Source: Chitinophaga pinensis (GTDB taxonomy: Bacteria; Bacteroidota; Bacteroidia; NS11-12g; UBA955). From it: a stretch of DNA of 64,000 bases. The first letter of the stretch is position 1, and every line of letters begins with the position of its first letter. The DNA is taken from assembly GCA_945877575.1 (NCBI GenBank), contig CAMDUE010000001.1, forward strand, positions 1 through 64,000, written 5' to 3'. This document shows, one piece after another, positions 1 through 64,000 of the stretch. The notes under the pieces are model-generated. The model was not told the DNA's origin and did not search any database. It saw nothing but the letters and a program-made list of their open reading frames with translations. A program made the position numbers and the translations under genes.

Positions 1-819
1 CGTCGCTGGCATACTTTTTCTGCTCTCTGTGGTTAAAATGAGGCCGTCTGGTGTTGCTTGTATGGCTTCGAATTGAGCCGGCTTGTAGGGTAGTTTGGTG
101 CGCTTAAAGTTTTTGAAGGTTTTATCGTTCAATTGGGCAATGAATTGATTTCCTGAAGGTGAATATCCGCAGAAAAACAATCGGCCATTTAAAAAGCTCG
201 CATCGGTGATTAAAAACCTCGGATTGAATGAGCCGATTTTATGCGCAACTTGAACGCTGTCTTTAGATTGAGTTCGCGGAAACTCATAAATATTACAGCG
301 CAAATTAGCCCAGTTTTTAGTGAAAAGTTGAAAACTGGAATCCGTAATACGAAAAGCTTCACAATCAAAGTTGTGAAGTTTGCGTTTTTCAAAATTGGTT
401 TGATCTTCATATTTGAAATTGAAAATATGCCTCACCTCAAACTTTTTCAATGTGCTATCAAATTCAAGCTCAATGATTCTCAAATCTTTGCGCGCACCGG
501 CGTTATTGCCAAAATCACCAATAAAAAGATGTTGGCCGTCTGTTTCAATGGCTTCCCAATCATTGTTCTTCTCTGAAATGGGGAAGGCCTTACTAGTTTG
601 GCTGTCAAGTCCTTGCTGGGTCAGTAAGTGAATTTCTGAAGGATTGTGACTATCGTTGATGCTCCATAAACCTTCCTTTGTCAAACACAATCCCGAGGTT
701 TCTTCGAGCGACTTATTCAACAGTATCATTTGCGCTTGTTTGAAGTCTAATTTCTGAGCTAAACCCATGTGTGAAAGGGTGGCAAATGAAATTGAAAGGA
801 TGATTTTTATTAAATTCAT
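1..819 (-). CDS. Secreted beta-propeller-like protein, 3' end beyond the window
   Basis: The reverse strand is open from an ATG at 819 to the left edge (273 residues), so the C-terminus is missing. The first 22 residues (MNLIKIILSISFATLSHMGL then AQ) form a signal peptide. The following stretch (SGLCLTKEGLWSINDSHN, then DWEAIETDG and FIGDFGNN) resembles a group of Bacteroidota secreted proteins related to the SdiA-regulated/YncE type beta-propellers, in which a W-x-x-ND-S motif and a later DWE-x-I and GDFGNN motif recur; that relation comes from memory of the family, not a search. Its ATG overlaps the stop of the upstream helicase gene by four bases (ATGA), so the two are probably translationally coupled. 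No catalytic function can be assigned. Confidence 0.7.
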   Translation of the reverse strand, partial: MNLIKIILSISFATLSHMGLAQKLDFKQAQMILLNKSLEETSGLCLTKEGLWSINDSHNPSEIHLLTQQGLDSQTSKAFPISEKNNDWEAIETDGQHLFIGDFGNNAGARKDLRIIELEFDSTLKKFEVRHIFNFKYEDQTNFEKRKLHNFDCEAFRITDSSFQLFTKNWANLRCNIYEFPRTQSKDSVQVAHKIGSFNPRFLITDASFLNGRLFFCGYSPSGNQFIAQLNDKTFKNFKRTKLPYKPAQFEAIQATPDGLILTTESRKSMPAT

Positions 820-2660
820 GGCTGTATGATTGGAGGACTTACTTTCTCTGGGTGCAGAGGGATGTTTATGTAATGGATGTTTTTGAGTTGATCGTGTTTG
901 CCCAATTGTAAATCAATCAATTCTTGCAAGGCCGTTTGCCATTTTTTGGTTTTCGATTTAGCCTTGTAGGCTTCTAAAAGCTTTATGCCAGGAATCAACA
1001 TGTGTTGAGATAGTTGTTGGAGGCTGTAACCGATGGCCTTCTCTCCGCGATTCAATATCTCTGCGTGTAAGGCCTCTTCGTTGTCTTCGTGTTCCCTGAA
1101 AATGTCTTGCAATTGACGCCTGAATTTCATCATGATCAACTCCAATTCGTGCGATTTTCGCAAACAATTTTCGTAGTAATTCGAAATGTCTGTAGGTACT
1201 TTTCCCTCGTTTCGGCGAGCCAATTTTGAATACCAGCCGGCAGTTTTGTCTCGAAGGACTTCAAATTCGAAGCGGTTTAGCAATTTCTCTTTTCCGTGAA
1301 TGCGTTTTTCTTTTTCGAGGATATCGGGAAGTTCATCTACCGGTGCATTGTTCTGAGAATATTCTACAATTCGTGGGTCTAAGAAAATATTGCGTCCTGT
1401 TATCCCTGATTTTAAATACAAATTATACAGATTTACAGCTCGACTTAAGGCCACATATACTTGTCCGGGTGCGAATGACCGCTCTGCGTCGATGATGACT
1501 TTTTCTAAAGTCAAACCCTGACTCTTGTGTATGGTGATGGCCCAAGCCAATTTTAAGGGAAACTGTTTAAAAGTGCCCACTTCCTCTTGCGATACAGAAT
1601 CTTTGGCTGCATCGTATTGGTATTTAAGGTTTTGCCACGTTTCACGGACTACTTCAATCAATGTGCCTTTTACCGGGTCTTCCACAAAGATTTTATCTAT
1701 TTGTACTTCGGTTACTATGCCAATTTTACCGTTGTAATATCGTTTATCCCCTGAAACATCGTTCTTCACGAACATAACTTGAGCGCCTACTTTCACTTTT
1801 AGTAAGGGGTCAATGGGATATTGACTTTCAAAGAAGTCTCCCCTGATGTCAGCGTTAAATCGATATTCTTCGGCTTGTAAATTTTCAAGTTTGGTTTTAT
1901 TGATGGTATCTGCGGTTGCATTGTGTGAACAAAGCGTTACAAATCCATCTTCATCGGGTTCAAAATCTGGTTGATATCGTTCTTGTAAGGTTTCAAAGTC
2001 ACCTTGCTCGAGTGTTGCATTTCTGATGTTGTTCAACAATCCCACAAACGATTTATCAGATTGCCTGTAAACTTTATTCAGTTTTAATTGGAGAACACCC
2101 AGTTCATCATAGACGCGTGAATCAAAAAAGAATTCTGACTTGTAATAAACGTCTAATAATTCTTTTTCAAAGGGACGAACCACTGGCGGCAATTGAAAAA
2201 GGTCGCCAATCATCAAAATTTGAACACCACCAAAGGCTTGGTTGCTTCTGCGGCTGAATCTGAGGGACTCATCAATGGCATCAAAAAGATCACATCGAAC
2301 CATGCTGATTTCATCAATGATCAGTAGGTCTAGATTTTTGAAAATATCCAATTTGGGACGAGGGTAGTGGAAATGGCTGTGCAGCATGGGAATGTTCTGA
2401 GCCATATTGGGGTCAACGGTCTCAACGGTGGGCAGAAACATTCGGGTGGGTAATCCAAACATAGAATGAATGGTGCTACCTCCTGCGTTGATTGAAGCCA
2501 CTCCCGTAGGAGCCACAACGACGCACTTTTTTTCGGTGTTTTTTAGAAAATTTCGCAAAAACGTAGTTTTACCCGTGCCCGCTTCCCCCGTTAAAAACAC
2601 GTTTCTCCGCGTATTTTCAACAATGTCAAGAGCAATATCTGCCACCGAGATGGATTCCAC
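816..2660 (-). CDS. PIF1-like / RecD-like superfamily 1B DNA helicase
   Basis: A 614-residue ATPase with Walker A GEAGTGKT at residues 25-32, followed by a VVAPTGVASINAGGSTIHS segment typical of PIF1-family motif Ia, and Walker B LLIIDEISMV around residues 112-121. A later AWAITIHKSQGLTLEKVII and YVALSRA pair gives the motif V/VI region of SF1B helicases (PIF1, RecD2, TraI). The C-terminal about 150 residues are charged and helical and may be an HRDC-like or other nucleic-acid-binding tail. Such proteins unwind DNA 5' to 3' and act in replication or repair. The start is GTG at 2660, because no ATG lies upstream in frame within the 27-base gap to the divergent xseA. A TAAATTTG -7 element sits four bases before this GTG, suggesting a leaderless message. 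Confidence 0.88.
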   Translation of the reverse strand: MESISVADIALDIVENTRRNVFLTGEAGTGKTTFLRNFLKNTEKKCVVVAPTGVASINAGGSTIHSMFGLPTRMFLPTVETVDPNMAQNIPMLHSHFHYPRPKLDIFKNLDLLIIDEISMVRCDLFDAIDESLRFSRRSNQAFGGVQILMIGDLFQLPPVVRPFEKELLDVYYKSEFFFDSRVYDELGVLQLKLNKVYRQSDKSFVGLLNNIRNATLEQGDFETLQERYQPDFEPDEDGFVTLCSHNATADTINKTKLENLQAEEYRFNADIRGDFFESQYPIDPLLKVKVGAQVMFVKNDVSGDKRYYNGKIGIVTEVQIDKIFVEDPVKGTLIEVVRETWQNLKYQYDAAKDSVSQEEVGTFKQFPLKLAWAITIHKSQGLTLEKVIIDAERSFAPGQVYVALSRAVNLYNLYLKSGITGRNIFLDPRIVEYSQNNAPVDELPDILEKEKRIHGKEKLLNRFEFEVLRDKTAGWYSKLARRNEGKVPTDISNYYENCLRKSHELELIMMKFRRQLQDIFREHEDNEEALHAEILNRGEKAIGYSLQQLSQHMLIPGIKLLEAYKAKSKTKKWQTALQELIDLQLGKHDQLKNIHYINIPLHPEKVSPPIIQP

Positions 2661-2664
2661 AAAG

Positions 2665-2672
2665 CAAATTTA
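2665..2672 (-). promoter_or_regulatory. -7 promoter element of the PIF1-like helicase gene
   Basis: Reading the reverse strand, TAAATTTG matches the Bacteroidota -7 consensus TAnnTTTG. It ends four bases before the GTG start at 2660, so transcription would begin at or next to the start codon. No clear -33 TTTG box is visible. The element lies back to back with the xseA -7 element in the 27-base intergenic gap. Confidence 0.5.
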
Positions 2673-2675
2673 AGT

Positions 2676-2683
2676 TAAGTTTG
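2676..2683 (+). promoter_or_regulatory. -7 promoter element of xseA
   Basis: TAAGTTTG matches TAnnTTTG and ends four bases before the GTG start of xseA at 2688. This is the mirror image of the arrangement on the other strand, three bases away. A -33 box would have to lie inside the helicase coding start; none is obvious. Confidence 0.5.
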
Positions 2684-2687
2684 CACT

Positions 2688-4004
2688 GTGTCTAGTCCCA
2701 AGTTCTTCACACTTTCTGAAGTCACCACCCGAATCAAGTCGGTGGTGCAAGACGTATTTAAGTCCGATTTTTGGGTCAAGGCCGAAATCAACAAATTAGG
2801 CATCCAAAAACACTCCGGACATGCTTACCCTGAGTTGGTTGAAAAAGTAAACGGAAAGTTGGTAGCGGAAATGCGATCAACACTTTGGAAGAGCGATTTT
2901 GAACGAATAGATCAAGACTTCCGAAGCAAAATTAAAGAACCCCTTAGAGAAGGAATAACCGCGTTGATAAGGGTTCGTATCACCTTCCATGAATTGTATG
3001 GACTCAGTCTTCAAATCTTGGATATTGATTCATCTTTTGTGCTGGGTGAGTTGGAAAAAGAAAAATTGCAGAACATCCAATGGCTCAAAGAACAACAGAT
3101 TTTCAACCTAAATAAGCAAAAATCGTTACCTCTTGTGCCTAATCGGTTGGCTGTAATTAGCATTGAAAGCAGTCAAGGTTACTCTGATTTTTACAACGTA
3201 CTTACCCGGAACACACACAAATATTATTTTAAAATCAAGGTGTTTCCTGCCACCATGCAAGGCGATAGGGCGGTGGAAAGCATTGATTTGGCCTTGCAAC
3301 AAATTGAAAGGCAACTCACCCAGTTTGATGCGGTAGCCATCATTCGAGGCGGTGGAGGCGATGTCGGACTTACCTGCTACAATCATATAAATATTTCCAA
3401 GAAAGTGGCAGAATTCCCCATTCCCGTGCTTTCTGGAATTGGACACTCCACCAATCTCACTGTGGTTGAAATGGTTAGTCATTATTCGGGCATTACTCCT
3501 ACGGATCTCGCTGATTTTCTAATCAAAAAAATGGAGTGGTTTGAACGCGAAATTGGTGGCCTGTCTCAATCGATGGTTGATTCTGCTTTTGGACTTTTGG
3601 ACGATCAGAAACTGGCTCTTTCTAATTCTGCCGGACTTTTAAGAGCAAATACACGAATGACTCTGAATCAGCAACACACCAGGTTGAACAGATGGGTGGA
3701 ATCCCTGCAGAAAAATGTCCCCCGTCGAATGTCCCAAGAAAAAACATCCCTCGAAAACACAAAAATCAACCTCAAAAATGGTTGGAATCGACAAAAGGGA
3801 CAGGAGAACCAGAAGTTGGAATGGCTTCAAAAAAATCTGCAGCTTTTAGACCCCAGAAGGCTCTTGGAACGCGGATATTCGTTGACCTTGCACAACGGGA
3901 AACCCCTGAAATCAGTGGCGCAAATAAAACCAAGAGAGGAGATTACCACTTGGTTGGCCGAGGGGAAAATTACATCAACAATTACAAACATAACAAACGA
4001 TTAA
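2688..4004 (+). CDS. xseA: Exodeoxyribonuclease VII large subunit
   Basis: A 438-residue protein with the XseA order: an N-terminal OB-fold that binds single-stranded DNA (about 1-110, TLSEVTTRIKSVVQDVFKSD), the central nuclease domain (LAVISIESSQGYSDF; AIIRGGGGDVGL; PVLSGIGHSTNLTVVEMV, matching the RGGG and GH-x-T-D/N motifs of the family), a long coiled coil and a C-terminal LLERGYSLTLHNGKPL segment. With XseB it degrades single-stranded DNA from both ends. The GTG start at 2688 is preferred because the helicase gene begins only 27 bases away and a -7 element sits just upstream. xseB starts one base after its stop, so both are in one operon. Confidence 0.95.
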   Translation: MSSPKFFTLSEVTTRIKSVVQDVFKSDFWVKAEINKLGIQKHSGHAYPELVEKVNGKLVAEMRSTLWKSDFERIDQDFRSKIKEPLREGITALIRVRITFHELYGLSLQILDIDSSFVLGELEKEKLQNIQWLKEQQIFNLNKQKSLPLVPNRLAVISIESSQGYSDFYNVLTRNTHKYYFKIKVFPATMQGDRAVESIDLALQQIERQLTQFDAVAIIRGGGGDVGLTCYNHINISKKVAEFPIPVLSGIGHSTNLTVVEMVSHYSGITPTDLADFLIKKMEWFEREIGGLSQSMVDSAFGLLDDQKLALSNSAGLLRANTRMTLNQQHTRLNRWVESLQKNVPRRMSQEKTSLENTKINLKNGWNRQKGQENQKLEWLQKNLQLLDPRRLLERGYSLTLHNGKPLKSVAQIKPREEITTWLAEGKITSTITNITND

Positions 4005-4005
4005 T

Positions 4006-4200
4006 ATGACCTATCAAGACGCATACAACGAACTTCAAGAGATTGTTTCAGAAATTGAAGCGGGCGAAATTGGAATAGACGAGATTTCTCAGAAAGTCAA
4101 GCGTGCCAGTGAACTCATAGAGGTTTGCAAGGCCAAGTTATTCCAAACCGAACAAGACGTAGACCAAATATTGAAAAACCTGGAACAGTCCGAAGATTAA
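4006..4200 (+). CDS. xseB: Exodeoxyribonuclease VII small subunit
   Basis: A 64-residue helical protein with the XseB pattern: MTYQDAYNELQEIVSEIE, then GEIGIDEISQKVKRASELI and VDQILKNLE. XseB binds as several copies around the XseA coiled coil and is required for activity. It starts one base after the xseA stop codon, so subunit ratio is probably set by translational coupling. The length is normal for the family (60-80 residues). Its stop is only four bases from the end of the converging T9SS cargo gene. Confidence 0.93.
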   Translation: MTYQDAYNELQEIVSEIEAGEIGIDEISQKVKRASELIEVCKAKLFQTEQDVDQILKNLEQSED

Positions 4201-4204
4201 ATAC

Positions 4205-7200
4205 TTATTTAATCTGTAGAATTTGAGTGAATTGCTTGCCGTTAGCGGTGGCTCTCAAATTGTAAACTCCAGCGGGTAGTTCGGGCATTTGAACGATTAT
4301 TTTTCCATCGGTGGCTTTTTGTGTGCCACTGAAAATCAAACTGCCGGTCACAGAATACAAATCATATTCCACCGAAGAATTATTCACGCCCAATAAGCTC
4401 AATTGAACTTCTGCACCAGAAGCAAGTGGGTTAGGGCTGATTTGGCAATTACCGCGTGACAGGTCAAAGCAGCTGCTCGAATTCAAAAATACCAAGCTAA
4501 AACGGTCAGCATTGGCAGTCTCTGTTCCGGCTGTGATAGAGAAGGAATACTCAGTCTTGCCGTTATTCGTTAATGGGGTCAATGAATTGAGGTACTTATC
4601 AAGAATGTAACCTTCTACATTCCAATCGCCGGTATGACTTACAACAAAAGTGTATGTTGAATCGCGATATTGCGTAATATTCAGATGTATGCTATCGCCA
4701 TTTTGAGGAATGTTGCGTTTCTCAATAGATAGTAATTTACCTTGATTTGCAATGCCCATGTTTTCATCCAAATTCTTGAATTTAGTGGCATCTTCGTCTT
4801 TTACATCGTTAGAGTACAACGTATCGAAATAAATCAATACACCATCAGCGGGCATTGCTTTTACGTTGAGCGAATCAGATTGGTACAACAGAACATCGTA
4901 CATTCCCATAGGCGGTGTAGCTCTCCAAGTACTGGTCAATGTAGTTGCTTTGCTGCTTTCAGTGAAAGTCAACGATGCGCTTCCACCGCTGCTCACTACA
5001 AAACATCCTTGTCCCGGTTGTAAAAACTTACGAGCGGCTGATCCTCCAGTTGAGGTATTATTGCTAATATCTACTGTAGTATATCCGCCTCGGGTAGACA
5101 ATTTTGGATCCCAAATATAGAGTGTGGTTTTAGAAAGATTCGTTGAATTATTCAATACCGTTCCCATGTCAACAGGCGCTTGATATGGATTTCCTACAAA
5201 ATTGGTGTTGCCGTTGGTAGAATTAAAATCAGAAACCACCTTTGAACCTGTAAACAACGTTCCAGTAGCACGAATGACTGTATTTGTTGGGGTGGGAGTG
5301 TTGGTCGCTAAACTAACCGTTCTATCACCACGCATCATCAATCTGTAAGGAGTTCCAGCAGATAATGTATTTGAATTGGTATTTGAAATTGCGCTCCAAG
5401 TTTGAGTGGAGTTGTTAAAAGTATATAAAGAGGTATTACCCGTTAGTGTTTGATCAAAACCATTAGCACCTGTGGTAGAACCCGTGATATGAACTCCAAA
5501 ACCCGATGTAGAACTACCTGATTCTTGCCAATTGGCGAAAATAGAGGTAGTTGTTGTTACCGTAGGACTAATAAACCGGTATGCACGTTTAGCAGGTATG
5601 TATTGTTCAGTGGTTACGTTTCCAGAAATGGAAGCGGTTGAACCCAAAGGATTCACAATTGCGGTTCCAGAAGAATTGCTTTTTAAGGTTAAATGTCCGC
5701 CGGTAGTAAAAATACCATCAGTTAATGTAAGAGAACCAAACACATTGGTTGCCCCTTGTAGTGTAACTCCCGCAGAGTTGTCAATTTCCAATCCTTGTAA
5801 GTTTTTTACACCACCAAGATATTGAGCCGTGGTGCCATCCAAAATCAATAAAGAACCAGAAGCACCAGTGATTGTCCCTGAGTTAATGACGTCTCCGCTC
5901 AAAGTTATCGTGGTGCTAGTAGTGATATTAAGCGTTTTACCAGCAGGAATTTGCAATGCGCCATCAACACTCCAACTAGCACCGGTGGTGAATGTAGTAC
6001 TTCCTGCTGTGTTATCTAAAATGAAAATTTTATCAGCCCCAAAGTTTGTAGGATTTCCACCGGTCCCATCAGGAAAACCGGTCCAATTAGATGTATTGGT
6101 TAAGGCACTCGTACTACCTGATTTTATGTAATATTTCACATAAGGCGTCCATTTGGCGTACAAAGTCAAATTTGCTGTGGTTGAATAGCTTGCGCCAGAA
6201 GAATAATTAGTTCCACTGCCGCTAGGCTGTGTATTCCATCCAGCAAAGTAATATTCGTCTTTTACTAAGGTATTTTGTCCTGCCAATGTTATAGATCCTG
6301 ATGTAAACGACTGAGAATTTGGAGCTGAGCCTGATGTTGCGCCGTTTCCAAAATAGGTCACTGTATAGGTGGTGGCAGCTACTTTGAATATAGGTTCTAC
6401 AGTTAAATCTGTACTTAGGGTTAAAGTGTAAGGATTACTTGTTGAAACGCTATTTCCTGTAGATGTGTTTTTCCAATAATCGAATTGATATCCTGTTTTT
6501 GGAGCTGCAGAAAGAGTAATTTGAGTTCCACTTTGGTATACATCTCCATAAAGAGAACCACCCGTTGTAGTACCGTTATTACTTTTTAAAACTTTCAACA
6601 TATACACCGAAGCAGACTCAACTTCAACTGAACCGCGAGTGGGGCTGGTAGATCTGGTTGCGCTTAATTGGTCTGTAGTTACCAAGTAGTTTTGAGAATT
6701 GCTGCCTACTAGTGTGGTCCAGGTTGATGTTCCAGGGGTTTTATACCCTAAAATAGGACTTCCGTTGTTGCTGGAATATCCGGTTTGTGTGCCTTTGTTG
6801 GATGTTTGATTGGGGAAACTACCCAATTGTAAGGTTGCTGTTTTTGTGGTGTTGGAAACCAAATGCGGCTGAAAAATCTTAGCCGTTCCAATTTCTGCTC
6901 CTGTTCCATCAGTAAGGTATGTATAAACACCGCCTGCAAAAATGGTATTGTCAGTGCCATCTGCTTTGCCCCCATATGCAACATTCCCTGTATTTATATT
7001 GAATGTATTTGATGAAGAATGATAGATAGAATAATACACATGAGAACTTGTATTATAACCAAAATCATCCAAAGAATAGGCTGTAGGACTTGAAACGGAA
7101 CCTGCAGATCTTTTGTAGTTGTAGGCAAAAATGCAGTTGATAATTCTAACGGTCCCTCCGTTGTTTCCAACAGCCCCTCCGCTGTAGGAACCATAAGCAA

Positions 7201-7945
7201 CATTTCCTGTGAACGTACTATTAAGTAGATAAAGAGTTCCTTGGTAATTATTGATACCGCCTCCAATTTCTGTGCTTTTGTTATTCGAAAACGTACAATT
7301 ATTCATGTACAAGGTACCTTGATTTTCACAACCTCCGCCACCACCATTGCTCGATTCAGAGCGATTGTCTGAGAATGTTGTTTTTTCTATGTACATGGTT
7401 GCACCACTTGTATTTAAAAAACCACCGCCATATCCAGCAGAGTTTCGTATCAATTGGCAGTTATTCATGTAGGTAACTCCTGAGTTGTAGAGTCCCGCAC
7501 CGCCAGCAAAAATAGAATTTCGACCGTTAGATATGGTTACACTGTTTAAAACCAATTTGTTCGCAGTATTCCTGATACAACCGCCTCCAGAGTTGAAATC
7601 CCCTCCCTTGAGGGTAATGTTTTCAATGGTAATTGTAACATTTGAACCGCTGGTATTGAAAATATTAAAAGTCGAAGGGCTTGTATTGTTCACGCCTTCA
7701 TCAGAAACACCCGTTACAGGAACAGTTATTACATTACCTTTACCCTTAATGGTCAATGACTTGCTGATTGAAATGGCAGCAGTAATAGTAATGTTGTTTT
7801 GGATTTCAATAATATCCACCACAGAACTACTTGAATTTGTTACAGCTGTAGTCAATTCGCTGTAGGTAGATACATAACGAGTGGTTTGTGCAGAACTGCT
7901 TAAGGTAGTGAGAATAAGAAGGACCAAAGAAAGTATGCGATTCAT
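4205..7945 (-). CDS. Large T9SS-secreted beta-helix / InlB-repeat protein (paralogue 1)
   Basis: A 1246-residue extracellular protein. Residues 1-20 are a signal peptide ending SSSAQ. Residues about 100-300 carry repeated N-x-x-F/I-x-x-N and GGG turns typical of right-handed parallel beta-helix (polymorphic outer-membrane-type) repeats. Residues about 445-522 look like a divergent bacterial repeat (GYQFDYWKN), and about 526-602 form a Listeria-Bacteroides InlB B-repeat (VTYFGNG ... YYFAGWNT ... LTLYAKW). The long middle has beta-sandwich character. The last about 80 residues (ISPNPL ... GVYNLRATANGKQFTQILQIK) are a type A T9SS sorting domain. Role is probably adhesion or surface display; no enzyme motif is seen. 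The divergent neighbour at 8166 is a paralogue with the same domain order. No Shine-Dalgarno is visible at the ATG. Confidence 0.9.
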   Translation of the reverse strand: MNRILSLVLLILTTLSSSAQTTRYVSTYSELTTAVTNSSSSVVDIIEIQNNITITAAISISKSLTIKGKGNVITVPVTGVSDEGVNNTSPSTFNIFNTSGSNVTITIENITLKGGDFNSGGGCIRNTANKLVLNSVTISNGRNSIFAGGAGLYNSGVTYMNNCQLIRNSAGYGGGFLNTSGATMYIEKTTFSDNRSESSNGGGGGCENQGTLYMNNCTFSNNKSTEIGGGINNYQGTLYLLNSTFTGNVAYGSYSGGAVGNNGGTVRIINCIFAYNYKRSAGSVSSPTAYSLDDFGYNTSSHVYYSIYHSSSNTFNINTGNVAYGGKADGTDNTIFAGGVYTYLTDGTGAEIGTAKIFQPHLVSNTTKTATLQLGSFPNQTSNKGTQTGYSSNNGSPILGYKTPGTSTWTTLVGSNSQNYLVTTDQLSATRSTSPTRGSVEVESASVYMLKVLKSNNGTTTGGSLYGDVYQSGTQITLSAAPKTGYQFDYWKNTSTGNSVSTSNPYTLTLSTDLTVEPIFKVAATTYTVTYFGNGATSGSAPNSQSFTSGSITLAGQNTLVKDEYYFAGWNTQPSGSGTNYSSGASYSTTANLTLYAKWTPYVKYYIKSGSTSALTNTSNWTGFPDGTGGNPTNFGADKIFILDNTAGSTTFTTGASWSVDGALQIPAGKTLNITTSTTITLSGDVINSGTITGASGSLLILDGTTAQYLGGVKNLQGLEIDNSAGVTLQGATNVFGSLTLTDGIFTTGGHLTLKSNSSGTAIVNPLGSTASISGNVTTEQYIPAKRAYRFISPTVTTTTSIFANWQESGSSTSGFGVHITGSTTGANGFDQTLTGNTSLYTFNNSTQTWSAISNTNSNTLSAGTPYRLMMRGDRTVSLATNTPTPTNTVIRATGTLFTGSKVVSDFNSTNGNTNFVGNPYQAPVDMGTVLNNSTNLSKTTLYIWDPKLSTRGGYTTVDISNNTSTGGSAARKFLQPGQGCFVVSSGGSASLTFTESSKATTLTSTWRATPPMGMYDVLLYQSDSLNVKAMPADGVLIYFDTLYSNDVKDEDATKFKNLDENMGIANQGKLLSIEKRNIPQNGDSIHLNITQYRDSTYTFVVSHTGDWNVEGYILDKYLNSLTPLTNNGKTEYSFSITAGTETANADRFSLVFLNSSSCFDLSRGNCQISPNPLASGAEVQLSLLGVNNSSVEYDLYSVTGSLIFSGTQKATDGKIIVQMPELPAGVYNLRATANGKQFTQILQIK

Positions 7946-8165
7946 TTTGCCTTTAAAACTGCGAATATAAAGAAAAATACCGTCAAATTAAAGTATTTTT
8001 AGATGTACTAAACAGATTTTTTATTGCACTTCAAAATATCTTACTCTCTTTTCAGATATTATATTTTATTAGCGATTTATGGGAAACTAGGTTAGTAATT
8101 GTTATAGGGGTCCTGTATAAACAAAACAAGTAATTGTAGAGATTTGCGACAAAATCAAAACTACT
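7946..8165. promoter_or_regulatory. Divergent intergenic region between the two giant paralogues
   Basis: 220 AT-rich bases separate the two divergent start codons, and no gene is visible. On the reverse strand a TATATTCG (one mismatch to TAnnTTTG) lies about 25 bases before the ATG at 7945. On the forward strand an AGAGATTTGCG sequence lies about 25 bases before the ATG at 8166 and is a weaker match. The region therefore probably carries both promoters, which may be co-regulated. Confidence 0.4.
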
Positions 8166-11100
8166 ATGAATATAGGTAAATTACTTTTTTCAAAAGTTCT
8201 ATTTCTTTTCGCTTTTTTACAATTTCATTCCTTGAATGCGCAAACAACCCGTTATGTTTATACATATTCGGAATTTAACACCGCTATTAGCAACTCATCT
8301 AGTTCGGTAGTAGATGTTATTGAGCTTATGGCTGATATTTTTGTTCCTTCATCGGTTACAAGTCCAACTGCGGCTTCTGCATTTAACATCGGAAAAAGCA
8401 TAAAGATCAAAGGAAACGGAAAAACCATTTCAGTGGCTCAACCTGGAATGTGGTCCAATGGTACTTTAAATTCTTCGCCTTCCAAATATCGAGTTTTCCG
8501 ATTTACGGGTACTAATGTGACCGTAACACTTGAAAATATGACCATCATCGGTGGAAACCTAGAAAATAACCGAGGACCAGGAGGTGCAATTGAGAATTTT
8601 GTGACATTGGTTATGAACAATGTACATATTACTCGATCTCGTGCTTCCTCAGGAACTAGTTTCCCTTCAAATCCCGGCCATGGAGGAGCATTATTCAACG
8701 ATGCGAATGGAAAAGTATTTGCAACCGACTGTCAGTTCACTTTCAATACCGCTACTTATGGTGGAGCTATAGTGAATAACGGGAATATGTTCCTAGATCG
8801 TTGTCGTGTGGTGAATAATCGCTCAGATGCCTCTGGTGGTGGAGGAGGAGGAATTGAAAATCATAAGAACTTGTATATCAACAACTCCACGTTCAGAAAT
8901 AATACAACTACAGACCAAGGTGCAGCTATTCATAATTACACCGCTAATAGTTCTTCTCAAGCTTATTTATATACAATGAATTCCACATTTTCGGGTAACG
9001 TCGCCAATAGTTCCAAGTTTGGTGCGGCCATATCCAGTGTGGGTACTTTTTCGCAGTTTGTAAATTGTGTTTTCGCCTACAACTATGCTAGAACATCAGG
9101 ATCAGAATCTAATCCAACCGCTTTTACTTTAGAAGACTTTTCACAATCGGGCTCAGGTTCAACTTCACACATTCTAATCAATTGTGTACATCACTCTAGT
9201 TCGAACAATATTAATACCAGCTCCTCATCTGGGAATATACTCTACACGGGTAATGCTACAGGTTCGAATGACAGCATCTTTGCTGGAGGCGTAAATGAGT
9301 GGATTCTCAATGTAAATTGGAGTCCTATAGGAACAGCCTATATTTATAGACCCCTTGAAATTACAACTGCTAAAATTCAAAGTTATGTTTATTCCGCAAT
9401 CAGAGTGGGAAGCTTCCTAAATAAGACGGCAAACAAAGGTATTGTTACCGGATTTACTTTCGGTTCTGGTACTCCTTCTTTTGGTTATTACAATACCAGT
9501 ACATCTAGCTGGGTCAATGTTCTTGGAACAGCAGCTTCAACTAACGTAGTTACCAAAGATCAAGCCTTAAATACAAGAAGTTCTACTGCTCCTACACGCG
9601 GAAATATGGAAGTTGAATATCCTCCAATTTACAGCTATCAAGCTCAAAGATCAGATAGCGGATATGTCAGCGGTGCGAATCCTTGCGGTGTTGCCTATAT
9701 TTCGGGTGGAACATACACCATTAGAGCTTATCCCAATACTAACTATGAATTCACCCACTGGTGGGATGTTTCTGGCGATTCTATTCTTTCCACTTCAAAT
9801 CCTTTGATTTTTACACTGAATCGCAATTTAATTGTTAGGCCGTTTTTTAAGTCAACTGCTATTTATTCTGTAAGTTATGACGGTAACGATGAAACTGCTG
9901 GTTCTGCACCGAGCTTTCAAACATTTACTTCAGGCGGATCTGTTACCCTTGCTGGTGCTGGATCCACATTGATACGTGATGAATATTATTTTAATGGGTG
10001 GAATACTGAACCTACTGGACAAGGCACTGATTATGCAGTTGGGGCGTCTTATTCATCATCATCCAACATCACTTTATATGCTAAATGGGAACCTTATATC
10101 AAATACTACCCACGCGCTGCCAATGCATCTTCTTTAAATAGTGTTTCAAGTTGGAGACCCTTCCCTGATGAATCTGGATCAGCACCTACTAATTTCGCAG
10201 CTGGTAAAATCTTCATTTTGGATAATGCAGCGGGTACATCTTCATTCACATCTGGTGGCGACTGGAGTGTAGACGCAGCTCTTCAAATTCCCAAAGGGAA
10301 AACCTTGAATTTAACTGCAAGTTCAACCTTAACTATGTCTGGCGATATGGCTAATGAAGGAACAATTGTTGGCGGAACTTCTTCATTGTTGAAATTCGAT
10401 GGAACCCTTAAACAATATCTGGGTGGTGATAATCAATTAGCAAATCTTGAAATCGATAACAGTGCCGGGGTTAAAGTATTAAGTAACTTTAACGACATTA
10501 TATATTACTGGCAGTATTTTAAAAATTGGCATACCGATATTAAAGAAAGTTTGACATTAACTTCCGGACAATTAGAAGTTGAAAGCAGATGGAGCAGTGA
10601 TCCTTATATCGCAGCACTTAGAATCAAAAGCACTAGCACTGGAACGGCTATTGTAAAAACTGTAAATTCAGGAGCTTCTGCTACAGGTACTATCGGTGTT
10701 GAACGTTATGTACCTGCTAGAAGAGCGTTTAGATTGATTTCTTCTCCAGTCAATTCAATTTATACGATATTCCAAAATTTACAAGAAAATAAAATCGCAT
10801 CAAATTTTGGAACCCACATCACAGGAAGTACATCTACAAATACTGGATTTGATGCTACTTTGACAAGCAACCCATCCATGTTTACCTATTCTAATACTTC
10901 TCAAACTTGGAGTGCAATAACTAACACCCTTGATAATACACTCAGTTCTGGTGTTCCTTACCGATTAATGATACGTGGAGATAGAACCATCAGCTTGGCT
11001 ACAAATACACCAACTCCAACCAATACCACTCTAAGAGCACAAGGTACTCTAGTAACAGGTTCGATATCTGTTACCAATCTCAATCAAACTACTGATGGAT

Positions 11101-12101
11101 TCAGTCTTGTAGGAAACCCTTACATGGCTCCCGTAAACATGCAAACCATCTTGAGTAACTCAACCAACTTGAATCAAACGTATTACTACATTTGGGATCC
11201 TACCATGTCAACCCGCGGTGCGTATGTAACTGTAGATGTTACCAACAATACTTCAACTACAGGTTCAAATGCCAATCGTTTCCTTCAGCCATGGCAAGCG
11301 TGCTTTGTTAAAACTTCGAGCAACGGTAGTGCATCTCTTACTTTCACTGAAGCGAGCAAAGGTACCAGTTTGACATCTACTTGGAGAATGACCCCTCCTT
11401 TGTCAACTTTGAATATCCAGTTATGGCAAACTGATACATTTAATATATTAAATACCAAGCCCTTAGATGGAGTAATTGTGAGATTTGATCCAAGCTTCAA
11501 TACTGCCTATGACGCATTCGATGCAACAAAACCTACCAATTTAGACGAAAACTTCGCGTTGATTAATAATGGTAACAAAGTAAGTATTGACTCTCGTAAT
11601 TTACCTGCTCTCACAGATACCATTCCATTTGAGTTTATTCAAATCAGAGATAAAAATTATACTTTAGAATTTGAATTCACCGAGGCTCTTGGACAAAATG
11701 TTTATCTGTTAGATAAAAAATTAGGACTTGATTATCCTTTAGAATCAACCGGTAAAACAACTTACAATTTTGTAGTAGATAATCCACTGAACCAAATAGA
11801 AAAAGATCGTTTTGCTTTGATTTTCCAATCTGCTGCTTCCTCTACGAACAAACTCACACGAAATTTATTCTCAATTAAGGCTACAGACAATTCACAGTCA
11901 AATGCCCTTTTAGATTTCGGGGGAAGTTTTAACGGATCAGCAAAAGTGATGGTTATCAACTCAATAGGACAGGTAATGTTCGAAAAGACCTCAAATACAA
12001 ATACCATGCAACTTGATTTGGATGGTCAAGCTCCAGGTGTTTATTACATCAAAGTAGTGTCAGGCAATCACTGCCAAACCACTACTTGGATCATTAAATA
12101 A
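8166..12101 (+). CDS. Large T9SS-secreted beta-helix / InlB-repeat protein (paralogue 2)
   Basis: A 1311-residue paralogue of the divergent gene at 4205-7945. The shared beginning after the signal peptide (QTTRYVYTYSEFNTAISNSS against QTTRYVSTYSELTTAVTNSS) is clear by eye. Signal peptide 1-26 ends LNAQ. Beta-helix-like N-x-x-F repeats with GGGGGG turns lie near 100-300. An InlB-type repeat lies at about 567-643 (VSYDGND ... YYFNGWNT ... TLYAKW). The last about 75 residues (ending GVYYIKVVSGNHCQTTTWIIK) are a T9SS type A sorting domain. The C-terminal domain differs more from paralogue 1 than the middle does. Its final eight coding bases overlap the converging cvfB gene. Confidence 0.9.
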   Translation: MNIGKLLFSKVLFLFAFLQFHSLNAQTTRYVYTYSEFNTAISNSSSSVVDVIELMADIFVPSSVTSPTAASAFNIGKSIKIKGNGKTISVAQPGMWSNGTLNSSPSKYRVFRFTGTNVTVTLENMTIIGGNLENNRGPGGAIENFVTLVMNNVHITRSRASSGTSFPSNPGHGGALFNDANGKVFATDCQFTFNTATYGGAIVNNGNMFLDRCRVVNNRSDASGGGGGGIENHKNLYINNSTFRNNTTTDQGAAIHNYTANSSSQAYLYTMNSTFSGNVANSSKFGAAISSVGTFSQFVNCVFAYNYARTSGSESNPTAFTLEDFSQSGSGSTSHILINCVHHSSSNNINTSSSSGNILYTGNATGSNDSIFAGGVNEWILNVNWSPIGTAYIYRPLEITTAKIQSYVYSAIRVGSFLNKTANKGIVTGFTFGSGTPSFGYYNTSTSSWVNVLGTAASTNVVTKDQALNTRSSTAPTRGNMEVEYPPIYSYQAQRSDSGYVSGANPCGVAYISGGTYTIRAYPNTNYEFTHWWDVSGDSILSTSNPLIFTLNRNLIVRPFFKSTAIYSVSYDGNDETAGSAPSFQTFTSGGSVTLAGAGSTLIRDEYYFNGWNTEPTGQGTDYAVGASYSSSSNITLYAKWEPYIKYYPRAANASSLNSVSSWRPFPDESGSAPTNFAAGKIFILDNAAGTSSFTSGGDWSVDAALQIPKGKTLNLTASSTLTMSGDMANEGTIVGGTSSLLKFDGTLKQYLGGDNQLANLEIDNSAGVKVLSNFNDIIYYWQYFKNWHTDIKESLTLTSGQLEVESRWSSDPYIAALRIKSTSTGTAIVKTVNSGASATGTIGVERYVPARRAFRLISSPVNSIYTIFQNLQENKIASNFGTHITGSTSTNTGFDATLTSNPSMFTYSNTSQTWSAITNTLDNTLSSGVPYRLMIRGDRTISLATNTPTPTNTTLRAQGTLVTGSISVTNLNQTTDGFSLVGNPYMAPVNMQTILSNSTNLNQTYYYIWDPTMSTRGAYVTVDVTNNTSTTGSNANRFLQPWQACFVKTSSNGSASLTFTEASKGTSLTSTWRMTPPLSTLNIQLWQTDTFNILNTKPLDGVIVRFDPSFNTAYDAFDATKPTNLDENFALINNGNKVSIDSRNLPALTDTIPFEFIQIRDKNYTLEFEFTEALGQNVYLLDKKLGLDYPLESTGKTTYNFVVDNPLNQIEKDRFALIFQSAASSTNKLTRNLFSIKATDNSQSNALLDFGGSFNGSAKVMVINSIGQVMFEKTSNTNTMQLDLDGQAPGVYYIKVVSGNHCQTTTWIIK

Positions 12102-12924
12102 GATGCAACCCAGTCTCGGAAATGCGAACTTTCCGAGACTTGTATAAGCCTCCAACGGCTTCTTTAAAGGCTTTTTTACTCATATTTAACTCCGTTTGAA
12201 TTTGCTCAGACGGAGTTTTGTCATGATAGGGTAGAAAGCCGCCAGCAGCCTTCAATCTATCAAGTAATTCCTCACTGGTTGATCTCATTTTACCACGACC
12301 CGGCAGGGTCAACGAAACATCCACCAAACCGCCATCACGAATCATTCTTACAAACCCTTCGGTTTCTTCCCCAATACTTAATCTAGAAAACGCCTCGTTT
12401 TTGTATACTATTCCTTGATACTTTTGATCAATGACTACTTTAAATCCCACCTCGTTTTCATCAAAGCACAGAATTCTAACTTTTTGACCTTTATTCAATT
12501 CCACATTTTCTCTATCCAACCACTTGGTAACTCTCGCCGAACCCACCAAGCGATCCGTAAGCGAATCCAAAAACATAAAAATCACCGCTTTTTCACCCTC
12601 TTGCAGCCGCTCGTGCATCTCTTTATAAGGGACAAACAAGTGTTTTTCAAGTCCCATATCCATAAATGCACCCAATCTGGTAGATGAAACAACTTCCAAA
12701 TATCCGAATCCATACAACGAAACCATAGGCTCAATGGTAGTCGCCACAGGCCGTTCTTTTCCGTCAAGGTAAATAAATACCTCGAGTTCTTGTCCTTTAA
12801 AAGCCCTTTCTGGGCAATATTTATTGGGAAGTAAAACTTCGTTTTCTAACGCATCAATCAAATACCATCCGTTATCCGTTTGCCTGTTTAATTTTAATGT
12901 ACTCTTTCGTCCGATGCGAATCAT
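12094..12924 (-). CDS. cvfB: CvfB-type S1 RNA-binding protein
   Basis: A 276-residue protein beginning MIRIGRKSTLKLNRQTDNGW. It has the CvfB (YitL) plan: two or three S1-like OB folds (GYLEVVSSTRLGAFMDMGLEKHLFVPYKEM; KVVIDQKYQGIVYKNEAF) and a C-terminal winged helix (GGFLPYHDKTPSEQIQTELNMSKKAF). The family binds RNA and affects virulence gene expression in Firmicutes; the exact role here is unknown. The frame stays open upstream to 13074, but that extension translates a heptamer repeat (LWTMDYG over and over), so the ATG at 12924 is chosen. It also sits four bases after a TATCTTTG -7 element. Confidence 0.88.
   Translation of the reverse strand: MIRIGRKSTLKLNRQTDNGWYLIDALENEVLLPNKYCPERAFKGQELEVFIYLDGKERPVATTIEPMVSLYGFGYLEVVSSTRLGAFMDMGLEKHLFVPYKEMHERLQEGEKAVIFMFLDSLTDRLVGSARVTKWLDRENVELNKGQKVRILCFDENEVGFKVVIDQKYQGIVYKNEAFSRLSIGEETEGFVRMIRDGGLVDVSLTLPGRGKMRSTSEELLDRLKAAGGFLPYHDKTPSEQIQTELNMSKKAFKEAVGGLYKSRKVRISETGLHLI
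12112..12140. terminator. Hairpin inside the 3' end of cvfB, possible terminator for the converging gene
   Basis: A perfect 11-base inverted repeat (AGTCTCGGAAA / TTTCCGAGACT) with a 7-base loop lies just past the stop of the T9SS gene and within the last codons of cvfB. A T-run is absent, so it may act as an mRNA-stabilising stem or a weak terminator for the forward gene. Confidence 0.45.
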
Positions 12925-12928
12925 TCCG

Positions 12929-12936
12929 CAAAGATA
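12929..12936 (-). promoter_or_regulatory. -7 promoter element of cvfB
   Basis: The reverse strand reads TATCTTTG, matching TAnnTTTG, and ends four bases before the cvfB ATG at 12924. The heptamer array starts seven bases upstream and occupies the place where a -33 box would be; no TTTG is seen there. Confidence 0.5.
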
Positions 12937-12943
12937 GGTTAAA

Positions 12944-13088
<145 letters not shown>

Positions 13089-13090
<2 letters not shown>

Positions 13091-13805
13091 ACCGAATTAA
13101 ATCTACGGAGATTCCCAAAAGCAATTGAAGTGAGGTCATAGAGATATTTCTCGTGTAGGTTGAAATATCTCCGGTTGAGTAATATGAGGCGACATTTGTA
13201 AACTCGTAACTAGAAGACGTGTAATTACAATCAGCATTTAAATTGATTTTTTTTGATAATGGTGTTCTGAAATTACCGCCAATGGAAAATCCCGGTGATG
13301 TTGCATAAGCAGCAGGTTGTACGTACCACAAATTACTTGAACCATACAAAAACCCTTCTTCCTCCGGAAGTTTACCAATAGTAGCACCTCCCATCAATCT
13401 GAATGTTAAATAGGATTTATCATTAACGGGATAAACATAATTTATTCCTATCATGTATGAAGATCGTACATAGATTCCTCCATAAATATTCGCGTCATAA
13501 AGTCCATTAATGTTTCTCCGAAGTTCGTTTCCATATTCATAAGATTTGAATGAATTTGTTTGGCTATTTACATTAAAACTTGCTCCGAGATTTCCGTTTT
13601 TGAATTTATAATCTACATTGAAAGCTGTAGATAATCCGGTTCCTGCAAAACCTGCATTTTCGGTATTGAAACTAGCACTTCTAAAACTCCCCATGGCTGA
13701 ACTTGTACCAATTCCATATGAAATGTTTAATTTGGGAGTTTGGCTAAATAATTGGGTAACTGAAATTGCCAAAACAACTATAAATGATGCTAACGCTTTG
13801 TACAT
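13089..13805 (-). CDS. Outer-membrane beta-barrel-like protein
   Basis: A 238-residue protein starting MYKALASFIVVLAISVTQLF with a signal peptide ending FSQ. The rest alternates short aromatic-rich strands and Gly/Asn turns (LGASFNVNSQTNSFKSYEYG; YLTFRLMGGATIGKLP; SIGGNFRTPLSKKINLNADC) and ends in a strand (LQLLLGISVDLIR), as expected of a small outer-membrane barrel. No specific family is recognised. The ATG at 13805 is preferred over the frame's upstream extension, which lacks signal-peptide logic and covers AT-rich intergenic DNA. A TTTATTTG element (one mismatch to TAnnTTTG) ends four bases before this ATG. The TAG stop belongs to the edge of heptamer array A. Confidence 0.75.
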
Positions 13806-13893
13806 TAGACAAATAAAAATTCTTTTTTCAATGCAATAAAATAGGATTGGTAGAATGAATAAACTTTTTAGTAAATTCACGAAACTAACATTT

Positions 13894-14373
13894 ATGAATT
13901 CCCACACTTTTAACGGCTCTATCAGCTGGACAGGCAACCTCGGAACAGGTACCAGCGCATACGACCAATACGGACGTAACTTTGACGTCAATACCCCGAA
14001 TAAATTTCCGATTTTGGGATCAGCCGGTTCGGCCTTCCGTGGTGATGATCAAAGAAGCAATCCCGAAGACTTATTCATGAATGCACTTTCCTCCTGTCAC
14101 ATGCTTTGGTATTTTCACCTATGTGCAGATCGCGGAATAGTGGTAACAGATTATTCCGATAACTTCCATGGAACGCTGGAAATAGGAGAGAACGGCATCG
14201 GTAGGATGACGCAAGTTATCCTTAACCCTCATGTCAAAATCAACCGCGCTTCCTCTGTAGACAACGCTCTTGAAATAGCCGAACAACTCCACTCCGAAGC
14301 CCACAAGTTTTGTTTTATAGCAAATTCAGTAAATACGGAGATTGTCTGCCAGCCTCAAATTGAATTCTGTTGA
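13894..14373 (+). CDS. OsmC family peroxiredoxin-like protein
   Basis: A 159-residue protein beginning MNSHTFNGSISWTGNLGTG. It has the OsmC/Ohr fold pattern: an N-terminal strand-rich part with GNLGTGTSAYDQYGRNFDV, the helix with the first conserved cysteine (NALSSCHMLWYFHLC), and a C-terminal QLHSEAHKFCFIANSVNTEI segment. OsmC proteins reduce organic hydroperoxides with paired cysteines; here C78-like and downstream cysteines are present, but which pair acts is not certain. An upstream in-frame ATG at 13855 would add 13 residues unlike the family, so 13894 is chosen. The TGA stop directly abuts heptamer array B. Confidence 0.85.
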   Translation: MNSHTFNGSISWTGNLGTGTSAYDQYGRNFDVNTPNKFPILGSAGSAFRGDDQRSNPEDLFMNALSSCHMLWYFHLCADRGIVVTDYSDNFHGTLEIGENGIGRMTQVILNPHVKINRASSVDNALEIAEQLHSEAHKFCFIANSVNTEIVCQPQIEFC

Positions 14374-14513
14374 GCGGGTAGCGGGTATCGGGTACCGGGT
14401 AGCGGGTACAAGGTAGCGGGTAGTGGGTAGTGAGAAACTATGGACCCCGGACTACGGACCACGGACCACAGACTACAGACTACGGACCTCGGACTTCGGA
14501 CTACGGACTATAG
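14374..14513. repeat. Heptamer array B (20 units)
   Basis: 140 bases that read as exactly 20 heptamers without indels, filling the whole gap between two converging genes. The left block has units of the GCGGGTA type (GCGGGTA, TCGGGTA, CCGGGTA, CAAGGTA, GTGGGTA), and the right block units of the ACTACGG type (ACTACGG, ACCACGG, ACCACAG, ACTACAG, ACTTCGG). The first base follows the TGA stop of the OsmC gene. The last unit, ACTATAG, holds the stop codon of the DUF2130 gene (CTA at 14508-14510), in phase with the CTA of the other units. GTAG in the left block is complementary to CTAC in the right block. Confidence 0.9.
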
Positions 14514-15701
14514 ACCAAATTTCTCTTTCATCGTCGGATTGTTATGCGTCAACTTTTTGATCGTCAACTCCTCAGCTTTGTTGTTCGCCAACCTTAAATT
14601 ATCCTCCGATGATATCAATGCTTCCTTCGTTTTCTGCAAATGGGTTATGGTTTTATCAATCTCTTCAATCGCTGTTCTGAACTTGCGGCTCGCCAAATCG
14701 TAGTTGCGCGCAAATCCCTCCTTGAACGAATTCATCTTCGATTCAAAGTTCGTGATGTCAATATTTTGGCTCTGCATCAATGCCAATTCCGATTTGTATT
14801 TCAGCGTGTTCAACGCCGCATTCCGCAATAACGTGATGATGGGTATGAAAAACTGCGGACGTACCACGTACATCTTCGGATATTTGTAAGAAACGTCAAC
14901 AATTCCGGTGTTGTAATACTCGTTATCGACTTCCAACATCGATACCAACACCGCGTATTCGCACTTCTTTTCGGTCCGGTCTTTGTCGAGCTCTTTGAAG
15001 AAGTCTTCGTTCTTTTTCTTGGTAGCCGTGCCGTCGTTCTCGTTCTTCATTTCAAACATGATCGAAATGATTTCAGTTCCCGCATCGTCAAATTCCTTGA
15101 AAATAAAATCGCCCTTGCTTCCGCTCTTCGCGTCGTTGTCTTTTTCGAAATAAGCCCTGGGGAAGGCCGTAGCCCTCAATTTATTGAATTCTACCTCGCA
15201 ATGCTGCTCCAACGATTCGCCCAACATCTTAGTCGACATTTTTAGTTTAATGTCTTTCCGCATCTCAATTTCCTCGTCTTTAATGCGAATAATCTCGTCT
15301 TTGGTTTTAAGTTCTTGTTGGAATCGCTCTTTCAAGTTGCTTTCAGCCAGTTTTTTTTCCATCTCTTTGGATTGTAATTGGTTAGCCAACTCATTCCGCT
15401 CGTCAATTACTTTTTGGACCGCCTTGTTGACACTCAGTTCTTTTTCGAGCTCCGCCAATTCCAACTTCTTCTTCATTTCCGCCAACTCATTATCTTTGGT
15501 TTGGATGTGCTTTTGCAGCGCCGCTTTCAAGTTCGATTCTGACAACTTTAAGGCCGTTTCTTTCTCTCTTTCGGCTAAATCCATTCGAGTTTTCAACTCG
15601 TTTTCAAATTGTTGATCTCTAACTTGCTTCAAAATAGCTGCGAATCCAGCTTCATCCACCTTAAAAGCGGTCTTGCAATTGGGACAAATAATATCGTTCA
15701 T
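14508..15701 (-). CDS. DUF2130 family protein, coiled coil plus nuclease-like domain
   Basis: A 397-residue protein starting [20 protein letters not shown], with one CPNC pair at residues 6-9. Residues about 25-150 are a charged coiled coil. The globular C-terminal half contains [12 protein letters not shown] followed by [13 protein letters not shown], a D ... E-x-K arrangement like that of PD-(D/E)XK nucleases; DUF2130 is the family I recognise, and its nuclease link is an inference from these residues. The coding end runs into heptamer array B: the last two residues (GL) and the TAG stop are encoded by repeat-like sequence. The ATG follows a T-rich stretch without a clear Shine-Dalgarno. 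It is probably cytoplasmic. Confidence 0.85.
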
Positions 15702-15718
15702 AAAAAAGAAGGCTAAAA

Positions 15719-15970
15719 TTAATGCTTGAACTGCGAATATACCTCATCCATTTTCTCAGCCAATTGATAATCTTTTTCAGTGACCACATTTCCTGCATCG
15801 TGTGTAGTCAAAGTCACCATCACTCGATTATAAACATTGCTCCACTCAGGGTGGTGATTGATTTCTCCAATAAAAATGCTGCACTCAACCATAAAATCTA
15901 TCGCTCTATCGAAGGATTCAAATACAAATTCCTTCTGCAGCTTTTTCTGGTCGTTGGTCCAATTATTCAT
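15719..15970 (-). CDS. phhB: 4a-hydroxytetrahydrobiopterin dehydratase (PCD/DCoH)
   Basis: An 83-residue protein with the pterin-carbinolamine dehydratase core: [28 protein letters not shown], in which the two adjacent histidines and HP-x-W are the catalytic signature, followed by [22 protein letters not shown]. It dehydrates the 4a-carbinolamine formed by aromatic amino acid hydroxylases so that tetrahydrobiopterin can be recycled. It is somewhat shorter than the family's usual 95-110 residues because the N-terminus begins at [21 protein letters not shown] (imperfect -7) ends four bases before the ATG. The next gene downstream is 17 bases away. Confidence 0.88.
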
Positions 15971-16020
15971 GGTTACAATATAGAGACGATTCTCTAGAAT
16001 GAATATTATTATCTAAAAAT

Positions 16021-16116
16021 ATACCATAAAGGGTATAAAATAGCAATTTAAAATAAAATTATACCTTATAGGGTGTAAATTATCAAAATTTACTATATTT
16101 GTACCTCAAAGGGTAT
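16021..16116. promoter_or_regulatory. Three evenly spaced operators upstream of hipBST
   Basis: Three copies of an inverted repeat of the form TACC-N6-GGTA occur at 16021-16036 (ATACCATAAAGGGTAT), 16061-16076 (ATACCTTATAGGGTGT) and 16101-16116 (GTACCTCAAAGGGTAT). Their starts are exactly 40 bases apart, close to four helical turns. The third covers the predicted transcription start just after the -7 element. HipB proteins are known to bind such palindromes (TATCC-N8-GGATA in E. coli) and repress their own operon, so these are probably HipB sites. Confidence 0.8.
16094..16101 (+). promoter_or_regulatory. -7 promoter element of hipBST
   Basis: TATATTTG matches TAnnTTTG. It lies 18 bases before the ATG of hipB, between the second and third operator, overlapping the first base of the third. 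Binding at that operator would block initiation. Confidence 0.7.
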
Positions 16117-16119
16117 AAA

Positions 16120-16329
16120 ATGGAATTAAAAAACTTTGTTAAAGCCAAAAGAAAAGCAGTTAATCTCACTCAACCTGAATTAGCACTAAAAGCAGGAGTG
16201 GGGCTTCGATTTTTAAGAGAATTGGAACAGGGTAAAGACAGTTTGAGAATTGATAAAGTAAATCAGGTTTTAAAGTTGTTTGGTTATCAAGTTGGAGCCG
16301 TACCCGAAATAAAAGAAAATGAATTATGA
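16120..16329 (+). CDS. hipB: HipB-type antitoxin, XRE helix-turn-helix repressor
   Basis: A 69-residue protein starting MELKNFVKAKRKAVNLTQPE. The segment KAKRKAVNLTQPELALKAGVGLRFLRELEQGK is an XRE/Cro-type helix-turn-helix, as in HipB, and the tail (LRIDKVNQVLKLFGYQVGAV) matches the family's Y20-type extension. It is expected to bind DNA at the three upstream operators and, with HipS, to restrain HipT. The ATG at 16120 is chosen over an in-frame ATG at 16099, which would overlap the -7 element. Its stop overlaps the ATG of hipS (ATGA), so the three genes form one operon. Confidence 0.9.
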   Translation: MELKNFVKAKRKAVNLTQPELALKAGVGLRFLRELEQGKDSLRIDKVNQVLKLFGYQVGAVPEIKENEL

Positions 16330-16646
16330 GAAAAGCGATGATTAAAATTCAGGAAAAAACAGCCGGAATCCTTTGGGAAGACGATCAAGGATATCATTTT
16401 CATTACAACATAGATTATCTTCAACTTCCAAATGTAAAACCCGTAAGTTTGACCTTGCCTCTAAGCGAAAAAGCGTATCAATCGCTCGTGTTATTTCCTT
16501 TTTTCGATGGATTAATTCCTGAAGGATGGCTCCTAGAAATCGCTGAAAAAAACTGGAAGTTAAATCCTCGGGATCGCATGGGATTATTATTGGCTTGCTG
16601 TAAAGATTGTATTGGTGTAATAAGTGTTGAGGAAATTATTGATTAA
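16326..16646 (+). CDS. hipS: HipS-type subunit (HipA N-terminal domain protein)
   Basis: A 106-residue protein matching the N-subdomain 1 of HipA, here as a separate gene: TAGILWEDDQGYHFHYNIDY and PVSLTLPLSEKAY, followed by LFPFFDGLIPEGWLLEIAEK and NPRDRMGLLLACCKDCIG. In the described tripartite HipBST system (E. coli O127) this small protein, HipS, is the actual antitoxin of the kinase HipT, while HipB binds DNA. The order B-S-T, the overlap with hipB and the two-base gap to the kinase gene fit that system. Function as antitoxin is inferred from that precedent. Confidence 0.87.
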   Translation: MRKAMIKIQEKTAGILWEDDQGYHFHYNIDYLQLPNVKPVSLTLPLSEKAYQSLVLFPFFDGLIPEGWLLEIAEKNWKLNPRDRMGLLLACCKDCIGVISVEEIID

Positions 16647-16648
16647 AT

Positions 16649-17590
16649 ATGCGTTGTTTATTTTGTTACCAAGAACTTTTGGAAAGGGAGACGGATTTCC
16701 ATCCAACGTGTTCAAAAAAAATATTCGGAACAGAGATTGCGCCTATTTTGCCTTATTCCGAAGTTGATTTAGAACCTTTGGCTCAACAAGTTATTGAAAG
16801 CCATACTTCGGTTACCGGTGTTCAGGCAAAATTATCTTTGCATATTTCAGATCAGGATTCTGAGTTAAAAGCAAGGAGGTTTACCATTGTGGGATTGTGG
16901 GGAGGATATATATTGAAGCCACCAACAAAACATTATCCTCAACTTCCAGAAGTAGAAGACCTTACCATGCATTTAGCACGTTTAGCGAATATTAAAACGG
17001 CTCAGCACAGTTTAATTAGACTTGCTTCAGGAAATTTAGCATTCATTACCAAACGAATGGATAGAACACCAAAAACCAAACTAGCCATGGAAGACATGTG
17101 TCAATTGACCGAACGACTGACAGAGGATAAATATAAAGGGAGCTACGAACAGATTGCAAAAGCCATTAATAATTACTCTCTTACCCCAGGGTTAGATTTG
17201 GTCAATTTCTTTGAATTGGTACTATTTTCGTTTTTAACCGGAAATGCCGACATGCATCTCAAAAATTTCTCTTTGCTTGAACAATTAAAAATAGGTATGT
17301 GTTTGTCACCCGCTTATGATTTGGTAAATACTAAATTGGTAAATCCCGCTGACAATGAAGAAATGGCTTTAAACCTAAATGGTAAAAAGAATAGGATTCA
17401 GAAAAATGATTTTATTGTTGCTATGAATCAATCAAAATTGGATGAGAAACAGCAAGAAAATATTTTCAATAAGATGCGAGTAGCCCTACCCAAATGGCTA
17501 CTTTTTTTAGATAAGAGTTTTTTATCTGAGGATTTTAAAAATCAATACAAACAAATATTATTTGAACGATTCCAACGTTTAAGCATTTAG
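16649..17590 (+). CDS. hipT: HipT-type serine/threonine kinase toxin
   Basis: A 313-residue HipA-like kinase without the N-terminal subdomain. Residues 3-21 hold C3-x2-C6 and H18-x2-C21, a likely zinc-binding knuckle. The glycine-rich ATP loop is TSVTGVQAKL (53-62), with S54 and T56 in the place where HipT carries its regulatory autophosphorylation serines. K90 in GGYILKPP is the probable ATP lysine. D201 and N206 in GNADMHLKNF form the catalytic loop and D224 in PAYDLVNT the metal-binding motif. All kinase motifs are intact, so the toxin should be active. In E. coli the target of HipT is tryptophanyl-tRNA synthetase; the target here is unknown. Confidence 0.9.
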   Translation: MRCLFCYQELLERETDFHPTCSKKIFGTEIAPILPYSEVDLEPLAQQVIESHTSVTGVQAKLSLHISDQDSELKARRFTIVGLWGGYILKPPTKHYPQLPEVEDLTMHLARLANIKTAQHSLIRLASGNLAFITKRMDRTPKTKLAMEDMCQLTERLTEDKYKGSYEQIAKAINNYSLTPGLDLVNFFELVLFSFLTGNADMHLKNFSLLEQLKIGMCLSPAYDLVNTKLVNPADNEEMALNLNGKKNRIQKNDFIVAMNQSKLDEKQQENIFNKMRVALPKWLLFLDKSFLSEDFKNQYKQILFERFQRLSI

Positions 17591-17591
17591 A

Positions 17592-19298
17592 ATGTCCAAT
17601 CTCGAAAAAGGGTTTCTGCAGACTGCCATCTTCGCGGCCAAAGTGAATGGGTTGATTCTCCAAAGGATGATGACCAATTTGGTGAGTCCCACCCCCAGGT
17701 TTTCGAAAAATAATGGTGATCATTACTGCGACGTCATTTCATCTTCAGAGAGTGAACTTTGGAAATCGTCTACGCAAGTGATTGCCTCTTCTGAGAGTGA
17801 ACTTTGGAACGCTAATGACAACAAGCTGAATTGGATTCTCACCGCCGGGAAAATTGAAAACTTGAGAATTGCATCCAAGAAATTTAACGGACTCGAAGTC
17901 AAAGCCAACCAAATTTTTAGCTTTTGGAAACACCTCGGAAATCCCAATTTTAATCAGGGTTTTGTCGTGGGACGTGAAATTCGGGAGGGATGCATTGTGC
18001 CCAATGTGGGCGGGGGACTTTGCCAACTGTCTAATGCCCTTTACGATGCAGCGCTGAATGCCGGATTTGAAATCATTGAGCGACACAAACACACAAAAGT
18101 GGTTCCTGGATCGCTCGCCGAAAGAGACCGCGACGCCACCGTGAAATGGAATTACAAAGACCTCCGATTCAAGGCACCGGTCGATTTTAAAATGGAAATT
18201 GAAATGGATCATTCTTGGTTCAAGGTGGTATTTAAAACCAAGCAGAAATTCACGTCCCCAGAAAGCAAAAACACCCATTCTCAAAAGCCGCATGCGCTGA
18301 ATGACTGCCTTTCGTGTGGAAATACTTCCTGTTTCAAACACCATCCGGTGAAGGCCCATCAGCCGCCGCAGGAGCCCGTCACTGCGTATATTTTGGACGA
18401 GGTTTGGCCCGAATACGATGAATTTATTGCGAAAAATGCAAAAAATAATGACCTTTTTATTCTTCCCTTAAAGAACAACTTGGCAATTAAAACGCTCAGA
18501 TACAAATGGCGGTCTGCCCCGCATAGGCAAACGCAATACACTCAATATCAAGGAGTTTTCAGGGCGTTGTCGATCAGGTTTGCGACGCCAAAACAGAACA
18601 ATGTTTTTGAGAAATTGCTCCAACTGGATGCGAAAATTGCACGGGCTGCCGCGAAGAGGATTCCCGTGAACTGCACGCATCTGGTGGTGTCCCAAAATTT
18701 GCTGCCATTTTTATACGCCGAAGGTGTTTTCGGGGGACGTACATTCGATGTGCTGATGACCCGTCTTCCGTTTGAGAAGTTGCATCAAAAGCTCGATTTC
18801 GCTCATTCGCTGCACCCGGAAAGCACCACCTTAAACGATTTTCGGGTGGGCGCAGACTGGGTAAATATGGAAAACAAGGCGTTGAATGCCGCTCAAAAAA
18901 TCATCACTCCGCACAGCGAAATTGCCGAAATATTCAAGCACAAATGCATCAAACTAACATGGAAACTTCCCGTAGTAACTGCCTATGAAAATAGGGGAGC
19001 GGCGGTTTTGTTTCCGGCATCGGCGGTGGGCAGAAAGGGGGCTTATGAATTCAGGGAGTGGCTGCGCGCAAATCCGCACAAAGTGTACATTGTCGGCCGA
19101 AAGATCGAAGCACCCCATTTTTTTGAAAACCTTGACGTTCATCCCTTCGACGGCGATTTCTCAAAAATCAAAATGGTGGTTTACCCCACCCACGTAGAGC
19201 ATCAGCCCAGATTGGTCTTGAAAGCCATCTCCATGGGAATTCCGTTGCTGACGAATGCGGCTTGTGGTTTAGAGCCGGGGGATTATTTGATAATATAA
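17592..19298 (+). CDS. VanW domain fused to a glycosyltransferase-like domain
   Basis: A 568-residue protein. Residues about 85-220 are a VanW domain (GLEVKANQIFSFWKHLGNP; NVGGGLCQLSNALYDAALNAG; RHKHTKVVPGSLAERDRDAT). A short cysteine-bearing linker (LSCGNTSCFKHHPVKAHQ) follows. The C-terminal about 300 residues look like a GT4/GT-B fold glycosyltransferase, with KVYIVGRKIEAPHF and a terminal HVEHQPRLVLKAISMGIPLLTN segment typical of the nucleotide-sugar-binding half. VanW is linked to vancomycin-resistance clusters but its reaction is not firmly known. Residues near 50-70 contain a direct duplication of SSESELW. It starts one base after hipT and may be co-transcribed with the toxin operon. 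Confidence 0.75.
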   Translation: MSNLEKGFLQTAIFAAKVNGLILQRMMTNLVSPTPRFSKNNGDHYCDVISSSESELWKSSTQVIASSESELWNANDNKLNWILTAGKIENLRIASKKFNGLEVKANQIFSFWKHLGNPNFNQGFVVGREIREGCIVPNVGGGLCQLSNALYDAALNAGFEIIERHKHTKVVPGSLAERDRDATVKWNYKDLRFKAPVDFKMEIEMDHSWFKVVFKTKQKFTSPESKNTHSQKPHALNDCLSCGNTSCFKHHPVKAHQPPQEPVTAYILDEVWPEYDEFIAKNAKNNDLFILPLKNNLAIKTLRYKWRSAPHRQTQYTQYQGVFRALSIRFATPKQNNVFEKLLQLDAKIARAAAKRIPVNCTHLVVSQNLLPFLYAEGVFGGRTFDVLMTRLPFEKLHQKLDFAHSLHPESTTLNDFRVGADWVNMENKALNAAQKIITPHSEIAEIFKHKCIKLTWKLPVVTAYENRGAAVLFPASAVGRKGAYEFREWLRANPHKVYIVGRKIEAPHFFENLDVHPFDGDFSKIKMVVYPTHVEHQPRLVLKAISMGIPLLTNAACGLEPGDYLII

Positions 19299-19326
19299 TA
19301 TTCTAAGGCGTTTAAAAGTAATTGCT

Positions 19327-20325
19327 CTATTTTGGTTTGATTTCTATTGTCCATGATATAGTTTTCAATCTACTTCGAATCATTTTTAATGTTTCAAACA
19401 CAGATTCTTCTTTGGGTAACTCGCCATAGACTAAATTTTTAAAATTCTCTTTATATATGGGTTTTAAATCGTTCCATACATTTTCTAAGTTCTTAAAAAT
19501 CATGGCCTCAACAGGGTGATGTGCTAGCCAATAGTTGTTGTTTTTGAAACTTGAGACGTCATCTTTTGCTACTTTTAATAACATGTGCTCAAAATCTGGT
19601 GATTGAAAGAAATGTATATATTTATCTTGTCTCAGTAACTGATGTAAGTCGTAGGTGTGTCGTACTTTAGTGATTAAATCAGAAATTGGATTTTCGCTGT
19701 AAGAAAATCGAACCAAACTCATTATTTTCTCGCAAATGGTTCTAGAAGGTTCTAATACTAATAGATTAAAAGAGCTTAGATTATTTTCTATGGCTAGTTC
19801 AATTTGATTGTTTTCGACCAACATTTGACCAACATATGATATAATGCTTTTGGTGGTATACGGTTCATAATATCCGAGCCAGGTTGCCTCTATCACAACT
19901 ACATCTCTCACTTGACCATAATTACCCTTAAATTCCTTTTCGTAGCTATGTGCTGTTTTGCGGTTCATTCCCATTTTCTTAGTAAGACCATTGATTTCTA
20001 CCTCGGGTAAAACACCATTTACAACATCACTAATCGTCTTGATTTTTGTAGTTAATCTGTTATTCGACTCGCCCTCCCTTCTTAATACGACCAAATCAAT
20101 ATCTTCTGAAAATCGTTCTATATCATTGAAGCATTTTGAAAGGGCTGTTCCACCTTTAAATATGGTGTCTTGGCCAATTTTATGGTTAAAGATGGTATAT
20201 AAAGCATATGTAACCCAATAGTCTTTCTCAACATAAATGACTGGAATTTTCATTTGGTCTGCGGTGAATTGAATCGCCCGCCTGAAGAGTGTTTTGTTTT
20301 CATGTAGCTTCATATTATATTCCAT
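19327..20325 (-). CDS. AbiEii-type nucleotidyltransferase toxin
   Basis: A 332-residue protein with the AbiEii/AbiGii nucleotidyltransferase signature: a GGTALSKCF motif followed by EDIDLVV, giving the G-G-T/S and D-x-D metal-binding core of the DNA polymerase beta superfamily, and IFKGG just before it. AbiEii enzymes act as toxins of type IV toxin-antitoxin and phage abortive infection systems by adding nucleotides to tRNA acceptor ends or related substrates. The ATG at 20325 overlaps the end of the antitoxin gene by 16 bases; a second ATG four codons later is possible. It converges on the VanW gene with a 28-base gap that contains no clear terminator. Confidence 0.85.
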   Translation of the reverse strand: MEYNMKLHENKTLFRRAIQFTADQMKIPVIYVEKDYWVTYALYTIFNHKIGQDTIFKGGTALSKCFNDIERFSEDIDLVVLRREGESNNRLTTKIKTISDVVNGVLPEVEINGLTKKMGMNRKTAHSYEKEFKGNYGQVRDVVVIEATWLGYYEPYTTKSIISYVGQMLVENNQIELAIENNLSSFNLLVLEPSRTICEKIMSLVRFSYSENPISDLITKVRHTYDLHQLLRQDKYIHFFQSPDFEHMLLKVAKDDVSSFKNNNYWLAHHPVEAMIFKNLENVWNDLKPIYKENFKNLVYGELPKEESVFETLKMIRSRLKTISWTIEIKPK

Positions 20326-21035
20326 TTTTTAGCAGTGGATAGTGCTTTTTCTGCACCACTTATTTTATACTTGGTGATTGGGTTTAACGATTTAAAAAGT
20401 ATTTCAGTTGCTTTGTCTTGTTGTAATTGCTCACAAATTGCTCCTAGTAAAGCTCTTGTTGCCGGTGGATATTTCATTGCTAAACGAATCAATCTATCGA
20501 TTTCTTTTTCTGTAAATTTTTTGAATATGGCTAAAAGACGCAAGCATGATGATTCAATACTTGCATCTGGTATTTCTTTGATAAAACGAATGGCATCGAG
20601 CAACTGTAAAAATGGAATATTTTCTCTCGTAATGGTGTTTTTTTGTTTTACGAAACTTATTGAATATCGTTCTCGTTTAAAACTTGGGCGAACTTGATTT
20701 TTTCCTATGTTTACAGTGAAACTTACTTGAGTGGTTAAGCCCAATCTGTTATATATGCTGTAACCTGTGAGATACCCAGTGGTCTTTCCGTCTTCTTCTA
20801 AGAGGTCTTTTACCACTTGTTTTAGATTGGGTTGAAGCTTACCAAATTGGGTGTTTTCAGGTTTATAATATTTGCCTTTTGAAAGCTTAGCAATTTTACC
20901 CTTGGCAACCAATCGATTTAAAGCTTTTATGGTTGCTTCTTTTTGATTCACCTCTGTATTGAAATCTAAATAGGTGAATACATGTCCATTTGGTAATCTA
21001 TCTATTTTAAATAATATATATTCTGATATTTTCAT
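20310..21035 (-). CDS. AbiEi-type antitoxin / transcriptional regulator
   Basis: A 241-residue protein. Residues 1-60 form a winged helix (GHVFTYLDFNTEVNQKEATIKALNRLVAKGKIAKLSKGKYYKP), and the following domain (LTGYSIYNRLGLTTQVSFTV; RERYSISFVKQKNTI) matches AbiEi antitoxins of the DUF6088 type. It sits upstream of the AbiEii gene, overlapping by 16 bases, which is the usual order in the type IV pair. AbiEi neutralises the toxin without binding it directly and represses the operon. A TATATTTG element lies 15 bases upstream. Confidence 0.83.
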   Translation of the reverse strand: MKISEYILFKIDRLPNGHVFTYLDFNTEVNQKEATIKALNRLVAKGKIAKLSKGKYYKPENTQFGKLQPNLKQVVKDLLEEDGKTTGYLTGYSIYNRLGLTTQVSFTVNIGKNQVRPSFKRERYSISFVKQKNTITRENIPFLQLLDAIRFIKEIPDASIESSCLRLLAIFKKFTEKEIDRLIRLAMKYPPATRALLGAICEQLQQDKATEILFKSLNPITKYKISGAEKALSTAKKWNII

Positions 21036-21050
21036 TTGTTTAATAGTTTA

Positions 21051-21058
21051 CAAATATA
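21051..21058 (-). promoter_or_regulatory. -7 promoter element of the AbiE pair
   Basis: The reverse strand reads TATATTTG, a full match to TAnnTTTG. It lies 15 bases upstream of the ATG at 21035, leaving room for a short leader. No strong inverted repeat is visible around it. Confidence 0.6.
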
Positions 21059-21155
21059 GAATAAATGTCCAGTTTATTATATAAAAAACAAGACAAAATA
21101 TATAAATTAATCACCTTAAAACCGCTTTACTTAAAGAATTCCTTAAATTGCAATA

Positions 21156-21618
21156 GTGAACTTCCAAAAAGCATCCAAGAAACTCCATATTTTAGGACAA
21201 GAACTTCAGGCCGGTTACGATCCATTTCTCGCCAATCAACTGTTGAAACGAAAACTCCGACTGAGCGACGATCAGGATATTTGAAGAGCGACACGGAATC
21301 ACGGGTACAGCATCCAGCGTTTTACATCTGTTGTTTTCCGCCAATCGTGCAGACGCCATTCGAAGCATCAAAAGCGATATCAGTCGCGAACCCGATGCGA
21401 TTGAGGTGAATGGTTGGGATAGGAGCATCCATTTTTTTGGCATGGATAGGAAGGTATATCTTCCGCCGTTGCCCTTCGCCATTTACTGCTTGTACCTGGA
21501 AAATGAGGAGGGTTTTGCCAATAAGCACCGCGAAAATCACAAGCAAGTGATGCCCCTCCATTTTTGCAGATGTCAGACATCCCGGTTCCCACCACTGAGC
21601 AATACCAGGAAGACGTGA
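21156..21618 (+). pseudogene. Frameshifted remnant of an unrecognised gene
   Basis: From GTG 21156 the frame runs VNFQKASKKLHILGQELQAG to a stop at 21282-21284. The next frame continues smoothly from there as IFEERHGITGTASSVLHLLF and on through NGWDRSIHFFGMDRKVYLPP to about 21560, before running into out-of-frame sequence and stopping at 21618. The switch point falls at GATATTTGAAG, where one base gained or lost would join the two parts. The stretch is more GC-rich than the flanking toxin and helicase genes, and no family is recognised. An intact gene read with programmed frameshifting cannot be excluded but is unlikely. Confidence 0.45.
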
Positions 21619-21854
21619 CTCAACATGCACTTACGGTATTGATTGACGGCATTCCCGCAAAAGCCTATATCTACGAAGGTCTCTGGAGCGACAAGCTCGT
21701 CATTTATTGCGAACCCTCATCCATTCATCAGTTTGCCGCCTTAGGACTCCACTTCGATGATCTCGGCTTCTTCGGCACCAAATACTACGAATTCCCGCGG
21801 CGCGGCATTTTGGAGATGCTGGATAGGAAGTTTGTGATTGAGAGGGTGGGGTGA
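21570..21854 (+). CDS. Small hypothetical protein
   Basis: A 94-residue frame starting MSDIPVPTTEQYQEDVTQHA. It contains a compact core (ALTVLIDGIPAKAYIYEGLW, then KLVIYCEPSSIHQFAALG and GTKYYEFPRRGILEMLDRKF) with alternating hydrophobic pattern, so it looks like a real or recently real protein. It overlaps the end of the frameshifted remnant and converges on the helicase gene six bases later. Codon and base use are more GC-rich than its neighbours, as in the remnant, suggesting they arrived together. No family is recognised, and it may itself be a leftover. Confidence 0.45.
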   Translation: MSDIPVPTTEQYQEDVTQHALTVLIDGIPAKAYIYEGLWSDKLVIYCEPSSIHQFAALGLHFDDLGFFGTKYYEFPRRGILEMLDRKFVIERVG

Positions 21855-21859
21855 TTTGG

Positions 21860-24800
21860 TTATCCCACTCTGAGTTTTGCAGCTTCTTTCCACAAATAAT
21901 TTGGCAGAGGCTCGCACAATTCCCACTTGATATTCATGGGTTTTGCACCAGAATATTCTATAAGTTTTCCTTCACCAACAAAGACGAAACCATGTCGTTG
22001 ACCAAATTCATCGGTGTGCTTTTCTCGCACAAATAATAAAATCTTCTTATTGTTTTTTTGATGGTTTATGTAGGATTTGCCCTTTTTAGTTTCAGGGCCG
22101 GCAGAGTTTTGACTTTGCCAATGAAACAATGTTTCGCTAATAGCATAATCATCGTACATGGTAGTTGGAGAAAAATTCTCCTCAGATTTAATGAGATTAA
22201 TAAATAGTATTTCAGTGTTAATCTTTTCATTGATAGCAACACCTTCCCGGCTTGGAGATTTTCTCTCAAAGGTACTTAGTCCCATTGCCGCTAAAATCTG
22301 ATCTCTAGTGTATCTTGAATGAAGTTTTAGTGGTTGTTGATATGGCAATTCAATATCTATTTCTTTATGACTTACTTTATCAATGAGAATATTCATTATA
22401 GCTATTATTTCTAGAACTAGGTATTTATTCATTCCAATAGCCACAATACTTTCTTCTAATGAGTTAAATCTACTCGCTTCTTGCCACACATCATAATACA
22501 ACATTAAAAGCATTTGATTTTCAATTTCATCAAAAGATTCATCCATTATTTTGAAGTTCTTCTCAGCCAGTGAAAGAATGAATTTAAAATAACTAATAGA
22601 ATTACATGCCAGCCATTTATTCAAGATGGCTCGGGTGATTTCCAAATCATTTACTTCAGTGAAATTGGGCAAAAGACTTGCTTCGTAGCATAGTTTAGAC
22701 CAACTTCCTTTTTTATATAATGTTTGAAGCTGAATGTTTGTAAAACGAATGAAATTATTAAGGTTGAGTTCTAAGCTCGATTGATGTTTGAAAGTTTTAA
22801 TTTTATTAATTATTTGATTTCGATTCAGTGAAATCGCTTGTTGGATGTTCGATATTATTATGGTCTTCGCTTTTTTCTCAAGGATGATTGAACATCCAAG
22901 AGGTAAATGAGGAAAATTATCCTCAATTTCTTTAGAAATAGGAGTGGAAGTTTTTCCAACTAAGGCTCTAAACTTATCTTGAAAGTTGTATTCGGGCCTG
23001 CAATTACCAACGAAATCTAGAACGGTTAAACTATCCTTGTTCTCTGATAATCGCAATCCTCTTCCTAATTGTTGCAAAAAGACCGTCAAACTCTCAGTGG
23101 GCCTCAAAAACAAAACGGTGTCTATTTCGGGAATGTCAATACCTTCATTGAAAATATCAACTACAAACAAATAGTTGATTTTCTTTTGAATGAATTCATT
23201 TCTAAGTGTATGTCTTTCATTATTGTTTTCGCTGGTGAGATAAGCGGATTTTAAACCGGCTAAACTGAATTTGGATGCCATGTATTTAGCATGTTCCACA
23301 GTAATGCAAAATCCTACACAAGTAACTGTTTGAATATCTTTGGTATACTTTTCCAGAGCATTGATGATTTCACTCACACGACGGTCATTTGCGGTATACA
23401 ATGCCGAAATCTCACTCGCTACATATCTGCCTCGTTCCCAATTCACCTTGTCTAAATCTACACTATCTGAAATTCCGAAATATTGAAACGGGCACAATAA
23501 CTTTTTATTCATGGCCTCCGGTAAGCGAATTTCAGCTGCTATCCGGTTGTGGAAATCCTCTTGAATATCTCCACCGTCCATTCTTTCAGGTGTTGCGGTC
23601 AAACCCAATAAGATTTTCGGGGTAAAATAATTGATAATATCTCTGTAACTATTGGCAGTCAGGTGATGGCATTCGTCAATGACGATGTAATCAAAGAAAT
23701 CTTTACTCAGATTTAATTCATTGATCTGATTTTTCAATGTCTGTACTGAAGCAAATACATGATTATACCTAGCAGGAACATCTCCATCCACCCATAATTC
23801 TCCAAAATCAGAATCTTTCAAAATATAACTGAAAGTGCTCCTAGATTGGATCAATATTTCCTTTCTATGAGCAAGATATAGCAGCTTTGCAGTCGGATTT
23901 GTGCTTAAAAATCGTTTAAAGTCAAAAGCAGAGATTACTGTTTTACCAGTTCCAGTAGCTGCAACAATTAAATTCCTATATCGCTGATGTTCTGTTCGTT
24001 CTACTTCTAGTTGTTCTAAAATCTCTAGTTGAAAATGAAAGGGTTTTACGTCAAAATAACTGATTTTAAGTTCGGGGGACTGTTTGTTTTTACTGTGACT
24101 TAAAGCTTCGATTAATTTAATTTTGCTTTCTTCCTCTTTATAAATTTCGAATTCTTCGTTTTGCCAATAAGTATCGAAAGTCTTTTGAAATTTATCAATA
24201 ATATGACTTACCTCTTTAGTGGTTATTTTCAAATTCCATTCAAGACCATCTGTTAATGCCGACCTCGAAAAATTGGATGAACCAATATAACCGGTGTGAA
24301 AGCCAGTTTTTCGTTTGAATAAATATGCTTTTGCATGCAATCGTTCATTTCCAGAATTGTAAGAGATTTTAATCTGCGTATTGGGTAATTGAGATAATAA
24401 ATGGATGGCCTTATAGTCGGTAGCACCCATATATGTGGTGGTGATTAATCTCAATTGTCCACCATTTTGGGTGAATTCTCTCAGTTCTTTTTCGAGGATG
24501 ATAATTCCCTTGAATTTCACAAATGAAACCAACAAGTCAATACTGTCTGATGACAATATTTCTTTCTTTAATTCACTTTCAAGAGATAAACCCACATTCC
24601 CGCCTGTGAACAATTCGCTGTGAGTTAACCTCGTATACGGTGTAATTTCTTTAAGCCTTAGGTCCAAATTAGAAAATTGTGCATCTACTTTTGAAAAAAC
24701 GGCATTGAGTATTGTGCCTTCAATGTCAATAAGGTCATTCTCAAATTCTTCATGTTTCAACTCTTCTTTTAGAACCAGAATAATCTTATTCGCAATGGCA

Positions 24801-25000
24801 ATTTGGTTTTCAATTTGATGATCACCTTTAATATAATTCAACGCATTTTTTATCGTAAAAGCTAGATGTTTGGACAGCGTATCAGCCGCCTCCGACTTAT
24901 CCAAGGTGGAAGTATGAATGGAAAATGAATTTTTATCGAGTGTATTAATTTTTTCAGAAACCAATTGCGTAATTAGTTCTTCGTAAATTCCCGTTTGCAT
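21860..25000 (-). CDS. PLD-domain DEAD/DEAH helicase with DUF3427-like C-terminus
   Basis: A 1046-residue protein. Residues about 130-280 are a phospholipase D-like nuclease domain with the HKD-type motif H222-x-K224 and GYIGSSNFSRSAL following. Residues about 320-700 are a superfamily 2 helicase: Walker A AATGTGKT at 347-354, DECHH at 442-446, LGLTATPERMDGGD as motif III, and QQLGRGLRLSENKD as motif VI. The C-terminal about 200 residues (GRHGFVFVGEGKLIEYSG and near) resemble DUF3427. Such PLD-helicase proteins are often found in defence islands and may cut foreign nucleic acid; that role is inferred. It is 60 bases downstream of the HNH-HIT gene on the same strand, probably in one operon. 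The PLD motif occurs once, so dimerisation would be needed for catalysis. Confidence 0.88.
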   Translation of the reverse strand: MQTGIYEELITQLVSEKINTLDKNSFSIHTSTLDKSEAADTLSKHLAFTIKNALNYIKGDHQIENQIAIANKIILVLKEELKHEEFENDLIDIEGTILNAVFSKVDAQFSNLDLRLKEITPYTRLTHSELFTGGNVGLSLESELKKEILSSDSIDLLVSFVKFKGIIILEKELREFTQNGGQLRLITTTYMGATDYKAIHLLSQLPNTQIKISYNSGNERLHAKAYLFKRKTGFHTGYIGSSNFSRSALTDGLEWNLKITTKEVSHIIDKFQKTFDTYWQNEEFEIYKEEESKIKLIEALSHSKNKQSPELKISYFDVKPFHFQLEILEQLEVERTEHQRYRNLIVAATGTGKTVISAFDFKRFLSTNPTAKLLYLAHRKEILIQSRSTFSYILKDSDFGELWVDGDVPARYNHVFASVQTLKNQINELNLSKDFFDYIVIDECHHLTANSYRDIINYFTPKILLGLTATPERMDGGDIQEDFHNRIAAEIRLPEAMNKKLLCPFQYFGISDSVDLDKVNWERGRYVASEISALYTANDRRVSEIINALEKYTKDIQTVTCVGFCITVEHAKYMASKFSLAGLKSAYLTSENNNERHTLRNEFIQKKINYLFVVDIFNEGIDIPEIDTVLFLRPTESLTVFLQQLGRGLRLSENKDSLTVLDFVGNCRPEYNFQDKFRALVGKTSTPISKEIEDNFPHLPLGCSIILEKKAKTIIISNIQQAISLNRNQIINKIKTFKHQSSLELNLNNFIRFTNIQLQTLYKKGSWSKLCYEASLLPNFTEVNDLEITRAILNKWLACNSISYFKFILSLAEKNFKIMDESFDEIENQMLLMLYYDVWQEASRFNSLEESIVAIGMNKYLVLEIIAIMNILIDKVSHKEIDIELPYQQPLKLHSRYTRDQILAAMGLSTFERKSPSREGVAINEKINTEILFINLIKSEENFSPTTMYDDYAISETLFHWQSQNSAGPETKKGKSYINHQKNNKKILLFVREKHTDEFGQRHGFVFVGEGKLIEYSGAKPMNIKWELCEPLPNYLWKEAAKLRVG

Positions 25001-25060
25001 ATTTCGTAAAGTTAAAATTCTTCAGTCAAAATCAAATAGGAATTACGATAAATACACAAC

Positions 25061-26038
25061 TCAATATCCACCCTTGCCAGGAATTAAATGCCTGATTCCG
25101 CCGCGCGGGTTTTCGACATCTCCAGCTCTGCGAGGAATTAAGTGAATATGGCAGTGGAAAATGGTTTGCCCGGCGTCTTTGCCTTGGTTGATTCCAATAT
25201 TGAAGCCTGTGACCGATTTATCTGATTGTATGATTTGCTTTTGGGTTTCGGATAGAAGTGATTGCACAGCATTCAACTCAGGTTGCTTGATGTCAAAATA
25301 ACTATCAAAGTGTCTTTTTGGGATGATTAACGCGTGTCCTTCCGAAACCGGATAAGCGTCCTTAATGACATAAGCCAAAGAATTCTCTGCAACTTTTTCT
25401 CTATCGGTATTGCAGAATAGACAATAGTTCTCACGGATTTCGAAGATCTTACCTCTGTCCCTAAAATCTGTGTCATCAGTGTCTCTCTTATTGGTATTGC
25501 ATGTGTAACATAAGGCCTGGAAATTGTGAATTTCATCTGCTCCATTCCAATTTTTGGGTGTTATGTGATCCACTTCTAACGCTTTAATATCCGAAGAAAT
25601 TCCGCACAACTCGCATCGATTGTTTGCCCGCTTTAACACTTGGTATCGAATACTTCCATCAATCGGTTTTCGGTTACGCCTTCTATGATCCCAAATCGTT
25701 ACATCCCTTTTTTGAATGTACTCTTTGATTTTTTGATCGCATATTTCTACCAGTTCCTGAACTTCATGGTTGTTAAGCGCGCCAAAATCTTTCAATTGAT
25801 AAAGACTTTTATCGCGTTCCACCAGTCCGTTTTTTCTCAAAACCCGCCCAACCATGTTGTGCACGCGGTCAGTGTAATATTCTATTTGACTCAAATCATT
25901 CTGAACCAAATCAACCGCAATTTCCTCCACCTTGGCAGAGCCGTGCCCAAGCAACAATCGTTTAATCATCACCGGTTGATACACGTGACTCATCTTCATG
26001 CCTTCCAGCAAATAGGACTTTAAAAATTGAAATGACAT
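25061..26038 (-). CDS. HNH endonuclease fused to a HIT-family nucleotide hydrolase
   Basis: A 325-residue protein of three parts. Residues about 1-110 are helical with a winged-helix look (VHNMVGRVLRKNGLVERDKS). Residues 141-185 are an HNH nuclease zinc domain with C142-x2-C145, DH at 157-158, and C177-x2-C180. Residues about 203-320 are a HIT domain with the catalytic H295-x-H297-x-H299 triad and an N-terminal C206-x2-C209 pair. HIT proteins hydrolyse or transfer nucleotides from phosphoramidates and dinucleotides; HNH proteins cut DNA. The combination next to a PLD-helicase suggests a joint defence or repair function that is not established. The start is the ATG at 26038. Confidence 0.85.
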   Translation of the reverse strand: MSFQFLKSYLLEGMKMSHVYQPVMIKRLLLGHGSAKVEEIAVDLVQNDLSQIEYYTDRVHNMVGRVLRKNGLVERDKSLYQLKDFGALNNHEVQELVEICDQKIKEYIQKRDVTIWDHRRRNRKPIDGSIRYQVLKRANNRCELCGISSDIKALEVDHITPKNWNGADEIHNFQALCYTCNTNKRDTDDTDFRDRGKIFEIRENYCLFCNTDREKVAENSLAYVIKDAYPVSEGHALIIPKRHFDSYFDIKQPELNAVQSLLSETQKQIIQSDKSVTGFNIGINQGKDAGQTIFHCHIHLIPRRAGDVENPRGGIRHLIPGKGGY

Positions 26039-26229
26039 ATTTATCTAATGCTTCAACAACCAATTAAATACATTGTAATGCAATATACCATTTCTTCCCA
26101 GTTGGTGTAATTCTTTTGTGAGTAAATGTCAGGAATGTTTTTTCAGTCCAATTAAATGAAAATCTCCCAACTTCCATAAATCATCAAAACGTGCAAACAT
26201 TACAAGTTTTGATGATTTTACAACTTATC

Positions 26230-26297
26230 TTCGAAAAAGTGTATGTTAAACACACTTTTAAGTACCAAAAAATGTATCATAACCACACTTTTTCGAA
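26230..26297. promoter_or_regulatory. Nested inverted repeats in the leader of the DUF4143 ATPase gene
   Basis: A perfect 13-base inverted repeat TTCGAAAAAGTGT (26230-26242) / ACACTTTTTCGAA (26285-26297) encloses a third arm, ACACTTTT (26252-26259), that can pair with the same left arm. The left arm therefore can form either a short or a long stem, not both. It ends 34 bases before the ATG at 26332. It may be an operator, an attenuator-like RNA switch or a relic of a mobile element end. The remainder of the 293-base gap 26039-26331 shows nothing else recognisable. Confidence 0.5.
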
Positions 26298-26331
26298 CTT
26301 AAGTGTTAAATTGCAGCTTTAAAGTACGTTC

Positions 26332-27666
26332 ATGAAAAGAGAAGTCTATCAAAATCTATTGAACTGGAAATTGAATCCACACAGAAAACCCTTAATCATT
26401 CAAGGGGCTAGACAAGTGGGTAAAACCTGGCTAATGAAAGAATTCGGAAAGCTTGAATACACTCATTGCGCCTATTTCAATTTCGAAGTCTCAAAAGAGC
26501 TTGGGAAATTGTTCCAGCATCGATTTCAGATAGATGAAATCATCGCTTCCCTGCAAATAGTGTGGGGTAGAACCATTGATCCTGAAAATACCCTGATCAT
26601 TTTCGATGAAATTCAAGCTTGTCCGGAAGCCATTACATCTCTCAAGTATTTTAATGAAAACGCCCCTCAATTTCATATCGTTGCGGCAGGATCTTTGTTG
26701 GGTGTGGCCATCCATCAAGGTGTTTCTTTTCCAGTCGGAAAGGTGGAGTTTTTAACCCTGACACCCCTCAACTTTCACGAGTATTTGTTGGCTATGAATG
26801 AGGAACCCCTGCTGGACGCCGTTCTTGCTCGAAATTACCCATTGCTTCACTTGTTCACTGATAAATTGATGCAACACGTAAAGCAATATTGCTTTTTGGG
26901 TGGGATGCCCGAAGTGATATTGAATTTTGCCGTTGATAGAGATTTTTTCAAAGCGCGTGAAACTCAACAAGCCATTATTCTCGCGTACGAAAACGATTTT
27001 TCCAAGCATGCCCCCGTAAATCAGCTGCCTCGCATCCGAATGGTTTGGCAGTCTATTGTTGGACAATTGGCCAAGGAAAATTCCAAATTTATTTACACTC
27101 TTCTGAGAACAGGTGCTCGTGCTAAAGAGTTCGAAACGGCCATTGATTGGCTTAAAGATGCCGGCCTTATAAATAAGGTAGTCAGAATTTCAAAACCCGG
27201 CATGCCCGTTTCCGCTTATGCAGATTGGAGCGATTTTAAAATTTACCTCAATGATGTGGGATTGCTTGCTTGCCTTGCAGGTGTTTCTCTGAATTCCATG
27301 TTGCACGGAAATGATTTTTTTGAGGAATTCAAAGGCGTCATTGCAGAACAATTCATTTGCCAACAAATAAAGTCTCAATCCATTTCTTGTTATTATTGGT
27401 CGCCAGAAGGAGGAACATCTGAAGTGGATTTTATCATTCAACGTCAGGATCAAATAGTTCCCATCGAAGTTAAATCAGGACTCAATGTACGTTCAAGGAG
27501 TTTGCGGGTTTATTATGACAAATACAATCCACAAATGTGTATCAGAACATCCCCCAATGATTATGAAGAACAATCTTGGATGACAAACATTCCCTTATTT
27601 TCTTTTCTGAGCTGGTTGAAAACCCCGCCAACCCAAACCGCTACCCAGCAAACCACCGCAAAGTAG
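26332..27666 (+). CDS. AAA-type ATPase with DUF4143 domain (COG1373 type)
   Basis: A 444-residue protein. Walker A is GARQVGKTW at residues 22-30, Walker [11 protein letters not shown] near 90, and sensor 1-like [14 protein letters not shown] follows. The C-terminal half is the DUF4143 domain, ending with [20 protein letters not shown], a PD-(D/E)XK-like E/D ... E-x-K pattern common in this family. These proteins are widespread, horizontally mobile and of unknown function. The last about 15 residues ([13 protein letters not shown]) are the antisense of a decayed chloride-channel gene, so the original C-terminus may have been replaced when the gene inserted there. The gene has a long leader with nested inverted repeats. 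Confidence 0.85.
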
Positions 27667-27995
27667 ATTCCGTATTCAAGTCCGAAAAGTTCTAGGCCCA
27701 TCACTGTTGAGGCCACGGGCGAGCGAGTGAAGCCAGCAAAAACCGCTATAAATCCCAAGCCGGCGAATAAGTCTGTGGGGACACCCATCCAAACGGCGAG
27801 GGTGTTGCCCAGAGTGGCACCCATAAAGAACAGCGGAGTAATCTCACCGCCCTTGAATCCGCTGCCCGACAAACCAGATCTTCCACGCTTCCACGCTTTC
27901 ACGTCCGGCCGATCCACCTAACAAATGCGCAACCGAGTTGCACACATTGTAGGCGCCATCAGCTTTTCAGCGGTTATTTCAGGAAGAGCACCATT
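27619..27995 (-). pseudogene. Remnant of a voltage-gated chloride channel (ClC) gene
   Basis: On the reverse strand, one frame reads [20 protein letters not shown], then [20 protein letters not shown], the C-terminal core of ClC channels. A second frame just upstream reads [10 protein letters not shown], the conserved ClC selectivity-region motif, and a third reads ALPEITAEKLMAP. The segment that should join GRE to GSGFKGGE is missing, and there are at least two frame changes and an early TGA. The gene is therefore internally deleted and dead. Its 3' end lies under the 3' end of the DUF4143 ATPase gene on the other strand, which points to an insertion event here. Confidence 0.8.
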
Positions 27996-28030
27996 TCCTG
28001 TTTAATACGCTGCAAAGGTAAAGATTAAAT

Positions 28031-28579
28031 TCAATCTTCCTTTTCGTAACCTTCGTAATAATATGACTGTTCTATTCCTTTGAAGATGATTTCTCTATTG
28101 TTTACATCAGCAGTCAAGTGAGTTTGAATGATTGTGCGAAGCTCCAAATCATTGACAGGGCTGCGTTCCATAGCTTGTAGGTATAAATTCTTATCTATGA
28201 ATTGCCAATTGATGACTTGTTCTAAGGTTCGCTTTAACATCATGTCGAGCCAAATTCTCATTGAACGTCCATTTCCTTCCAAGAAGGGGTGTGCAATGTT
28301 CATTTCAACATATTTAGAGATGATTTCTTCAAAGGTATTTTCGGGCATTTTTTCTACAGAAAGTAAAATATCATTTAAGTATAATGCCGAAGCAAATCTG
28401 AATCCCCCTTTTGAAATATTCTGTTGTCTGATTTTACCCGCGAAATCATACAATCCATCAAACAGATATGTATGAATTTGTTGTAGTCCTCGAATGCTAC
28501 CAACTTCAATTTGGTTAATGTCACCCGACTCAAACAGTTTGAATGCTTTTTCGATGCTACTTTTATCAATATGTTTCAA
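28031..28579 (-). CDS. fic: Fic protein adenylyltransferase with C-terminal inhibitory helix (class III)
   Basis: A 182-residue Fic-domain protein. The catalytic motif [12 protein letters not shown] occupies residues 97-108 (HPFx[D/E]GNGRxxR, intact), and the flap ([12 protein letters not shown]) lies near 54-65. In the last helix SYYYEG at residues 172-177 matches the (S/T)xxxE(G/N) inhibitory motif, which in class III proteins such as Neisseria NmFic blocks ATP binding until oligomers dissociate. The predicted activity is transfer of AMP to a target; for some related FicT proteins the targets are DNA gyrase and topoisomerase IV. The start is TTG at 28579, as no ATG precedes the domain in frame. 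A partner antitoxin gene is not seen and is not needed for class III. Confidence 0.87.
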
Positions 28580-28651
28580 TGTTGATTGATATTTAACACG
28601 TGCAATTTAGCAAACAATCCTTAAACCGAAACCCATTATGGGCCATAAAAC

Positions 28652-28683
28652 AAAAAAACCGTTGATAATCAACGGTTTTTTTT
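28652..28683 (-). terminator. Rho-independent terminator after tRNA-Ser
   Basis: A strong palindrome, AAAACCGTTGA-TAA-TCAACGGTTTT, is flanked by A-runs on the left and T-runs on the right, so it can terminate in both directions. It lies just downstream of the tRNA-Ser gene (reverse strand) and upstream of fic, separating the two units. Confidence 0.85.
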
Positions 28684-28687
28684 CCTG

Positions 28688-28774
28688 CGGTGAGGGGGGG
28701 ATTCGAACCCCCGGAACAGTTTCCCGTTCGTCAGTTTAGCAAACTGGTGGTTTCAGCCACTCACCCACCTCACC
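28688..28774 (-). tRNA. tRNA-Ser (GCT anticodon)
   Basis: On the reverse strand the acceptor stem GGTGAGG pairs with CCTCACC, with discriminator G. The anticodon arm is CCAGT-TTGCTAA-ACTG, with anticodon GCT, reading AGC and AGT serine codons. A long variable arm (class II) and the T-arm GGGGGTTCGAATCCCCC are clear. CCA is not encoded. The 87-base length is normal for tRNA-Ser. It borders the accessory region on the left and heptamer array C on the right. Confidence 0.95.
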
Positions 28775-28837
28775 AATGGGGCTGCAAATATAAAATTTGT
28801 TTTCTAATTTTCAATCTGAATCAAAAAAATTTATTTC

Positions 28838-28963
28838 GGTACCTGGTACCTAGACTCTAGTCTCTAGTCTCTAGTCTCCAGTCTCTAGTCTCTAGTCTCT
28901 AGTCTCCAGACCACCGACTACCAACTACCAACTACCAACTACCAACTACCAACTACCAATTAT
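28838..28963. repeat. Heptamer array C (18 units)
   Basis: 126 bases that read as 18 heptamers without indels: GGTACCT x2, AGACTCT, then AGTCTCT/AGTCTCC x7, AGACCAC, CGACTAC, CAACTAC x5 and a degenerate CAATTAT. The last unit contains the stop codon of the gene at 28960-29874 (TTA at 28960-28962), at the place of CTA in the perfect units. CAACTAC is the same heptamer, rotated, as ACCAACT of array A. The start of the array is 63 bases from the tRNA-Ser 5' end; that gap is AT-rich and shows nothing else. Confidence 0.9.
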
Positions 28964-29874
28964 AACCCCCAATTCAACCCCAAGAAGGGTAGAGGAGTAT
29001 AGGTTTCGCGATTTCTTCTGAATTCGTAGGTTCCCAAGTCAGCGTTGTAGTATTGGCCGCTGCTGGTGAAGCTCAAGCCCAAGACTCCCACGTCGAAGAA
29101 AAGATTTTTACCCACTTTGATTCTCATGGCTGGGCCGCCAGCGAATACCGGACCTTCGCTCTGCGGAAACATGGCCCAAAACTCCGCAATGAAGGCCACC
29201 TTCGATGAGGTTTCGCGGGCATAACACGCCGAAAAGATAGGCAATTTCTCATCCAAGCCCGTGTAAAATCCGTATCCGGCATTCACCGATATGTTCTCTT
29301 TTTTATCGCCGTAAGTCACGTTGGCAAAACCTATGCCGAGGGTTTCTTCGTCAACAAACCAAAGTTTACCAATTTGTCCGCCAACGCTCACATGGAGTTT
29401 ATCATCAATCTTCGCTGAATATTTGGCGTTTAGCAGGGTAGGCATCAAAATGGGAGTAGAAGTTATCCCAATAGAAAAGTCATCGGTCAAGCCATATTGC
29501 GCTTGAATCACCGAGAAGTACATTAAATTGATATACCCTTCGCCTTTCTTGATGGGGAAAGCTGAGGGCGAATAAAGGTACCTGCTTGCGTGCTCAGTGG
29601 CGCGATCAGTGGCGCTCTCTGTTGCTTTTTCCTTTTTCTCACCTGCATTCTTTTTGTATACAATGACGTATTTCGGAATTTCTATCTCTAAACCGTCTTC
29701 CCTGAGTATAGTGATGCTAGACGGATCTTCTTTTTTTACCGTTCCTCGGTGGATGTTTCCATCGCTGGTTTTGATTTCTACTTTTGATTTTAACGAGTCA
29801 ACGTCCGCGCTCTGCGCAAAAACGGCGCCCTGCGCCCAAAACATCCCCAGAAAAAATAAACACTTCCAATTCAT
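28960..29874 (-). CDS. Secreted or outer-membrane beta-barrel-like protein
   Basis: A 304-residue protein. Residues 1-21 are a signal peptide (MNWKCLFFLGMFWAQGAVFA). Residues about 25-75 (VEIKTSDGNIHRGTVKKEDP, then GLEIEIPKYVIVYKK) look like a small SH3- or Sm-like beta-domain, followed by a charged helical linker (KEKATESATDRATEHASR). The rest is strand-rich with Gly/aromatic ends (GYINLMYFSVIQAQYGLTDD; GIGFANVTYGDKKENISVNA; FLGLNWGL at the end), consistent with an outer-membrane barrel. No family is recognised. Its stop codon TAA lies in the last unit of array C. A TAACTTCG element (one mismatch) lies 10 bases before the ATG. Confidence 0.75.
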   Translation of the reverse strand: MNWKCLFFLGMFWAQGAVFAQSADVDSLKSKVEIKTSDGNIHRGTVKKEDPSSITILREDGLEIEIPKYVIVYKKNAGEKKEKATESATDRATEHASRYLYSPSAFPIKKGEGYINLMYFSVIQAQYGLTDDFSIGITSTPILMPTLLNAKYSAKIDDKLHVSVGGQIGKLWFVDEETLGIGFANVTYGDKKENISVNAGYGFYTGLDEKLPIFSACYARETSSKVAFIAEFWAMFPQSEGPVFAGGPAMRIKVGKNLFFDVGVLGLSFTSSGQYYNADLGTYEFRRNRETYTPLPFLGLNWGL

Positions 29875-29952
29875 TGCTTATTCACGAAGTTACGCAATTA
29901 ATTCACTTGGGAATATTCAATGATTTCACGACCTTTGCAAACTTGTAAAATC

Positions 29953-31881
29953 ATGAGTCAAGTTGTCATTACATTTCCAGACGGTGCCCAGCGTTCATAC
30001 AACGCCGGAGTGAGCCCTATGGAAATTGCCCAATCCATCAGCGAAGGACTTGCCCGCAACGTGTTGTCGGCAAAAGTGAACGATCAAGTGGTAGACGCAA
30101 ATACGCCCATCACCACCGATTCTACCTTGAGCCTACTGACGTGGAACGACAACGAAGGCAAACAAACCTATTGGCACAGCTCTGCCCACCTTTTGGCCGA
30201 AGCATTGGAAGCTTTATACCCCGGAATAAAATTGGCCATCGGTCCTCCAATCGATCGCGGATTTTACTACGACATTGATTTTGGGGACATGAGATTCACC
30301 TCCGATGATTTCGAGAAGGTAGAAAACAAAATGCGCGAACTGGCAAAAACCAACAGCGCGTTTGTGCGTAAATCAGTCAGTAAAGCCGACGCCACTCAGT
30401 ATTTTACCGAAAAAAACGATCCCTATAAATTGGAGTTGATTCAAGACCTCGAAGACGGTCAAATCACCTTCTATACACAAGGTAATTTCACAGACCTTTG
30501 TCGTGGGCCGCACATTCCGCATACAGGACACATCAAATCCATCAAGTTGCTGAATACTGCTGGAGCTTATTGGCGCGGAGATGAGAAAAACAAGCAGCTT
30601 ACCCGCATATACGGAATCACCTTCCCCAAGAAGTCGGAACTTGATGAATATCTTGAACTTCTGGAAGAAGCGAAGAAGCGCGATCACCGTAAACTGGGCA
30701 AGGAGTTAGAAATTTACACCTTCGATGATGATGTAGGACCAGGACTACCTCTATGGTTGCCCAACGGCGGTATCATCATTGAGCAGTTAGAAGCCTACGC
30801 CAAGAAGATTGAAAAAGAAGCGGGTTACTTCAGAGTAAAATCGCCCCACATTGCACGCGAAAGCATGTATATCAAGAGCGGACACTTACCTTATTATAAG
30901 GATAGTATGTTCCCGCCCATGGAAATTGACGGCGTAAACTACTATTTGAAGGCGATGAATTGTCCGCATCACCACAAAATTTTTGCGGCAACGCCCAAGA
31001 GTTACCGCGATTTACCCATCCGTTTCGCTGAGTACGGAACTTGCTACAGATACGAGCAAAGCGGTGAGTTGTTCGGTTTGATGAGGGTGAGAAGCCTTCA
31101 AATGAACGATGCACACATTTACTGTACCGAAGAACAATTTGAATCGGAGTTTCAGGCGGTGAACGCTTTGTATCTGAAACACTTTGAAAAGTTTGGTATT
31201 GAAAAATATGTAATGCGTTTTTCCAAGCACGATCCCGCTAAGTTGGGACAAAAATACATCGACATGCCTGAGCTTTGGTTGAAAACCGAAAGCATGGTGC
31301 GCAAGGTATTGGAAAAAATGGGCGTGAATTATATGGAGGTAGAAGATGAAGCGGCGTTTTACGGTCCCAAAATTGATATTCAGGTGTACAGCGTCATCGG
31401 AAAAGAATTTACTTTGGCAACCAACCAAGTGGATTTTGCACAAGCCGAACGTTTTGATCTGAGTTACACCAGCGAAAACAATGAGAAGGTTCGCCCCATC
31501 ATTATACACCGAGCACCTTTGAGTACCCACGAACGGTTCATAGGTTTCTTGCTAGAACATTACGCAGGGAATTTCCCCGTTTGGTTGGCTCCAAAACAAG
31601 CAATTGTACTTCCAATTTCAGATAAATATGCAGATTACGCAGAGGAAGTTGGAAAATATCTGAAAATATCCGATATTCGCGCCTCCGTAGATCATAGGTC
31701 TGAGAAGGCGGGCAAGAAAATTAGAGACGCAGAGGTAGCGAAAATCCCCTACATGATTATAGTAGGTGAGAAGGAGCAAGAAAGCCAAACCGTTTCAGTT
31801 AGAATGCACGGCGGTACAGATTTAGGATCAATGGAAACACAGCAATTGGCTGAAAGAATACTGAATGAATCCAAACTTTAA
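29953..31881 (+). CDS. thrS: Threonyl-tRNA synthetase
   Basis: A 642-residue class II synthetase. Residues 1-60 are the TGS domain ([20 protein letters not shown]). The N2 editing domain carries [12 protein letters not shown] and [13 protein letters not shown], followed by the [13 protein letters not shown] motif. The catalytic core has class II motif 2 ([20 protein letters not shown]) and motif 3 ([20 protein letters not shown]). The C-terminal anticodon-binding domain has [14 protein letters not shown]. It charges tRNA-Thr and edits mischarged serine. The frame is open upstream to 29920, but the family begins at the ATG at 29953. It leads the thrS-infC-rpmI-rplT operon and overlaps infC by 17 bases. 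Confidence 0.96.
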
Positions 31882-32416
31882 ACCAAGAGGCAGACGCCAG
31901 GAAGACCCGCACAAGATCAACGAAAGGATCTCTGCAAAAGAAATTCGTCTTGTAGGTGACAACGTCGAAATGGGCGTTTATCCAACAGAGAAAGCAATTG
32001 AAATTGCGTTTGAACTAGGCTTGGATTTAGTTGAAATCAGTCCCAATGCTGAACCTCCTGTTTGTAAGGTGGTTGATTATAAGAAGTTTCTCTACGAACA
32101 GAAGAAGAAACAGAAAGAAATCAAAGCCAACGCCATCAAACAAGAGATTAAGGAAATTAGATTTGGTCCAAACACCGATGAGCATGACGTGAACTTTAAG
32201 CTCAAGCATGCCATAGCGTTCTTAGATGAAGGAAATAAGGTAAGAGCTTATGTATTTTACAAAGGTCGTACCATCATCTTCATTGAGCGTGGTGTTGAAC
32301 TTTTGATGGGTTTTGCAAACAAACTCATTGAAGGTGGTCACGCCAAATTAGAAATGGAACCCAAAAGAGAAGGTAAGAAAATGGTTATCTTACTTGCACC
32401 CAAAGGAAAAAAATAA
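31865..32416 (+). CDS. infC: Translation initiation factor IF-3
   Basis: A 183-residue protein with the IF-3 order: N-terminal domain [20 protein letters not shown], linker helix with [20 protein letters not shown], and C-terminal domain [20 protein letters not shown] followed by [15 protein letters not shown]-3 keeps the 30S subunit free and checks the start codon. The ATG at 31865 lies within the thrS 3' end (17-base overlap). In many bacteria infC begins at a rare AUU codon, but here an ordinary ATG is used. A lysine-rich tail of PKGKK closes the protein. Confidence 0.95.
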
Positions 32417-32431
32417 TAAAGAATTAAGTAT

Positions 32432-32632
32432 ATGCCTAAAATGAAAACAAATTCCAGCGCTAAGAAGCGTTTCAAAGTGACTGGAACCGGTAAAGTTAAG
32501 CGTCTGAAAGCATTTAAAAACCACATCTTGACCAAAAAGTCTAAGAAGCGTAAAGAAGCCCTTGCAAAAGATGCATTGGTTCATGATTCAGATATGAGCA
32601 ACGTAAAATTCATGTTGCGCTTAGGAAAATAA
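32432..32632 (+). CDS. rpmI: 50S ribosomal protein L35
   Basis: A 66-residue basic protein: [20 protein letters not shown], then [20 protein letters not shown], the standard L35 pattern. It follows infC by 15 bases in the conserved infC-rpmI-rplT order. In many bacteria L20 represses this operon by binding its mRNA; a matching pseudoknot is not visible to me here. Length is normal. Confidence 0.95.
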
Positions 32633-32696
32633 GAGAAAACTTTTGGCCGGAGCAAACAAGTGCCTTGTGCCGCTCAAGCCATTAAACTAATATAAT

Positions 32697-33047
32697 ATGC
32701 CAAGATCAGTCAATCACGTCGCCAGTAAGGCGCGAAGAAAAAAGACCCTGAAGTTAGCCAAAGGTTACTTCGGAAGACGTAAAAACGTATGGACGGTTGC
32801 AAAAAATGCCGTTGAAAAAGGTTTAACCTATGCTTACCGCGATCGCCGCGCCAAAAAACGCGAATTCCGCGCTCTTTGGATCATGCGTATCAATGCAGCT
32901 TGCCGCGAGCAAGGTGTAAGCTATTCTCAGTTCATGGGTAAATTGAACGCAAGTACTTTAGAAATCAACCGTAAAGTGTTGGCAGATCTTGCCGTACATG
33001 ATGCAGCTGCTTTCAAAGCTATCTTCGATCAAGTAATGAACGGTTAA
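32697..33047 (+). CDS. rplT: 50S ribosomal protein L20
   Basis: A 116-residue basic protein: [60 protein letters not shown], all diagnostic of L20. It binds 23S rRNA early in 50S assembly. It lies 64 bases after rpmI; that gap holds a short GC-richer stretch without a clear hairpin. A strong terminator follows 25 bases after the stop and ends the operon. Confidence 0.96.
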
Positions 33048-33071
33048 TCCAAACAAAAACATTAATCAAAC

Positions 33072-33103
33072 AAAAAGCCACCCTCATCGGGTGGCTTTTT
33101 TTA
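33072..33103 (+). terminator. Rho-independent terminator of the thrS-infC-rpmI-rplT operon
   Basis: AAAAAGCCACCC-TCATC-GGGTGGCTTTTTTT: a perfect GC-rich stem with a five-base loop followed by a T-run, 25 bases after the rplT stop. It is also symmetric enough to stop transcription from the right, but no gene converges there. Confidence 0.9.
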
Positions 33104-33168
33104 TTATTTCTCCATTTCGTATCTTCACGGTCAACCATTTTATATCCAACTCCGTCTAATTGTCATTT

Positions 33169-34122
33169 ATGCGCACACTCATCATCATTGTTTCCTTTTT
33201 TAGCTTCTCTTCCACTTTCGCTCAGCTTATCACCAACAAACCCGAAACTCAAGCCCAAATGCTTGATTCTAACGGAAATGTGGTGCCCCCCAAATTGGAA
33301 ATCATCACTTCGGGCTTACGCGCCTACAAAACCATCATTTATCAGCGCATCACACAACAATACATCACCAACGAAAATCAGTTCTTCCTAGACGTAAAAC
33401 TAGATACCACTTACATCATCATCAAAAAAAGCCCCAAAATCAAAGATGTTTATTCCATCGGATTTTTCGCTGATGATCAAGGGAAGAAACCCGCCAAAAA
33501 CATCACCTCCATTGAGAAAAAAGAATGGCTGATTAAATTCAATGCCCAGGGTGAAATTGATTCCCTTTACAATTGGAAAGTCTTCCGCGATATGTTTGTG
33601 TCGGCCCTTTCAGTGCAAGCTCGCGAAAATCTCATCAACTCTGCACTTTTTTCAGAACGAAAGGCCCAATTCAACAATCCAGACGAAGTTAAAAAGCTTG
33701 TATTGGGCGACATGCATTATTTATTTCTTCCCTACGGGGATACCTTTGACCTGAATGTCAAATACTTAAGACTTAAACAGGTTAAAGACCCGTTCACCCA
33801 AGAAGATTTAGAGATTTTGGGCGATTATTACGCCGAATACAAAGAAGGTTCCCAAAACACTATCAATATTCACGCCCACAACCAGGCCGGTCCTGATCAG
33901 AAACCCCTCTTACTCCAAGAGTGCCAAGAATATCTGCGCAGCAGAAACAACACACAAGAACCCACTTCAGAGGTCACAGCTGTAGGACTCAATTCTGAGC
34001 AAGAATACCGATACAACAAGCTTAAAAAAGCCTTCATGTGGGTGACATTCTCAGACGTGATCACCATCAATCTCCAATCGCGAGGTAATCTGCGTACTTA
34101 CAGGCTTTGGGATGCGAATTAG
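33169..34122 (+). CDS. Secreted protein of unknown function, possibly gliding/T9SS-related
   Basis: A 317-residue protein with a signal peptide (MRTLIIIVSFFSFSSTFAQ) and a globular mixed domain (YKTIIYQRITQQYITNENQF; IKKSPKIKDVYSIGFFADD; YRYNKLKKAFMWVTFSDVIT). It recalls secreted components such as GldN in size and location, but I do not see the GldN motifs, so no name is given. The ATG at 33169 is chosen over a TTG at 33160. Its TAG stop (34120-34122) is the start of the first unit of heptamer array D. It lies 66 bases after the rplT terminator and probably has its own promoter. Confidence 0.65.
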   Translation: MRTLIIIVSFFSFSSTFAQLITNKPETQAQMLDSNGNVVPPKLEIITSGLRAYKTIIYQRITQQYITNENQFFLDVKLDTTYIIIKKSPKIKDVYSIGFFADDQGKKPAKNITSIEKKEWLIKFNAQGEIDSLYNWKVFRDMFVSALSVQARENLINSALFSERKAQFNNPDEVKKLVLGDMHYLFLPYGDTFDLNVKYLRLKQVKDPFTQEDLEILGDYYAEYKEGSQNTINIHAHNQAGPDQKPLLLQECQEYLRSRNNTQEPTSEVTAVGLNSEQEYRYNKLKKAFMWVTFSDVITINLQSRGNLRTYRLWDAN

Positions 34123-34371
34123 TACCAGGTACCAGGTACTAGGTGCCGGGTGCAGAGTACATGGTCGATGGTACATGGTACATGGTACATGGTACATGGT
34201 ACATGGTACATGGTACATGGTACATGGTACATGGTACATGGTCTGTAGTCTATAGTCTATAGTCCATAGTCCATAGTCTGCCGAAACCCGAAACCCGGTA
34301 CCCGGTACCCGGTACCCGGTACCCGGTACCCAGTACCTAGTACCTAGTACCTGGTACCCGCTACCCGTTAA
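34120..34371. repeat. Heptamer array D (36 units)
   Basis: 252 bases read as 36 heptamers without indels, passing through blocks in this order: TAGTACC, AGGTACC, AGGTACT, AGGTGCC, GGGTGCA, GAGTACA, TGGTCGA, TGGTACA x10, TGGTCTG, TAGTCTA x2, TAGTCCA x2, TAGTCTG, CCGAAAC x2, CCGGTAC x5, CCAGTAC, CTAGTAC x2, CTGGTAC, CCGCTAC and CCGTTAA. The first three bases are the TAG stop of the preceding gene. The remaining 98 bases to 34469 are AT-rich leader of the DUF47 gene. Left units with GGTAC can pair with right units carrying GTACC. Confidence 0.92.
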
Positions 34372-34469
34372 TTGGTACCATAGTGTAATATTAATAAAAT
34401 ATTAAATATATGTTTCAGATTGCTTGAGGCGTTGATTCTTGATTAGTTTCGCGTATAATTAATTTTTTA

Positions 34470-35117
34470 ATGGCTTTAAACAATCTACTCAGTATTTTCC
34501 TCCCCAAAGACAAGGTATTTTACAATCTGTTTGAGGAAACAGCGAAAAACATCTCAGAGATGGGAGTGAAATTTAAAGAGTTCGTTTATGAACCCGATGA
34601 ACAAAAAAGAACCGCAATTAACAAGCAAATTGAAGATCTTGAGCATAAAAATGATGAAATTACGCATCAAATTTTTCAAGAATTAGGTAAGAATTTTATC
34701 ACTCCTTTTGACAGAGAAGATATCCATTATCTAGCAACTGCAACAGATGATGTTGCTGATTATATTTATGCATCTAGTAAAAAAATGCAGTTCCACGGTG
34801 TTAATCCGAATGACACAGGAATTCAAAATCTTGCAGAATTGATTTGTCAAGGTGCTCACGAAGTATCTAAAGTTATTATGCAACTTCGCGAATTAAAACG
34901 CCCAGAGAAAATCATGGAGTCAATTGTGAAGATCAATAGTTTAGAAAATCATGCTGACAATGTATTTGATTTGAGCATACGTGAACTTTTTGAAAAAGAA
35001 GATGATTTTAAACGACTAATCAAACGTCGTGAGGTATATACGGTTATGGAAGTTGCAACTGATAAGTTTGAAGATGTAGCCAATGTAATCGAAACGATCA
35101 TCGTTAAATACGCTTAA
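34470..35117 (+). CDS. DUF47 family protein (PhoU-like phosphate transport regulator)
   Basis: A 215-residue all-helical protein: MALNNLLSIFLPKDKVFYNL, then KTINKQIEDLEHKNDEITHQ-like helices with FDREDIHYLATATDDVADYI. This is the DUF47/PhoU-like family that is almost always paired with a Pit phosphate permease, where it is thought to regulate transport. The Pit gene follows 10 bases later, so they form an operon. Conserved acidic residues (E/D-x3-D pairs in ATDDVADY and VATDKFEDVANV) are those expected to bind metals in PhoU-like folds. The leader is AT-rich. Confidence 0.9.
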   Translation: MALNNLLSIFLPKDKVFYNLFEETAKNISEMGVKFKEFVYEPDEQKRTAINKQIEDLEHKNDEITHQIFQELGKNFITPFDREDIHYLATATDDVADYIYASSKKMQFHGVNPNDTGIQNLAELICQGAHEVSKVIMQLRELKRPEKIMESIVKINSLENHADNVFDLSIRELFEKEDDFKRLIKRREVYTVMEVATDKFEDVANVIETIIVKYA

Positions 35118-35127
35118 TAAAGTTGCC

Positions 35128-36783
35128 ATGACTTCAATGGTAATTTTGATTATCGTGTTGGCATTGGTATTTGATTATATCAATGGCTTTCACGACGCGG
35201 CTAATTCTATAGCTACAATTGTTAGTACTAAGGTATTAACACCATTTCAGGCAGTGCTTTGGGCAGCAATGTTCAATTTTGTTGCGTTCTTTATGTTTAA
35301 AGATCACGCAGTTGCAAATACAATTTCTAAAACAGTTGCAGAAAATTACATTACTCTTGAAGTGATTTTAGCGGGTTTATTGGCTGCCATATTCTGGAAT
35401 TTATTGACTTGGTGGTTTGGAATTCCTTCTTCTTCGTCGCATACCCTAATTGGTGGTTTTGCTGGTGCGGCAGTTATGCACGCTTACATGGAAAAAGGTA
35501 TGATGCCCATAAATCAAATTGTAGAATCTGACAGCATCATGAAGACCATTTACTTCATTTTTCTTGCTCCAGTTATTGGTATGGTACTTTCAGCTTACAT
35601 TACGTTGGTTACCATTTCCCGTAAAATGTGGTTGAAACTGAGTTTTATCGTAGTTTCCTCTGTCGCATTATTCTTGATTTTTGATTTTTATATGGGAAAG
35701 AAACTCGAAGAAAATTTATCTAAATTTTATCGGGTTGATAAATATGAAAGTGAATGGAAGAAACATCCAAAAGACCTAAATTCAAAAGCAAATTATGATT
35801 TAGCTATTCTGCATTTTAATCAATCAAAGCCCTATCTAGAAGATTACAAAGCTAAAGGTTCAAATCATGTTGTAAATAATATCATTTCGCATGTTGATGT
35901 ATCAGATATTCAGATCAATAAGCAGCGTGAAGTGGTAGAAAAAATACTTCGTTTTGGTGCACTCAAAAAAGATGCGTTTTTTGATTCTACAAAAATGCCA
36001 GCAATGTTGGCCGCCAAAGAGAAAATTCACAGCTGTCAGCCTGATTTTGAAATGCTATCGAAAAACGGTGATTCTGCAACTGCTGTGGCTATTTCCGCCA
36101 AACTTGCATTGGGCGAGAAAGAAAAGATTAAGTTCATCGATGCATACAAGATTGATGTATCTAAATCCCTAAGAAAAGATCTCGAAAAGGCAGATAACAG
36201 AACACTGTCATATATAATGATGGTCATGTTTGCCTTATTTGCAGCCATTTATGTGTATGTTGAAAAGATAAAAGTCCCAACAGCAGCAAAAATGAACAAC
36301 ATGTTCAAAAAGCTTCAATTGCTTTCTTCCGCGGCCTTTTCTTTAGGGCACGGTGGTAGCGATGCTCAAAAAGTAATGGGAATTATTGGTGCGGCTATGA
36401 TTGCTAGCGGACAGATCATTGATTTTAAAGAAATTCCTAACTGGGTTCCTTTAGCCTGCTATACAGCCATTGCTCTTGGTACACTCAGCGGTGGTTGGAA
36501 AATTGTGAAAACCATGGGTACTAAAATTACAAAGGTTACACCATTGGAAGGAGTAGGGGCTGAAACTGCCGGTGCTATTACACTTTTTTTAACTGCCCAA
36601 ATGGGTATTCCCGTGAGTACCACCCATACCATCACGGGTTCAATCATTGGTGTTGGAGCAACTAAACGATTAAGTGCAGTTCGTTGGGGAGTAACAAGAA
36701 GTCTAATGTTTGCCTGGATTATTACCATCCCAATTAGTGCAATAGTGGCAGCTATTTGTTATTTGGTATTGAGTAATTTATAA
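35128..36783 (+). CDS. pit: Inorganic phosphate transporter, Pit/PHO4 family
   Basis: A 551-residue membrane protein. The two inverted halves each carry a family signature: DYINGFHDAANSIATIVSTK near residue 16, and SLGHGGSDAQKVMGIIG near 408. PSSSSHTLIGGFAGA and PVSTTHTITGSIIGVG are the matching second motifs. It should import phosphate with protons or sodium at the inner membrane. Between about residues 185 and 365 lies an unusually long soluble insertion with a lysine-rich helical part (KHPKDLNSKANYDLAILHFN). Most Pit proteins lack this. The preceding DUF47 gene probably regulates it. Its stop is 27 bases from the end of the converging clpB. Confidence 0.92.
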   Translation: MTSMVILIIVLALVFDYINGFHDAANSIATIVSTKVLTPFQAVLWAAMFNFVAFFMFKDHAVANTISKTVAENYITLEVILAGLLAAIFWNLLTWWFGIPSSSSHTLIGGFAGAAVMHAYMEKGMMPINQIVESDSIMKTIYFIFLAPVIGMVLSAYITLVTISRKMWLKLSFIVVSSVALFLIFDFYMGKKLEENLSKFYRVDKYESEWKKHPKDLNSKANYDLAILHFNQSKPYLEDYKAKGSNHVVNNIISHVDVSDIQINKQREVVEKILRFGALKKDAFFDSTKMPAMLAAKEKIHSCQPDFEMLSKNGDSATAVAISAKLALGEKEKIKFIDAYKIDVSKSLRKDLEKADNRTLSYIMMVMFALFAAIYVYVEKIKVPTAAKMNNMFKKLQLLSSAAFSLGHGGSDAQKVMGIIGAAMIASGQIIDFKEIPNWVPLACYTAIALGTLSGGWKIVKTMGTKITKVTPLEGVGAETAGAITLFLTAQMGIPVSTTHTITGSIIGVGATKRLSAVRWGVTRSLMFAWIITIPISAIVAAICYLVLSNL

Positions 36784-36795
36784 ATTTACCGCAGT

Positions 36796-36820
36796 CGCAG
36801 AATTAAAAATTAATTCTGCG
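36796..36820. terminator. Hairpin between pit and clpB
   Basis: CGCAGAATTA-AAAAT-TAATTCTGCG is a perfect 10-base inverted repeat just after the pit stop and overlapping the last codons of clpB. It lacks a run of T on either side, so its terminator role is uncertain; as a stem it could protect either mRNA 3' end. Confidence 0.45.
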
Positions 36821-39404
36821 AAAATTCCAATTCCGTTCCAGCCAAATCTACTTTGATGGGTTTGGCTGGATCAACGGATCCCGATAAAATAAATTTACTC
36901 AGTTCGTCCATCACCTTTTTCTGAATGACACGCTTCAACGGACGAGCACCAAATTGCGGGTCAAATCCCAATTGCGCCAACCAATCAAGAGCATCCTCTG
37001 TGATATCCAATTGATATCCTGCGTCGTTCAATCGTTGATACAATAAATCAAATTGAATTTGTGCAATGGCTCTGATATTTTCCCTATTTAAAGGTTCAAA
37101 CATGACAATTTCATCAATTCGATTTAAGAATTCGGGCCTGATTGCGCGCTTTAATATATCAAAAACTTGAAGTTTGGTTTTCGCTTGAACTTCTTCCGTG
37201 TTGGTGATGGTCAGTTGTTCGTAGTTTTCCCTAATGACATCCGCACCAATGTTCGATGTCATGATGATGATCGTGTTTCTGAAATTTGCGGTCCTACCTT
37301 TGTTGTCAGTGAGTCGCCCATCGTCTAATACCTGTAGAAGAATATTGAAAACATCGGGGTGGGCCTTTTCAATTTCATCCAATAAAATTACGCTGTAAGG
37401 TTTGCGTCTAATGGCCTCAGTCAATTGTCCGCCCTCATCGTATCCCACATAGCCCGGAGGCGCTCCAATGAGTCGGCTAACGGTATGTTTTTCTTGATAT
37501 TCCGACATGTCTATACGAACCATGGCTTGGTCGCTGTTGAACATATAGTCGGCCAACGCCTTTGCCAGCTCTGTTTTACCAACACCCGTTGTCCCTAAGA
37601 AAATGAATGACCCTATGGGTTTCTTGGGATCTTGAAGTCCGGCTCTGCTTCTACGAATGGCGTTAGAAAGCGCCGAAATGGCTTCTTCTTGTCCAACAAC
37701 TCTTTTATGAAGCTCGTCTTCGAGTTTCAACAACTTCTCACGTTCACTTTGAAGCATTTTACTCACCGGAATACCGGTCCATCTGCTTACTACTTCAGCA
37801 ATATCATCAGAATCTACTTCCTGCTTCACCATCGATGCCTTGCCGGTTTTGTTTTCCCGCATTTTCATGGTTAAAGCATACAATTCTTCTTCGTTGTTTT
37901 TAATCAATCCATATCGAATTTCAGCCACTCTACCATAATTGCCTTCGCGTTCAGCCTGCTCCGCTTCCAATTTTAAACTTTCGATATTTGTTTTTTTCTG
38001 TTGGATTTGTGTGAGGACATTTTTTTCGTTTTCCCATTGCGCTTTAAGTTCGTTTTGTCTCACACTCAAATTGGCAATTTCTTCGTTTAGCTTGCCCAGT
38101 TTTGCTTCGTCATTTTCACGTTTAATGGCCTCTCGCTCAATTTCCAATTGCATGATTCGTCGATTCAGTTCATCCAATTCCTCTGGAACAGAGTCCATCT
38201 CTAACCTCAATTTACTGGCTGCCTCATCCAACAAATCAATGGCTTTATCAGGGAGGAAACGGTCACTGATATATCGTTGACTCATTTCTACCGCAGAAAT
38301 GATGGCCTCATCTTTAATTCTAACCTTATGGTGCACTTCATAACGCTCTTTAAGTCCCCGTAAAATAGAAACAGCTTCCTGAGTATCGGGTTCTTCAACC
38401 ATAACCTTTTGGAAACGACGTTCCAAGGCTTTATCGGTTTCAATGTATTTTTGGAATTCGGCTAGGGTAGTGGCACCTATGGCACGCAATTCACCTCTTG
38501 CCAAAGCGGGTTTCAAGATATTTGCAGCATCCATGGCACCTTCACTTCTTCCAGCGCCCACCAGAGTGTGAATCTCATCAATAAACAACACAATTTCGCC
38601 GCTACTTTGAGTCACTTCTTTCACCACTGTTTTCAGACGCTCTTCAAACTCTCCCTTATATTTGGCACCTGCAACTAAAGCTCCCATGTCGAGGCTATAA
38701 ATTTGCTTAGATTTTAAGTTCTCGGGTACATCTCCTCTGATAATTCTGTGCGCCAGTCCTTCAGCAATAGCCGTCTTACCCACACCCGGCTCACCAATCA
38801 AAACAGGATTATTCTTGGTTCTTCTGCTCAGAATTTGGAGTACACGTCTTATTTCATCGTCTCTTCCAATAACGGGATCTAATTTACCTTCACGCGCCAG
38901 TTGATTCAGATTCAATGCGTATTTTTTGAGTGCATTAAATTGATTTTCTGAGGTTTGACTATCAACTTTATGGCCACCACGAAGCTCTTTAACGGCCTTT
39001 TTTAAATCATTCAATTTAAATCCAGCATCCTTTAAAATTCTTGAAGTTTCATCGTTGCTTTCCAGAGCCGACATTAATACATGTTCATTGGTAATAAATT
39101 CATCACCAAACTCTTTCATGAATTTTTCTGCAACCGCAAGAACCCTGTTAAGTTCCTGTGACGCATAAATTTGTCCACCTGCAACTTTTGGATACTTTTT
39201 AATTTGAATTTCTAGTACCTTTTCAAGGTTACTGATATTGGCCCCAGTTTTACCTGAGACAAACTTCATCATTTCCTCGTCTTCTCTGAGAATAGCGAGC
39301 ACTAAATGTGCTAATTCTATGCTCTGTTGACCTTCAGCCAGAACCAAATTCTGAGCTTTGTTCAAGGTCTCTTGAGTCTTGATGGTGAATTGTTGTGTGT
39401 TCAT
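36810..39404 (-). CDS. clpB: ATP-dependent chaperone ClpB
   Basis: An 864-residue Hsp100 disaggregase of standard length. Order: N-terminal Clp_N repeats (1-145); first AAA+ domain with Walker [19 protein letters not shown] near 205 and [10 protein letters not shown]; the middle coiled coil (about 400-530, [20 protein letters not shown]) that marks ClpB and not ClpA or ClpC; second AAA+ domain with [18 protein letters not shown] near 607 and the [19 protein letters not shown]-terminal end. With DnaK it rescues aggregated proteins. No HrcA or CtsR site is visible in front of the ATG. Confidence 0.96.
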
Positions 39405-39453
39405 GCTTCCGAACGCACAAATCTCATTCCACCCTCAAAATAGCGTCAATTCG

Positions 39454-41397
39454 TCAGTCTAGTACTTCCGAGCCTTCGGAAATCGCGTCAATTTGTCGTT
39501 TTTGTGGACCCCTGAGCCTCTCAACCGCCATTGGGTGGAGTTGAACTTTGAAATCATCTCTATCAAACTCTAAACTATCTACCGCTAGAAAACGATTTCT
39601 TAAAACAGTAAAACGACTCCAACGTTCACTGGCAGCGCCTGATGAGTCAATGCTCCAGCGGGCTTTGCTAGGTGCAGGAATTAATGAGGCCAAATAAACG
39701 CTTTCCCCAATACTCAGTTGCATAGGATATTTCTGAAAGTAAAACCAGCTTGCTTCGCCAATACCAAATACGTTGGGTCCCCATTCAATTAAATTCAAGT
39801 AAACTTCCATCATGCGATTTTTACTCACCGCTTTTTCACGTTCAATGAGCCAAACCAGCATGATTTCTTCTATTTTTCGAGCCAGTGTTTTGTGCTGTCT
39901 TAAATAAACATTCTTGATAAGTTGCATGCTAATGGTACTGCCTCCGCGTGCAAATCTTTTGGCTCTGTAATTGTGAATCAAGGCACCTCTAAATGCTTCC
40001 GTATAAAATCCTTTATGATAGAAAAAAGAAGGGTCTTCCGATCTCAATACACTTCTCACCACAAAAGGTGAAATTTCATTGAAATTGGTGTAATTCGGGT
40101 TACTCCGACCTACTATAAATGTACGTATTGCATTATCTCCTCTAAAATATGTATGGCTGAAGGAGCCATTCAATTTAGACGGCTGAGCCAATCCCCATTG
40201 AATGACTTTAAAATCTTTATCGCCGGTTAATTCGCTTTCAAAACGGGTCTTTTCCAATTTGTTCCCATCCAAGAAAACAAAAAAGCGATAACCAAAACTT
40301 CCTGTCGTTTTAATTCCAGAAGTATTTTGAAACAAACCGGCAGGCAGACTTGAAAATAAATTCTTCCCTTGGCTTGTGGGTATTTTAAAGTTGACCCAAT
40401 AGGTTTTTCCTTGATCCCATTCGTAATGTCCCCCAGCAGTGAAATTGAGCGCATTCAATTTAAAAGTACTGTTGCTGTCAAGTTCCAATAATCCTGAATT
40501 ATATTTTACTTTAACATTTCCAGCAATTTTGCTCAATTGAACGGTTGTATCAGAAATTCTAGGGTGCAGCAGTCTCAGATTCTCAATGTTTCCATCAGCA
40601 ACAATTTCAATTTCGTTGTTGCTACCTTCAATAAGATCTTGAATTTCAAATTTCGCTTTACCAAATCCAAAGTAACCACCAGGCAATTTAATTTTCCCCT
40701 GAGGATTAGTACAATTAAATTCAATATTTCCCGTGAGATCAGTTCTATCTAATTCTCCAGTAATTATATAGGGTTCAATCTTGGCTGTGAGATTTTCGCC
40801 CTTGAAATTGATGCTTTGAATGTCGGCTTTATAAATTTCAGCAGAATCTTGAACACGAATTTTGAAATTTCTGACCAGCAAATTTTTGGGAACCTGGGCC
40901 AATAATTTTCTAGCTGCTTTGATGATGTTTGTTTTCTCATTCGATTCATTGACTACCTCTTCCTCATCTTCAGATTTAAATTCAAAATTTCGAATTCCAG
41001 CTGAGTCAAATAAATTCAATTCGCCTCGTGCTAATTTTAAGTTTTGAATGCTTGGACCATGCCAAAGTGTGTTCCAAAAATCCACCGAAAAACCAAAAGT
41101 ATCAGCTACAAAAAGGGGTGGGAGAGTTCCATTTGTAGAATTTGCCCCCAAATAAACATGGCCCAATCTAATGCCGAAAATCCCATCAAAGGAAGTTTCC
41201 TTTATTTTGAATTCAATGCCTTTATTGGCTAATTTTGATTGAGCTTTTTTCAATCCCCAGTCGACAATAGCATTTCTACCTAGCATCCAAACTCCGGCGA
41301 ACAAGGTAAAAAATCCAATAACTGAAAAGCTGAGTATTTTAATCCTTTTTGGGGTAAACACCTGTGTAATTCTTTGGAGAAATTCCCTTGAGTTCAT
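39454..41397 (-). CDS. Monofunctional GT51 peptidoglycan transglycosylase with a large AsmA-like N-terminal region
   Basis: About 647 residues. A membrane segment (ILSFSVIGFFTLFAGVWML) lies near the N-terminus. Residues about 60-420 form a strand-rich periplasmic region resembling AsmA/DUF3971-type repeats (GIRLGHVYLGANS; IQNLKLARGELNLFDSAGIR). The C-terminal about 200 residues are a GT51 domain: RSEDPSFFYHKGF (catalytic Glu), RGGSTISMQLIKNVYLRQ, KIEEIMLVWLIEREKAVSKN, VYLNLIEWGPNVFGIGEAS. It should polymerise lipid II. There is no transpeptidase domain. Start choice is uncertain: the ATG at 41397 overlaps purB by 59 bases, an ATG at 41415 by 77, and a GTG at 41361 by 23. Confidence 0.85.
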   Translation of the reverse strand: MNSREFLQRITQVFTPKRIKILSFSVIGFFTLFAGVWMLGRNAIVDWGLKKAQSKLANKGIEFKIKETSFDGIFGIRLGHVYLGANSTNGTLPPLFVADTFGFSVDFWNTLWHGPSIQNLKLARGELNLFDSAGIRNFEFKSEDEEEVVNESNEKTNIIKAARKLLAQVPKNLLVRNFKIRVQDSAEIYKADIQSINFKGENLTAKIEPYIITGELDRTDLTGNIEFNCTNPQGKIKLPGGYFGFGKAKFEIQDLIEGSNNEIEIVADGNIENLRLLHPRISDTTVQLSKIAGNVKVKYNSGLLELDSNSTFKLNALNFTAGGHYEWDQGKTYWVNFKIPTSQGKNLFSSLPAGLFQNTSGIKTTGSFGYRFFVFLDGNKLEKTRFESELTGDKDFKVIQWGLAQPSKLNGSFSHTYFRGDNAIRTFIVGRSNPNYTNFNEISPFVVRSVLRSEDPSFFYHKGFYTEAFRGALIHNYRAKRFARGGSTISMQLIKNVYLRQHKTLARKIEEIMLVWLIEREKAVSKNRMMEVYLNLIEWGPNVFGIGEASWFYFQKYPMQLSIGESVYLASLIPAPSKARWSIDSSGAASERWSRFTVLRNRFLAVDSLEFDRDDFKVQLHPMAVERLRGPQKRQIDAISEGSEVLD

Positions 41398-42694
41398 CTT
41401 TAATTCGTTGTTCAATATCTAGATTATTTACAAACTCGTGAATGGTCTCACGGGTAATTTTACTATTGCTACGCGTCAATTCTTTCAATGTTTCGTATGG
41501 ATTTGGATATTTTTCACGACGAAGAATGGTCTGAATCGCTTCTGCCACCACAGCCCAGTTGTTGTCTAAGTCTTCATCCATTTTTTGCGCGTTCAAGATG
41601 ATTTTGTTCAATCCACGTTCCAAACTGCTTAACGCTATCAAAAGATGTCCAAACGGAACCCCTAAATTTCTTAAAACGGTACTATCAGTCAAATCTCTTT
41701 GCAACCTAGAAATGGGTAATTTTCCTGATAAATGCTCAAACAGGGCATTGGCAAGGCCCAAGTTCCCTTCGGCATTTTCAAAATCAATAGGATTTACCTT
41801 ATGAGGCATTGCACTAGATCCAACTTCGCCGGCTTTGATTTCCTGTTTGAAATAATCCATGGAGATGTAGCTCCAAATATCCCTCGAAAAATCAATCAAT
41901 ATATTTCCAATTCTTTTCCAGGCATCTAATTGAGCAGCCAAAGAATCATAGGGTTCAATTTGAGTGGTCATTGAATTTCTTACCAATCCCAACTGCAAAT
42001 TCACAAAGTTATCAGCAAAAGATATCCAATCTATTTCAGGAAAAGCAATGTGATGGGCGTTCAAATTGCCCGTTGCCCCGCCAAATTTAGCTTTGTAGGG
42101 AATGTGATTCAAGGGTTGAATTTGACCCCTCAAACGCACTGCAAAAACATACCATTCTTTACCAAGATTGGTAGGACTGGCTGGCTGACCATGAGTTCTA
42201 GCCAACATAGGTTGATCCTTCCATTGATCGCCTTGAGATTCAATTTTCTCAACTATACTCATCAATTTGGGCATCAATACCTGATCAACGGCATCTTTCA
42301 ACGACCATGGAATAGCAGTATTGTTGATGTCTTGCGAAGTCAATCCAAAATGCACCAATTCTTTGTAGTAATCCAATCCCAAAGAATCTAATTTGTTTTT
42401 CACGGCATATTCTACCGCTTTTACATCGTGGTTGGTTGTTTTTTCAATTTCTTTGATTCCTAAAATCTCTTCTTCAGATAAATTTTTTGCCCAATTTCTC
42501 AGTTCAACGGCTTTATCTAAGAGCATTCCAAAGTCCCAACCTTTAAGGGAAACATGCGACAATGCAATTAAATATTCAATTTCAACTCTTACGCGATATT
42601 GAATCAATGCGGCTTCTGAAAAGAACGATTGTAGGGGTTGGGTGTTTTTGGAATACCTTCCGTCAATGGGGCTGATGGCTGACAAACTTGACAT
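41339..42694 (-). CDS. purB: Adenylosuccinate lyase
   Basis: A 451-residue fumarase-superfamily enzyme beginning MSSLSAISPIDGRYSKNTQP. Conserved pieces are KTTNHDVKAVEYAVKNKL, HFGLTSQDINNTAIP, LARTHGQPASPTNLGKE, and the signature GEVGSSAMPHKVNPIDFENAEGN with the mobile catalytic loop serine. It splits SAICAR and adenylosuccinate in purine synthesis. The protein looks complete. Its 3' end overlaps the transglycosylase gene, suggesting co-transcription. A TAACTTTG element lies 11 bases upstream of the ATG. Confidence 0.95.
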   Translation of the reverse strand: MSSLSAISPIDGRYSKNTQPLQSFFSEAALIQYRVRVEIEYLIALSHVSLKGWDFGMLLDKAVELRNWAKNLSEEEILGIKEIEKTTNHDVKAVEYAVKNKLDSLGLDYYKELVHFGLTSQDINNTAIPWSLKDAVDQVLMPKLMSIVEKIESQGDQWKDQPMLARTHGQPASPTNLGKEWYVFAVRLRGQIQPLNHIPYKAKFGGATGNLNAHHIAFPEIDWISFADNFVNLQLGLVRNSMTTQIEPYDSLAAQLDAWKRIGNILIDFSRDIWSYISMDYFKQEIKAGEVGSSAMPHKVNPIDFENAEGNLGLANALFEHLSGKLPISRLQRDLTDSTVLRNLGVPFGHLLIALSSLERGLNKIILNAQKMDEDLDNNWAVVAEAIQTILRREKYPNPYETLKELTRSNSKITRETIHEFVNNLDIEQRIKDELKGISPKNYTGVYPKKD

Positions 42695-42705
42695 AAACTG
42701 GCCTG

Positions 42706-42713
42706 CAAAGTTA
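42706..42713 (-). promoter_or_regulatory. -7 promoter element of purB
   Basis: The reverse strand reads TAACTTTG, a full match to TAnnTTTG, 11 bases before the ATG at 42694. The divergent gene has its own -7 element 30 bases away. Confidence 0.65.
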
Positions 42714-42743
42714 AGTATATTCTCCTTTCTTGGGGGATATCCT

Positions 42744-42751
42744 TAAATTTG
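42744..42751 (+). promoter_or_regulatory. -7 promoter element of the OM beta-barrel gene at 42768
   Basis: TAAATTTG matches TAnnTTTG and lies 16 bases before the ATG at 42768. Together with the purB element it makes a compact divergent promoter pair in a 73-base gap. Confidence 0.6.
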
Positions 42752-42767
42752 GTGTTAAATAGTTTGT

Positions 42768-44192
42768 ATGATTCGCAAATCTCTTCAAGTTTTGGGCATT
42801 TTAGGTGCCTATTTCCATGCGGTTGACGCTCAAGTTCAATCTTATAAAATACAAAATACCCCAAATTCTGGAGTCTTCATTCAAACAAATCAAACGCTGC
42901 AAGATTCCAAAGTTGATACCATTCGAATCTCATCTACCAACCGAAGCATTGCAAAATACGTGGTTGCCAGCCAGCACGAAAGAGTTTCATACACGGTGAA
43001 TCAAACTGAACCTACTTACAGATATATTTCCAAGCCCAAAAGATATATCAATGATTTTGCTTTGGGATTATACTATTCCCAAGAATCTTTCAGCGACAAT
43101 CTTTCCTGGGACACCCTACGTTTTCGAAACTCAGATTCTAAGTTTGTTCCGGGTTCACAGATGAACAAAGTAAGTGGATTTGGTTTTCATTTTCTTTTCG
43201 GGGGACGTAAATTCATTCCACAAACACAACTGGGCTCATTCAACTGGGGCTTAGGAATGGATTTCAATCATTTTCGTAGAGGTCCCAAAACACAAGTAGC
43301 CTTTAATAATGATCTCGAAGATAAAGGCTTTACTCGTTTAGAAACTTCAGCAGTCAACTTTCATGGAATTGCTCGTTATGAAAAACGAGTGGGTTTATTG
43401 TATCCTTATGCCGCAGCCAAAGTGGGTTTCAATTTTTACAGTACCCAACAATATACCGAAGCACATAGAACGTCCACTAATTACGAATCAACCAATTCTG
43501 AAAATATTTCTACTGATATTACACCATATTTCGCCTACGAATTGGGTGTTCGCGCCAAATTAGCCTCTGGATTTAGCGTTTTCGCCTCCTATGAGAATCG
43601 TACTGGAAACCAATTAGAAATTATAAATTTATCCCAGTCAACTTTCAACGGTTTCGAATATAAAAACGATGTTAAAACTGTAGATTACAAAATCGAAAAC
43701 ATCAAATTCGGACTGTTATTTGATTTAAGCGCTGTAGAACGTGAGAAAGAGGTAGTTACTCCATCCAGATTAGATACCACCTATATCACTAATCTGGTTG
43801 TTTTTGACACTGTCTGGCTTGAAGAACCCCAAGTACGTTCAGAGGTAATCCGCGTTTCTGACCCAAGATTAAAAGGATATTATTTGAGTAAATGCAAAAA
43901 CTGTTTGTGTGATACCAATGCTAAAACAAACAATACCCGAATCATAGGAACATCACCAACCGAAATCAACAGAACCAACAACACCAATTCCGAGCTCAAA
44001 CCAGCACCATCAAAAAGCTCAACACCCACACCCACACCAACCAAATCAAGTGCTGAAATAAACACTCAATCATCCGGTGGTGCTTTACAAAACACACCTA
44101 GACCTTCTACTTCCACCTCAAACGGATCTGGCACCATCAAAGCATTTCCTGGAATTAAACCTCCACCAGCTGTCAAAAAGCCAAAGGCTTAA
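42768..44192 (+). CDS. Outer-membrane beta-barrel protein with low-complexity C-terminal tail
   Basis: A 474-residue protein with a signal peptide (MIRKSLQVLGILGAYFHAVD then AQ). Residues about 90-330 are strand-rich with barrel-like periodicity (GFGFHFLFGGRKFIPQTQLG; LYPYAAAKVGFNFYS; GFSVFASYENRTGNQLEI). Residues about 390-474 are a Ser/Thr/Pro/Asn-rich tail (SSTPTPTPTKSSAEINTQ) ending in PPPAVKKPKA, with two close cysteines (CKNCLC) before it. The tail may be surface-exposed or periplasmic. No family is recognised. Its TAA stop lies two bases before heptamer array E, and it converges on uvrA. Confidence 0.75.
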   Translation: MIRKSLQVLGILGAYFHAVDAQVQSYKIQNTPNSGVFIQTNQTLQDSKVDTIRISSTNRSIAKYVVASQHERVSYTVNQTEPTYRYISKPKRYINDFALGLYYSQESFSDNLSWDTLRFRNSDSKFVPGSQMNKVSGFGFHFLFGGRKFIPQTQLGSFNWGLGMDFNHFRRGPKTQVAFNNDLEDKGFTRLETSAVNFHGIARYEKRVGLLYPYAAAKVGFNFYSTQQYTEAHRTSTNYESTNSENISTDITPYFAYELGVRAKLASGFSVFASYENRTGNQLEIINLSQSTFNGFEYKNDVKTVDYKIENIKFGLLFDLSAVEREKEVVTPSRLDTTYITNLVVFDTVWLEEPQVRSEVIRVSDPRLKGYYLSKCKNCLCDTNAKTNNTRIIGTSPTEINRTNNTNSELKPAPSKSSTPTPTPTKSSAEINTQSSGGALQNTPRPSTSTSNGSGTIKAFPGIKPPPAVKKPKA

Positions 44193-44194
44193 TT

Positions 44195-44404
44195 TGGTAC
44201 AAGGTAGCGGGTAGCAGGATTCGGGTTTCGGGTTTCGGGTGTCAGGATTCGGGATTCGGGATTCGGGTGTCAGGATTCGGGATTCGGGATTCGGAAGTCA
44301 GGCTGATGAATAACCCGGTACCCAAGACCCGGTACCCAAGACCCGGTACCCGGCTCCCGGCTCCCGGTACCCGAGACCCGGTACCTAGTACCTAGTACCT
44401 AGTA
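44195..44404. repeat. Heptamer array E (30 units)
   Basis: 210 bases read as 30 heptamers without indels, filling the gap between converging genes. Left part: TGGTACA, AGGTAGC, GGGTAGC, then AGGATTC/GGGATTC/GGGTTTC/GGGTGTC units (12 of them). Right part: CCCGGTA, CCCAAGA, CCCGGCT and CCCGAGA units (10), ending in CCTAGTA x3. The uvrA stop (CTA at 44405-44407) follows directly and looks like a fourth CCTAGTA unit missing one C. The G-rich left and C-rich right halves are complementary, for instance GGGTTTCGGG with CCCAAGACCC (eight Watson-Crick pairs, one G-T, one mismatch). Confidence 0.92.
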
Positions 44405-47260
44405 CTAAGAATTTAACTCCAATTTCAAAAATCTACCGGTATGTGATTGAGGTAATTGTGCGATTTTCTCAGGTGTTCCAACACCCACAATTTCGCCGCC
44501 GCCAACTCCGCCTTCTGGACCTACATCAATAAGCCAATCAGCTACTTTGATGACATCCATGTTGTGCTCTATAACCAAGACCGTATTTCCTTTGTCTACC
44601 AAAGTTTGAAGCACACCTAAAAGCTGTTTGATATCGTCAAAATGTAGACCAGTGGTAGGTTCATCAAGTATGTATAAGGTTTTTCCAGTGTCTCGTTTGC
44701 TCAGTTCGGTAGCCAGTTTTACTCGTTGAGCTTCTCCGCCACTCAAGGTGGTGGAGCTTTGACCCAAGGTTATATATCCCAAGCCAACTTCTTCCATGGT
44801 TTTGATTTTACGGTGAATCAAAGGTATGTGATCGAAAAATTCTACCGCTTGTGATATGGGCATGTCTAGCACATCAGATATGCTCTTTCCTTTGTAGCGG
44901 ACTTCCAAAGTTTCTCGGTTGTAGCGCTTACCAAGGCAAACATCGCATTCAATTTCTACGTTGGGTAAAAAGTTCATCTCAATCACCTTTCGGCCACCGC
45001 CCGAACACTCTTCGCACCTTCCACCTTTTACATTGAATGAAAATCTTCCAGGTTTGTAGCCCCTGATTTTTGCCTCAGGATGGTTTGCATATAGGTTTCT
45101 GATTTCCTGAAATACACCTACATACGTCGCTGGATTGCTTCTTGGGGTTCTTCCTATGGGACTTTGATCTATTCGGATGACTTTGTCAATATGTTCTAAT
45201 CCTTTGATGGAATCGTGTTCCAATACTCGGTAATGAGAACCGTAAATTCTTTGGTGTGCAAGAGGATAGAGGGTCTCATTCACCATAGACGATTTACCGC
45301 TACCGCTGACCCCAGTAACACAGACAAAAACTCCCAATGGAATTTCTAAGTCAGTTCCTTTTAAATTATGTCCTCTACAACCCTTTAATTTGATGCTATC
45401 AGACCATTTACGTCTTACACTCGGAACGGCAATTTGTTCCTTTCCGGCCAAATATTTTGCGGTTGTAGTGTCTGAATTCAGAAAATCAGATACGATTCCA
45501 CTGGCAATGATTTGTCCGCCTTTTTTACCAGCGTATGGGCCAATTTCAACCAACCAGTCGCTGGCCAACATCATATCTTTATCGTGCTCAACTACAAGTA
45601 CAGAGTTGCCTAAATCACGTAAATCTTTCAGACTCTGAATCAATTTTTCGTTGTCTCTCTGATGCAAACCAATAGATGGTTCGTCTAAAATATACAATAC
45701 GTTTACCAGCTTGGATCCTATCTGAGTGGCCAATCTAATTCTTTGAGCTTCACCTCCAGAAAGAGTTTTTGCAGGGCTATTCAAACTCAAATATCCCAGT
45801 CCAACACCAACCAAGAAAGACAATCTCGATGAAATTTCTTTGAGCAATTCTGTTGCAATGCTCTTTTGTCTCTCTGTTAATAGCGGTTCTACCTGCATGA
45901 TCCAATCGTGGAGGTCAGAAATATTCATGGAAGACAATTCCGAAATATTCTTATTACCAATCTTGAAATGCAATGATTCCTGCTTCAATCTAGAACCCTG
46001 ACATTCCGGACATTTAACTTCGTGAATGAATTCCTCAGCCCATTGTTGCATTCTGTCATCGTCTGACTCGAAATAGGAATCTGAAACAATCCGAATGACA
46101 CCTTTAAAGGTGCTTTCGTAGGTACGGCCTTTGTTTTCGCCGCTATTGATTTTAATTACAATGGGATCTTCAACCCCATATAATACTGCGTTTAACTGTT
46201 CCTTTGACAAAGATTCAATAGGGTCAGCCAAACTGAATTTGTACATCTGCGCAATGCTCCGTAATTGCTGGAACGTCCAATTTTCTCTCAATTCACCAAC
46301 TGGAACAATGCCTCCCTTGTTTATGGATAGCTTAGGATTAGGTATGATAAATTCAAGATTTACCTCAGATTTAACCCCAAGGCCTTCACAAGTTTTACAT
46401 GCACCATAGGGCGAGTTGAAACTAAACGAATTAGGTTGTGGTTCAGCATAGCTCAAACCCGTTTTTGGATCCATCAAGAACTTAGAAAAAGGGTAGGGAA
46501 TGCCTTTTTCATCAAGTACCGTCAAGTAACCATCGCCCACCTTTAAAGCAGTTTTAACACTATCGTTGAGCCTTTGAGGCGACGCCGACTTTACTTCTAA
46601 GCGGTCTATAACAATGTCAATATCGTGAATTTTATAACGGTCAAGTTGCATGCCAGTCGTGATATCTATCACCACGCCGTCAACATATACCTTATTGAAA
46701 CCACGTTTCTTGATTTGCTCAAATAAATCTCTATAATTTCCTTTTCTACCCTTAATAACAGGGGCACAAAGAGTGATTTTTTGGCTTTCGAAGGACATTA
46801 ATACAGATTCCTGGATTTGCTCTTCTGAAAAGCGAACCATCTTCTCACCGCTTAAATAACTATAAGCTTCACCCGCTCTTGCATAAAGTAAGCGCAGAAA
46901 ATCATAGATTTCCGTAACGGTTCCAACGGTAGACCTTGGATTTCTTGAAACGGTCTTCTGTTCAATGGCAATTACAGGGCTTAACCCTTTAATTTTATCA
47001 ACGTCAGGGCGTTTCATATTGCCCACAAATTGACGGGCATATGCTGAGAAACTCTCTAAATATCTGCGTTGACCTTCTGCAAAAATAGTGTCGAAGGCCA
47101 GCGAACTTTTCCCTGATCCAGATAATCCGGTAAAAACCACCAAAGATTTGCGTGGAATTTCCAGCGAAACTTCTTTAAGATTGTGCTCTCTTGCTCCAAT
47201 GACTTCAATGATGCCTTTTTCAGGCCCAGGAGTATGGATGTCTTTCTGGAAATCCGACAT
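44405..47260 (-). CDS. uvrA: Excinuclease ABC subunit A
   Basis: A 951-residue protein of normal UvrA length. It begins with IIEVIGAREHNLKEVSLEIP and Walker A GLSGSGKSS. Both ABC signatures are present (LSGGEAQRIRLATQIGS and LSGGEAQRVKLATELSK), with two D-loops LYILDEP. Zinc fingers: YGACKTCEGLG plus CPECQGSRL, and RCEECSGGGRKVIEMN plus CDVCLGKRY. UvrA recognises bulky DNA damage and loads UvrB. It is complete. Its TAG stop is formed by heptamer-like sequence of array E. An imperfect -7 element TAAATTCG lies six bases before the ATG. Confidence 0.96.
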   Translation of the reverse strand: MSDFQKDIHTPGPEKGIIEVIGAREHNLKEVSLEIPRKSLVVFTGLSGSGKSSLAFDTIFAEGQRRYLESFSAYARQFVGNMKRPDVDKIKGLSPVIAIEQKTVSRNPRSTVGTVTEIYDFLRLLYARAGEAYSYLSGEKMVRFSEEQIQESVLMSFESQKITLCAPVIKGRKGNYRDLFEQIKKRGFNKVYVDGVVIDITTGMQLDRYKIHDIDIVIDRLEVKSASPQRLNDSVKTALKVGDGYLTVLDEKGIPYPFSKFLMDPKTGLSYAEPQPNSFSFNSPYGACKTCEGLGVKSEVNLEFIIPNPKLSINKGGIVPVGELRENWTFQQLRSIAQMYKFSLADPIESLSKEQLNAVLYGVEDPIVIKINSGENKGRTYESTFKGVIRIVSDSYFESDDDRMQQWAEEFIHEVKCPECQGSRLKQESLHFKIGNKNISELSSMNISDLHDWIMQVEPLLTERQKSIATELLKEISSRLSFLVGVGLGYLSLNSPAKTLSGGEAQRIRLATQIGSKLVNVLYILDEPSIGLHQRDNEKLIQSLKDLRDLGNSVLVVEHDKDMMLASDWLVEIGPYAGKKGGQIIASGIVSDFLNSDTTTAKYLAGKEQIAVPSVRRKWSDSIKLKGCRGHNLKGTDLEIPLGVFVCVTGVSGSGKSSMVNETLYPLAHQRIYGSHYRVLEHDSIKGLEHIDKVIRIDQSPIGRTPRSNPATYVGVFQEIRNLYANHPEAKIRGYKPGRFSFNVKGGRCEECSGGGRKVIEMNFLPNVEIECDVCLGKRYNRETLEVRYKGKSISDVLDMPISQAVEFFDHIPLIHRKIKTMEEVGLGYITLGQSSTTLSGGEAQRVKLATELSKRDTGKTLYILDEPTTGLHFDDIKQLLGVLQTLVDKGNTVLVIEHNMDVIKVADWLIDVGPEGGVGGGEIVGVGTPEKIAQLPQSHTGRFLKLELNS

Positions 47261-47280
47261 AAACCGCGAATTTACAACAA

Positions 47281-48033
47281 TTACCAGCTTCCGCCGGCAC
47301 CCCCGCCATTAAATCCACCACCGCCGCCAAATCCACCAAATCCACCGCCGCTGCCACCACCAAAACCTCCATGTGAATTGCCTCCACCGAATCCACTTCC
47401 CCAGAAGAAAACAGGAGGGCTGTAAAATCCTCTACGAGAAAATCCGCCACCGCCGCCTCGACGAATGAAAATGAGGTAAAAAAGAATGAAAAACAGGATG
47501 GGAATTACCGCATATGGAAATTCTTCCTTCTTTTTCTTTTCACGGGTTTTACCTTTAAAATCTTCTTTGACGGTAAGCGCTAAAGCATAAACGGTGTTTC
47601 TGATACCGTTGAAATAATCGCCTTTTTTCAATCCCGGAACAAGTTCTTTTCGTCCAATTTCACCAACAACGCCATCGGTTAGCAAACCTTGAGTTTGATC
47701 AGCGGTTGCGATGTGGTATTTTCGGTCATCAATAGCAATGTATACAAGTACTCCGCTGTTCAATTTTTCGTCACCAATCTTCCAGCCTCGAGCTATAAAC
47801 ATGGCCCTATCGAAGACATCAACACCATTCAAAGATTTTTCAATAACAACGGCAATTTCAACACTGGTAGAATCAGTAAACGGCTTAAGGAGTTCCTTGT
47901 TTAGATAATTTTCATCATCTGTACTCAGAACATCAGCGTAATCGTTGATATAATTGTAATATTTTGGAAGTTTTTGCTGAGCAAAAACCACGTGATTCAA
48001 CAGAAATAAACAGCTAAGAAGAATAAAACGCAT
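47281..48033 (-). CDS. TPM domain membrane protein with glycine-rich tail
   Basis: A 250-residue protein. The signal peptide (MRFILLSCLFLLNHVVFAQ) is followed by a TPM domain (YYNYINDYADVLSTDDENYL; VEIAVVIEKSLNGVDVFDRA; RGWKIGDEKLNSGVLVYIAI), a C-terminal membrane helix (YAVIPILFFILFYLIFI) and an extreme glycine-rich tail (GGSGGGFGGFGGGGG). This matches the YgcG/Psb32 group of TPM proteins, which often follow lemA genes. Function in the family is poorly known; membrane quality control has been suggested. It is the last of a lipB-lemA-TPM-TPM run with gaps of 9 and 4 bases. Confidence 0.9.
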   Translation of the reverse strand: MRFILLSCLFLLNHVVFAQQKLPKYYNYINDYADVLSTDDENYLNKELLKPFTDSTSVEIAVVIEKSLNGVDVFDRAMFIARGWKIGDEKLNSGVLVYIAIDDRKYHIATADQTQGLLTDGVVGEIGRKELVPGLKKGDYFNGIRNTVYALALTVKEDFKGKTREKKKKEEFPYAVIPILFFILFYLIFIRRGGGGGFSRRGFYSPPVFFWGSGFGGGNSHGGFGGGSGGGFGGFGGGGGFNGGGAGGSW

Positions 48034-48042
48034 TCAAATATT

Positions 48043-48513
48043 TTAAAAAAAGCCACGAGAACTGGTTACCTCATTGGAAAGTTCATTTGGATTTTCGGCA
48101 CTCGGAGGAAAATGTTTTGACAATTGTTTACCAACAACTTCAACTCCTCTCACAATCCCATCATTGAGATTATTACTGTGAATAGTTTCAATGATTTCTT
48201 CTTTAACCGCTTCCCAAAATTCGGCACCCACTTTTTGGTGAATACCCTCATCTCCAATAACTGCTATCTCTTTTGATTTTAACCTGAGAAAAACCAGAAC
48301 GCCATTTCTACTCTCCGTTTTGTGCATCTGAAGTTGGTTAAATACCGTTTGGGCTTCTTCAAGTAAGGATAATTTTGAGGGACACGTAGTGAAGTGCACC
48401 CTGATTTCTGCCGACGTGGATGTTTCGACTTTCGCAATAGCCTCGCTCACCAACGAACCGTTGATTTGTCCAGCAAGCGAAAATTTGCGTAAAAATGGAA
48501 ACATTTTTGACAT
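48043..48513 (-). CDS. TPM domain protein (second copy)
   Basis: A 156-residue protein without signal peptide: SEAIAKVETSTSAEIRVHFT, AQTVFNQLQMHKTESRNGVL, IAVIGDEGIHQKVGAEFWEA. This is a shorter TPM domain of the DUF477 type, often encoded beside the longer one. Together with LemA they form a conserved gene trio in many Bacteroidota. The trailing SAENPNELSNEVTSSRGFF tail is hydrophilic. Likely cytoplasmic or membrane-associated through partners. Confidence 0.88.
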   Translation of the reverse strand: MSKMFPFLRKFSLAGQINGSLVSEAIAKVETSTSAEIRVHFTTCPSKLSLLEEAQTVFNQLQMHKTESRNGVLVFLRLKSKEIAVIGDEGIHQKVGAEFWEAVKEEIIETIHSNNLNDGIVRGVEVVGKQLSKHFPPSAENPNELSNEVTSSRGFF

Positions 48514-48517
48514 AAAC

Positions 48518-49120
48518 TTATTTTAATATTTCAGACATATCAGGCGCTTTTTCATTGCCTTCGTCTGCCTTAAATCCATCTTTCTTGTCGAATCCAAAAA
48601 TATTTGCAAAAATGTTGCTTGGGAATCTGCGTACTTTTTTGTTGTATCTCATTATAGCTTCGTTGAAGTCTGTGCGAGCAGTGCTGATTCTATTTTCTGT
48701 ACCTGCAATTTCATCGTTCAATTTTGCAAAATTCTCCATGCTTTTTAAATCAGGATAGCGCTCAAATAGAACATTGATGCTTCTGCTGTATGCGCTATTA
48801 AGATTGTCTTGAGCTTGTTGAAATTTCTGTAAGTTTTCAGGAGTCAATTGATCAGGAGTTAATTTGATTTCTTTTGCGGCAGTTCTGGCTGAGATCACAT
48901 CCGACAAAATACTTTTTTCAACTTCAGCCGATTTCATGGTTGTCTTAGCTAAGTTTTCAATCAAATCACCTCTTCTTTGGTACTGTGTTTCCACGTTGTT
49001 CCAAGTTTTTTCAACTTCAGTGTCAAGATCAACCAAACCGTTGTAGCTAGAGCAACTGTAGGTAACCATCGTGAATATTAAAGCGATGATTCCAATAACT
49101 AAGTAATTAGGCTTTTTCAT
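48518..49120 (-). CDS. lemA: LemA family protein
   Basis: A 200-residue protein: MKKPNYLVIGIIALIFTMVT with a possible lipobox-like TYSC at residues 20-23, then a long helical part: LDTEVEKTWNNVETQYQRRG, DLIENLAKTTMKSAEVEKSI, FPSNIFANIFGFDKKDGFKA. This matches LemA. The start at 49120 lies inside the end of lipB (14-base overlap). The Cys near the end of the hydrophobic stretch suggests it may be a lipoprotein anchored at the inner or outer membrane. Function is unknown in detail; LemA was first seen as a presented Listeria antigen. Confidence 0.9.
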   Translation of the reverse strand: MKKPNYLVIGIIALIFTMVTYSCSSYNGLVDLDTEVEKTWNNVETQYQRRGDLIENLAKTTMKSAEVEKSILSDVISARTAAKEIKLTPDQLTPENLQKFQQAQDNLNSAYSRSINVLFERYPDLKSMENFAKLNDEIAGTENRISTARTDFNEAIMRYNKKVRRFPSNIFANIFGFDKKDGFKADEGNEKAPDMSEILK

Positions 49121-49793
49121 TTTGTTCAATAACTCCAAACTTACGACAAAAATGGTTTACCCAAGATTGATTTACTTTAAACAGATCTATTTTTTCGTTC
49201 AATTCTATTTCCATAGAAGTAACTCCTTTATCTACAATACCGCAAGGAACAATATGACTAAACATTTTTAAATCTGTGTTTACGTTTAAGGCAATTCCGT
49301 GCATAGTAATATATCGACTGCTTTTAATGCCAATTGCTGCAATCTTTCTTTCTGAGGACGATCCAACGTCCACCCAAACACCCACTCGGCCTTTAATAAT
49401 ACCTGCCTTAATTCCAAAATCACTCAAAACTGAAATGATGCAAGACTCCAATCCTTCTACATATGCTTTTAGTCCTATTCCCAGTTTCTCTAAATCTAGA
49501 ATAGGATAAACCACTAATTGCCCTGGTCCGTGATAAGTAATGTCTCCTCCACGTTCTATTTCATAAGTTTCTGCGCCCATTCCTTGGAGCATTTCAGGGG
49601 TGGCTAACATATTATTTTGTTTTGCATGCAATCCAAATGTATAAACATGCGGATGTTCAACGCTGATGCAATGGTGAGGCAGGTCGGCGCCCGTCTTCTT
49701 ATTTTCAATTAACTGCTGAAACAATTGTTTTTGTTTATCCCAAGTAACGGAATAACCTTCATTCGTTAATTTGTGAAAAACGCAAAAATCCAT
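49107..49793 (-). CDS. lipB: Octanoyltransferase LipB
   Basis: A 228-residue enzyme with the LipB core: YTFGLHAKQNNMLATPEML, RGGDITYHGPGQLVVYPIL, GVWVDVGSSSERKIAAIGIK (catalytic lysine), and HIVPCGIVDKGVTSM (catalytic cysteine). It moves octanoate from acyl carrier protein to lipoyl domains, the first step in lipoate assembly for enzymes such as the E2 protein at 55979. The gene overlaps lemA by 14 bases, and a TAACTTTG element sits four bases before the ATG. Confidence 0.95.
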   Translation of the reverse strand: MDFCVFHKLTNEGYSVTWDKQKQLFQQLIENKKTGADLPHHCISVEHPHVYTFGLHAKQNNMLATPEMLQGMGAETYEIERGGDITYHGPGQLVVYPILDLEKLGIGLKAYVEGLESCIISVLSDFGIKAGIIKGRVGVWVDVGSSSERKIAAIGIKSSRYITMHGIALNVNTDLKMFSHIVPCGIVDKGVTSMEIELNEKIDLFKVNQSWVNHFCRKFGVIEQNEKA

Positions 49794-49797
49794 GCCA

Positions 49798-49805
49798 CAA
49801 AGTTA
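49798..49805 (-). promoter_or_regulatory. -7 promoter element of lipB
   Basis: The reverse strand reads TAACTTTG, ending four bases before the ATG at 49793. This spacing equals that at 2660, 2688 and 12924, and predicts a leaderless mRNA. Confidence 0.55.
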
Positions 49806-49866
49806 ATACTATCTCTAGGAACCAAATTATCACTCAGGTATAATTGCAGTAACAAAAGAAAGTAGG

Positions 49867-50325
49867 ATGCACTTGAATAATCAATTTTGGGGAAGAATGG
49901 GAGAGGCCGAGGCAAAAGATTGGTTGATTACAAATGGACATGAAATCATGGAACAAAATTGGAGAACAGGTAGATTGGAAGTTGATATAATCTCAATGTA
50001 CAACAGATGCTGTCATTTTACCGAAGTTAAGACACGCTATATAAACAAACCTTATTTGAGTTTGGCTCTTCCTGAAATTCAACAGTTACTCGACCGACAA
50101 TTCACATTGAAAAAACAGGATAACCTAAAATCAGCCATAAGGAACTTTAGAAAAATTAATCCACAACTTAAAAGGTACCAAATTGATTTTTTGGCAGTGG
50201 TTTATTTTTCCTATGGAAAATATATATATCATTTCAAACACCCCATTTCATGTTCTACTCACACTAGTTATTCACAAAATACATCTCATTTTTATGACAG
50301 ATTTAACCATGTACCACACTTTTAA
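49867..50325 (+). CDS. YraN family endonuclease-like protein (UPF0102)
   Basis: A 152-residue protein: MGEAEAKDWLITNGHEIMEQ, then NWRTGRLEVDIISMYN and CHFTEVKTRYINKPYLSL, with the D and E-x-K of a PD-(D/E)XK-type nuclease fold in the positions expected of UPF0102/YraN. The core ends near residue 125; the extra C-terminal about 25 residues (SCSTHTSYSQNTSHFYDRFN) are not typical and run through the start region of the next gene's leader. Function of the family is unknown. Its stop at 50325 is 20 bases before the metalloprotease ATG. Confidence 0.8.
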   Translation: MHLNNQFWGRMGEAEAKDWLITNGHEIMEQNWRTGRLEVDIISMYNRCCHFTEVKTRYINKPYLSLALPEIQQLLDRQFTLKKQDNLKSAIRNFRKINPQLKRYQIDFLAVVYFSYGKYIYHFKHPISCSTHTSYSQNTSHFYDRFNHVPHF

Positions 50326-50344
50326 ACTTTATTTGCAAGCGAAA

Positions 50345-52447
50345 ATGAAACGTCTCATTCTGTTATCCATTGCCTTTGCAACAACTTATTTGGCTTATGC
50401 ACAACACGTTTGTGGGTCTGACTTACACCTTAAGAATATATCTAAAAAGCATCCTGAGTTACGAATCTTGGAACAAAACAGACCGGCGGAAATAGCCGAA
50501 TTTCAAAAAAATTACAAAGCCCTCCAAAAAAGAGCAACAAAATATACCATCCCTGTTGTTTTTCACGTGGTGCACACCAATGGCGATAATAATATTTCAA
50601 GAGATCAGATTCTTGATCAAATGCGAATATTAAATGAGGATTTCAGCTTCAAAGGCTCTACCATCTCAAAATTAAGAGAACCCTTTAAAAATGTTGTAGG
50701 ATCTGCTGACATTGCCTTCGTTCTCGCCTCTGTTGACCCTAATGGGAAATGTTTCGACGGTATTAACCGGGTTGAATCTACCGTTGGTTTACAAATGGAT
50801 ATGGAGGATGAACCTGTAAAAGATTTAGTTTATTGGGATTATAAAAAATACCTAAATATCTGGGTGGTAGACAACATTGTTTCTTCTTCTACGGGTACTG
50901 TTCTTGGATATGCGGTTTTTCCAAGTTCCGCAAGGTTCACTAAAGATGGTATTGTTATTAGACATGATAGAGTTGGCACAATAGGAACAGGTGAAGCAGA
51001 TGACATGGGACGAACTCTAACTCATGAAGTAGGGCATTGGCTAGGATTGTATCACACCTTTCAAGATGGTTGTAATGGTGGAGATTTTTGCGATGATACC
51101 CCTCCAGTTGCTAGCACCTTTACAAATGCTGGTTGTCCTTCCAATGGCAATTCATGCAGCAATGATAGTCCTAACCTTCCTGATATGTGGGAGAATTTTA
51201 TGGATTATTCGAATGGGAATTGCATGTCAGTATTCACTTTCGATCAAATTGCCATTATGCATGGTGAATTAAAGAGCACTCCTCGTTCATCAAATGTTAC
51301 AGCCGCTAATTTAATTGCAACAGGAGTTACCAAATCATCAGTCGCCCCAACAGCAGATTTTAACTCAAATACCCGAGTGATTTGTGCAGGTAGTCCCGTT
51401 CAATTTTTTGATTTGAGTTGCAAAGGGGCACCCACAGTAAGAAGTTGGACCTTTACAGGTGCTTCTACACCTTCTTCTTCAGATATTAATCCTACGGTGA
51501 TTTACCAAACCCCAGGAGTTTATTCTGTTTCTTTGCTTGCACAAAATTCAAAAGGAACAAATTCAATTAAAAAAGATAATTACATCACAGTATTACCTAA
51601 AAATGGCTCCCTGATTCCTAATTATGAGGAAGGTTTTGAAGGTGCAGATCCTGTTAGCCTTGGATTTAAACATCTATCCCCATCACCTTATCAGTTCGCG
51701 GTAACCAACAAAACAGCCTTCACAGGTTCTAAATGTTACTTTGCAAATATTGTAACTGGAAGCACGAACGTAGGCAACCTGTATACTTTTGTTACTCCTA
51801 ATGTTGATATGACCAAAATACCTGGTGGTACAGGGGGGAAAATGACGTTTTATTGCTCATATACTCAACCAAATGCTAATGCAACTGAAATTCTTCGTGT
51901 CTATGCTTCAGACGACTGTGGAGCTACATTTAAGAAGATTTATGAAAGATCAGGCAATGCCCTTTCATATGCCGGAGCCTCTTACGCATCCAATTGGGTA
52001 CCATCTTCACCAAGTCATTGGAAAAGACACGGTATTGGAAATTTAGATAACATTGGATTGGGTTCAAAGACCAATGTGATTTTCAAATTTGAAATTCAAA
52101 GTGCAGGTGGAAACCCAGTATACATAGATAATATCAATATTGGACAATGGTTTGCTGGTGAAAGTACCTTAGAAAAGGAAGGATATAAATTTCAACTATT
52201 CCCAAATCCAGCACAAGATTTTGCTACATTTACAGTAAATTCATCAACTCCAACACAAAATGCCACTTTAGCGTTATACGATTATTCTGGGCGAAAAATT
52301 CAAGATATTTTTCAAGGAAGTCTAAACGTAGGAATTGAAGAATTTAAAATAGAAGCACCCAAAAACACACAAAACGGAATCTATTTTGTTAAACTGACTA
52401 CAGAAACCGGTACCTATTCAAGAACAATCATTTTTTCAGCTCAATAA
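50345..52447 (+). CDS. Secreted M43-type zinc metalloprotease with PKD and T9SS sorting domains
   Basis: A 700-residue protein. The signal peptide is MKRLILLSIAFATTYLAYAQ. The catalytic domain has HEVGHWLGLYH (HExxHxxGxxH zinc motif, near residue 228) and a Met-turn NFMDYSNGNCM, matching pappalysin/cytophagalysin M43 proteases. A PKD-like domain (PTADFNSNTRVICAGSPVQF ... TPGVYSVSLLAQNS) follows, then a jelly-roll-like region (near 430-600). The last about 75 residues (QLFPNPAQDFATFTVNSS ... GIYFVKLTTETGTYSRTIIF) are a T9SS sorting domain. The protein is exported and then released or anchored. The open frame extends upstream to 50183, but 50345 is chosen because the signal peptide begins there. 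Confidence 0.9.
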   Translation: MKRLILLSIAFATTYLAYAQHVCGSDLHLKNISKKHPELRILEQNRPAEIAEFQKNYKALQKRATKYTIPVVFHVVHTNGDNNISRDQILDQMRILNEDFSFKGSTISKLREPFKNVVGSADIAFVLASVDPNGKCFDGINRVESTVGLQMDMEDEPVKDLVYWDYKKYLNIWVVDNIVSSSTGTVLGYAVFPSSARFTKDGIVIRHDRVGTIGTGEADDMGRTLTHEVGHWLGLYHTFQDGCNGGDFCDDTPPVASTFTNAGCPSNGNSCSNDSPNLPDMWENFMDYSNGNCMSVFTFDQIAIMHGELKSTPRSSNVTAANLIATGVTKSSVAPTADFNSNTRVICAGSPVQFFDLSCKGAPTVRSWTFTGASTPSSSDINPTVIYQTPGVYSVSLLAQNSKGTNSIKKDNYITVLPKNGSLIPNYEEGFEGADPVSLGFKHLSPSPYQFAVTNKTAFTGSKCYFANIVTGSTNVGNLYTFVTPNVDMTKIPGGTGGKMTFYCSYTQPNANATEILRVYASDDCGATFKKIYERSGNALSYAGASYASNWVPSSPSHWKRHGIGNLDNIGLGSKTNVIFKFEIQSAGGNPVYIDNINIGQWFAGESTLEKEGYKFQLFPNPAQDFATFTVNSSTPTQNATLALYDYSGRKIQDIFQGSLNVGIEEFKIEAPKNTQNGIYFVKLTTETGTYSRTIIFSAQ

Positions 52448-52461
52448 TTTATTTCCATTTT

Positions 52462-55008
52462 ATGAAGAACCTCGTAATTGTAGAGTCTCCAGCAAAAGCC
52501 AAAACCATTGAAAAGTTTTTAGGCTCTGATTTTAAAGTTGTTTCCTGCAAAGGTCATATTCGAGACCTTGTAGACGGTAATAATGCCATTGACATCAACA
52601 ATGGTTTTCAACCCCATTATGTTGTTTCTGATGATAAAGTTGAACTTGTTCGAGAACTAAAAAAACTAGTAAAATCATCAGAAGTTGTTTGGTTAGCAAC
52701 GGACGAGGACCGTGAGGGAGAAGCAATTTCGTGGCACCTTTACGAAGAGTTGGGACTTAAAAAAATCCCAACAAAGCGAATTGTATTTAATGAAATAACT
52801 AAGCCCGCAATTCTACGTGCAGTTGACAATCCAAGGGATATTGATCAATTTTTAGTAGATGCGCAACAAGCTCGAAGAATATTAGATAGAATTGTAGGTT
52901 ATTCTTTGTCTCCCGTTTTATGGACGCGTGTCAGAACCGGGCTCAGTGCTGGCCGTGTTCAATCAGTGGCCGTTAGATTGGTTGTTGAACGTGAAAGAGA
53001 AATCAACGAATTCAATACTACTGCAGATTTTAAAGTAAGTGCAGAGTTTGAAACATCTAAAGGAAAAAAATTCAAAGCTGATTTACCCCAGCGTTTCAAA
53101 ACCAGTGATGAGGCGAAGACATTTTTAGAGACATTAAAAGGCGCTAATTACCAGGTCAATACCATTGAAGTTAAACCAACCTATCGCAATCCAGCACCCC
53201 CGTTTACTACTTCAACACTGCAACAAGAAGCCTCTAGAAAACTAGGTTATGATGTTTCTCGTACCATGCAAATTGCACAGAAACTCTATGAAAACGGGCA
53301 TATCAGTTACATGAGAACAGATTCTGTTAACCTCAGCGGTACAGCCATTGAAGGTGCAAAGAATGAGATCCTGTCAGCATATGGTGAAAAATTCTCAAAC
53401 CCCCGAAATTTCAATACAAAAACTTCAGGGGCTCAAGAGGCTCACGAAGCCATTAGACCTACGTATTTCAATAATCATTCTGCAGGTTCTAATCCTCAGG
53501 AAAAAAAATTATATGAATTAATTTGGAAGCGTGCAATCGCCTCTCAAATGTCACGTGCAGAATTGGAGAAAACAGTTGTTAATATTGGCAACAACAAAAA
53601 CTCAAGCATATTCAAAGCCGAAGGTGAAGTGGTTAAATTTGAGGGATTTCTTAAAGTCTATCTAGAAAGTACCGACGATGAGAATGATCAAGACCAAGAG
53701 GGCATGTTGCCTGCTATGTTTGTTAATGAAGCATTGGTTAATCATTCAGTAGTAGCTACAGAGAAATACGATAAACATCCGCCAAGATATTCTGAAGCAG
53801 CGTTAGTTAAAAAACTAGAAGAACTAGGAATTGGTAGACCCTCAACATATGCTCCAACCATTAAAACGGTTCAACAAAGAGGCTATATCCAAACTGAGTC
53901 GAGAATAGCTCAACAAAGATCCATAAAAATCCTTACTCTAAAAGGAACTGAATTAACGGATCAAGTCATCAAAGAAAATCATGGGGCTGAGAAGAACAAG
54001 TTATTTCCAACAGATATTGGAATGCTGGTAACTGACTTCTTGGCGAGCCATTTTTCTGAGATCATGGATTATGGATTTACTGCTGCAGTGGAAAAGGAAT
54101 TCGATGAAATTGCCGAAGGACTAAAAAGCTGGCAAAATATGCTTGAAGAGTTTTACGGACCTTTCAAAACAAATTTACAATCGGTTTCAGAAACAGCATC
54201 TCGCGTAAACGGAGAAAGAATTTTAGGAGTTGACCCCATTAGCGGAAAAACAGTATTGGTTCGAATGGGTCAATACGGCCCAATGGTTCAGTTAGGAAGT
54301 AGAGAAGAGACAGAAACTCCCGTATATGCTAGTTTATTGTCTACGCAGCGATTAGAATCTGTAACTTTTAGTGATGCTATTCAATTACTTTCTGTTTTGA
54401 ACAATGGTTTTGATTATAAAGGAGAACCGGTTGTAGTGGGTAATGGACGTTATGGCCCGTATCTAAAACTAGCCGATAAATACATCAATCTACCCAAAGA
54501 AATCAATGTAATGAGTCTAAATCAAGATTCAATCATGGAACTTTTGGATGATCACTTTTCAAAACCAAGCCTACCTTTAGACCTAGGTGTTTATCAAGAT
54601 AAAAAGGTGACAGTAGGAGCTGGTAGATTTGGCCCTTATGTTAAACACGGCAATTTATTTGCAAGTATTCCCAAAAATCAAGATCCTTTCCAGATTACAT
54701 TAGATTCAGCAATTGAACTTATTGCGAAAAAAGCCGAAGCCGATAGTAAGAAAATCTTAAAAACATTTACAGAAAATGAAGATGTGTCTGTTCAGGATGG
54801 TAGATATGGTCCATACATCAAATTTGGTAAAGAGAATATAAAAATGCCAAAAGGGATGGCAGTGGAAGATGTAACTTATGGTGTCATTCAAGAGTTAACA
54901 AAAGATTTAGTTTCTAAAACTTCTAAATCTTCTAAAACGGCATCTAAGTCAACTGCTAAACCAGCCACCAAAAAGAAAGTGGCTACTAAAAAGGCAGTAA
55001 AAAAATAA
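52462..55008 (+). CDS. topA: DNA topoisomerase I
   Basis: An 848-residue type IA topoisomerase. The Toprim domain (NLVIVESPAKAKTIEKFLGS; LATDEDREGEAISWHLYEEL) lies at the start. The active-site tyrosine region is HISYMRTDSVNLSGTAIEG. The usual C-terminal zinc fingers are replaced by topoisomerase C-terminal repeats without cysteines (YGPMVQLGS; GRYGPYLKLADKYINLPKEI; GRFGPYVKHGNLFASIPKNQ; GRYGPYIKFGKENIKMPKGM). The tail is lysine/alanine-rich (KPATKKKVATKKAVKK), which likely helps DNA binding. It removes negative supercoils. It stands 14 bases after the metalloprotease stop, on the same strand. Confidence 0.95.
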   Translation: MKNLVIVESPAKAKTIEKFLGSDFKVVSCKGHIRDLVDGNNAIDINNGFQPHYVVSDDKVELVRELKKLVKSSEVVWLATDEDREGEAISWHLYEELGLKKIPTKRIVFNEITKPAILRAVDNPRDIDQFLVDAQQARRILDRIVGYSLSPVLWTRVRTGLSAGRVQSVAVRLVVEREREINEFNTTADFKVSAEFETSKGKKFKADLPQRFKTSDEAKTFLETLKGANYQVNTIEVKPTYRNPAPPFTTSTLQQEASRKLGYDVSRTMQIAQKLYENGHISYMRTDSVNLSGTAIEGAKNEILSAYGEKFSNPRNFNTKTSGAQEAHEAIRPTYFNNHSAGSNPQEKKLYELIWKRAIASQMSRAELEKTVVNIGNNKNSSIFKAEGEVVKFEGFLKVYLESTDDENDQDQEGMLPAMFVNEALVNHSVVATEKYDKHPPRYSEAALVKKLEELGIGRPSTYAPTIKTVQQRGYIQTESRIAQQRSIKILTLKGTELTDQVIKENHGAEKNKLFPTDIGMLVTDFLASHFSEIMDYGFTAAVEKEFDEIAEGLKSWQNMLEEFYGPFKTNLQSVSETASRVNGERILGVDPISGKTVLVRMGQYGPMVQLGSREETETPVYASLLSTQRLESVTFSDAIQLLSVLNNGFDYKGEPVVVGNGRYGPYLKLADKYINLPKEINVMSLNQDSIMELLDDHFSKPSLPLDLGVYQDKKVTVGAGRFGPYVKHGNLFASIPKNQDPFQITLDSAIELIAKKAEADSKKILKTFTENEDVSVQDGRYGPYIKFGKENIKMPKGMAVEDVTYGVIQELTKDLVSKTSKSSKTASKSTAKPATKKKVATKKAVKK

Positions 55009-55021
55009 TTTTATTGGATAA

Positions 55022-55933
55022 ATGGAGAAAAATGAACTGCATGCTCTGCTGAAACTTTTGGATGATTCAGATGAAGAAGTAGTTCAAATTGTTGAAAATA
55101 AACTTCTTGAATCTGGAGATGAAATTTTGCCTGATCTTGAAGAGGCCTATTTGTCTAAACAGTTTGAGGATTGTTCAAATCAAATTGAATTAATACTTAA
55201 ACTCATTCAAAGAAAAGCGCTTCATTCTTCAGTGAATGATTGGCTGCTCGATGAACAAAGAAATACCTTGCAAGCTTGGGTATTGGCAAGTAGAGTGCAA
55301 TATCCTGGATTGAGCGAGAGTTTAATCAAGGCTCATTTGAATAGAATAAAAATAGATGCTTGGGTAAAACTATCTGGCGTTGGAAATCCGTTGGATCAAA
55401 TTCAAATTTTGAATCACGTTATTTTTAAGGAGTATGGATTTTCCGGCAATAATGTACAGTATCATTCTCCTGATAATTCATTAATAACTCGGGTGATGGA
55501 GACCAAAAAAGGGAATCCAATTTCGTTGGCCATGCTTTATTTGCAAATCGCCAATAGTTTGGGAATACCTTTATTTGGGGTTAACCTTCCTCAACATTTT
55601 ATTTTAGCCTATGGTAAATTACATACTGACATGAAAACCAATGGCTTTTATGAACCTGAAGACATCAATTTAAAAAATTTCAATGGAAAAGTTCTGTTCT
55701 ATTTAAATCCATTCAGTAAAGGACAAATCTTCGCAGAAGAAAGCATTGATTCGTTTTTGAAAGTGATTAAAGTAGAAAAACAAGCTCAATTTTATCAGCC
55801 TTGCAGTCCAATTGACATCTTCAAAAGGGTACTTAGAAATCTACATTTCGCTTATGGTGATCAACATGACAGTGAAAAACAACATGAAATTGAGGCGCTT
55901 ATGAAGATAGTGGGTATAGGTTCAGAAATTTGA
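55022..55933 (+). CDS. SirB1 / transglutaminase-like family protein
   Basis: A 303-residue protein. The N-terminal about 110 residues are helical (LLDDSDEEVVQIVENKLLES). The core NHVIFKEYGFSGNNVQYHSP and VMETKKGNPISLAMLYLQIANSLGIPLFGV, then LPQHFILAYG, fits the SirB1/Transglut_core2 family. The classical Cys-His-Asp triad of transglutaminases is not obvious here: the serine-rich GNPISLA segment stands where the Cys would be, so catalytic activity is doubtful. It lies 13 bases after topA and may share its transcript. Confidence 0.8.
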   Translation: MEKNELHALLKLLDDSDEEVVQIVENKLLESGDEILPDLEEAYLSKQFEDCSNQIELILKLIQRKALHSSVNDWLLDEQRNTLQAWVLASRVQYPGLSESLIKAHLNRIKIDAWVKLSGVGNPLDQIQILNHVIFKEYGFSGNNVQYHSPDNSLITRVMETKKGNPISLAMLYLQIANSLGIPLFGVNLPQHFILAYGKLHTDMKTNGFYEPEDINLKNFNGKVLFYLNPFSKGQIFAEESIDSFLKVIKVEKQAQFYQPCSPIDIFKRVLRNLHFAYGDQHDSEKQHEIEALMKIVGIGSEI

Positions 55934-55978
55934 GTTGGCGAACCCAAGGAAAAATACGAAATTCGCACTTTAATTCCT

Positions 55979-57361
55979 ATGGCAGAAAAACCAATCCTCG
56001 TTCCCAAAATGGGTGAAAGTATCAGCGAAGCAACTGTGATTCGTTGGTTGAAAAATGTAGGTGATCACGTTGCTAAAGACGAACCACTGGTTGAAATCGC
56101 TACAGATAAAGTAGATAACGAAATCCCTAGCACCGAAGAAGGTATTCTGACAAAACAACTATTTCAAGACGGAGATGTTGTTAAAGTAGGTGAACCGATT
56201 GCCTTTATTGATGCTGAGGGTGTAGCTGCGAGTTCTACAAATTCCACAGCCCCTGTTACAGAAAACACACCCACTATTGTGCCAGAAACGGTAGTAGAAG
56301 CTATAAGTGTAATAGAAAACCAAGTACAAGCCGCTGTTGAACAAGCCATAAATCCTATAACTAAAGGTTCAGGCTCAAGATTTTACTCTCCTTTGGTGAT
56401 GAATATCGCATCGCAAGAAGGAATTTCCTTTAATGAGCTAGAAAAAATACCAGGTACGGGACTTGAAGGCAGAGTTACTAAATCAGATGTTCTAACCTAT
56501 TTAAACAACAGAAGCTCCGTGGCCGTTCAAACTCAAGCTCAAACTCCAGCTCCTGTAGTTGCTTCTACTCCAGTTGCAACCCAGGTTCAAACAACACAAA
56601 GTCAAATACCCGCAACAAATAATCAGCTACCCGTAGCTAAGTCTCTCGATAACGGTGATGAAATCATTCAGATGGATAGAGTACGCAAACTTATTGCTGA
56701 TCATATGGTGATGAGTATGCATACTTCCCCACACGTTACAAGCTTTGTTGAGGCGGATGTCACCAATTTGGTGAAATGGAGAGATAAAGTCAAAGATTCG
56801 TTCAAGAAGCGCGAAGGACAAAACATCACTTTTACCCCCATTTTCTTGTGGGCCATTTCTAAAGCCATTAAAGATTTTCCGATGATCAATGTTTCAGTTG
56901 ATGGAGATAAAATCATCAAGAAGAAGTCTATCAATATTGGAATGGCTGTTGCTCAAAAAAATGGAAATCTAATCGTTCCAGTAATTAAAAATGCTGATTC
57001 GATGAATCTATTAGGTTTAACCCGAGCAGTCAATGAACTCGCAATAAGAGCGCGTGACAATAAATTAAGTCCAGATGAAATCCAAGGTGGTACCTATACC
57101 GTTACAAACGTAGGTTCTTTTGGAAATGTATTTGGAACTCCTGTCATCAATCAACCCCAAGTGGCAATTATGGCCGTGGGTGCTATTCGAAAGAAACCCG
57201 CTGTGCTTGAAACTGAACATGGTGATGTTATCGCTATTCGACATATGATGTACCTAAGTCATAGTTATGACCATAGAGTGGTTGACGGTGCGCTAGGTGG
57301 TATGTTTGTTAGAAAAGTAGCAGACTACCTAGAACAGTGGGATAGCAATACCGAAATTTAA
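55979..57361 (+). CDS. Dihydrolipoamide acyltransferase (E2) of a 2-oxo acid dehydrogenase complex
   Basis: A 460-residue protein in three parts. Residues 1-80 are a lipoyl domain with the lipoylated lysine in EIATDKVDNEIPS. A Pro/Thr/Val linker follows, then a peripheral-subunit-binding domain (FYSPLVMNIASQEGISFNEL ... GTGLEGRVTKSDVLTYL). Residues about 220-460 are the catalytic domain with SHSYDHRVVDGALGG, whose His-x3-Asp is the active site. Substrate (pyruvate, 2-oxoglutarate or branched-chain) cannot be told from the sequence. E1 and E3 genes are not in the window. The lipoyl group would depend on LipB, encoded 6 kb away. Confidence 0.92.
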   Translation: MAEKPILVPKMGESISEATVIRWLKNVGDHVAKDEPLVEIATDKVDNEIPSTEEGILTKQLFQDGDVVKVGEPIAFIDAEGVAASSTNSTAPVTENTPTIVPETVVEAISVIENQVQAAVEQAINPITKGSGSRFYSPLVMNIASQEGISFNELEKIPGTGLEGRVTKSDVLTYLNNRSSVAVQTQAQTPAPVVASTPVATQVQTTQSQIPATNNQLPVAKSLDNGDEIIQMDRVRKLIADHMVMSMHTSPHVTSFVEADVTNLVKWRDKVKDSFKKREGQNITFTPIFLWAISKAIKDFPMINVSVDGDKIIKKKSINIGMAVAQKNGNLIVPVIKNADSMNLLGLTRAVNELAIRARDNKLSPDEIQGGTYTVTNVGSFGNVFGTPVINQPQVAIMAVGAIRKKPAVLETEHGDVIAIRHMMYLSHSYDHRVVDGALGGMFVRKVADYLEQWDSNTEI

Positions 57362-57376
57362 GAAGATACGGGCGAA

Positions 57377-57889
57377 ATGGAAGTCAAACTCTCTCGTTTC
57401 GCCTCGTTATTGGCCGTTTTGTTCTGCTTTATTTCACTTTTACATATTCTAGATGAAGTTCTCCCTCCGATAATTAAAAATATGGAGGTAGCTAAAACCG
57501 ATTTGGCTTTAGATTTAGAAGAAGAAATTAAAATTAACAAGCAGCTAGATTTTTCTCTCGTTTTAACTGATCAACTTACTGGTGAGGTCATTCAAGTGGA
57601 AGTGGATGAAGCTACCTACTACAGAGTTGTGCCCGGTCAAATGGCTTACGTTTATTTAACTCCAATTTATTTAAAAGCTCGTTTTGCATTGGAGAGTAAC
57701 AACATGATTTTTAATTCTGTTAGTCCTTTTAAATTTAGGCCGCCCTTTCAAATCAGTCATATTCTTTTGCCAATTCTTGTTTTTGGATTGTCTATTCTCG
57801 TTTATAAGTCACATAAGTTTGAGGTTAAACTAGCGCTATTCCTGTTTACCACCATCATTTCAATTATTTTGCAGTGGCTTTACAAATGA
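57377..57889 (+). CDS. Membrane protein of unknown function
   Basis: A 170-residue protein with one N-terminal membrane segment (FASLLAVLFCFISLLHILDEV) and two C-terminal segments (SHILLPILVFGLSILVYK and LALFLFTTIISIILQWLY). The middle 70 residues (LTDQLTGEVIQVEVDEATYY) are soluble and face the periplasm if the first segment crosses outward. No family is recognised. Its stop overlaps the next gene's start (ATGA), so the two probably act together. Confidence 0.7.
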   Translation: MEVKLSRFASLLAVLFCFISLLHILDEVLPPIIKNMEVAKTDLALDLEEEIKINKQLDFSLVLTDQLTGEVIQVEVDEATYYRVVPGQMAYVYLTPIYLKARFALESNNMIFNSVSPFKFRPPFQISHILLPILVFGLSILVYKSHKFEVKLALFLFTTIISIILQWLYK

Positions 57890-59151
57890 TAGATCAGATT
57901 AAAAGTACTTATGTGAAATTTGAGGCTCAGGTCTATGCACTCACTGCAATTTTAGCCGTTTTTTGGCATTATTTATTCCCAGTTGAGCTAGTTGATACCG
58001 CCGAATATCTCAAAACTGCATTGAGCTGGATATCAACCGTTCAAATCTCTGATACTCCTTTGGCAGAAATGCGAAGATCCCCGCTTTATCCGGCCATCTC
58101 GTATCTTCAATTTCCATTAACTGCCTCACCCGGCATCTATTCTCTTAGAATCATTCAATTGATTGCATCTTTGTATATTCCGGTTATTATACTCCAGATT
58201 CTCCAAATTCTGAATGCTGAAAAACATTTCAAAGTTGTTTTAATTTTATTGATCAGTTTCCCACTTCAATTTTATTACACGGCCCTTGAACTTCCCGATA
58301 TATTAGCGCAATTATTGTTATTGATAATATTCAAACAACTCATTCAGAGAAAAAACACCGGTATTTCTGTGGCTTTTTTGATTGGATTGAAGCCCATTTT
58401 CTTTTACCTACTAATACTGCCAGTGATTCAATTTTTACTGAAACACGATCGCAATTGGATGAAAATGATGTTTCCGTTTTTCTTTTTCGGGGGATGGATA
58501 TTCTTTAATCATCAAAAATATCAACTGCCTACATATACCTCCATGGGAACTACAAATTCCTACTACTATAATAGAAAAATACTGCTTAATCGGGTAATGA
58601 ATCCTGAATGCGTGGATTCTATATTCTCGGCAGAATCAAGATTTATACAGCATAACATCAAAGAGAATAGGGTGGTTGATTCATTTATGACGGCCAAAAC
58701 CCGAGAATCAATCACAAGATTTCCTATGGAATATGCATTTATTCATTTAAAAGGTTCTCTGCAGACTCTTTTAGATCCTGGGAGATATGACGCTATGGTT
58801 TTTTGGAATTGGCCTAAATCTTCTGGATTTTTAGGCGTCAACGATGGGAATCCGCAAAAATATAAACGTCCCATGTATGAGTGGTTGTACATAGCGATAT
58901 TCGCTTTAATTGGATTATTGAAAATGATGGTTTTTATGGGGTCAATTATAATTCTTTCAAAAAAGAAGGCTCTTAATCATGCAACTTTAATGATTTTAGG
59001 GGCATTTGTGTGTTATCTTTTGTTGTTGGGCCCCGTTGGAGCCGCTAGATACTTACTTCCGTGGTATTCTATCATTTCAATTTTAATTGGGTTAAATGTT
59101 GTTGAATTCTCTAGAATGTTAATAAGGCATGAAAATACTCCTACTAAGTGA
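57886..59151 (+). CDS. Multi-pass membrane protein, GT-C glycosyltransferase-like
   Basis: A 421-residue protein with about ten hydrophobic segments. The first external loop holds DTAEYLKTALSWI, where an acidic residue near the start resembles the catalytic Asp of GT-C (ArnT/PMT-like) mannosyltransferases, and RRSPLYPAISYLQFPL matches the Y/P-rich loop that follows in such proteins. The family assignment is an inference. The start is the ATG at 57886, which overlaps the previous stop by four bases, rather than a GTG at 57874. Its last 23 bases overlap the yfcE-like gene. Confidence 0.65.
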   Translation: MIDQIKSTYVKFEAQVYALTAILAVFWHYLFPVELVDTAEYLKTALSWISTVQISDTPLAEMRRSPLYPAISYLQFPLTASPGIYSLRIIQLIASLYIPVIILQILQILNAEKHFKVVLILLISFPLQFYYTALELPDILAQLLLLIIFKQLIQRKNTGISVAFLIGLKPIFFYLLILPVIQFLLKHDRNWMKMMFPFFFFGGWIFFNHQKYQLPTYTSMGTTNSYYYNRKILLNRVMNPECVDSIFSAESRFIQHNIKENRVVDSFMTAKTRESITRFPMEYAFIHLKGSLQTLLDPGRYDAMVFWNWPKSSGFLGVNDGNPQKYKRPMYEWLYIAIFALIGLLKMMVFMGSIIILSKKKALNHATLMILGAFVCYLLLLGPVGAARYLLPWYSIISILIGLNVVEFSRMLIRHENTPTK

Positions 59152-59644
59152 TAATCATGGATATATAGATGAAGGCATTCTTCAACACGTGGAATGGGCT
59201 GACGAAGTATGGCACGCCGGTGATTGGCTGAATTTAGACATGCATCAGGCAATTTTAAAACGAAATAAAACACTCAGAGGGGTTCACGGAAATATTGATG
59301 GCTCTGATGTGAAAAATTATCACCCCCTTATCAATCATTTCGAAATTGAAGGTGTAAAGGTTTTCATGACACACATTGGAGGAAAACCCGGTAAGTATAA
59401 CGCCAAGATTCTCGGAAAAGCGGCATACTTCAAACCCAAATTATTTATTTGCGGACATTCACACATACTTCAAGTAAAAAATGACCCCATCTTTGGTTGG
59501 ATGTATTTGAATCCAGGTGCCTGCGGATTGCATGGTTTTCATCAAGTTAGAACAGCATTACGATTTCAAATCAATCAAGGAGCCGTTTCAAATATGGAAA
59601 TTATTGAATGGAAAAGGCATAATTCTATACCTATCGAGCAATAA
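59129..59644 (+). CDS. YfcE-like metallophosphoesterase
   Basis: A 171-residue calcineurin-like phosphoesterase: LLLSDNHGYIDE (D-x-H), HAGDWLNLD in place of GD-x-x-D, LRGVHGNIDGSD (GN-x-D), THIGGKPGKY and CGHSHILQVKN (GHSH). These are the metal ligands of the YfcE/MJ0936 family, which hydrolyses phosphodiesters in vitro. The start overlaps the upstream membrane gene by 23 bases. The region after its stop contains an AT-rich stem followed by a T-run, which also carries the tRNA-Leu promoter. Confidence 0.9.
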   Translation: MKILLLSDNHGYIDEGILQHVEWADEVWHAGDWLNLDMHQAILKRNKTLRGVHGNIDGSDVKNYHPLINHFEIEGVKVFMTHIGGKPGKYNAKILGKAAYFKPKLFICGHSHILQVKNDPIFGWMYLNPGACGLHGFHQVRTALRFQINQGAVSNMEIIEWKRHNSIPIEQ

Positions 59645-59646
59645 AT

Positions 59647-59677
59647 TTTGGAATAATTGAAAATTATTGTATTTTTG
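59647..59677 (+). promoter_or_regulatory. Promoter of tRNA-Leu (and probably the following hydrolase gene)
   Basis: TTTG at 59647-59650 (-33 box) and TATTTTTG at 59670-59677 (-7 box) are separated by 19 bases, the classical Bacteroidota sigma-A layout. The tRNA begins 18 bases after the -7 box. It is the best -33/-7 pair seen in this window. Confidence 0.8.
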
Positions 59678-59694
59678 CACTCCTCAAATGAAAA

Positions 59695-59781
59695 GCCCAG
59701 GTGGCGGAATCGGTAGACGCGCTGGTCTCAAACACCAGTGAGCTAACCCTCGTACCGGTTCGACTCCGGTCCTGGGCACCA
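59695..59781 (+). tRNA. tRNA-Leu (CAA anticodon)
   Basis: Acceptor stem GCCCAGG / CCTGGGC, anticodon arm CTGGT-CTCAAAC-ACCAG with anticodon CAA for TTG codons, a long variable arm (class II), T-arm ACCGGTTCGACTCCGGT. CCA is encoded at the 3' end (59779-59781), unlike tRNA-Ser in this window. Only one base separates it from the downstream TTG start. Confidence 0.95.
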
Positions 59782-59782
59782 C

Positions 59783-60652
59783 TTGAACCGAAAAATTTCA
59801 TCGGTAATCACTACAATCGACGGTCATAATATGGCCGTCGATTTGTTTTTACCCGAATTTCCTTCCAGTGAAGGAATTCAAACCATCGTTTATGTTCACG
59901 GCTTCAAAGGCTTTAAAGATTGGGCCTTTGTTCCTCATTTGCACGATTTTCTTGTCACTGAGAACACCGCCGTTGTTACTTTTAATTTCACCCACAATGG
60001 GGTTGATCGAAGAGATTTTGATGATCTCCAAAGGTTTGCGGACAACACCATTACTCAAGAACTGCGCGACATGGAATCAATCGCGTTGTGGTTGGTTAAT
60101 GAAGCTTGCCAAGAGTACAACCTGCATCCTGAAAAGATATCTTGGCTAGGTCATAGTAGAGGAGGAGCTAATGTGATTTTATTCGCTTCTAAATTCCCCG
60201 ATTATGTAGATAAAATTGTTACATGGGCTGCCATTGATAGTTATGAAACTTTATTTAAATCCATCGATAAAAACGACTGGAAATCCCATGGTACCGTCCA
60301 AATATTGAATGCCAGAACAAACCAAGATATGCCCTTGAATTACATCATTTGGCAAGACTTAGAACAACACTTTAAGGAATATAATGTCCTTTTAGCATCA
60401 GGTTCTTTGACCAAGCCGTGGTTGATTATTCATGGAAACTCAGATATGGTGGTTCCCATTGCTGCCGCTAGAAACTTATACGATGCTTGTGATCACAGTA
60501 CTAAAATTGAAATTGATGGACAAGATCACACCTTCGGATGCAAACACCCTATGAAAGATTTATCAGAAGCACCCCATGATTTTTGGTTCATTCTAGACAA
60601 TACGCTAGAATTCATTACCGAAGAACTAGAAGATTCTGATATACAAATCTAG
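59783..60652 (+). CDS. Alpha/beta hydrolase
   Basis: A 289-residue alpha/beta-hydrolase-fold protein: VYVHGFKGFKDWAFVPHLHD (oxyanion region HGF), the nucleophile elbow LGHSRGGANVIL (Ser), GNSDMVVPIAAARNLYD (Asp) and DGQDHTFGCKHP (His). The substrate is unknown. The best start is TTG at 59783, one base after the tRNA-Leu 3' end; a later ATG at 59831 would remove the first strand. It has no promoter room of its own, so it is probably read through from the tRNA-Leu promoter. It overlaps the converging Sua5 gene by four bases. Confidence 0.85.
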   Translation: MNRKISSVITTIDGHNMAVDLFLPEFPSSEGIQTIVYVHGFKGFKDWAFVPHLHDFLVTENTAVVTFNFTHNGVDRRDFDDLQRFADNTITQELRDMESIALWLVNEACQEYNLHPEKISWLGHSRGGANVILFASKFPDYVDKIVTWAAIDSYETLFKSIDKNDWKSHGTVQILNARTNQDMPLNYIIWQDLEQHFKEYNVLLASGSLTKPWLIIHGNSDMVVPIAAARNLYDACDHSTKIEIDGQDHTFGCKHPMKDLSEAPHDFWFILDNTLEFITEELEDSDIQI

Positions 60653-61629
60653 ATTATTGAACTTCTTTTGGCGCTCGCACGTTTAAGTCGATCGTTAATA
60701 GCTACTCCAAGATTTTCGTTTGGAGCCCACTCAAATAAGACATTTTTGAAATTTCCTTTATCCAATTTGCGCAAAAGGGCGAAAAGATTTTTACTTCCTT
60801 CTGAAAATTCTCCATTTTCAGTAAAGTAGAAATTTTGTGCCCCTGAATCTTTTAGTTTTTCCGATTTTTTACTCCAATAAATTACAGCATCTATTTGAAC
60901 ATCCAATTTAATGTGATCTTCTAAAGCATACAGTTTGCAAAAAGGAGAATAGTGGTGTTCTAATTGTCCGGGTGCAGCGATAGGTGAGGAAATATTTTCA
61001 TTAATTCCAAATATTTGAACATCAGGAAGAAAACTACGCAATGCATCCTCAGAAATTCCGCCCGGCCTCAAAATCTCAAGTGAATTTTCTAATACTCTCA
61101 CAATGGTAGATTCAATTCCTACCTTACAGCTACCACCATCCAATATATAGGGAATCTTTCCTTGAAGTTGATCAAAAACATGCACCGCTGATGTTGGTGA
61201 AACATAAGTAAACGGATTTGCACTTGGCGCGGCTAATGGGAAATCCAACTGTTTCAAAAGCTCCAAGGTCATTTCATTGTTTGGCATCCTCAAGGCAACC
61301 GTGTCCCCACCAGAGGTAACCAGATCAGGAACGATATTTTGCTTTTTAAGAACCAAGGTAAGCGGCCCAGGCCAGAAATTTTCAGCCAACTTCAGCGCCA
61401 ATTTTGGAATATCAGCAGCAAACAAATGTATTTGTGAAACATCTTTGATGTGAACGATTAAAGGGTCAAAAAATGGCCGATTCTTCACCTCAAATATTTT
61501 CGCAACAGCTTGTTCATTCAAAGCATTTGCCGCCAATCCATAGACGGTTTCCGTGGGAATACCCACTGTTTCATTTTTTCGAAGGAAATCAGCCGCTTGA
61601 TGAATATCTGTGCCTATGATTGTTGGCAT
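60649..61629 (-). CDS. Threonylcarbamoyl-AMP synthase, Sua5/YrdC type
   Basis: A 326-residue protein beginning MPTIIGTDIHQAADFLRKNE. The N-terminal YrdC domain holds VGIPTETVYGLAANAL, TSGGDTVALRMPNNEMTLEL and FPLAAPSANPFTYVSPTSAV. The C-terminal about 110 residues form the Sua5 extension (SPIAAPGQLEHHYSPFCKLY). It makes threonylcarbamoyl-AMP for the t6A modification of tRNAs that read ANN codons. The ATG at 61629 is chosen because the frame's upstream TTG at 61641 has no support and the family starts here. It follows the response-regulator gene at a distance of 12 bases. Confidence 0.93.
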   Translation of the reverse strand: MPTIIGTDIHQAADFLRKNETVGIPTETVYGLAANALNEQAVAKIFEVKNRPFFDPLIVHIKDVSQIHLFAADIPKLALKLAENFWPGPLTLVLKKQNIVPDLVTSGGDTVALRMPNNEMTLELLKQLDFPLAAPSANPFTYVSPTSAVHVFDQLQGKIPYILDGGSCKVGIESTIVRVLENSLEILRPGGISEDALRSFLPDVQIFGINENISSPIAAPGQLEHHYSPFCKLYALEDHIKLDVQIDAVIYWSKKSEKLKDSGAQNFYFTENGEFSEGSKNLFALLRKLDKGNFKNVLFEWAPNENLGVAINDRLKRASAKRSSII

Positions 61630-61641
61630 TATCAAACCCAA

Positions 61642-62997
61642 TTATCTCCGTTTTAAAGTGTACTTATCAATTTTATTGTAGAGGTGACTACGTTGAATAT
61701 CAATTTCAGTTGCAGTCTTTGCAACATTCCAGTTGTTTTGGATGAGTTTTCGCTCAATAAAAACTTTTTCTGCCCAATCTCTGAAATCTTGAAGGGTTGC
61801 GTAATTGTCTACAACACCAAAAGGATCTGAACCTCTTTGTGCAGGATTACTATAAGAATATACGTCGTCTCCAGTAATTTCTTTGTCGCAAAGAATAACC
61901 AATCGTTCAACTACGTTTCTTAATTCTCTAATATTACCAGACCAATTCACATCTTGCAACGCTCTGTAGCCATCTTCAGTAAATTTCTTTCCCAATAATC
62001 CGTTTTCTTGGCAAATTTCACCTAAAAATTTATTGGCAATTAATGGAATATCATCTACTCTCTCATTAAGAGTTGGTACGTGAATTAAAATTACCGACAA
62101 TCGATGATATAAATCCATTCTAAAATTGCCTTTTTCAATTTCGTCGAGCAGGTTTTTATTGGTTGCTGCAACAATTCTCACGTCTACTTTAATTTCTTTA
62201 TCTCCTCCCACTCTCGAAATTCTTCCTTCTTGTATGGCCCTGAGAACCTTCGCTTGAGCAGCCATGCTCATATCGCCAATTTCATCAAGAAATAAAGTGC
62301 CTCCATGGGCTTGTTCAAACTTTCCAATTCGTTGCTTTATTGCGGATGTAAAACTGCCTTTCTCATGTCCAAACAGTTCACTTTCAATCAATTCAGTTGG
62401 AATACTAGCACAGTTCACTTCAACCAATGGCATATTTGCACGGGTGCTTTTTTCGTGAATCCATCTAGCAACCAATTCTTTTCCCGTTCCGTTCTCTCCA
62501 GTAACCAATACCCTCGCTTCGGTTGGCGCAACTTTTTCAATAGTGTCTTTAATTTTTTGAATTGCAGGTGTTTCACCTATGATATCAAAAGTTTTAGCCA
62601 CCTTTCTTTTGAGGACTGCGGTCTCCACCACCAAGTTGTTTCGATCTATGGCATTTCTTAATGTTATTAATAACCTATTTAGATCTGGTGGCTTGGTTAT
62701 AAAATCATAGGCTCCCTTCTTTGTACTCTCAATAGCCATTTCCACATTTCCATGTCCGGAAATCATGACCATTGGAGTTTCTGGCTTTAATGCTTGAACT
62801 CTTTCTAACAATTCTACACCATCTATACCCGGCATCTTAACATCACACAAAATCACATCGAAGTCATTTTTTTGGATTATTTGCCAGGCCTTTTCGCCAT
62901 TCTCAGCCAAAGTCACTTCAAAGTTCTCATATTCAAGTATTTCCTTCAACGTTTCTCTGATAGGTGCTTCATCATCAATCACTAATATATTTGGCAT
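61642..62997 (-). CDS. Sigma-54-dependent response regulator, NtrC type
   Basis: A 451-residue protein. The receiver domain (1-120) has the phospho-acceptor D52 in ILCDVKMPG and the K102 in FITKPPD. The AAA+ domain has Walker A GENGTGKE (167-174), a GSFTSA in the place of the GAFTGA loop (214-219) and LFLDEIGDM Walker B. The C-terminal helix-turn-helix is the Fis-type tail (NNWNVAKTATEIDIQRSHLY). The GAFTGA loop contacts sigma-54; GSFTSA is a changed version. No sensor kinase gene adjoins within the window, so it may be an orphan or paired elsewhere. Confidence 0.93.
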   Translation of the reverse strand: MPNILVIDDEAPIRETLKEILEYENFEVTLAENGEKAWQIIQKNDFDVILCDVKMPGIDGVELLERVQALKPETPMVMISGHGNVEMAIESTKKGAYDFITKPPDLNRLLITLRNAIDRNNLVVETAVLKRKVAKTFDIIGETPAIQKIKDTIEKVAPTEARVLVTGENGTGKELVARWIHEKSTRANMPLVEVNCASIPTELIESELFGHEKGSFTSAIKQRIGKFEQAHGGTLFLDEIGDMSMAAQAKVLRAIQEGRISRVGGDKEIKVDVRIVAATNKNLLDEIEKGNFRMDLYHRLSVILIHVPTLNERVDDIPLIANKFLGEICQENGLLGKKFTEDGYRALQDVNWSGNIRELRNVVERLVILCDKEITGDDVYSYSNPAQRGSDPFGVVDNYATLQDFRDWAEKVFIERKLIQNNWNVAKTATEIDIQRSHLYNKIDKYTLKRR

Positions 62998-63158
62998 ACT
63001 ATAATTATTATTGGTTCTGTCTACAAATATGGTGATTTATTTATTAGACAGTATAGTGAGTTATACTCCGGTAATCCACACTCTTTTTTACGACGAGTTT
63101 CAAAAAATATTTGTTAAAGTGTAGTATTTGGTTCATATTTGAAATTGTTACGTAAATC

Positions 63159-64000
63159 ATGCGCAGATTGACGATGAGAAACTACAAACTATGGATCGGT
63201 GCAGCTTTTATGCTGTTTGCTTCTAATGTGAGGGCCCAGCAGGATCCAAACTTTACCCATTTTGCATACAATAGATTGCTGTTCAATCCTGCTTACGCAG
63301 GTGCTTCTGGCAATTTTTGTTTGAATGCAATCAACCATCAGCAATGGGTAGGATATGAAGACCAAACTTCCATATTAAAAACTAAAAGGGGTACGCCCAT
63401 TGATGAAAACTTTAGCAATAACATCGCACCTCAAACAACGGGCATAGGCTTTACCGCTCCTATTACTTTAAACATTAAAGGTGAAAAAATAAATATTGGC
63501 GGATTATACGGTGCTTTCATGCAAGATAACATTGCGTATGAAGAGAACACTTATATGAGAGGTGGATTTGCTGGAGCTTACACATTACCCGATGGTTCAG
63601 ATATTAGACTTGGATTTGAAGTTACTTCATTAACCAAAGCTCTTGACGGATCAAAACTTAGATATCATGACCCTAATGATCCATATATACCAAACGCAAG
63701 AGTAGCAGATACACGCATTACATTTGGAGCAGGTGCTTACTATCAAAATCCAAATATTATGGACGGAGCTTGGGCCGGTCTTTCACTTTCTCACCTTGTA
63801 CCACAAACGTTTCAATACGGTAGCGGTGGTACCATTAAAGTAACAACCGCTCGACACCTATATCTAATGGGTGGATATAAACAAGAAAACTTTTTGGGCA
63901 ACGGCGCTCTAACCTTAGAACCCGCATTCATGTTAAAATCTGCAATGGGAGAGAACGGTGGTTTTATTAAACCTGAACTTGATCTTCAAGGAATGGTTAC
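63159..64000 (+). CDS. PorP/SprF family T9SS-associated membrane protein, 3' end beyond the window
   Basis: The frame is open from ATG 63159 to the right edge (280 complete codons). The start MRRLTMRNYKLWIGAAFMLF is followed by a signal peptide ending SNVRAQ. QDPNFTHFAYNRLLFNPAYAGASG is the family signature of PorP/SprF (QDPxxTxFxxN-x(4)-NPAYAG). Strand-rich sequence follows (LGFEVTSLTKALDGSKLRYH; GAWAGLSLSHLVPQTFQYGS). PorP/SprF-like proteins assist secretion and anchoring of T9SS cargo and are often encoded beside large cargo genes, so a cargo gene may lie past the edge. A CATATTTG element (imperfect -7) lies about 20 bases upstream; an alternative ATG is at 63174. Confidence 0.9.
   Translation, partial: MRRLTMRNYKLWIGAAFMLFASNVRAQQDPNFTHFAYNRLLFNPAYAGASGNFCLNAINHQQWVGYEDQTSILKTKRGTPIDENFSNNIAPQTTGIGFTAPITLNIKGEKINIGGLYGAFMQDNIAYEENTYMRGGFAGAYTLPDGSDIRLGFEVTSLTKALDGSKLRYHDPNDPYIPNARVADTRITFGAGAYYQNPNIMDGAWAGLSLSHLVPQTFQYGSGGTIKVTTARHLYLMGGYKQENFLGNGALTLEPAFMLKSAMGENGGFIKPELDLQGMV

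Follow-up and report, generated by a model that had tools for sequence, protein, structure and literature searches.

A predicted winged-helix–HNH–HIT fusion protein encoded next to a SauUSI-like type IV restriction enzyme

In the stretch of 64,000 nucleotides analysed here (the window), a gene fusing an HNH nuclease to a HIT hydrolase lies upstream of a gene for a PLD-helicase protein which, as judged from its sequence, falls into an established class, that of SauUSI-like type IV restriction enzymes, which act on modified DNA. The HNH-HIT protein represents a real, patchy and horizontally spread family, in which the combination that recurs is that of HNH with HIT, not the pair with the PLD-helicase. 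We propose, with a probability of about 0.4, that the two genes form a type IV restriction module in which the HIT domain perhaps clears modified nucleotides linked to cutting. The features concerned are the following.

25061..26038, minus strand: wH-HNH-HIT protein, 325 aa (ORF and Pfam; homologous fusions)
25649..26038, minus strand: its N-terminal domain, residues 1-130, predicted winged helix and long helix (AlphaFold2 model)
25481..25615, minus strand: its HNH nuclease domain, residues 142-186 (PF01844, E=1.2e-10)
25124..25405, minus strand: its HIT domain, residues 212-305 (PF01230, E=2.7e-19)
25001..25060, minus strand: intergenic gap of 60 bp between the HNH-HIT and PLD-helicase genes
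21860..25000, minus strand: predicted SauUSI-like type IV restriction enzyme, 1046 aa (PADLOC, 7clg match, motifs)

Both reading frames are intact, running from 26038 to 25061 and from 25000 to 21860, respectively, and the short gap between them is consistent with co-transcription. Genes for AbiE, Fic and DUF4143 proteins surround the pair.

The initial annotation described the second gene as joining a PLD nuclease, an SF2 helicase and DUF3427, and Pfam finds all of these: PLDc_2 at residues 151-279 (E=2e-12), ResIII/Helicase_C at 319-651 (ResIII E=4.2e-38) and DUF3427 at 799-1039 (E=1e-30). The PADLOC model mREase_IV PDLC03659 (E=1.9e-227) and the structure of Staphylococcus aureus SauUSI (PDB 7clg, E=9.5e-86) both match the protein, and the PLD HxK motif (H222/K224) is present in 23 of 23 aligned homologues. 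The SF2 ATPase motifs, with Walker A, DExH and arginine-finger elements (ATGTGKT at 348, DECHH at 442 and GRGLR at 646), are intact as well. The order of parts is that of SauUSI: PLD, SF2 ATPase, coupler and a C-terminal DUF3427/SRA-type region. The window protein differs in being about 140 residues longer at its N-terminus, ahead of the PLD domain, in a target-recognition end that aligns weakly, and in the upstream HNH-HIT gene, for which SauUSI has no described counterpart. The earlier suggestion of a little-known defence module thus holds as far as the restriction and defence setting is concerned, but the PLD-helicase half is already known. Avoidance of genomes with a C5 methyltransferase (PF00145) by SauUSI-like genes was tested across the phylum and found to be absent (18/42 genomes with SauUSI-like genes carry one vs 121/254 others, p=0.62), which counts against the type IV reading; the window's own genome has no PF00145 match.

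As for the first gene, Pfam recognises the HNH and HIT domains and the structural model supports the N-terminal fold, in agreement with the three-part architecture assigned initially. Homologous fusions numbered 80, and conservation was assessed on 59 diverse aligned sequences, in which the catalytic residues of both domains are nearly invariant. The HNH domain has a zinc knuckle (C142/C145/C177/C180) and an invariant catalytic H158, while in the HIT triad (H295-x-H297-x-H299) the outer histidines occur in 59/59 fusions and H297 in 58/59, being replaced by Tyr in L059. The residues singled out earlier for single-residue changes (H222/K224, H158 and H297) are therefore all well conserved. The HxHxHxx triad, the PF01230 match and the HIT fold recovered by Foldseek place the domain in the family of Fhit, HINT and Ap4A phosphorylase; it differs from these in being fused to HNH and in the GGxR..IPGKxxY C-terminus (GGIR..IPGKGGY here, C-terminal to the HIT domain), which is common to HNH-coupled and many phage HIT proteins.

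None of the PADLOC defence models matches the HNH-HIT protein over its whole length, and the matches obtained are at the level of domains, e.g. the HIT of ThsC (E=9.4e-11) and the HNH of PtuB (E about 5e-5). The ThsC match, together with the presence of Ap4A phosphorylases and Fhit among the nearest solved enzymes, might point to a signal switch, in which HIT degrades a nucleotide signal (e.g. Ap4A or a modified NAD product) controlling HNH. We consider this improbable, as the recurring neighbour clusters, mostly read by eye, showed no recognisable signal synthase, and HNH-HIT usually has no fixed partner gene.

The N-terminal domain is modelled with a mean pLDDT of 87 and has winged-helix structural neighbours, and its YQP (residues 20-22) is invariant; it is probably DNA-binding. 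It belongs to no Pfam family and has no relative among solved sequences, winged helices included. As regards a relation to the DpnI/HhiV4I reader, solved sequences thus gave no match and a fold search listed generic winged helices, and the best VIA-align score (Z 8.8) was shared by the ORC2 winged helix and the sulfur-binding domain (SBD) of SprMcrA. Identity with the latter is not claimed here: with regard to the sulfur-pocket motifs of SBDs (H-[RK] and Y-P), YQP may take the position of the HKP motif, but the two profiles fail to align (hhalign probability 0.6%). The SBD-HNH endonucleases (SprMcrA, EcoWI; NF045808) likewise have a winged-helix-type N-terminus followed by HNH, but the window protein adds HIT and reaches 20.5 of 180 bits, over the HNH region only and below the family cut-off. 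A 6mA-dependent endonuclease (PMC11037411) similarly combines a winged helix, predicted in our case, with HNH in one chain, and a dedicated methyltransferase partner is absent for either protein; the window protein differs in its N-terminal domain, which is unrelated in sequence as far as can be detected, and in the HIT domain after HNH. That the N-terminal domain might be common to HNH-HIT and HNH_4-type partner genes was also considered, and comparison at the sequence level gave no support.

Relatives of the fusion numbered 242 in about 85,000 species genomes, and 3/296 genomes of the window's own phylum carry it, which is not the distribution of a core housekeeping gene. Copies occur in mobile and restriction-rich loci, and many of them have a serine recombinase or a tyrosine integrase no more than 9 kb away. 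Searches of plasmids and phage records returned no full-length fusion, though matches over all or nearly all of the length were obtained at nine loci of IMG/VR viral contigs.

The co-occurrence of the two genes, which the initial annotation proposed to look for, was found: among the 80 best loci, 7 have a PLD-SF2-DUF3427 gene near HNH-HIT, as does the window, far above random placement. However, most fusions stand alone, with neither a PLD-helicase nor a NUDIX gene beside them, and where a PLD-helicase is present the orientations are mixed (convergent in L051, L053 and L056, divergent in L058), so the two genes do not make one obligatory unit. In L083, L091 and L103, HNH-HIT lies directly behind the McrC of McrBC. 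It is quite possible that the two restriction genes are independent and have merely come to lie in one island, HNH-HIT being a solitary mobile gene that inserts next to other restriction genes and the PLD-helicase acting alone like SauUSI, which has been described in S. aureus as a system of one polypeptide (PMC7913695). The solitary copies, the varying orientations and the nearby recombinases fit such a reading, as does the placement of restriction genes both near and far. Indeed, the enrichment near defence genes proposed earlier as a check did not emerge, since defence-related PADLOC matches occur both near HNH-HIT and more than 6 kb away without a clear gradient, and island clustering may thus explain part of the neighbourhood. 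On the other hand, mere sharing of an island sits less easily with an adjacency that arose in at least three lineages (well-supported branches force at least three label changes) and involves two distinct types of PLD-helicase. The pairing is incongruent between the closest relatives of the two genes: the window HNH-HIT is closest to those of L051 and L053 (about 80%), two loci with PLD-helicases that share about 30% identity with that of the window, and the window PLD-helicase is closest to that of L092 (71%). The two genes are nevertheless in same-strand order and closely spaced in both the window and L092, though the HNH-HIT proteins are only 52% identical, which also argues against independence.

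A stronger pattern, not remarked in the initial annotation, is the coupling of this HIT subfamily to HNH: its members are fused or adjacent to an HNH nuclease in 20/22 phylum genomes sampled, compared with 0/5 for generic HIT genes (Fisher p=0.0003, kinship ignored). In two species of one genus, a methyltransferase-HIT gene is 79% identical and adjoins an ATP synthase gene, and the HNH genes beside it align only over the HNH region (27%); the HNH partner appears to have been exchanged next to a conserved methyltransferase-HIT. An SBD-HNH-like gene is the partner of methyltransferase-HIT in L044. Pairing of HNH nucleases with HIT hydrolases is apparently a wider, undescribed habit, and no description of it was found in open-access literature. 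The PLD-helicase, for its part, is usually in tight partnership with a NUDIX gene, which lies directly upstream in 12/20 loci; the best NCBIfam models for these genes include NudG and MutT, below cut-off. In the window, which contains no NUDIX match, HNH-HIT occupies the place where many SauUSI-like homologues have that gene.

Aprataxin is a HIT-family DNA deadenylase, and most members have HIT in fusion with a nuclease or coupled to one, which might suggest a repair blocker that removes AMP from adenylylated DNA ends so that HNH cuts stay open. We regard this as quite unlikely, because it leaves the NUDIX genes beside SauUSI-like enzymes unexplained and because the sequence and fold matches listed are to generic HIT, Fhit, HINT and Ap4A phosphorylase. 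The related proposal of the initial annotation, that an adenylylated intermediate formed during nuclease action could be the substrate of HIT, received no direct support, and HNH and PLD nucleases are not known to form such an intermediate.

In the type IV module that we favour, by analogy with SauUSI biochemistry, the DUF3427 end of the PLD-helicase would recognise a modified base, ATP hydrolysis would drive the protein along DNA, and the dimeric PLD domain would shred modified foreign DNA. The predicted winged helix of HNH-HIT would bind DNA, probably modified or otherwise foreign, the HNH domain would cut it, and HIT would hydrolyse a nucleotide linked to this cutting. The role of HIT would most likely be clean-up, destroying modified or unusual nucleotides that have been set free from DNA or would be built into it, and so keeping them from salvage into the host chromosome, where self-restriction would follow. 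Such a role would explain why a MutT/NudG-like NUDIX usually sits where HNH-HIT sits here. Action of HIT on modified dNMPs is chemically possible, because human HINT1, a HIT enzyme, can desulfurate deoxynucleoside phosphorothioates; known HIT enzymes prefer ribonucleotides, HINT1 being much slower on dGMPS than on GMPS, which counts against clean-up (PMC8775712). The literature searched contained no account of a self-protection step by a nucleotide hydrolase in type IV restriction.

For type IV enzymes, modified invader DNA has to be cut without released modified nucleotides re-entering the host chromosome, and a repeated nuclease-hydrolase link would make this problem visible and testable. 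The list of restriction candidates gains, in HNH-HIT, a small and widely transferred nuclease with an unnamed, probably DNA-binding domain. A broader generalisation, which we regard as rather doubtful, is that nucleases dependent on modification are commonly accompanied by a nucleotide hydrolase of their own, whether HIT, NUDIX or perhaps an NTP-pyrophosphohydrolase-like domain fused to the same wH-HNH in two genomes, and that this hydrolase destroys the modified nucleotides which the nuclease sets free or which might otherwise reach the chromosome.

A confirmation of a MazG/PRA-PH-like C-terminus on the wH-HNH proteins of L045 and L047 was sought in Pfam, PDB and PHROGs and not obtained, and the TAL-repeat matches obtained look like repeat artefacts. 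The resemblance, noticed by eye (LVRD.IP ... EE..E ... GGF), is kept here as a lead only.

The gene pair proposed in the initial annotation exists as described there: both proteins are intact, Pfam recovers the HNH, HIT, PLD, SF2 and DUF3427 domains, and the catalytic residues named (H222/K224 of PLD, H158 of HNH, and H297, the middle histidine of the HIT triad) are right and conserved among homologues. The pair and the surrounding features are as follows.

26038-25061, minus strand: HNH-HIT gene, 325 aa, intact ORF
25000-21860, minus strand: PLD-SF2-DUF3427 (PLD-helicase) gene, 1046 aa, intact ORF, 60 bp after HNH-HIT
19327-21035, minus strand: AbiEii/AbiEi type IV toxin-antitoxin pair (PADLOC; AbiEii E=1e-98, AbiEi E=1.2e-56)
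16326-17590, plus strand: HipA-like two-gene unit, recognized by eye, flanking the pair
26332-27666, plus strand: DUF4143 ATPase (PADLOC candidate PDC-S01), flanking the pair
28031-28579, minus strand: Fic adenylyltransferase, flanking the pair

The HipA-like unit, the DUF4143 ATPase, Fic and AbiE form a defence/toxin island upstream of a threonyl-tRNA synthetase gene.

The PLD-helicase half is not as little known as had been supposed. It matches the PADLOC type IV (modification-dependent) restriction model PDLC03659 (E=1.9e-227), and its closest solved relative is SauUSI (7clg, E=9.5e-86), the alignment spanning the PLD domain to the coupler. SauUSI works as a dimer, is driven by ATP and depends on 5mC/5hmC; it shreds the DNA lying between sites and is composed of a PLD nuclease, an SF2 ATPase, a coupler and an SRA-type recognition domain (PMC7913695); DUF3427 was linked to SauUSI-type modified-DNA binding in an eLife survey too (PMC7159879). 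SauUSI-like restriction is the obvious reading of the role of the window's PLD-helicase. A draw of 296 genomes from the phylum yielded relatives in 42, and a genome-level test across phylum genomes revealed no 5mC avoidance by SauUSI-like genes. Directly upstream of the SauUSI-like gene, a NUDIX gene was found in 12 of 20 loci examined, with a 4-nt overlap in several; its best NCBIfam models include NudG-type pyrimidine dNTP diphosphatase and MutT (below cut-off). No NUDIX gene was found in the window or in L092 (a locus of an HNH-HIT relative), where HNH-HIT stands in its place.

HNH-HIT fusions make up an uncommon family with a scattered distribution: a search of 84,980 species genomes gave 242 relatives. 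The best 80 of these, full-length or nearly so, come from Bacteroidota, Pseudomonadota, Balneolota, Planctomycetota, Acidobacteriota, Actinomycetota, Nitrososphaerota and others. As only 3 of the 296 phylum genomes carry the fusion, the window's own included, it is not a core housekeeping gene. Phyla are intermixed on its tree, which indicates horizontal transfer. Full-length or near-full-length matches also occur at nine viral-contig loci (L218: residues 23-325).

A PLD-SF2-DUF3427 gene lies near HNH-HIT in 7 of the best 80 loci (L051, L053, L055, L056, L058, L070, L092), against about 0.02 expected by random placement, an approximate value that takes no account of island clustering or kinship, so that the very small P value is not to be read at face value. 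On a quick tree, from which independent associations were counted, this label requires 5 changes, at least 3 of them on well-supported branches. The two genes share a strand in L055, L070 and L092, converge in L051, L053 and L056, and diverge in L058; moreover, the window's HNH-HIT is closest to those of L051 and L053, and its PLD-helicase to that of L092. Given the 7 of 80 loci, mixed orientation and incongruent pairing, the association is repeated, not obligatory: co-occurrence above random placement is supported, an obligatory two-gene module is not. HNH-HIT also sits directly behind the gene for McrC, of another type IV system, in L083, L091 and L103. Defence-gene content was alike in near and far neighbours of HNH-HIT, giving no separation; neighbour counts and E-values from MAGs may suffer through short contigs, 3 kb on both sides being available in only 51 of 80 loci.

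The HIT part belongs to a subfamily coupled to HNH more widely. Among the 296 genomes, 22 besides the window's own have a strong match to it; HNH is fused in 2, directly upstream on the same strand in 17, adjacent and divergent in 1 (G223), and absent beside HIT in only 2 (G090, G063). None of five weaker, generic HIT genes has an HNH, and their neighbours look like housekeeping genes. HIT of this subfamily stands alone or forms the C-terminal part of a fusion with a methyltransferase domain that is related to TIGR04096, a phosphorothioation-associated methyltransferase (E=1.9e-14, below cut-off). Its HNH partners are HNH_4 proteins or, in L044, a protein related to the phosphorothioate-dependent endonucleases (NF045808, E=3.5e-25, below cut-off). 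In two species of one genus, methyltransferase-HIT lies beside an ATP synthase gene (L034, 6779-8736; L039, 5127-7032) and is 79% identical, whereas the HNH partners share only 27% identity over part of their length; by these identities, partners have been exchanged around a constant HIT gene. The SauUSI-like gene meets the HNH/HIT module without fusion in two genomes: in G281 some 2.9 kb separate it from HNH_4 and methyltransferase-HIT, and in G223 the order is HNH_4-NUDIX-PLD-helicase, HIT being divergent alongside.

Residues 1-130 of HNH-HIT are predicted to form a winged helix and a long helix (pLDDT 87), the main invariants being YQP (20-22) and YY (54-55). VIA-align gave one and the same score (Z 8.8) to the ORC2 winged helix and to the SprMcrA sulfur-binding domain, Foldseek on the predicted domain gave nothing significant (best E=0.054), and sequence-profile searches found no relative of it. 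Since winged helices read 6mA in restriction enzymes of the wH-HNH type (PMC11037411), it is plausible by analogy that this one reads some DNA modification. From the intact motifs and the accompanying genes, we infer that the winged helix would guide HNH to cut DNA. HIT may serve to remove modified nucleotides. HINT1 turns dGMPS into dGMP, releasing H2S (PMC8775712), and thus a HIT enzyme can process a modified deoxynucleotide, though slowly. Alternatively, HIT may block repair by DNA deadenylation, or may exert control via a nucleotide signal; of these hypotheses, removal of modified nucleotides accounts best for HIT and NUDIX jointly.

Several variants were also observed. The middle HIT histidine is naturally H-to-Y in L059 (10001-10963, Robiginitalea), and an in-frame stop lies inside the N-terminal domain in L051 (10001-10975) and L066 (10001-10963). 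In L073 (9197-10993, plus strand) a GIY-YIG_2 nuclease domain (E=2.9e-29) is in frame upstream of HNH-HIT, possibly making a single 598-aa protein. The wH-HNH domain pair is followed in L045 (10335-11237, minus strand) and L047 (6375-7283, plus strand) by a different C-terminal part, resembling by eye an NTP pyrophosphohydrolase, which no library confirmed. On viral contig L220 a Cas9-like 1051-aa ORF (4439-7594, minus strand; by eye) is divergent from HNH-HIT. Stand-alone HIT proteins with the same C-terminal signature are common on viral contigs (L222-L291), the first triad histidine being replaced in many (YPHIHLIPRR). In phage phiSASD1 (L292, 4045-5372) gp3 is a PAPS-reductase-like PP-loop gene; the HIT gene, gp4, comes after it and has a dNMP kinase in its vicinity, a setting that hints at either nucleotide or sulfur chemistry.

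Follow-up and report, generated by a model that had tools for sequence, protein, structure and literature searches.

Organization of array D

Arrays of heptamers have been described here and there among bacteria, to our knowledge without an accepted origin or role, and array D raises the question of how a single array comes to change its unit several times along its length in one phase of seven, and from where its successive units came. The window, i.e., the whole stretch of DNA that was analysed, covers the opening 64 kb of contig C1 in genome G000 (2.5 Mb, 99.9% complete, 30 contigs), whose relatives are metagenome bins of the Bacteroidia (Bacteroidota). Cut into sevens from position 34120, D comprises 36 heptamers at 34120-34371. 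An outer left zone on the plus strand (34120-34168) holds seven heterogeneous, RGTACNN-like units (TAGTACC, AGGTACC, AGGTACT, AGGTGCC, GGGTGCA, GAGTACA and TGGTCGA), the first of which includes the TAG with which the upstream reading frame ends. It is followed on the same strand by a G/T-rich block of ten TGGTACA units (34169-34238), recognized both by lag-7 identity and by reading the units, and by an inner left zone (34239-34280) of TGGTCTG, two TAGTCTA, two TAGTCCA and one TAGTCTG. The right arm (34281-34371) runs through two CCGAAAC, five CCGGTAC, CCAGTAC, two CTAGTAC, CTGGTAC, CCGCTAC and CCGTTAA; it is C/A-rich on the plus strand and is assigned to the minus strand, on which it reads GGT-first like the left arm. 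D has two arms, both built on RGTNNNN when read inward from each end, and the step from TAGTCTG to CCGAAAC is a strand switch at which the upper strand passes from G/T-rich to C/A-rich. Lag-7 identity spans 34121-34382, showing that D extends a little past 34371.

The stop codon of a 320-residue reading frame without a Pfam match (33160-34122, plus strand) adjoins D on its left, and a gene for a DUF47/PhoU_div protein (34470-35117, plus strand) lies downstream, the next gene encoding a PHO4 phosphate transporter. Lag 7 and its multiple 14 are the sole period of such arrays in the window, lags 5, 6, 8 and 9 giving none throughout its length. No array appeared in three windows randomized by an order-1 Markov model, in which the top lag-7 score was 24/42 as against 42/42 for D. 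An AT-rich 40-bp tandem repeat in three copies at 16014-16132 of the window bears no relation to the heptamers.

The original prediction of five or more unit types, in named blocks, over 36 units and in a phase of seven was confirmed by the heptamer cut and by lag-7 identity; its description of D had omitted the first seven heterogeneous units. The transitions had also been called sharp, which is only partly so: neighbouring D units differ at 0-2 of seven positions except in four steps, GAGTACA to TGGTCGA (4), TGGTACA to TGGTCTG (3), TAGTCTG to CCGAAAC (6) and one step of 4 at the extreme end, and the one true jump is that from TAGTCTG to CCGAAAC. The phase is unbroken over the 36 units as had been stated, although it carries little information across the jump, where the flanking unit types have one letter in common. 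The premise that one slipping repeat would give one unit type did not survive. The 62 G000 array complexes comprise 1673 steps from one unit to the next, and in 69% of these the two units differ at no more than two positions, compared with 29% when units are shuffled within each array; the related genome G011 gives 67% of 862 steps (shuffled, 29%). The closeness of neighbouring units indicates that blocks are chiefly local multiplication of near variants; local duplication with mutation fits it, and most of the block borders in D are of this kind.

Heptamer arrays across the genome

D is not solitary: at least 60 arrays resembling it occur in the sampled part of G000, usually touching stop codons and mostly between convergent genes. 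A lag-7 scan over 634 kb of G000 gave 68 arrays, a density that is not the G000 average because the stretches were mostly chosen around matches of D itself, and one over 810 kb of G011 gave 45. In the same 634 and 810 kb, lags 5, 6, 8 and 10 gave no arrays, and lag 9 gave two, both in G011. Four contigs taken whole (C1, C8, C15 and C20; 588 kb) carry 17 complexes with a total length of 3240 bp. Density is very uneven, with five of the six complexes on contig C1 (1-381908) falling in its first 45 kb and none past 105 kb.

In G000, 57 of the 68 arrays could be assigned to 51 gaps between reading frames, of which 28 are convergent, 21 tandem and 2 divergent (the other 11 arrays were unassigned); gaps of at least 20 bp in the same stretches comprise 48 convergent, 136 tandem and 69 divergent. 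With a crude call of reading frames, array edges lie mostly a few tens of bases or less from a stop codon. The arrays also have a polarity. In 36 of 68 G000 arrays and 15 of 35 G011 arrays, the sequence is G-rich over its first third and C-rich over its last, with one reversed array in G000, none in G011, and the rest one-sided or weak. Where an array has two arms, each arm has its G-rich strand pointing, 5' to 3', to the centre of the array, independent of the direction of neighbouring genes, and since this polarity is equal in tandem and convergent gaps, it is a property of the array and not of transcription. A purpose of the arms in forming hairpins or cruciforms was rejected as the reason for the polarity: predicted RNA energy was lower than that of the same array with its right arm flipped in only 8 of 38 G000 arrays, so that hairpin formation is not favoured.

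The commonest units are GGTACCC, GGTTTCG and AGTCTCT, and several unit families coexist within one genome, units inside one array being very diverse. Where two arms meet, the facing arms are of unlike type in 27 orderings, as against 3 and 6 for arms of like type (62 G000 complexes, with types defined by us). The GGT and ACC of the two arms are offset by 1 in 14 of 26 two-armed arrays of G000 and in 3 of 7 of G011 (the offset in D is 4); this is at most suggestive of a fixed register between arms, and some units hold both triplets.

Array sites in a sister species

G011 is the nearest relative compared (DUF47 protein 95% identical, aligned DNA 83.5% identical). At the site of D, the flanking sequences of the two genomes correspond without a break of more than a few bases, and the G011 flanks enclose a heptamer array of other units, around CAGCGGA, that measures 116 bp instead of 266 bp, array lengths that may be in error if the two genomes are, as is possible, metagenome bins. 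None of the blocks of D is present in this array, the only one found at the site in a relative, and the relatives thus do not show an ancestral array that diverged purely by point mutation, in agreement with what had been predicted.

Array sites are shared elsewhere as well. Four contigs were taken whole to avoid the bias of picked stretches, and of the 393 gaps between reading frames on them that could be lifted to G011, 8 hold an array in both species, 383 in neither, one in G000 only (array B) and one in G011 only (Fisher p 6e-15), a table that leaves out sites with unlifted anchors, among them E, A, C and the C20 sites. The same tally in the picked stretches gave 8 in both, 1 in G000 only, 1 in G011 only and 171 in neither (of 181). 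Where both flanks of a complex could be mapped, a partner array was present for 9 of 11 G000 complexes, and in the reverse direction for 10 of 12.

Of the five arrays in the window, three (A, B and C) have no counterpart in G011. Array A (12929-13109; GTCTGTG, GTCCATA / ACCAACT) has no array at the matching G011 place, where the neighbourhood is rearranged; array B (14360-14524; GGTAGCG / GGACTAC) matches a place without one; and the place of array C (28830-28978; AGTCTCT / ACCAACT) is occupied in G011 by about 26 bp, as compared with about 155 in G000. Array E (44191-44419) fills the gap of two convergent reading frames, with stop codons at about 44192 and 44405, and the G011 array found there is built of other units. 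No strand is assigned to these four arrays.

Some stretches are far more alike than the 83.5% at which the genomes align. G000:C19:9716-11835 is 99% identical to G011, and the DNA left of G000:C15:44761 is 96% identical and directly adjoins an array whose units differ; such stretches could reflect either recent exchange or very conserved genes. The flanks of the arrays themselves show 43 similarities to one another in G011 and none in G000, and a mobile border common to the arrays was rejected since G000 loci have no flank similarity. At the borders of several G011 arrays (C1:481600-481670, C1:41253, C1:477448, C1:528046, C1:531843 and C3:3570) there is a second dispersed repeat, seen as CGCTAGGACTTGCGCT together with a palindrome near AGCGGCAGAGCCGCT.

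Replacement of units between species

Unit similarity was measured as heptamer content compared regardless of rotation and strand. Its mean is 0.169 within G000 (63 complexes; inflated by the choice of stretches around D) and 0.215 within G011 (42 complexes), compared with 0.022 between the genomes and 0.010 (highest, 0.067) at 16 matched sites, some of which were paired through one flank only. The nearest array belongs to the same genome for 99 of 105, and the difference of within and between similarity is 0.161, as against at most 0.024 in 2000 permutations of the labels. A whole-genome pattern search, which is free of the bias in choice of stretches, gave 336 matches to (GGTGATC)3 with up to two mismatches in G011, of which GGTGATC is the commonest unit, 0 in the whole of G000 and none in four other genus members. 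Units thus resemble those of other arrays in their own species more than those at the matched loci of the other species, the pattern expected of satellites under concerted evolution. Together, the shared sites, the almost unrelated units at matched sites and the likeness of units within each genome lead to the conclusion that site, period and polarity are inherited, whereas units are common across a genome and are replaced between species.

A sister pair having the same places and wholly different units makes it possible to tell the inherited features (site, period, polarity) from the replaced one (sequence), and with that separation it becomes testable, in strains near or between the two species, whether units pass from one array to another and at what rate. 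Unit types could also mark the origin of a piece of DNA. Three G011 arrays are exceptions to the replacement and carry units of the G000 type (C1:8454-8638, C3:55059-55332 and C3:55984-56150). The DNA around the two on C3 has almost no G000 counterpart except the arrays, and to judge from this the region may be foreign DNA that carried its arrays in. In the other direction, two decayed units of the GGTGATC type stand at G000:C8:68133, where G011 (C1:481669) has an array of that type; this is the lone lifted site with an array in G011 only, and the pair is the only GGTGATC-type tandem outside arrays in the G000 stretches scanned. As a single case, it is possibly the relic of an older common array and of an ancestral unit.

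Possible exchange between arrays and alternative explanations

A 46-bp tract of D, two CCGAAAC followed by five CCGGTAC, recurs exactly and in opposite orientation within G000:C12:60351-60478, and the CCGAAAC/CCGGTAC block border is therefore not private to D. Mixed 28-bp words common to different loci number 17 in G000 and 34 in G011, as against null means of 2.1 (maximum 10) and 1.4 (maximum 15) from local shuffles. Only 7 pairs of G000 loci have a common mixed word of at least 28 bp, so that any copying from one array to another would be infrequent or would date far back. The proposal that D grew by serial additions from different sources is upheld in part by the multi-block tract at a second locus and by the mixed words; no sign of separate sources outside the genome was seen, the common tracts tracing to other G000 arrays.

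On this evidence we favour, with a probability of roughly 0.58, the reading that D belongs to a dispersed family of two-armed heptamer satellites in which slippage combined with copying between arrays amounts to concerted evolution. Slippage or short unequal exchange inside an array would multiply a local variant and so give blocks that are in phase; occasionally a tract of several units would be copied from another array, giving jumps and common mixed words; and repetition over time would homogenise the arrays of one genome as its common units drift from those of the sister. The array sites would persist, perhaps because extra DNA at these places does little harm.

Local slippage and point mutation alone, acting on old single arrays whose blocks are local expansions and which exchange nothing between loci, appears rather unlikely. 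The closeness of neighbouring units, with steps in D of mostly 0-2 bases, is what such a process would leave, and polymerase slippage has been proposed for heptamers in two published accounts (PMC4692102, PMC4679880), but it fails to account for units that are common to scattered arrays of one genome and yet missing from the matched arrays of the sister, or for the 46-bp tract in common with C12. Unlikely to a similar degree are independent births at hot sites after the two species split, each species starting from seed units of its own at the same preferred positions behind genes. Other genus members do seem to be without arrays (none in 80 kb of G001; the GGT pattern absent from 11 of 14 genus genomes searched) and convergent gaps are favoured, yet coincidence of 8 of 10 occupied gaps among 393 would require an extreme site preference, and the relic units of G011 type at an array-free G000 site point to an older common array. 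Selection of the sites for a fast-evolving binding protein or for a transcription-ending function, with the unit following its partner so that arrays change together, seems improbable. The arrays do adjoin stop codons, and Xanthomonas transcripts are described in PMC4692102 as starting or stopping more often at G-quadruplex-type heptamer arrays; the same paper, however, reports no regulatory role for the heptamers, and here units are very diverse within single arrays, polarity is independent of gene direction and, for 30 of 38 two-armed arrays, the RNA is predicted to fold at least as much once an arm is flipped.

Two further explanations invoke a writer. A telomerase-like enzyme adding heptamers from its template to 3' ends at broken sites, a change of template rewriting every array, would account for a fixed period with free sequence, for the G-rich strand running inward to the joint of two-armed arrays and for all arrays of one genome changing together. 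In yeasts, a changed telomerase template rewrites the telomere repeats. The nearly complete G000 genome, however, is without an RVT_1 reverse transcriptase and without a Y1 transposase, and several unit families stand side by side in one genome, all of which makes such an enzyme highly improbable. Distinctly unlikely, rather than highly improbable, is a dedicated or recruited mechanism that writes heptamers inward from broken 3' ends behind genes by copying from a small template that is itself mobile, such as circles excised from array DNA and spread through rolling-circle copying; if it were true, every array of a genome could be converted to a new unit set quickly.

Searches for enzymes gave no RVT_1 protein in G000 and one in G011, and no match to the Y1 transposase PF01797 (the RAYT of REP/REPIN systems) in G000, G011 or eight other genus members; reverse transcriptase and Y1 transposase were rejected as writers, both being absent from G000. 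Loss of mismatch repair and loss of SbcCD were likewise rejected as causes, because MutS is found in all ten genus genomes tested and SbcD above the cut-off in none of the ten, array-rich or not, and neither sorts array-rich from array-free genomes.

Relation to known repeats and wider distribution

In the concerted evolution of satellite DNA, and in the roll-and-spread model of yeast telomeres, units are common to many loci within a species and different between species. The present arrays differ in being in a bacterium, at scattered chromosomal sites and with no candidate enzyme. The general kind of array is already known from the descriptions of Rehm et al. (2015; PMC4692102) and MacGregor (2015; PMC4679880). 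The former describes dispersed GGGAATC and GGGGA(C/T)T heptamers of Xanthomonas and Nostoc, of unknown function, with the G-rich repeat downstream on the coding strand, and convergent paired arms, with 70 cases among the 186 repeats of X. campestris and 75 among the 183 of X. axonopodis pv. citri; for the most part they have the same neighbouring genes in both of two species and vary in length and sequence. The arrays described here agree with them in having a period of seven, in being dispersed and intergenic, in their convergent arms with the G-rich strand inward, in edges near stop codons, in being rare between divergent genes, and in keeping mostly the same neighbouring genes in two species. 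Those repeats, as that account presents them, have one consensus with G3 tracts for both species, whereas here there are many unit types per array, G3 is not the rule and the sister's units are entirely different. A GGGAATC-type unit with G3 tracts capable of forming G-quadruplexes does not characterize the present arrays: the repeated units of D hold only GG or G, and the commonest units are those named above.

MacGregor's TAACTGA repeats of Beggiatoaceae, Cyanobacteria and some Bacteroidetes are likewise intergenic direct repeats of a heptamer, and long mixed heptamer assemblages, absent from close relatives, are mentioned for some Bacteroidetes (PMC4679880). According to the same account the TAACTGA repeats have one fixed unit and lie mostly just upstream of start codons, in contrast to the position after stop codons here, and TAACTGA is absent from D and from the 25 commonest units of G000 and of G011. 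The long simple sequence repeats with seven-base units of Mrazek et al. (2007), as related in PMC4692102 and PMC4679880, share with the present arrays an excess of heptamers for which slippage was proposed; that study was a census, apparently without two-armed structure or unit turnover. Among open-licence papers, no earlier description was found of species-wide unit replacement at shared sites, i.e., of complete unit turnover at sites common to sister species.

More widely, (GGTNNNN)5GGT, a pattern that presupposes GGT and leaves arrays of other units uncounted, matches 11 of 108 genomes of the order, with G000 and G011 far above the others and with own units in each lineage (GGTTATT, GGTAAGT, GGTTGTA and others). 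Among 14 genus members it matches G000, G011 and, twice, G002. One G002 array that was compared stands at a place without an array in both G000 and G011. The G002 heptamer arrays, on C175 (L140) and C217 (L151), show the two-armed form and draw on a third set of units: GGTTTAT, GGTCTCT and GGTTTCT.
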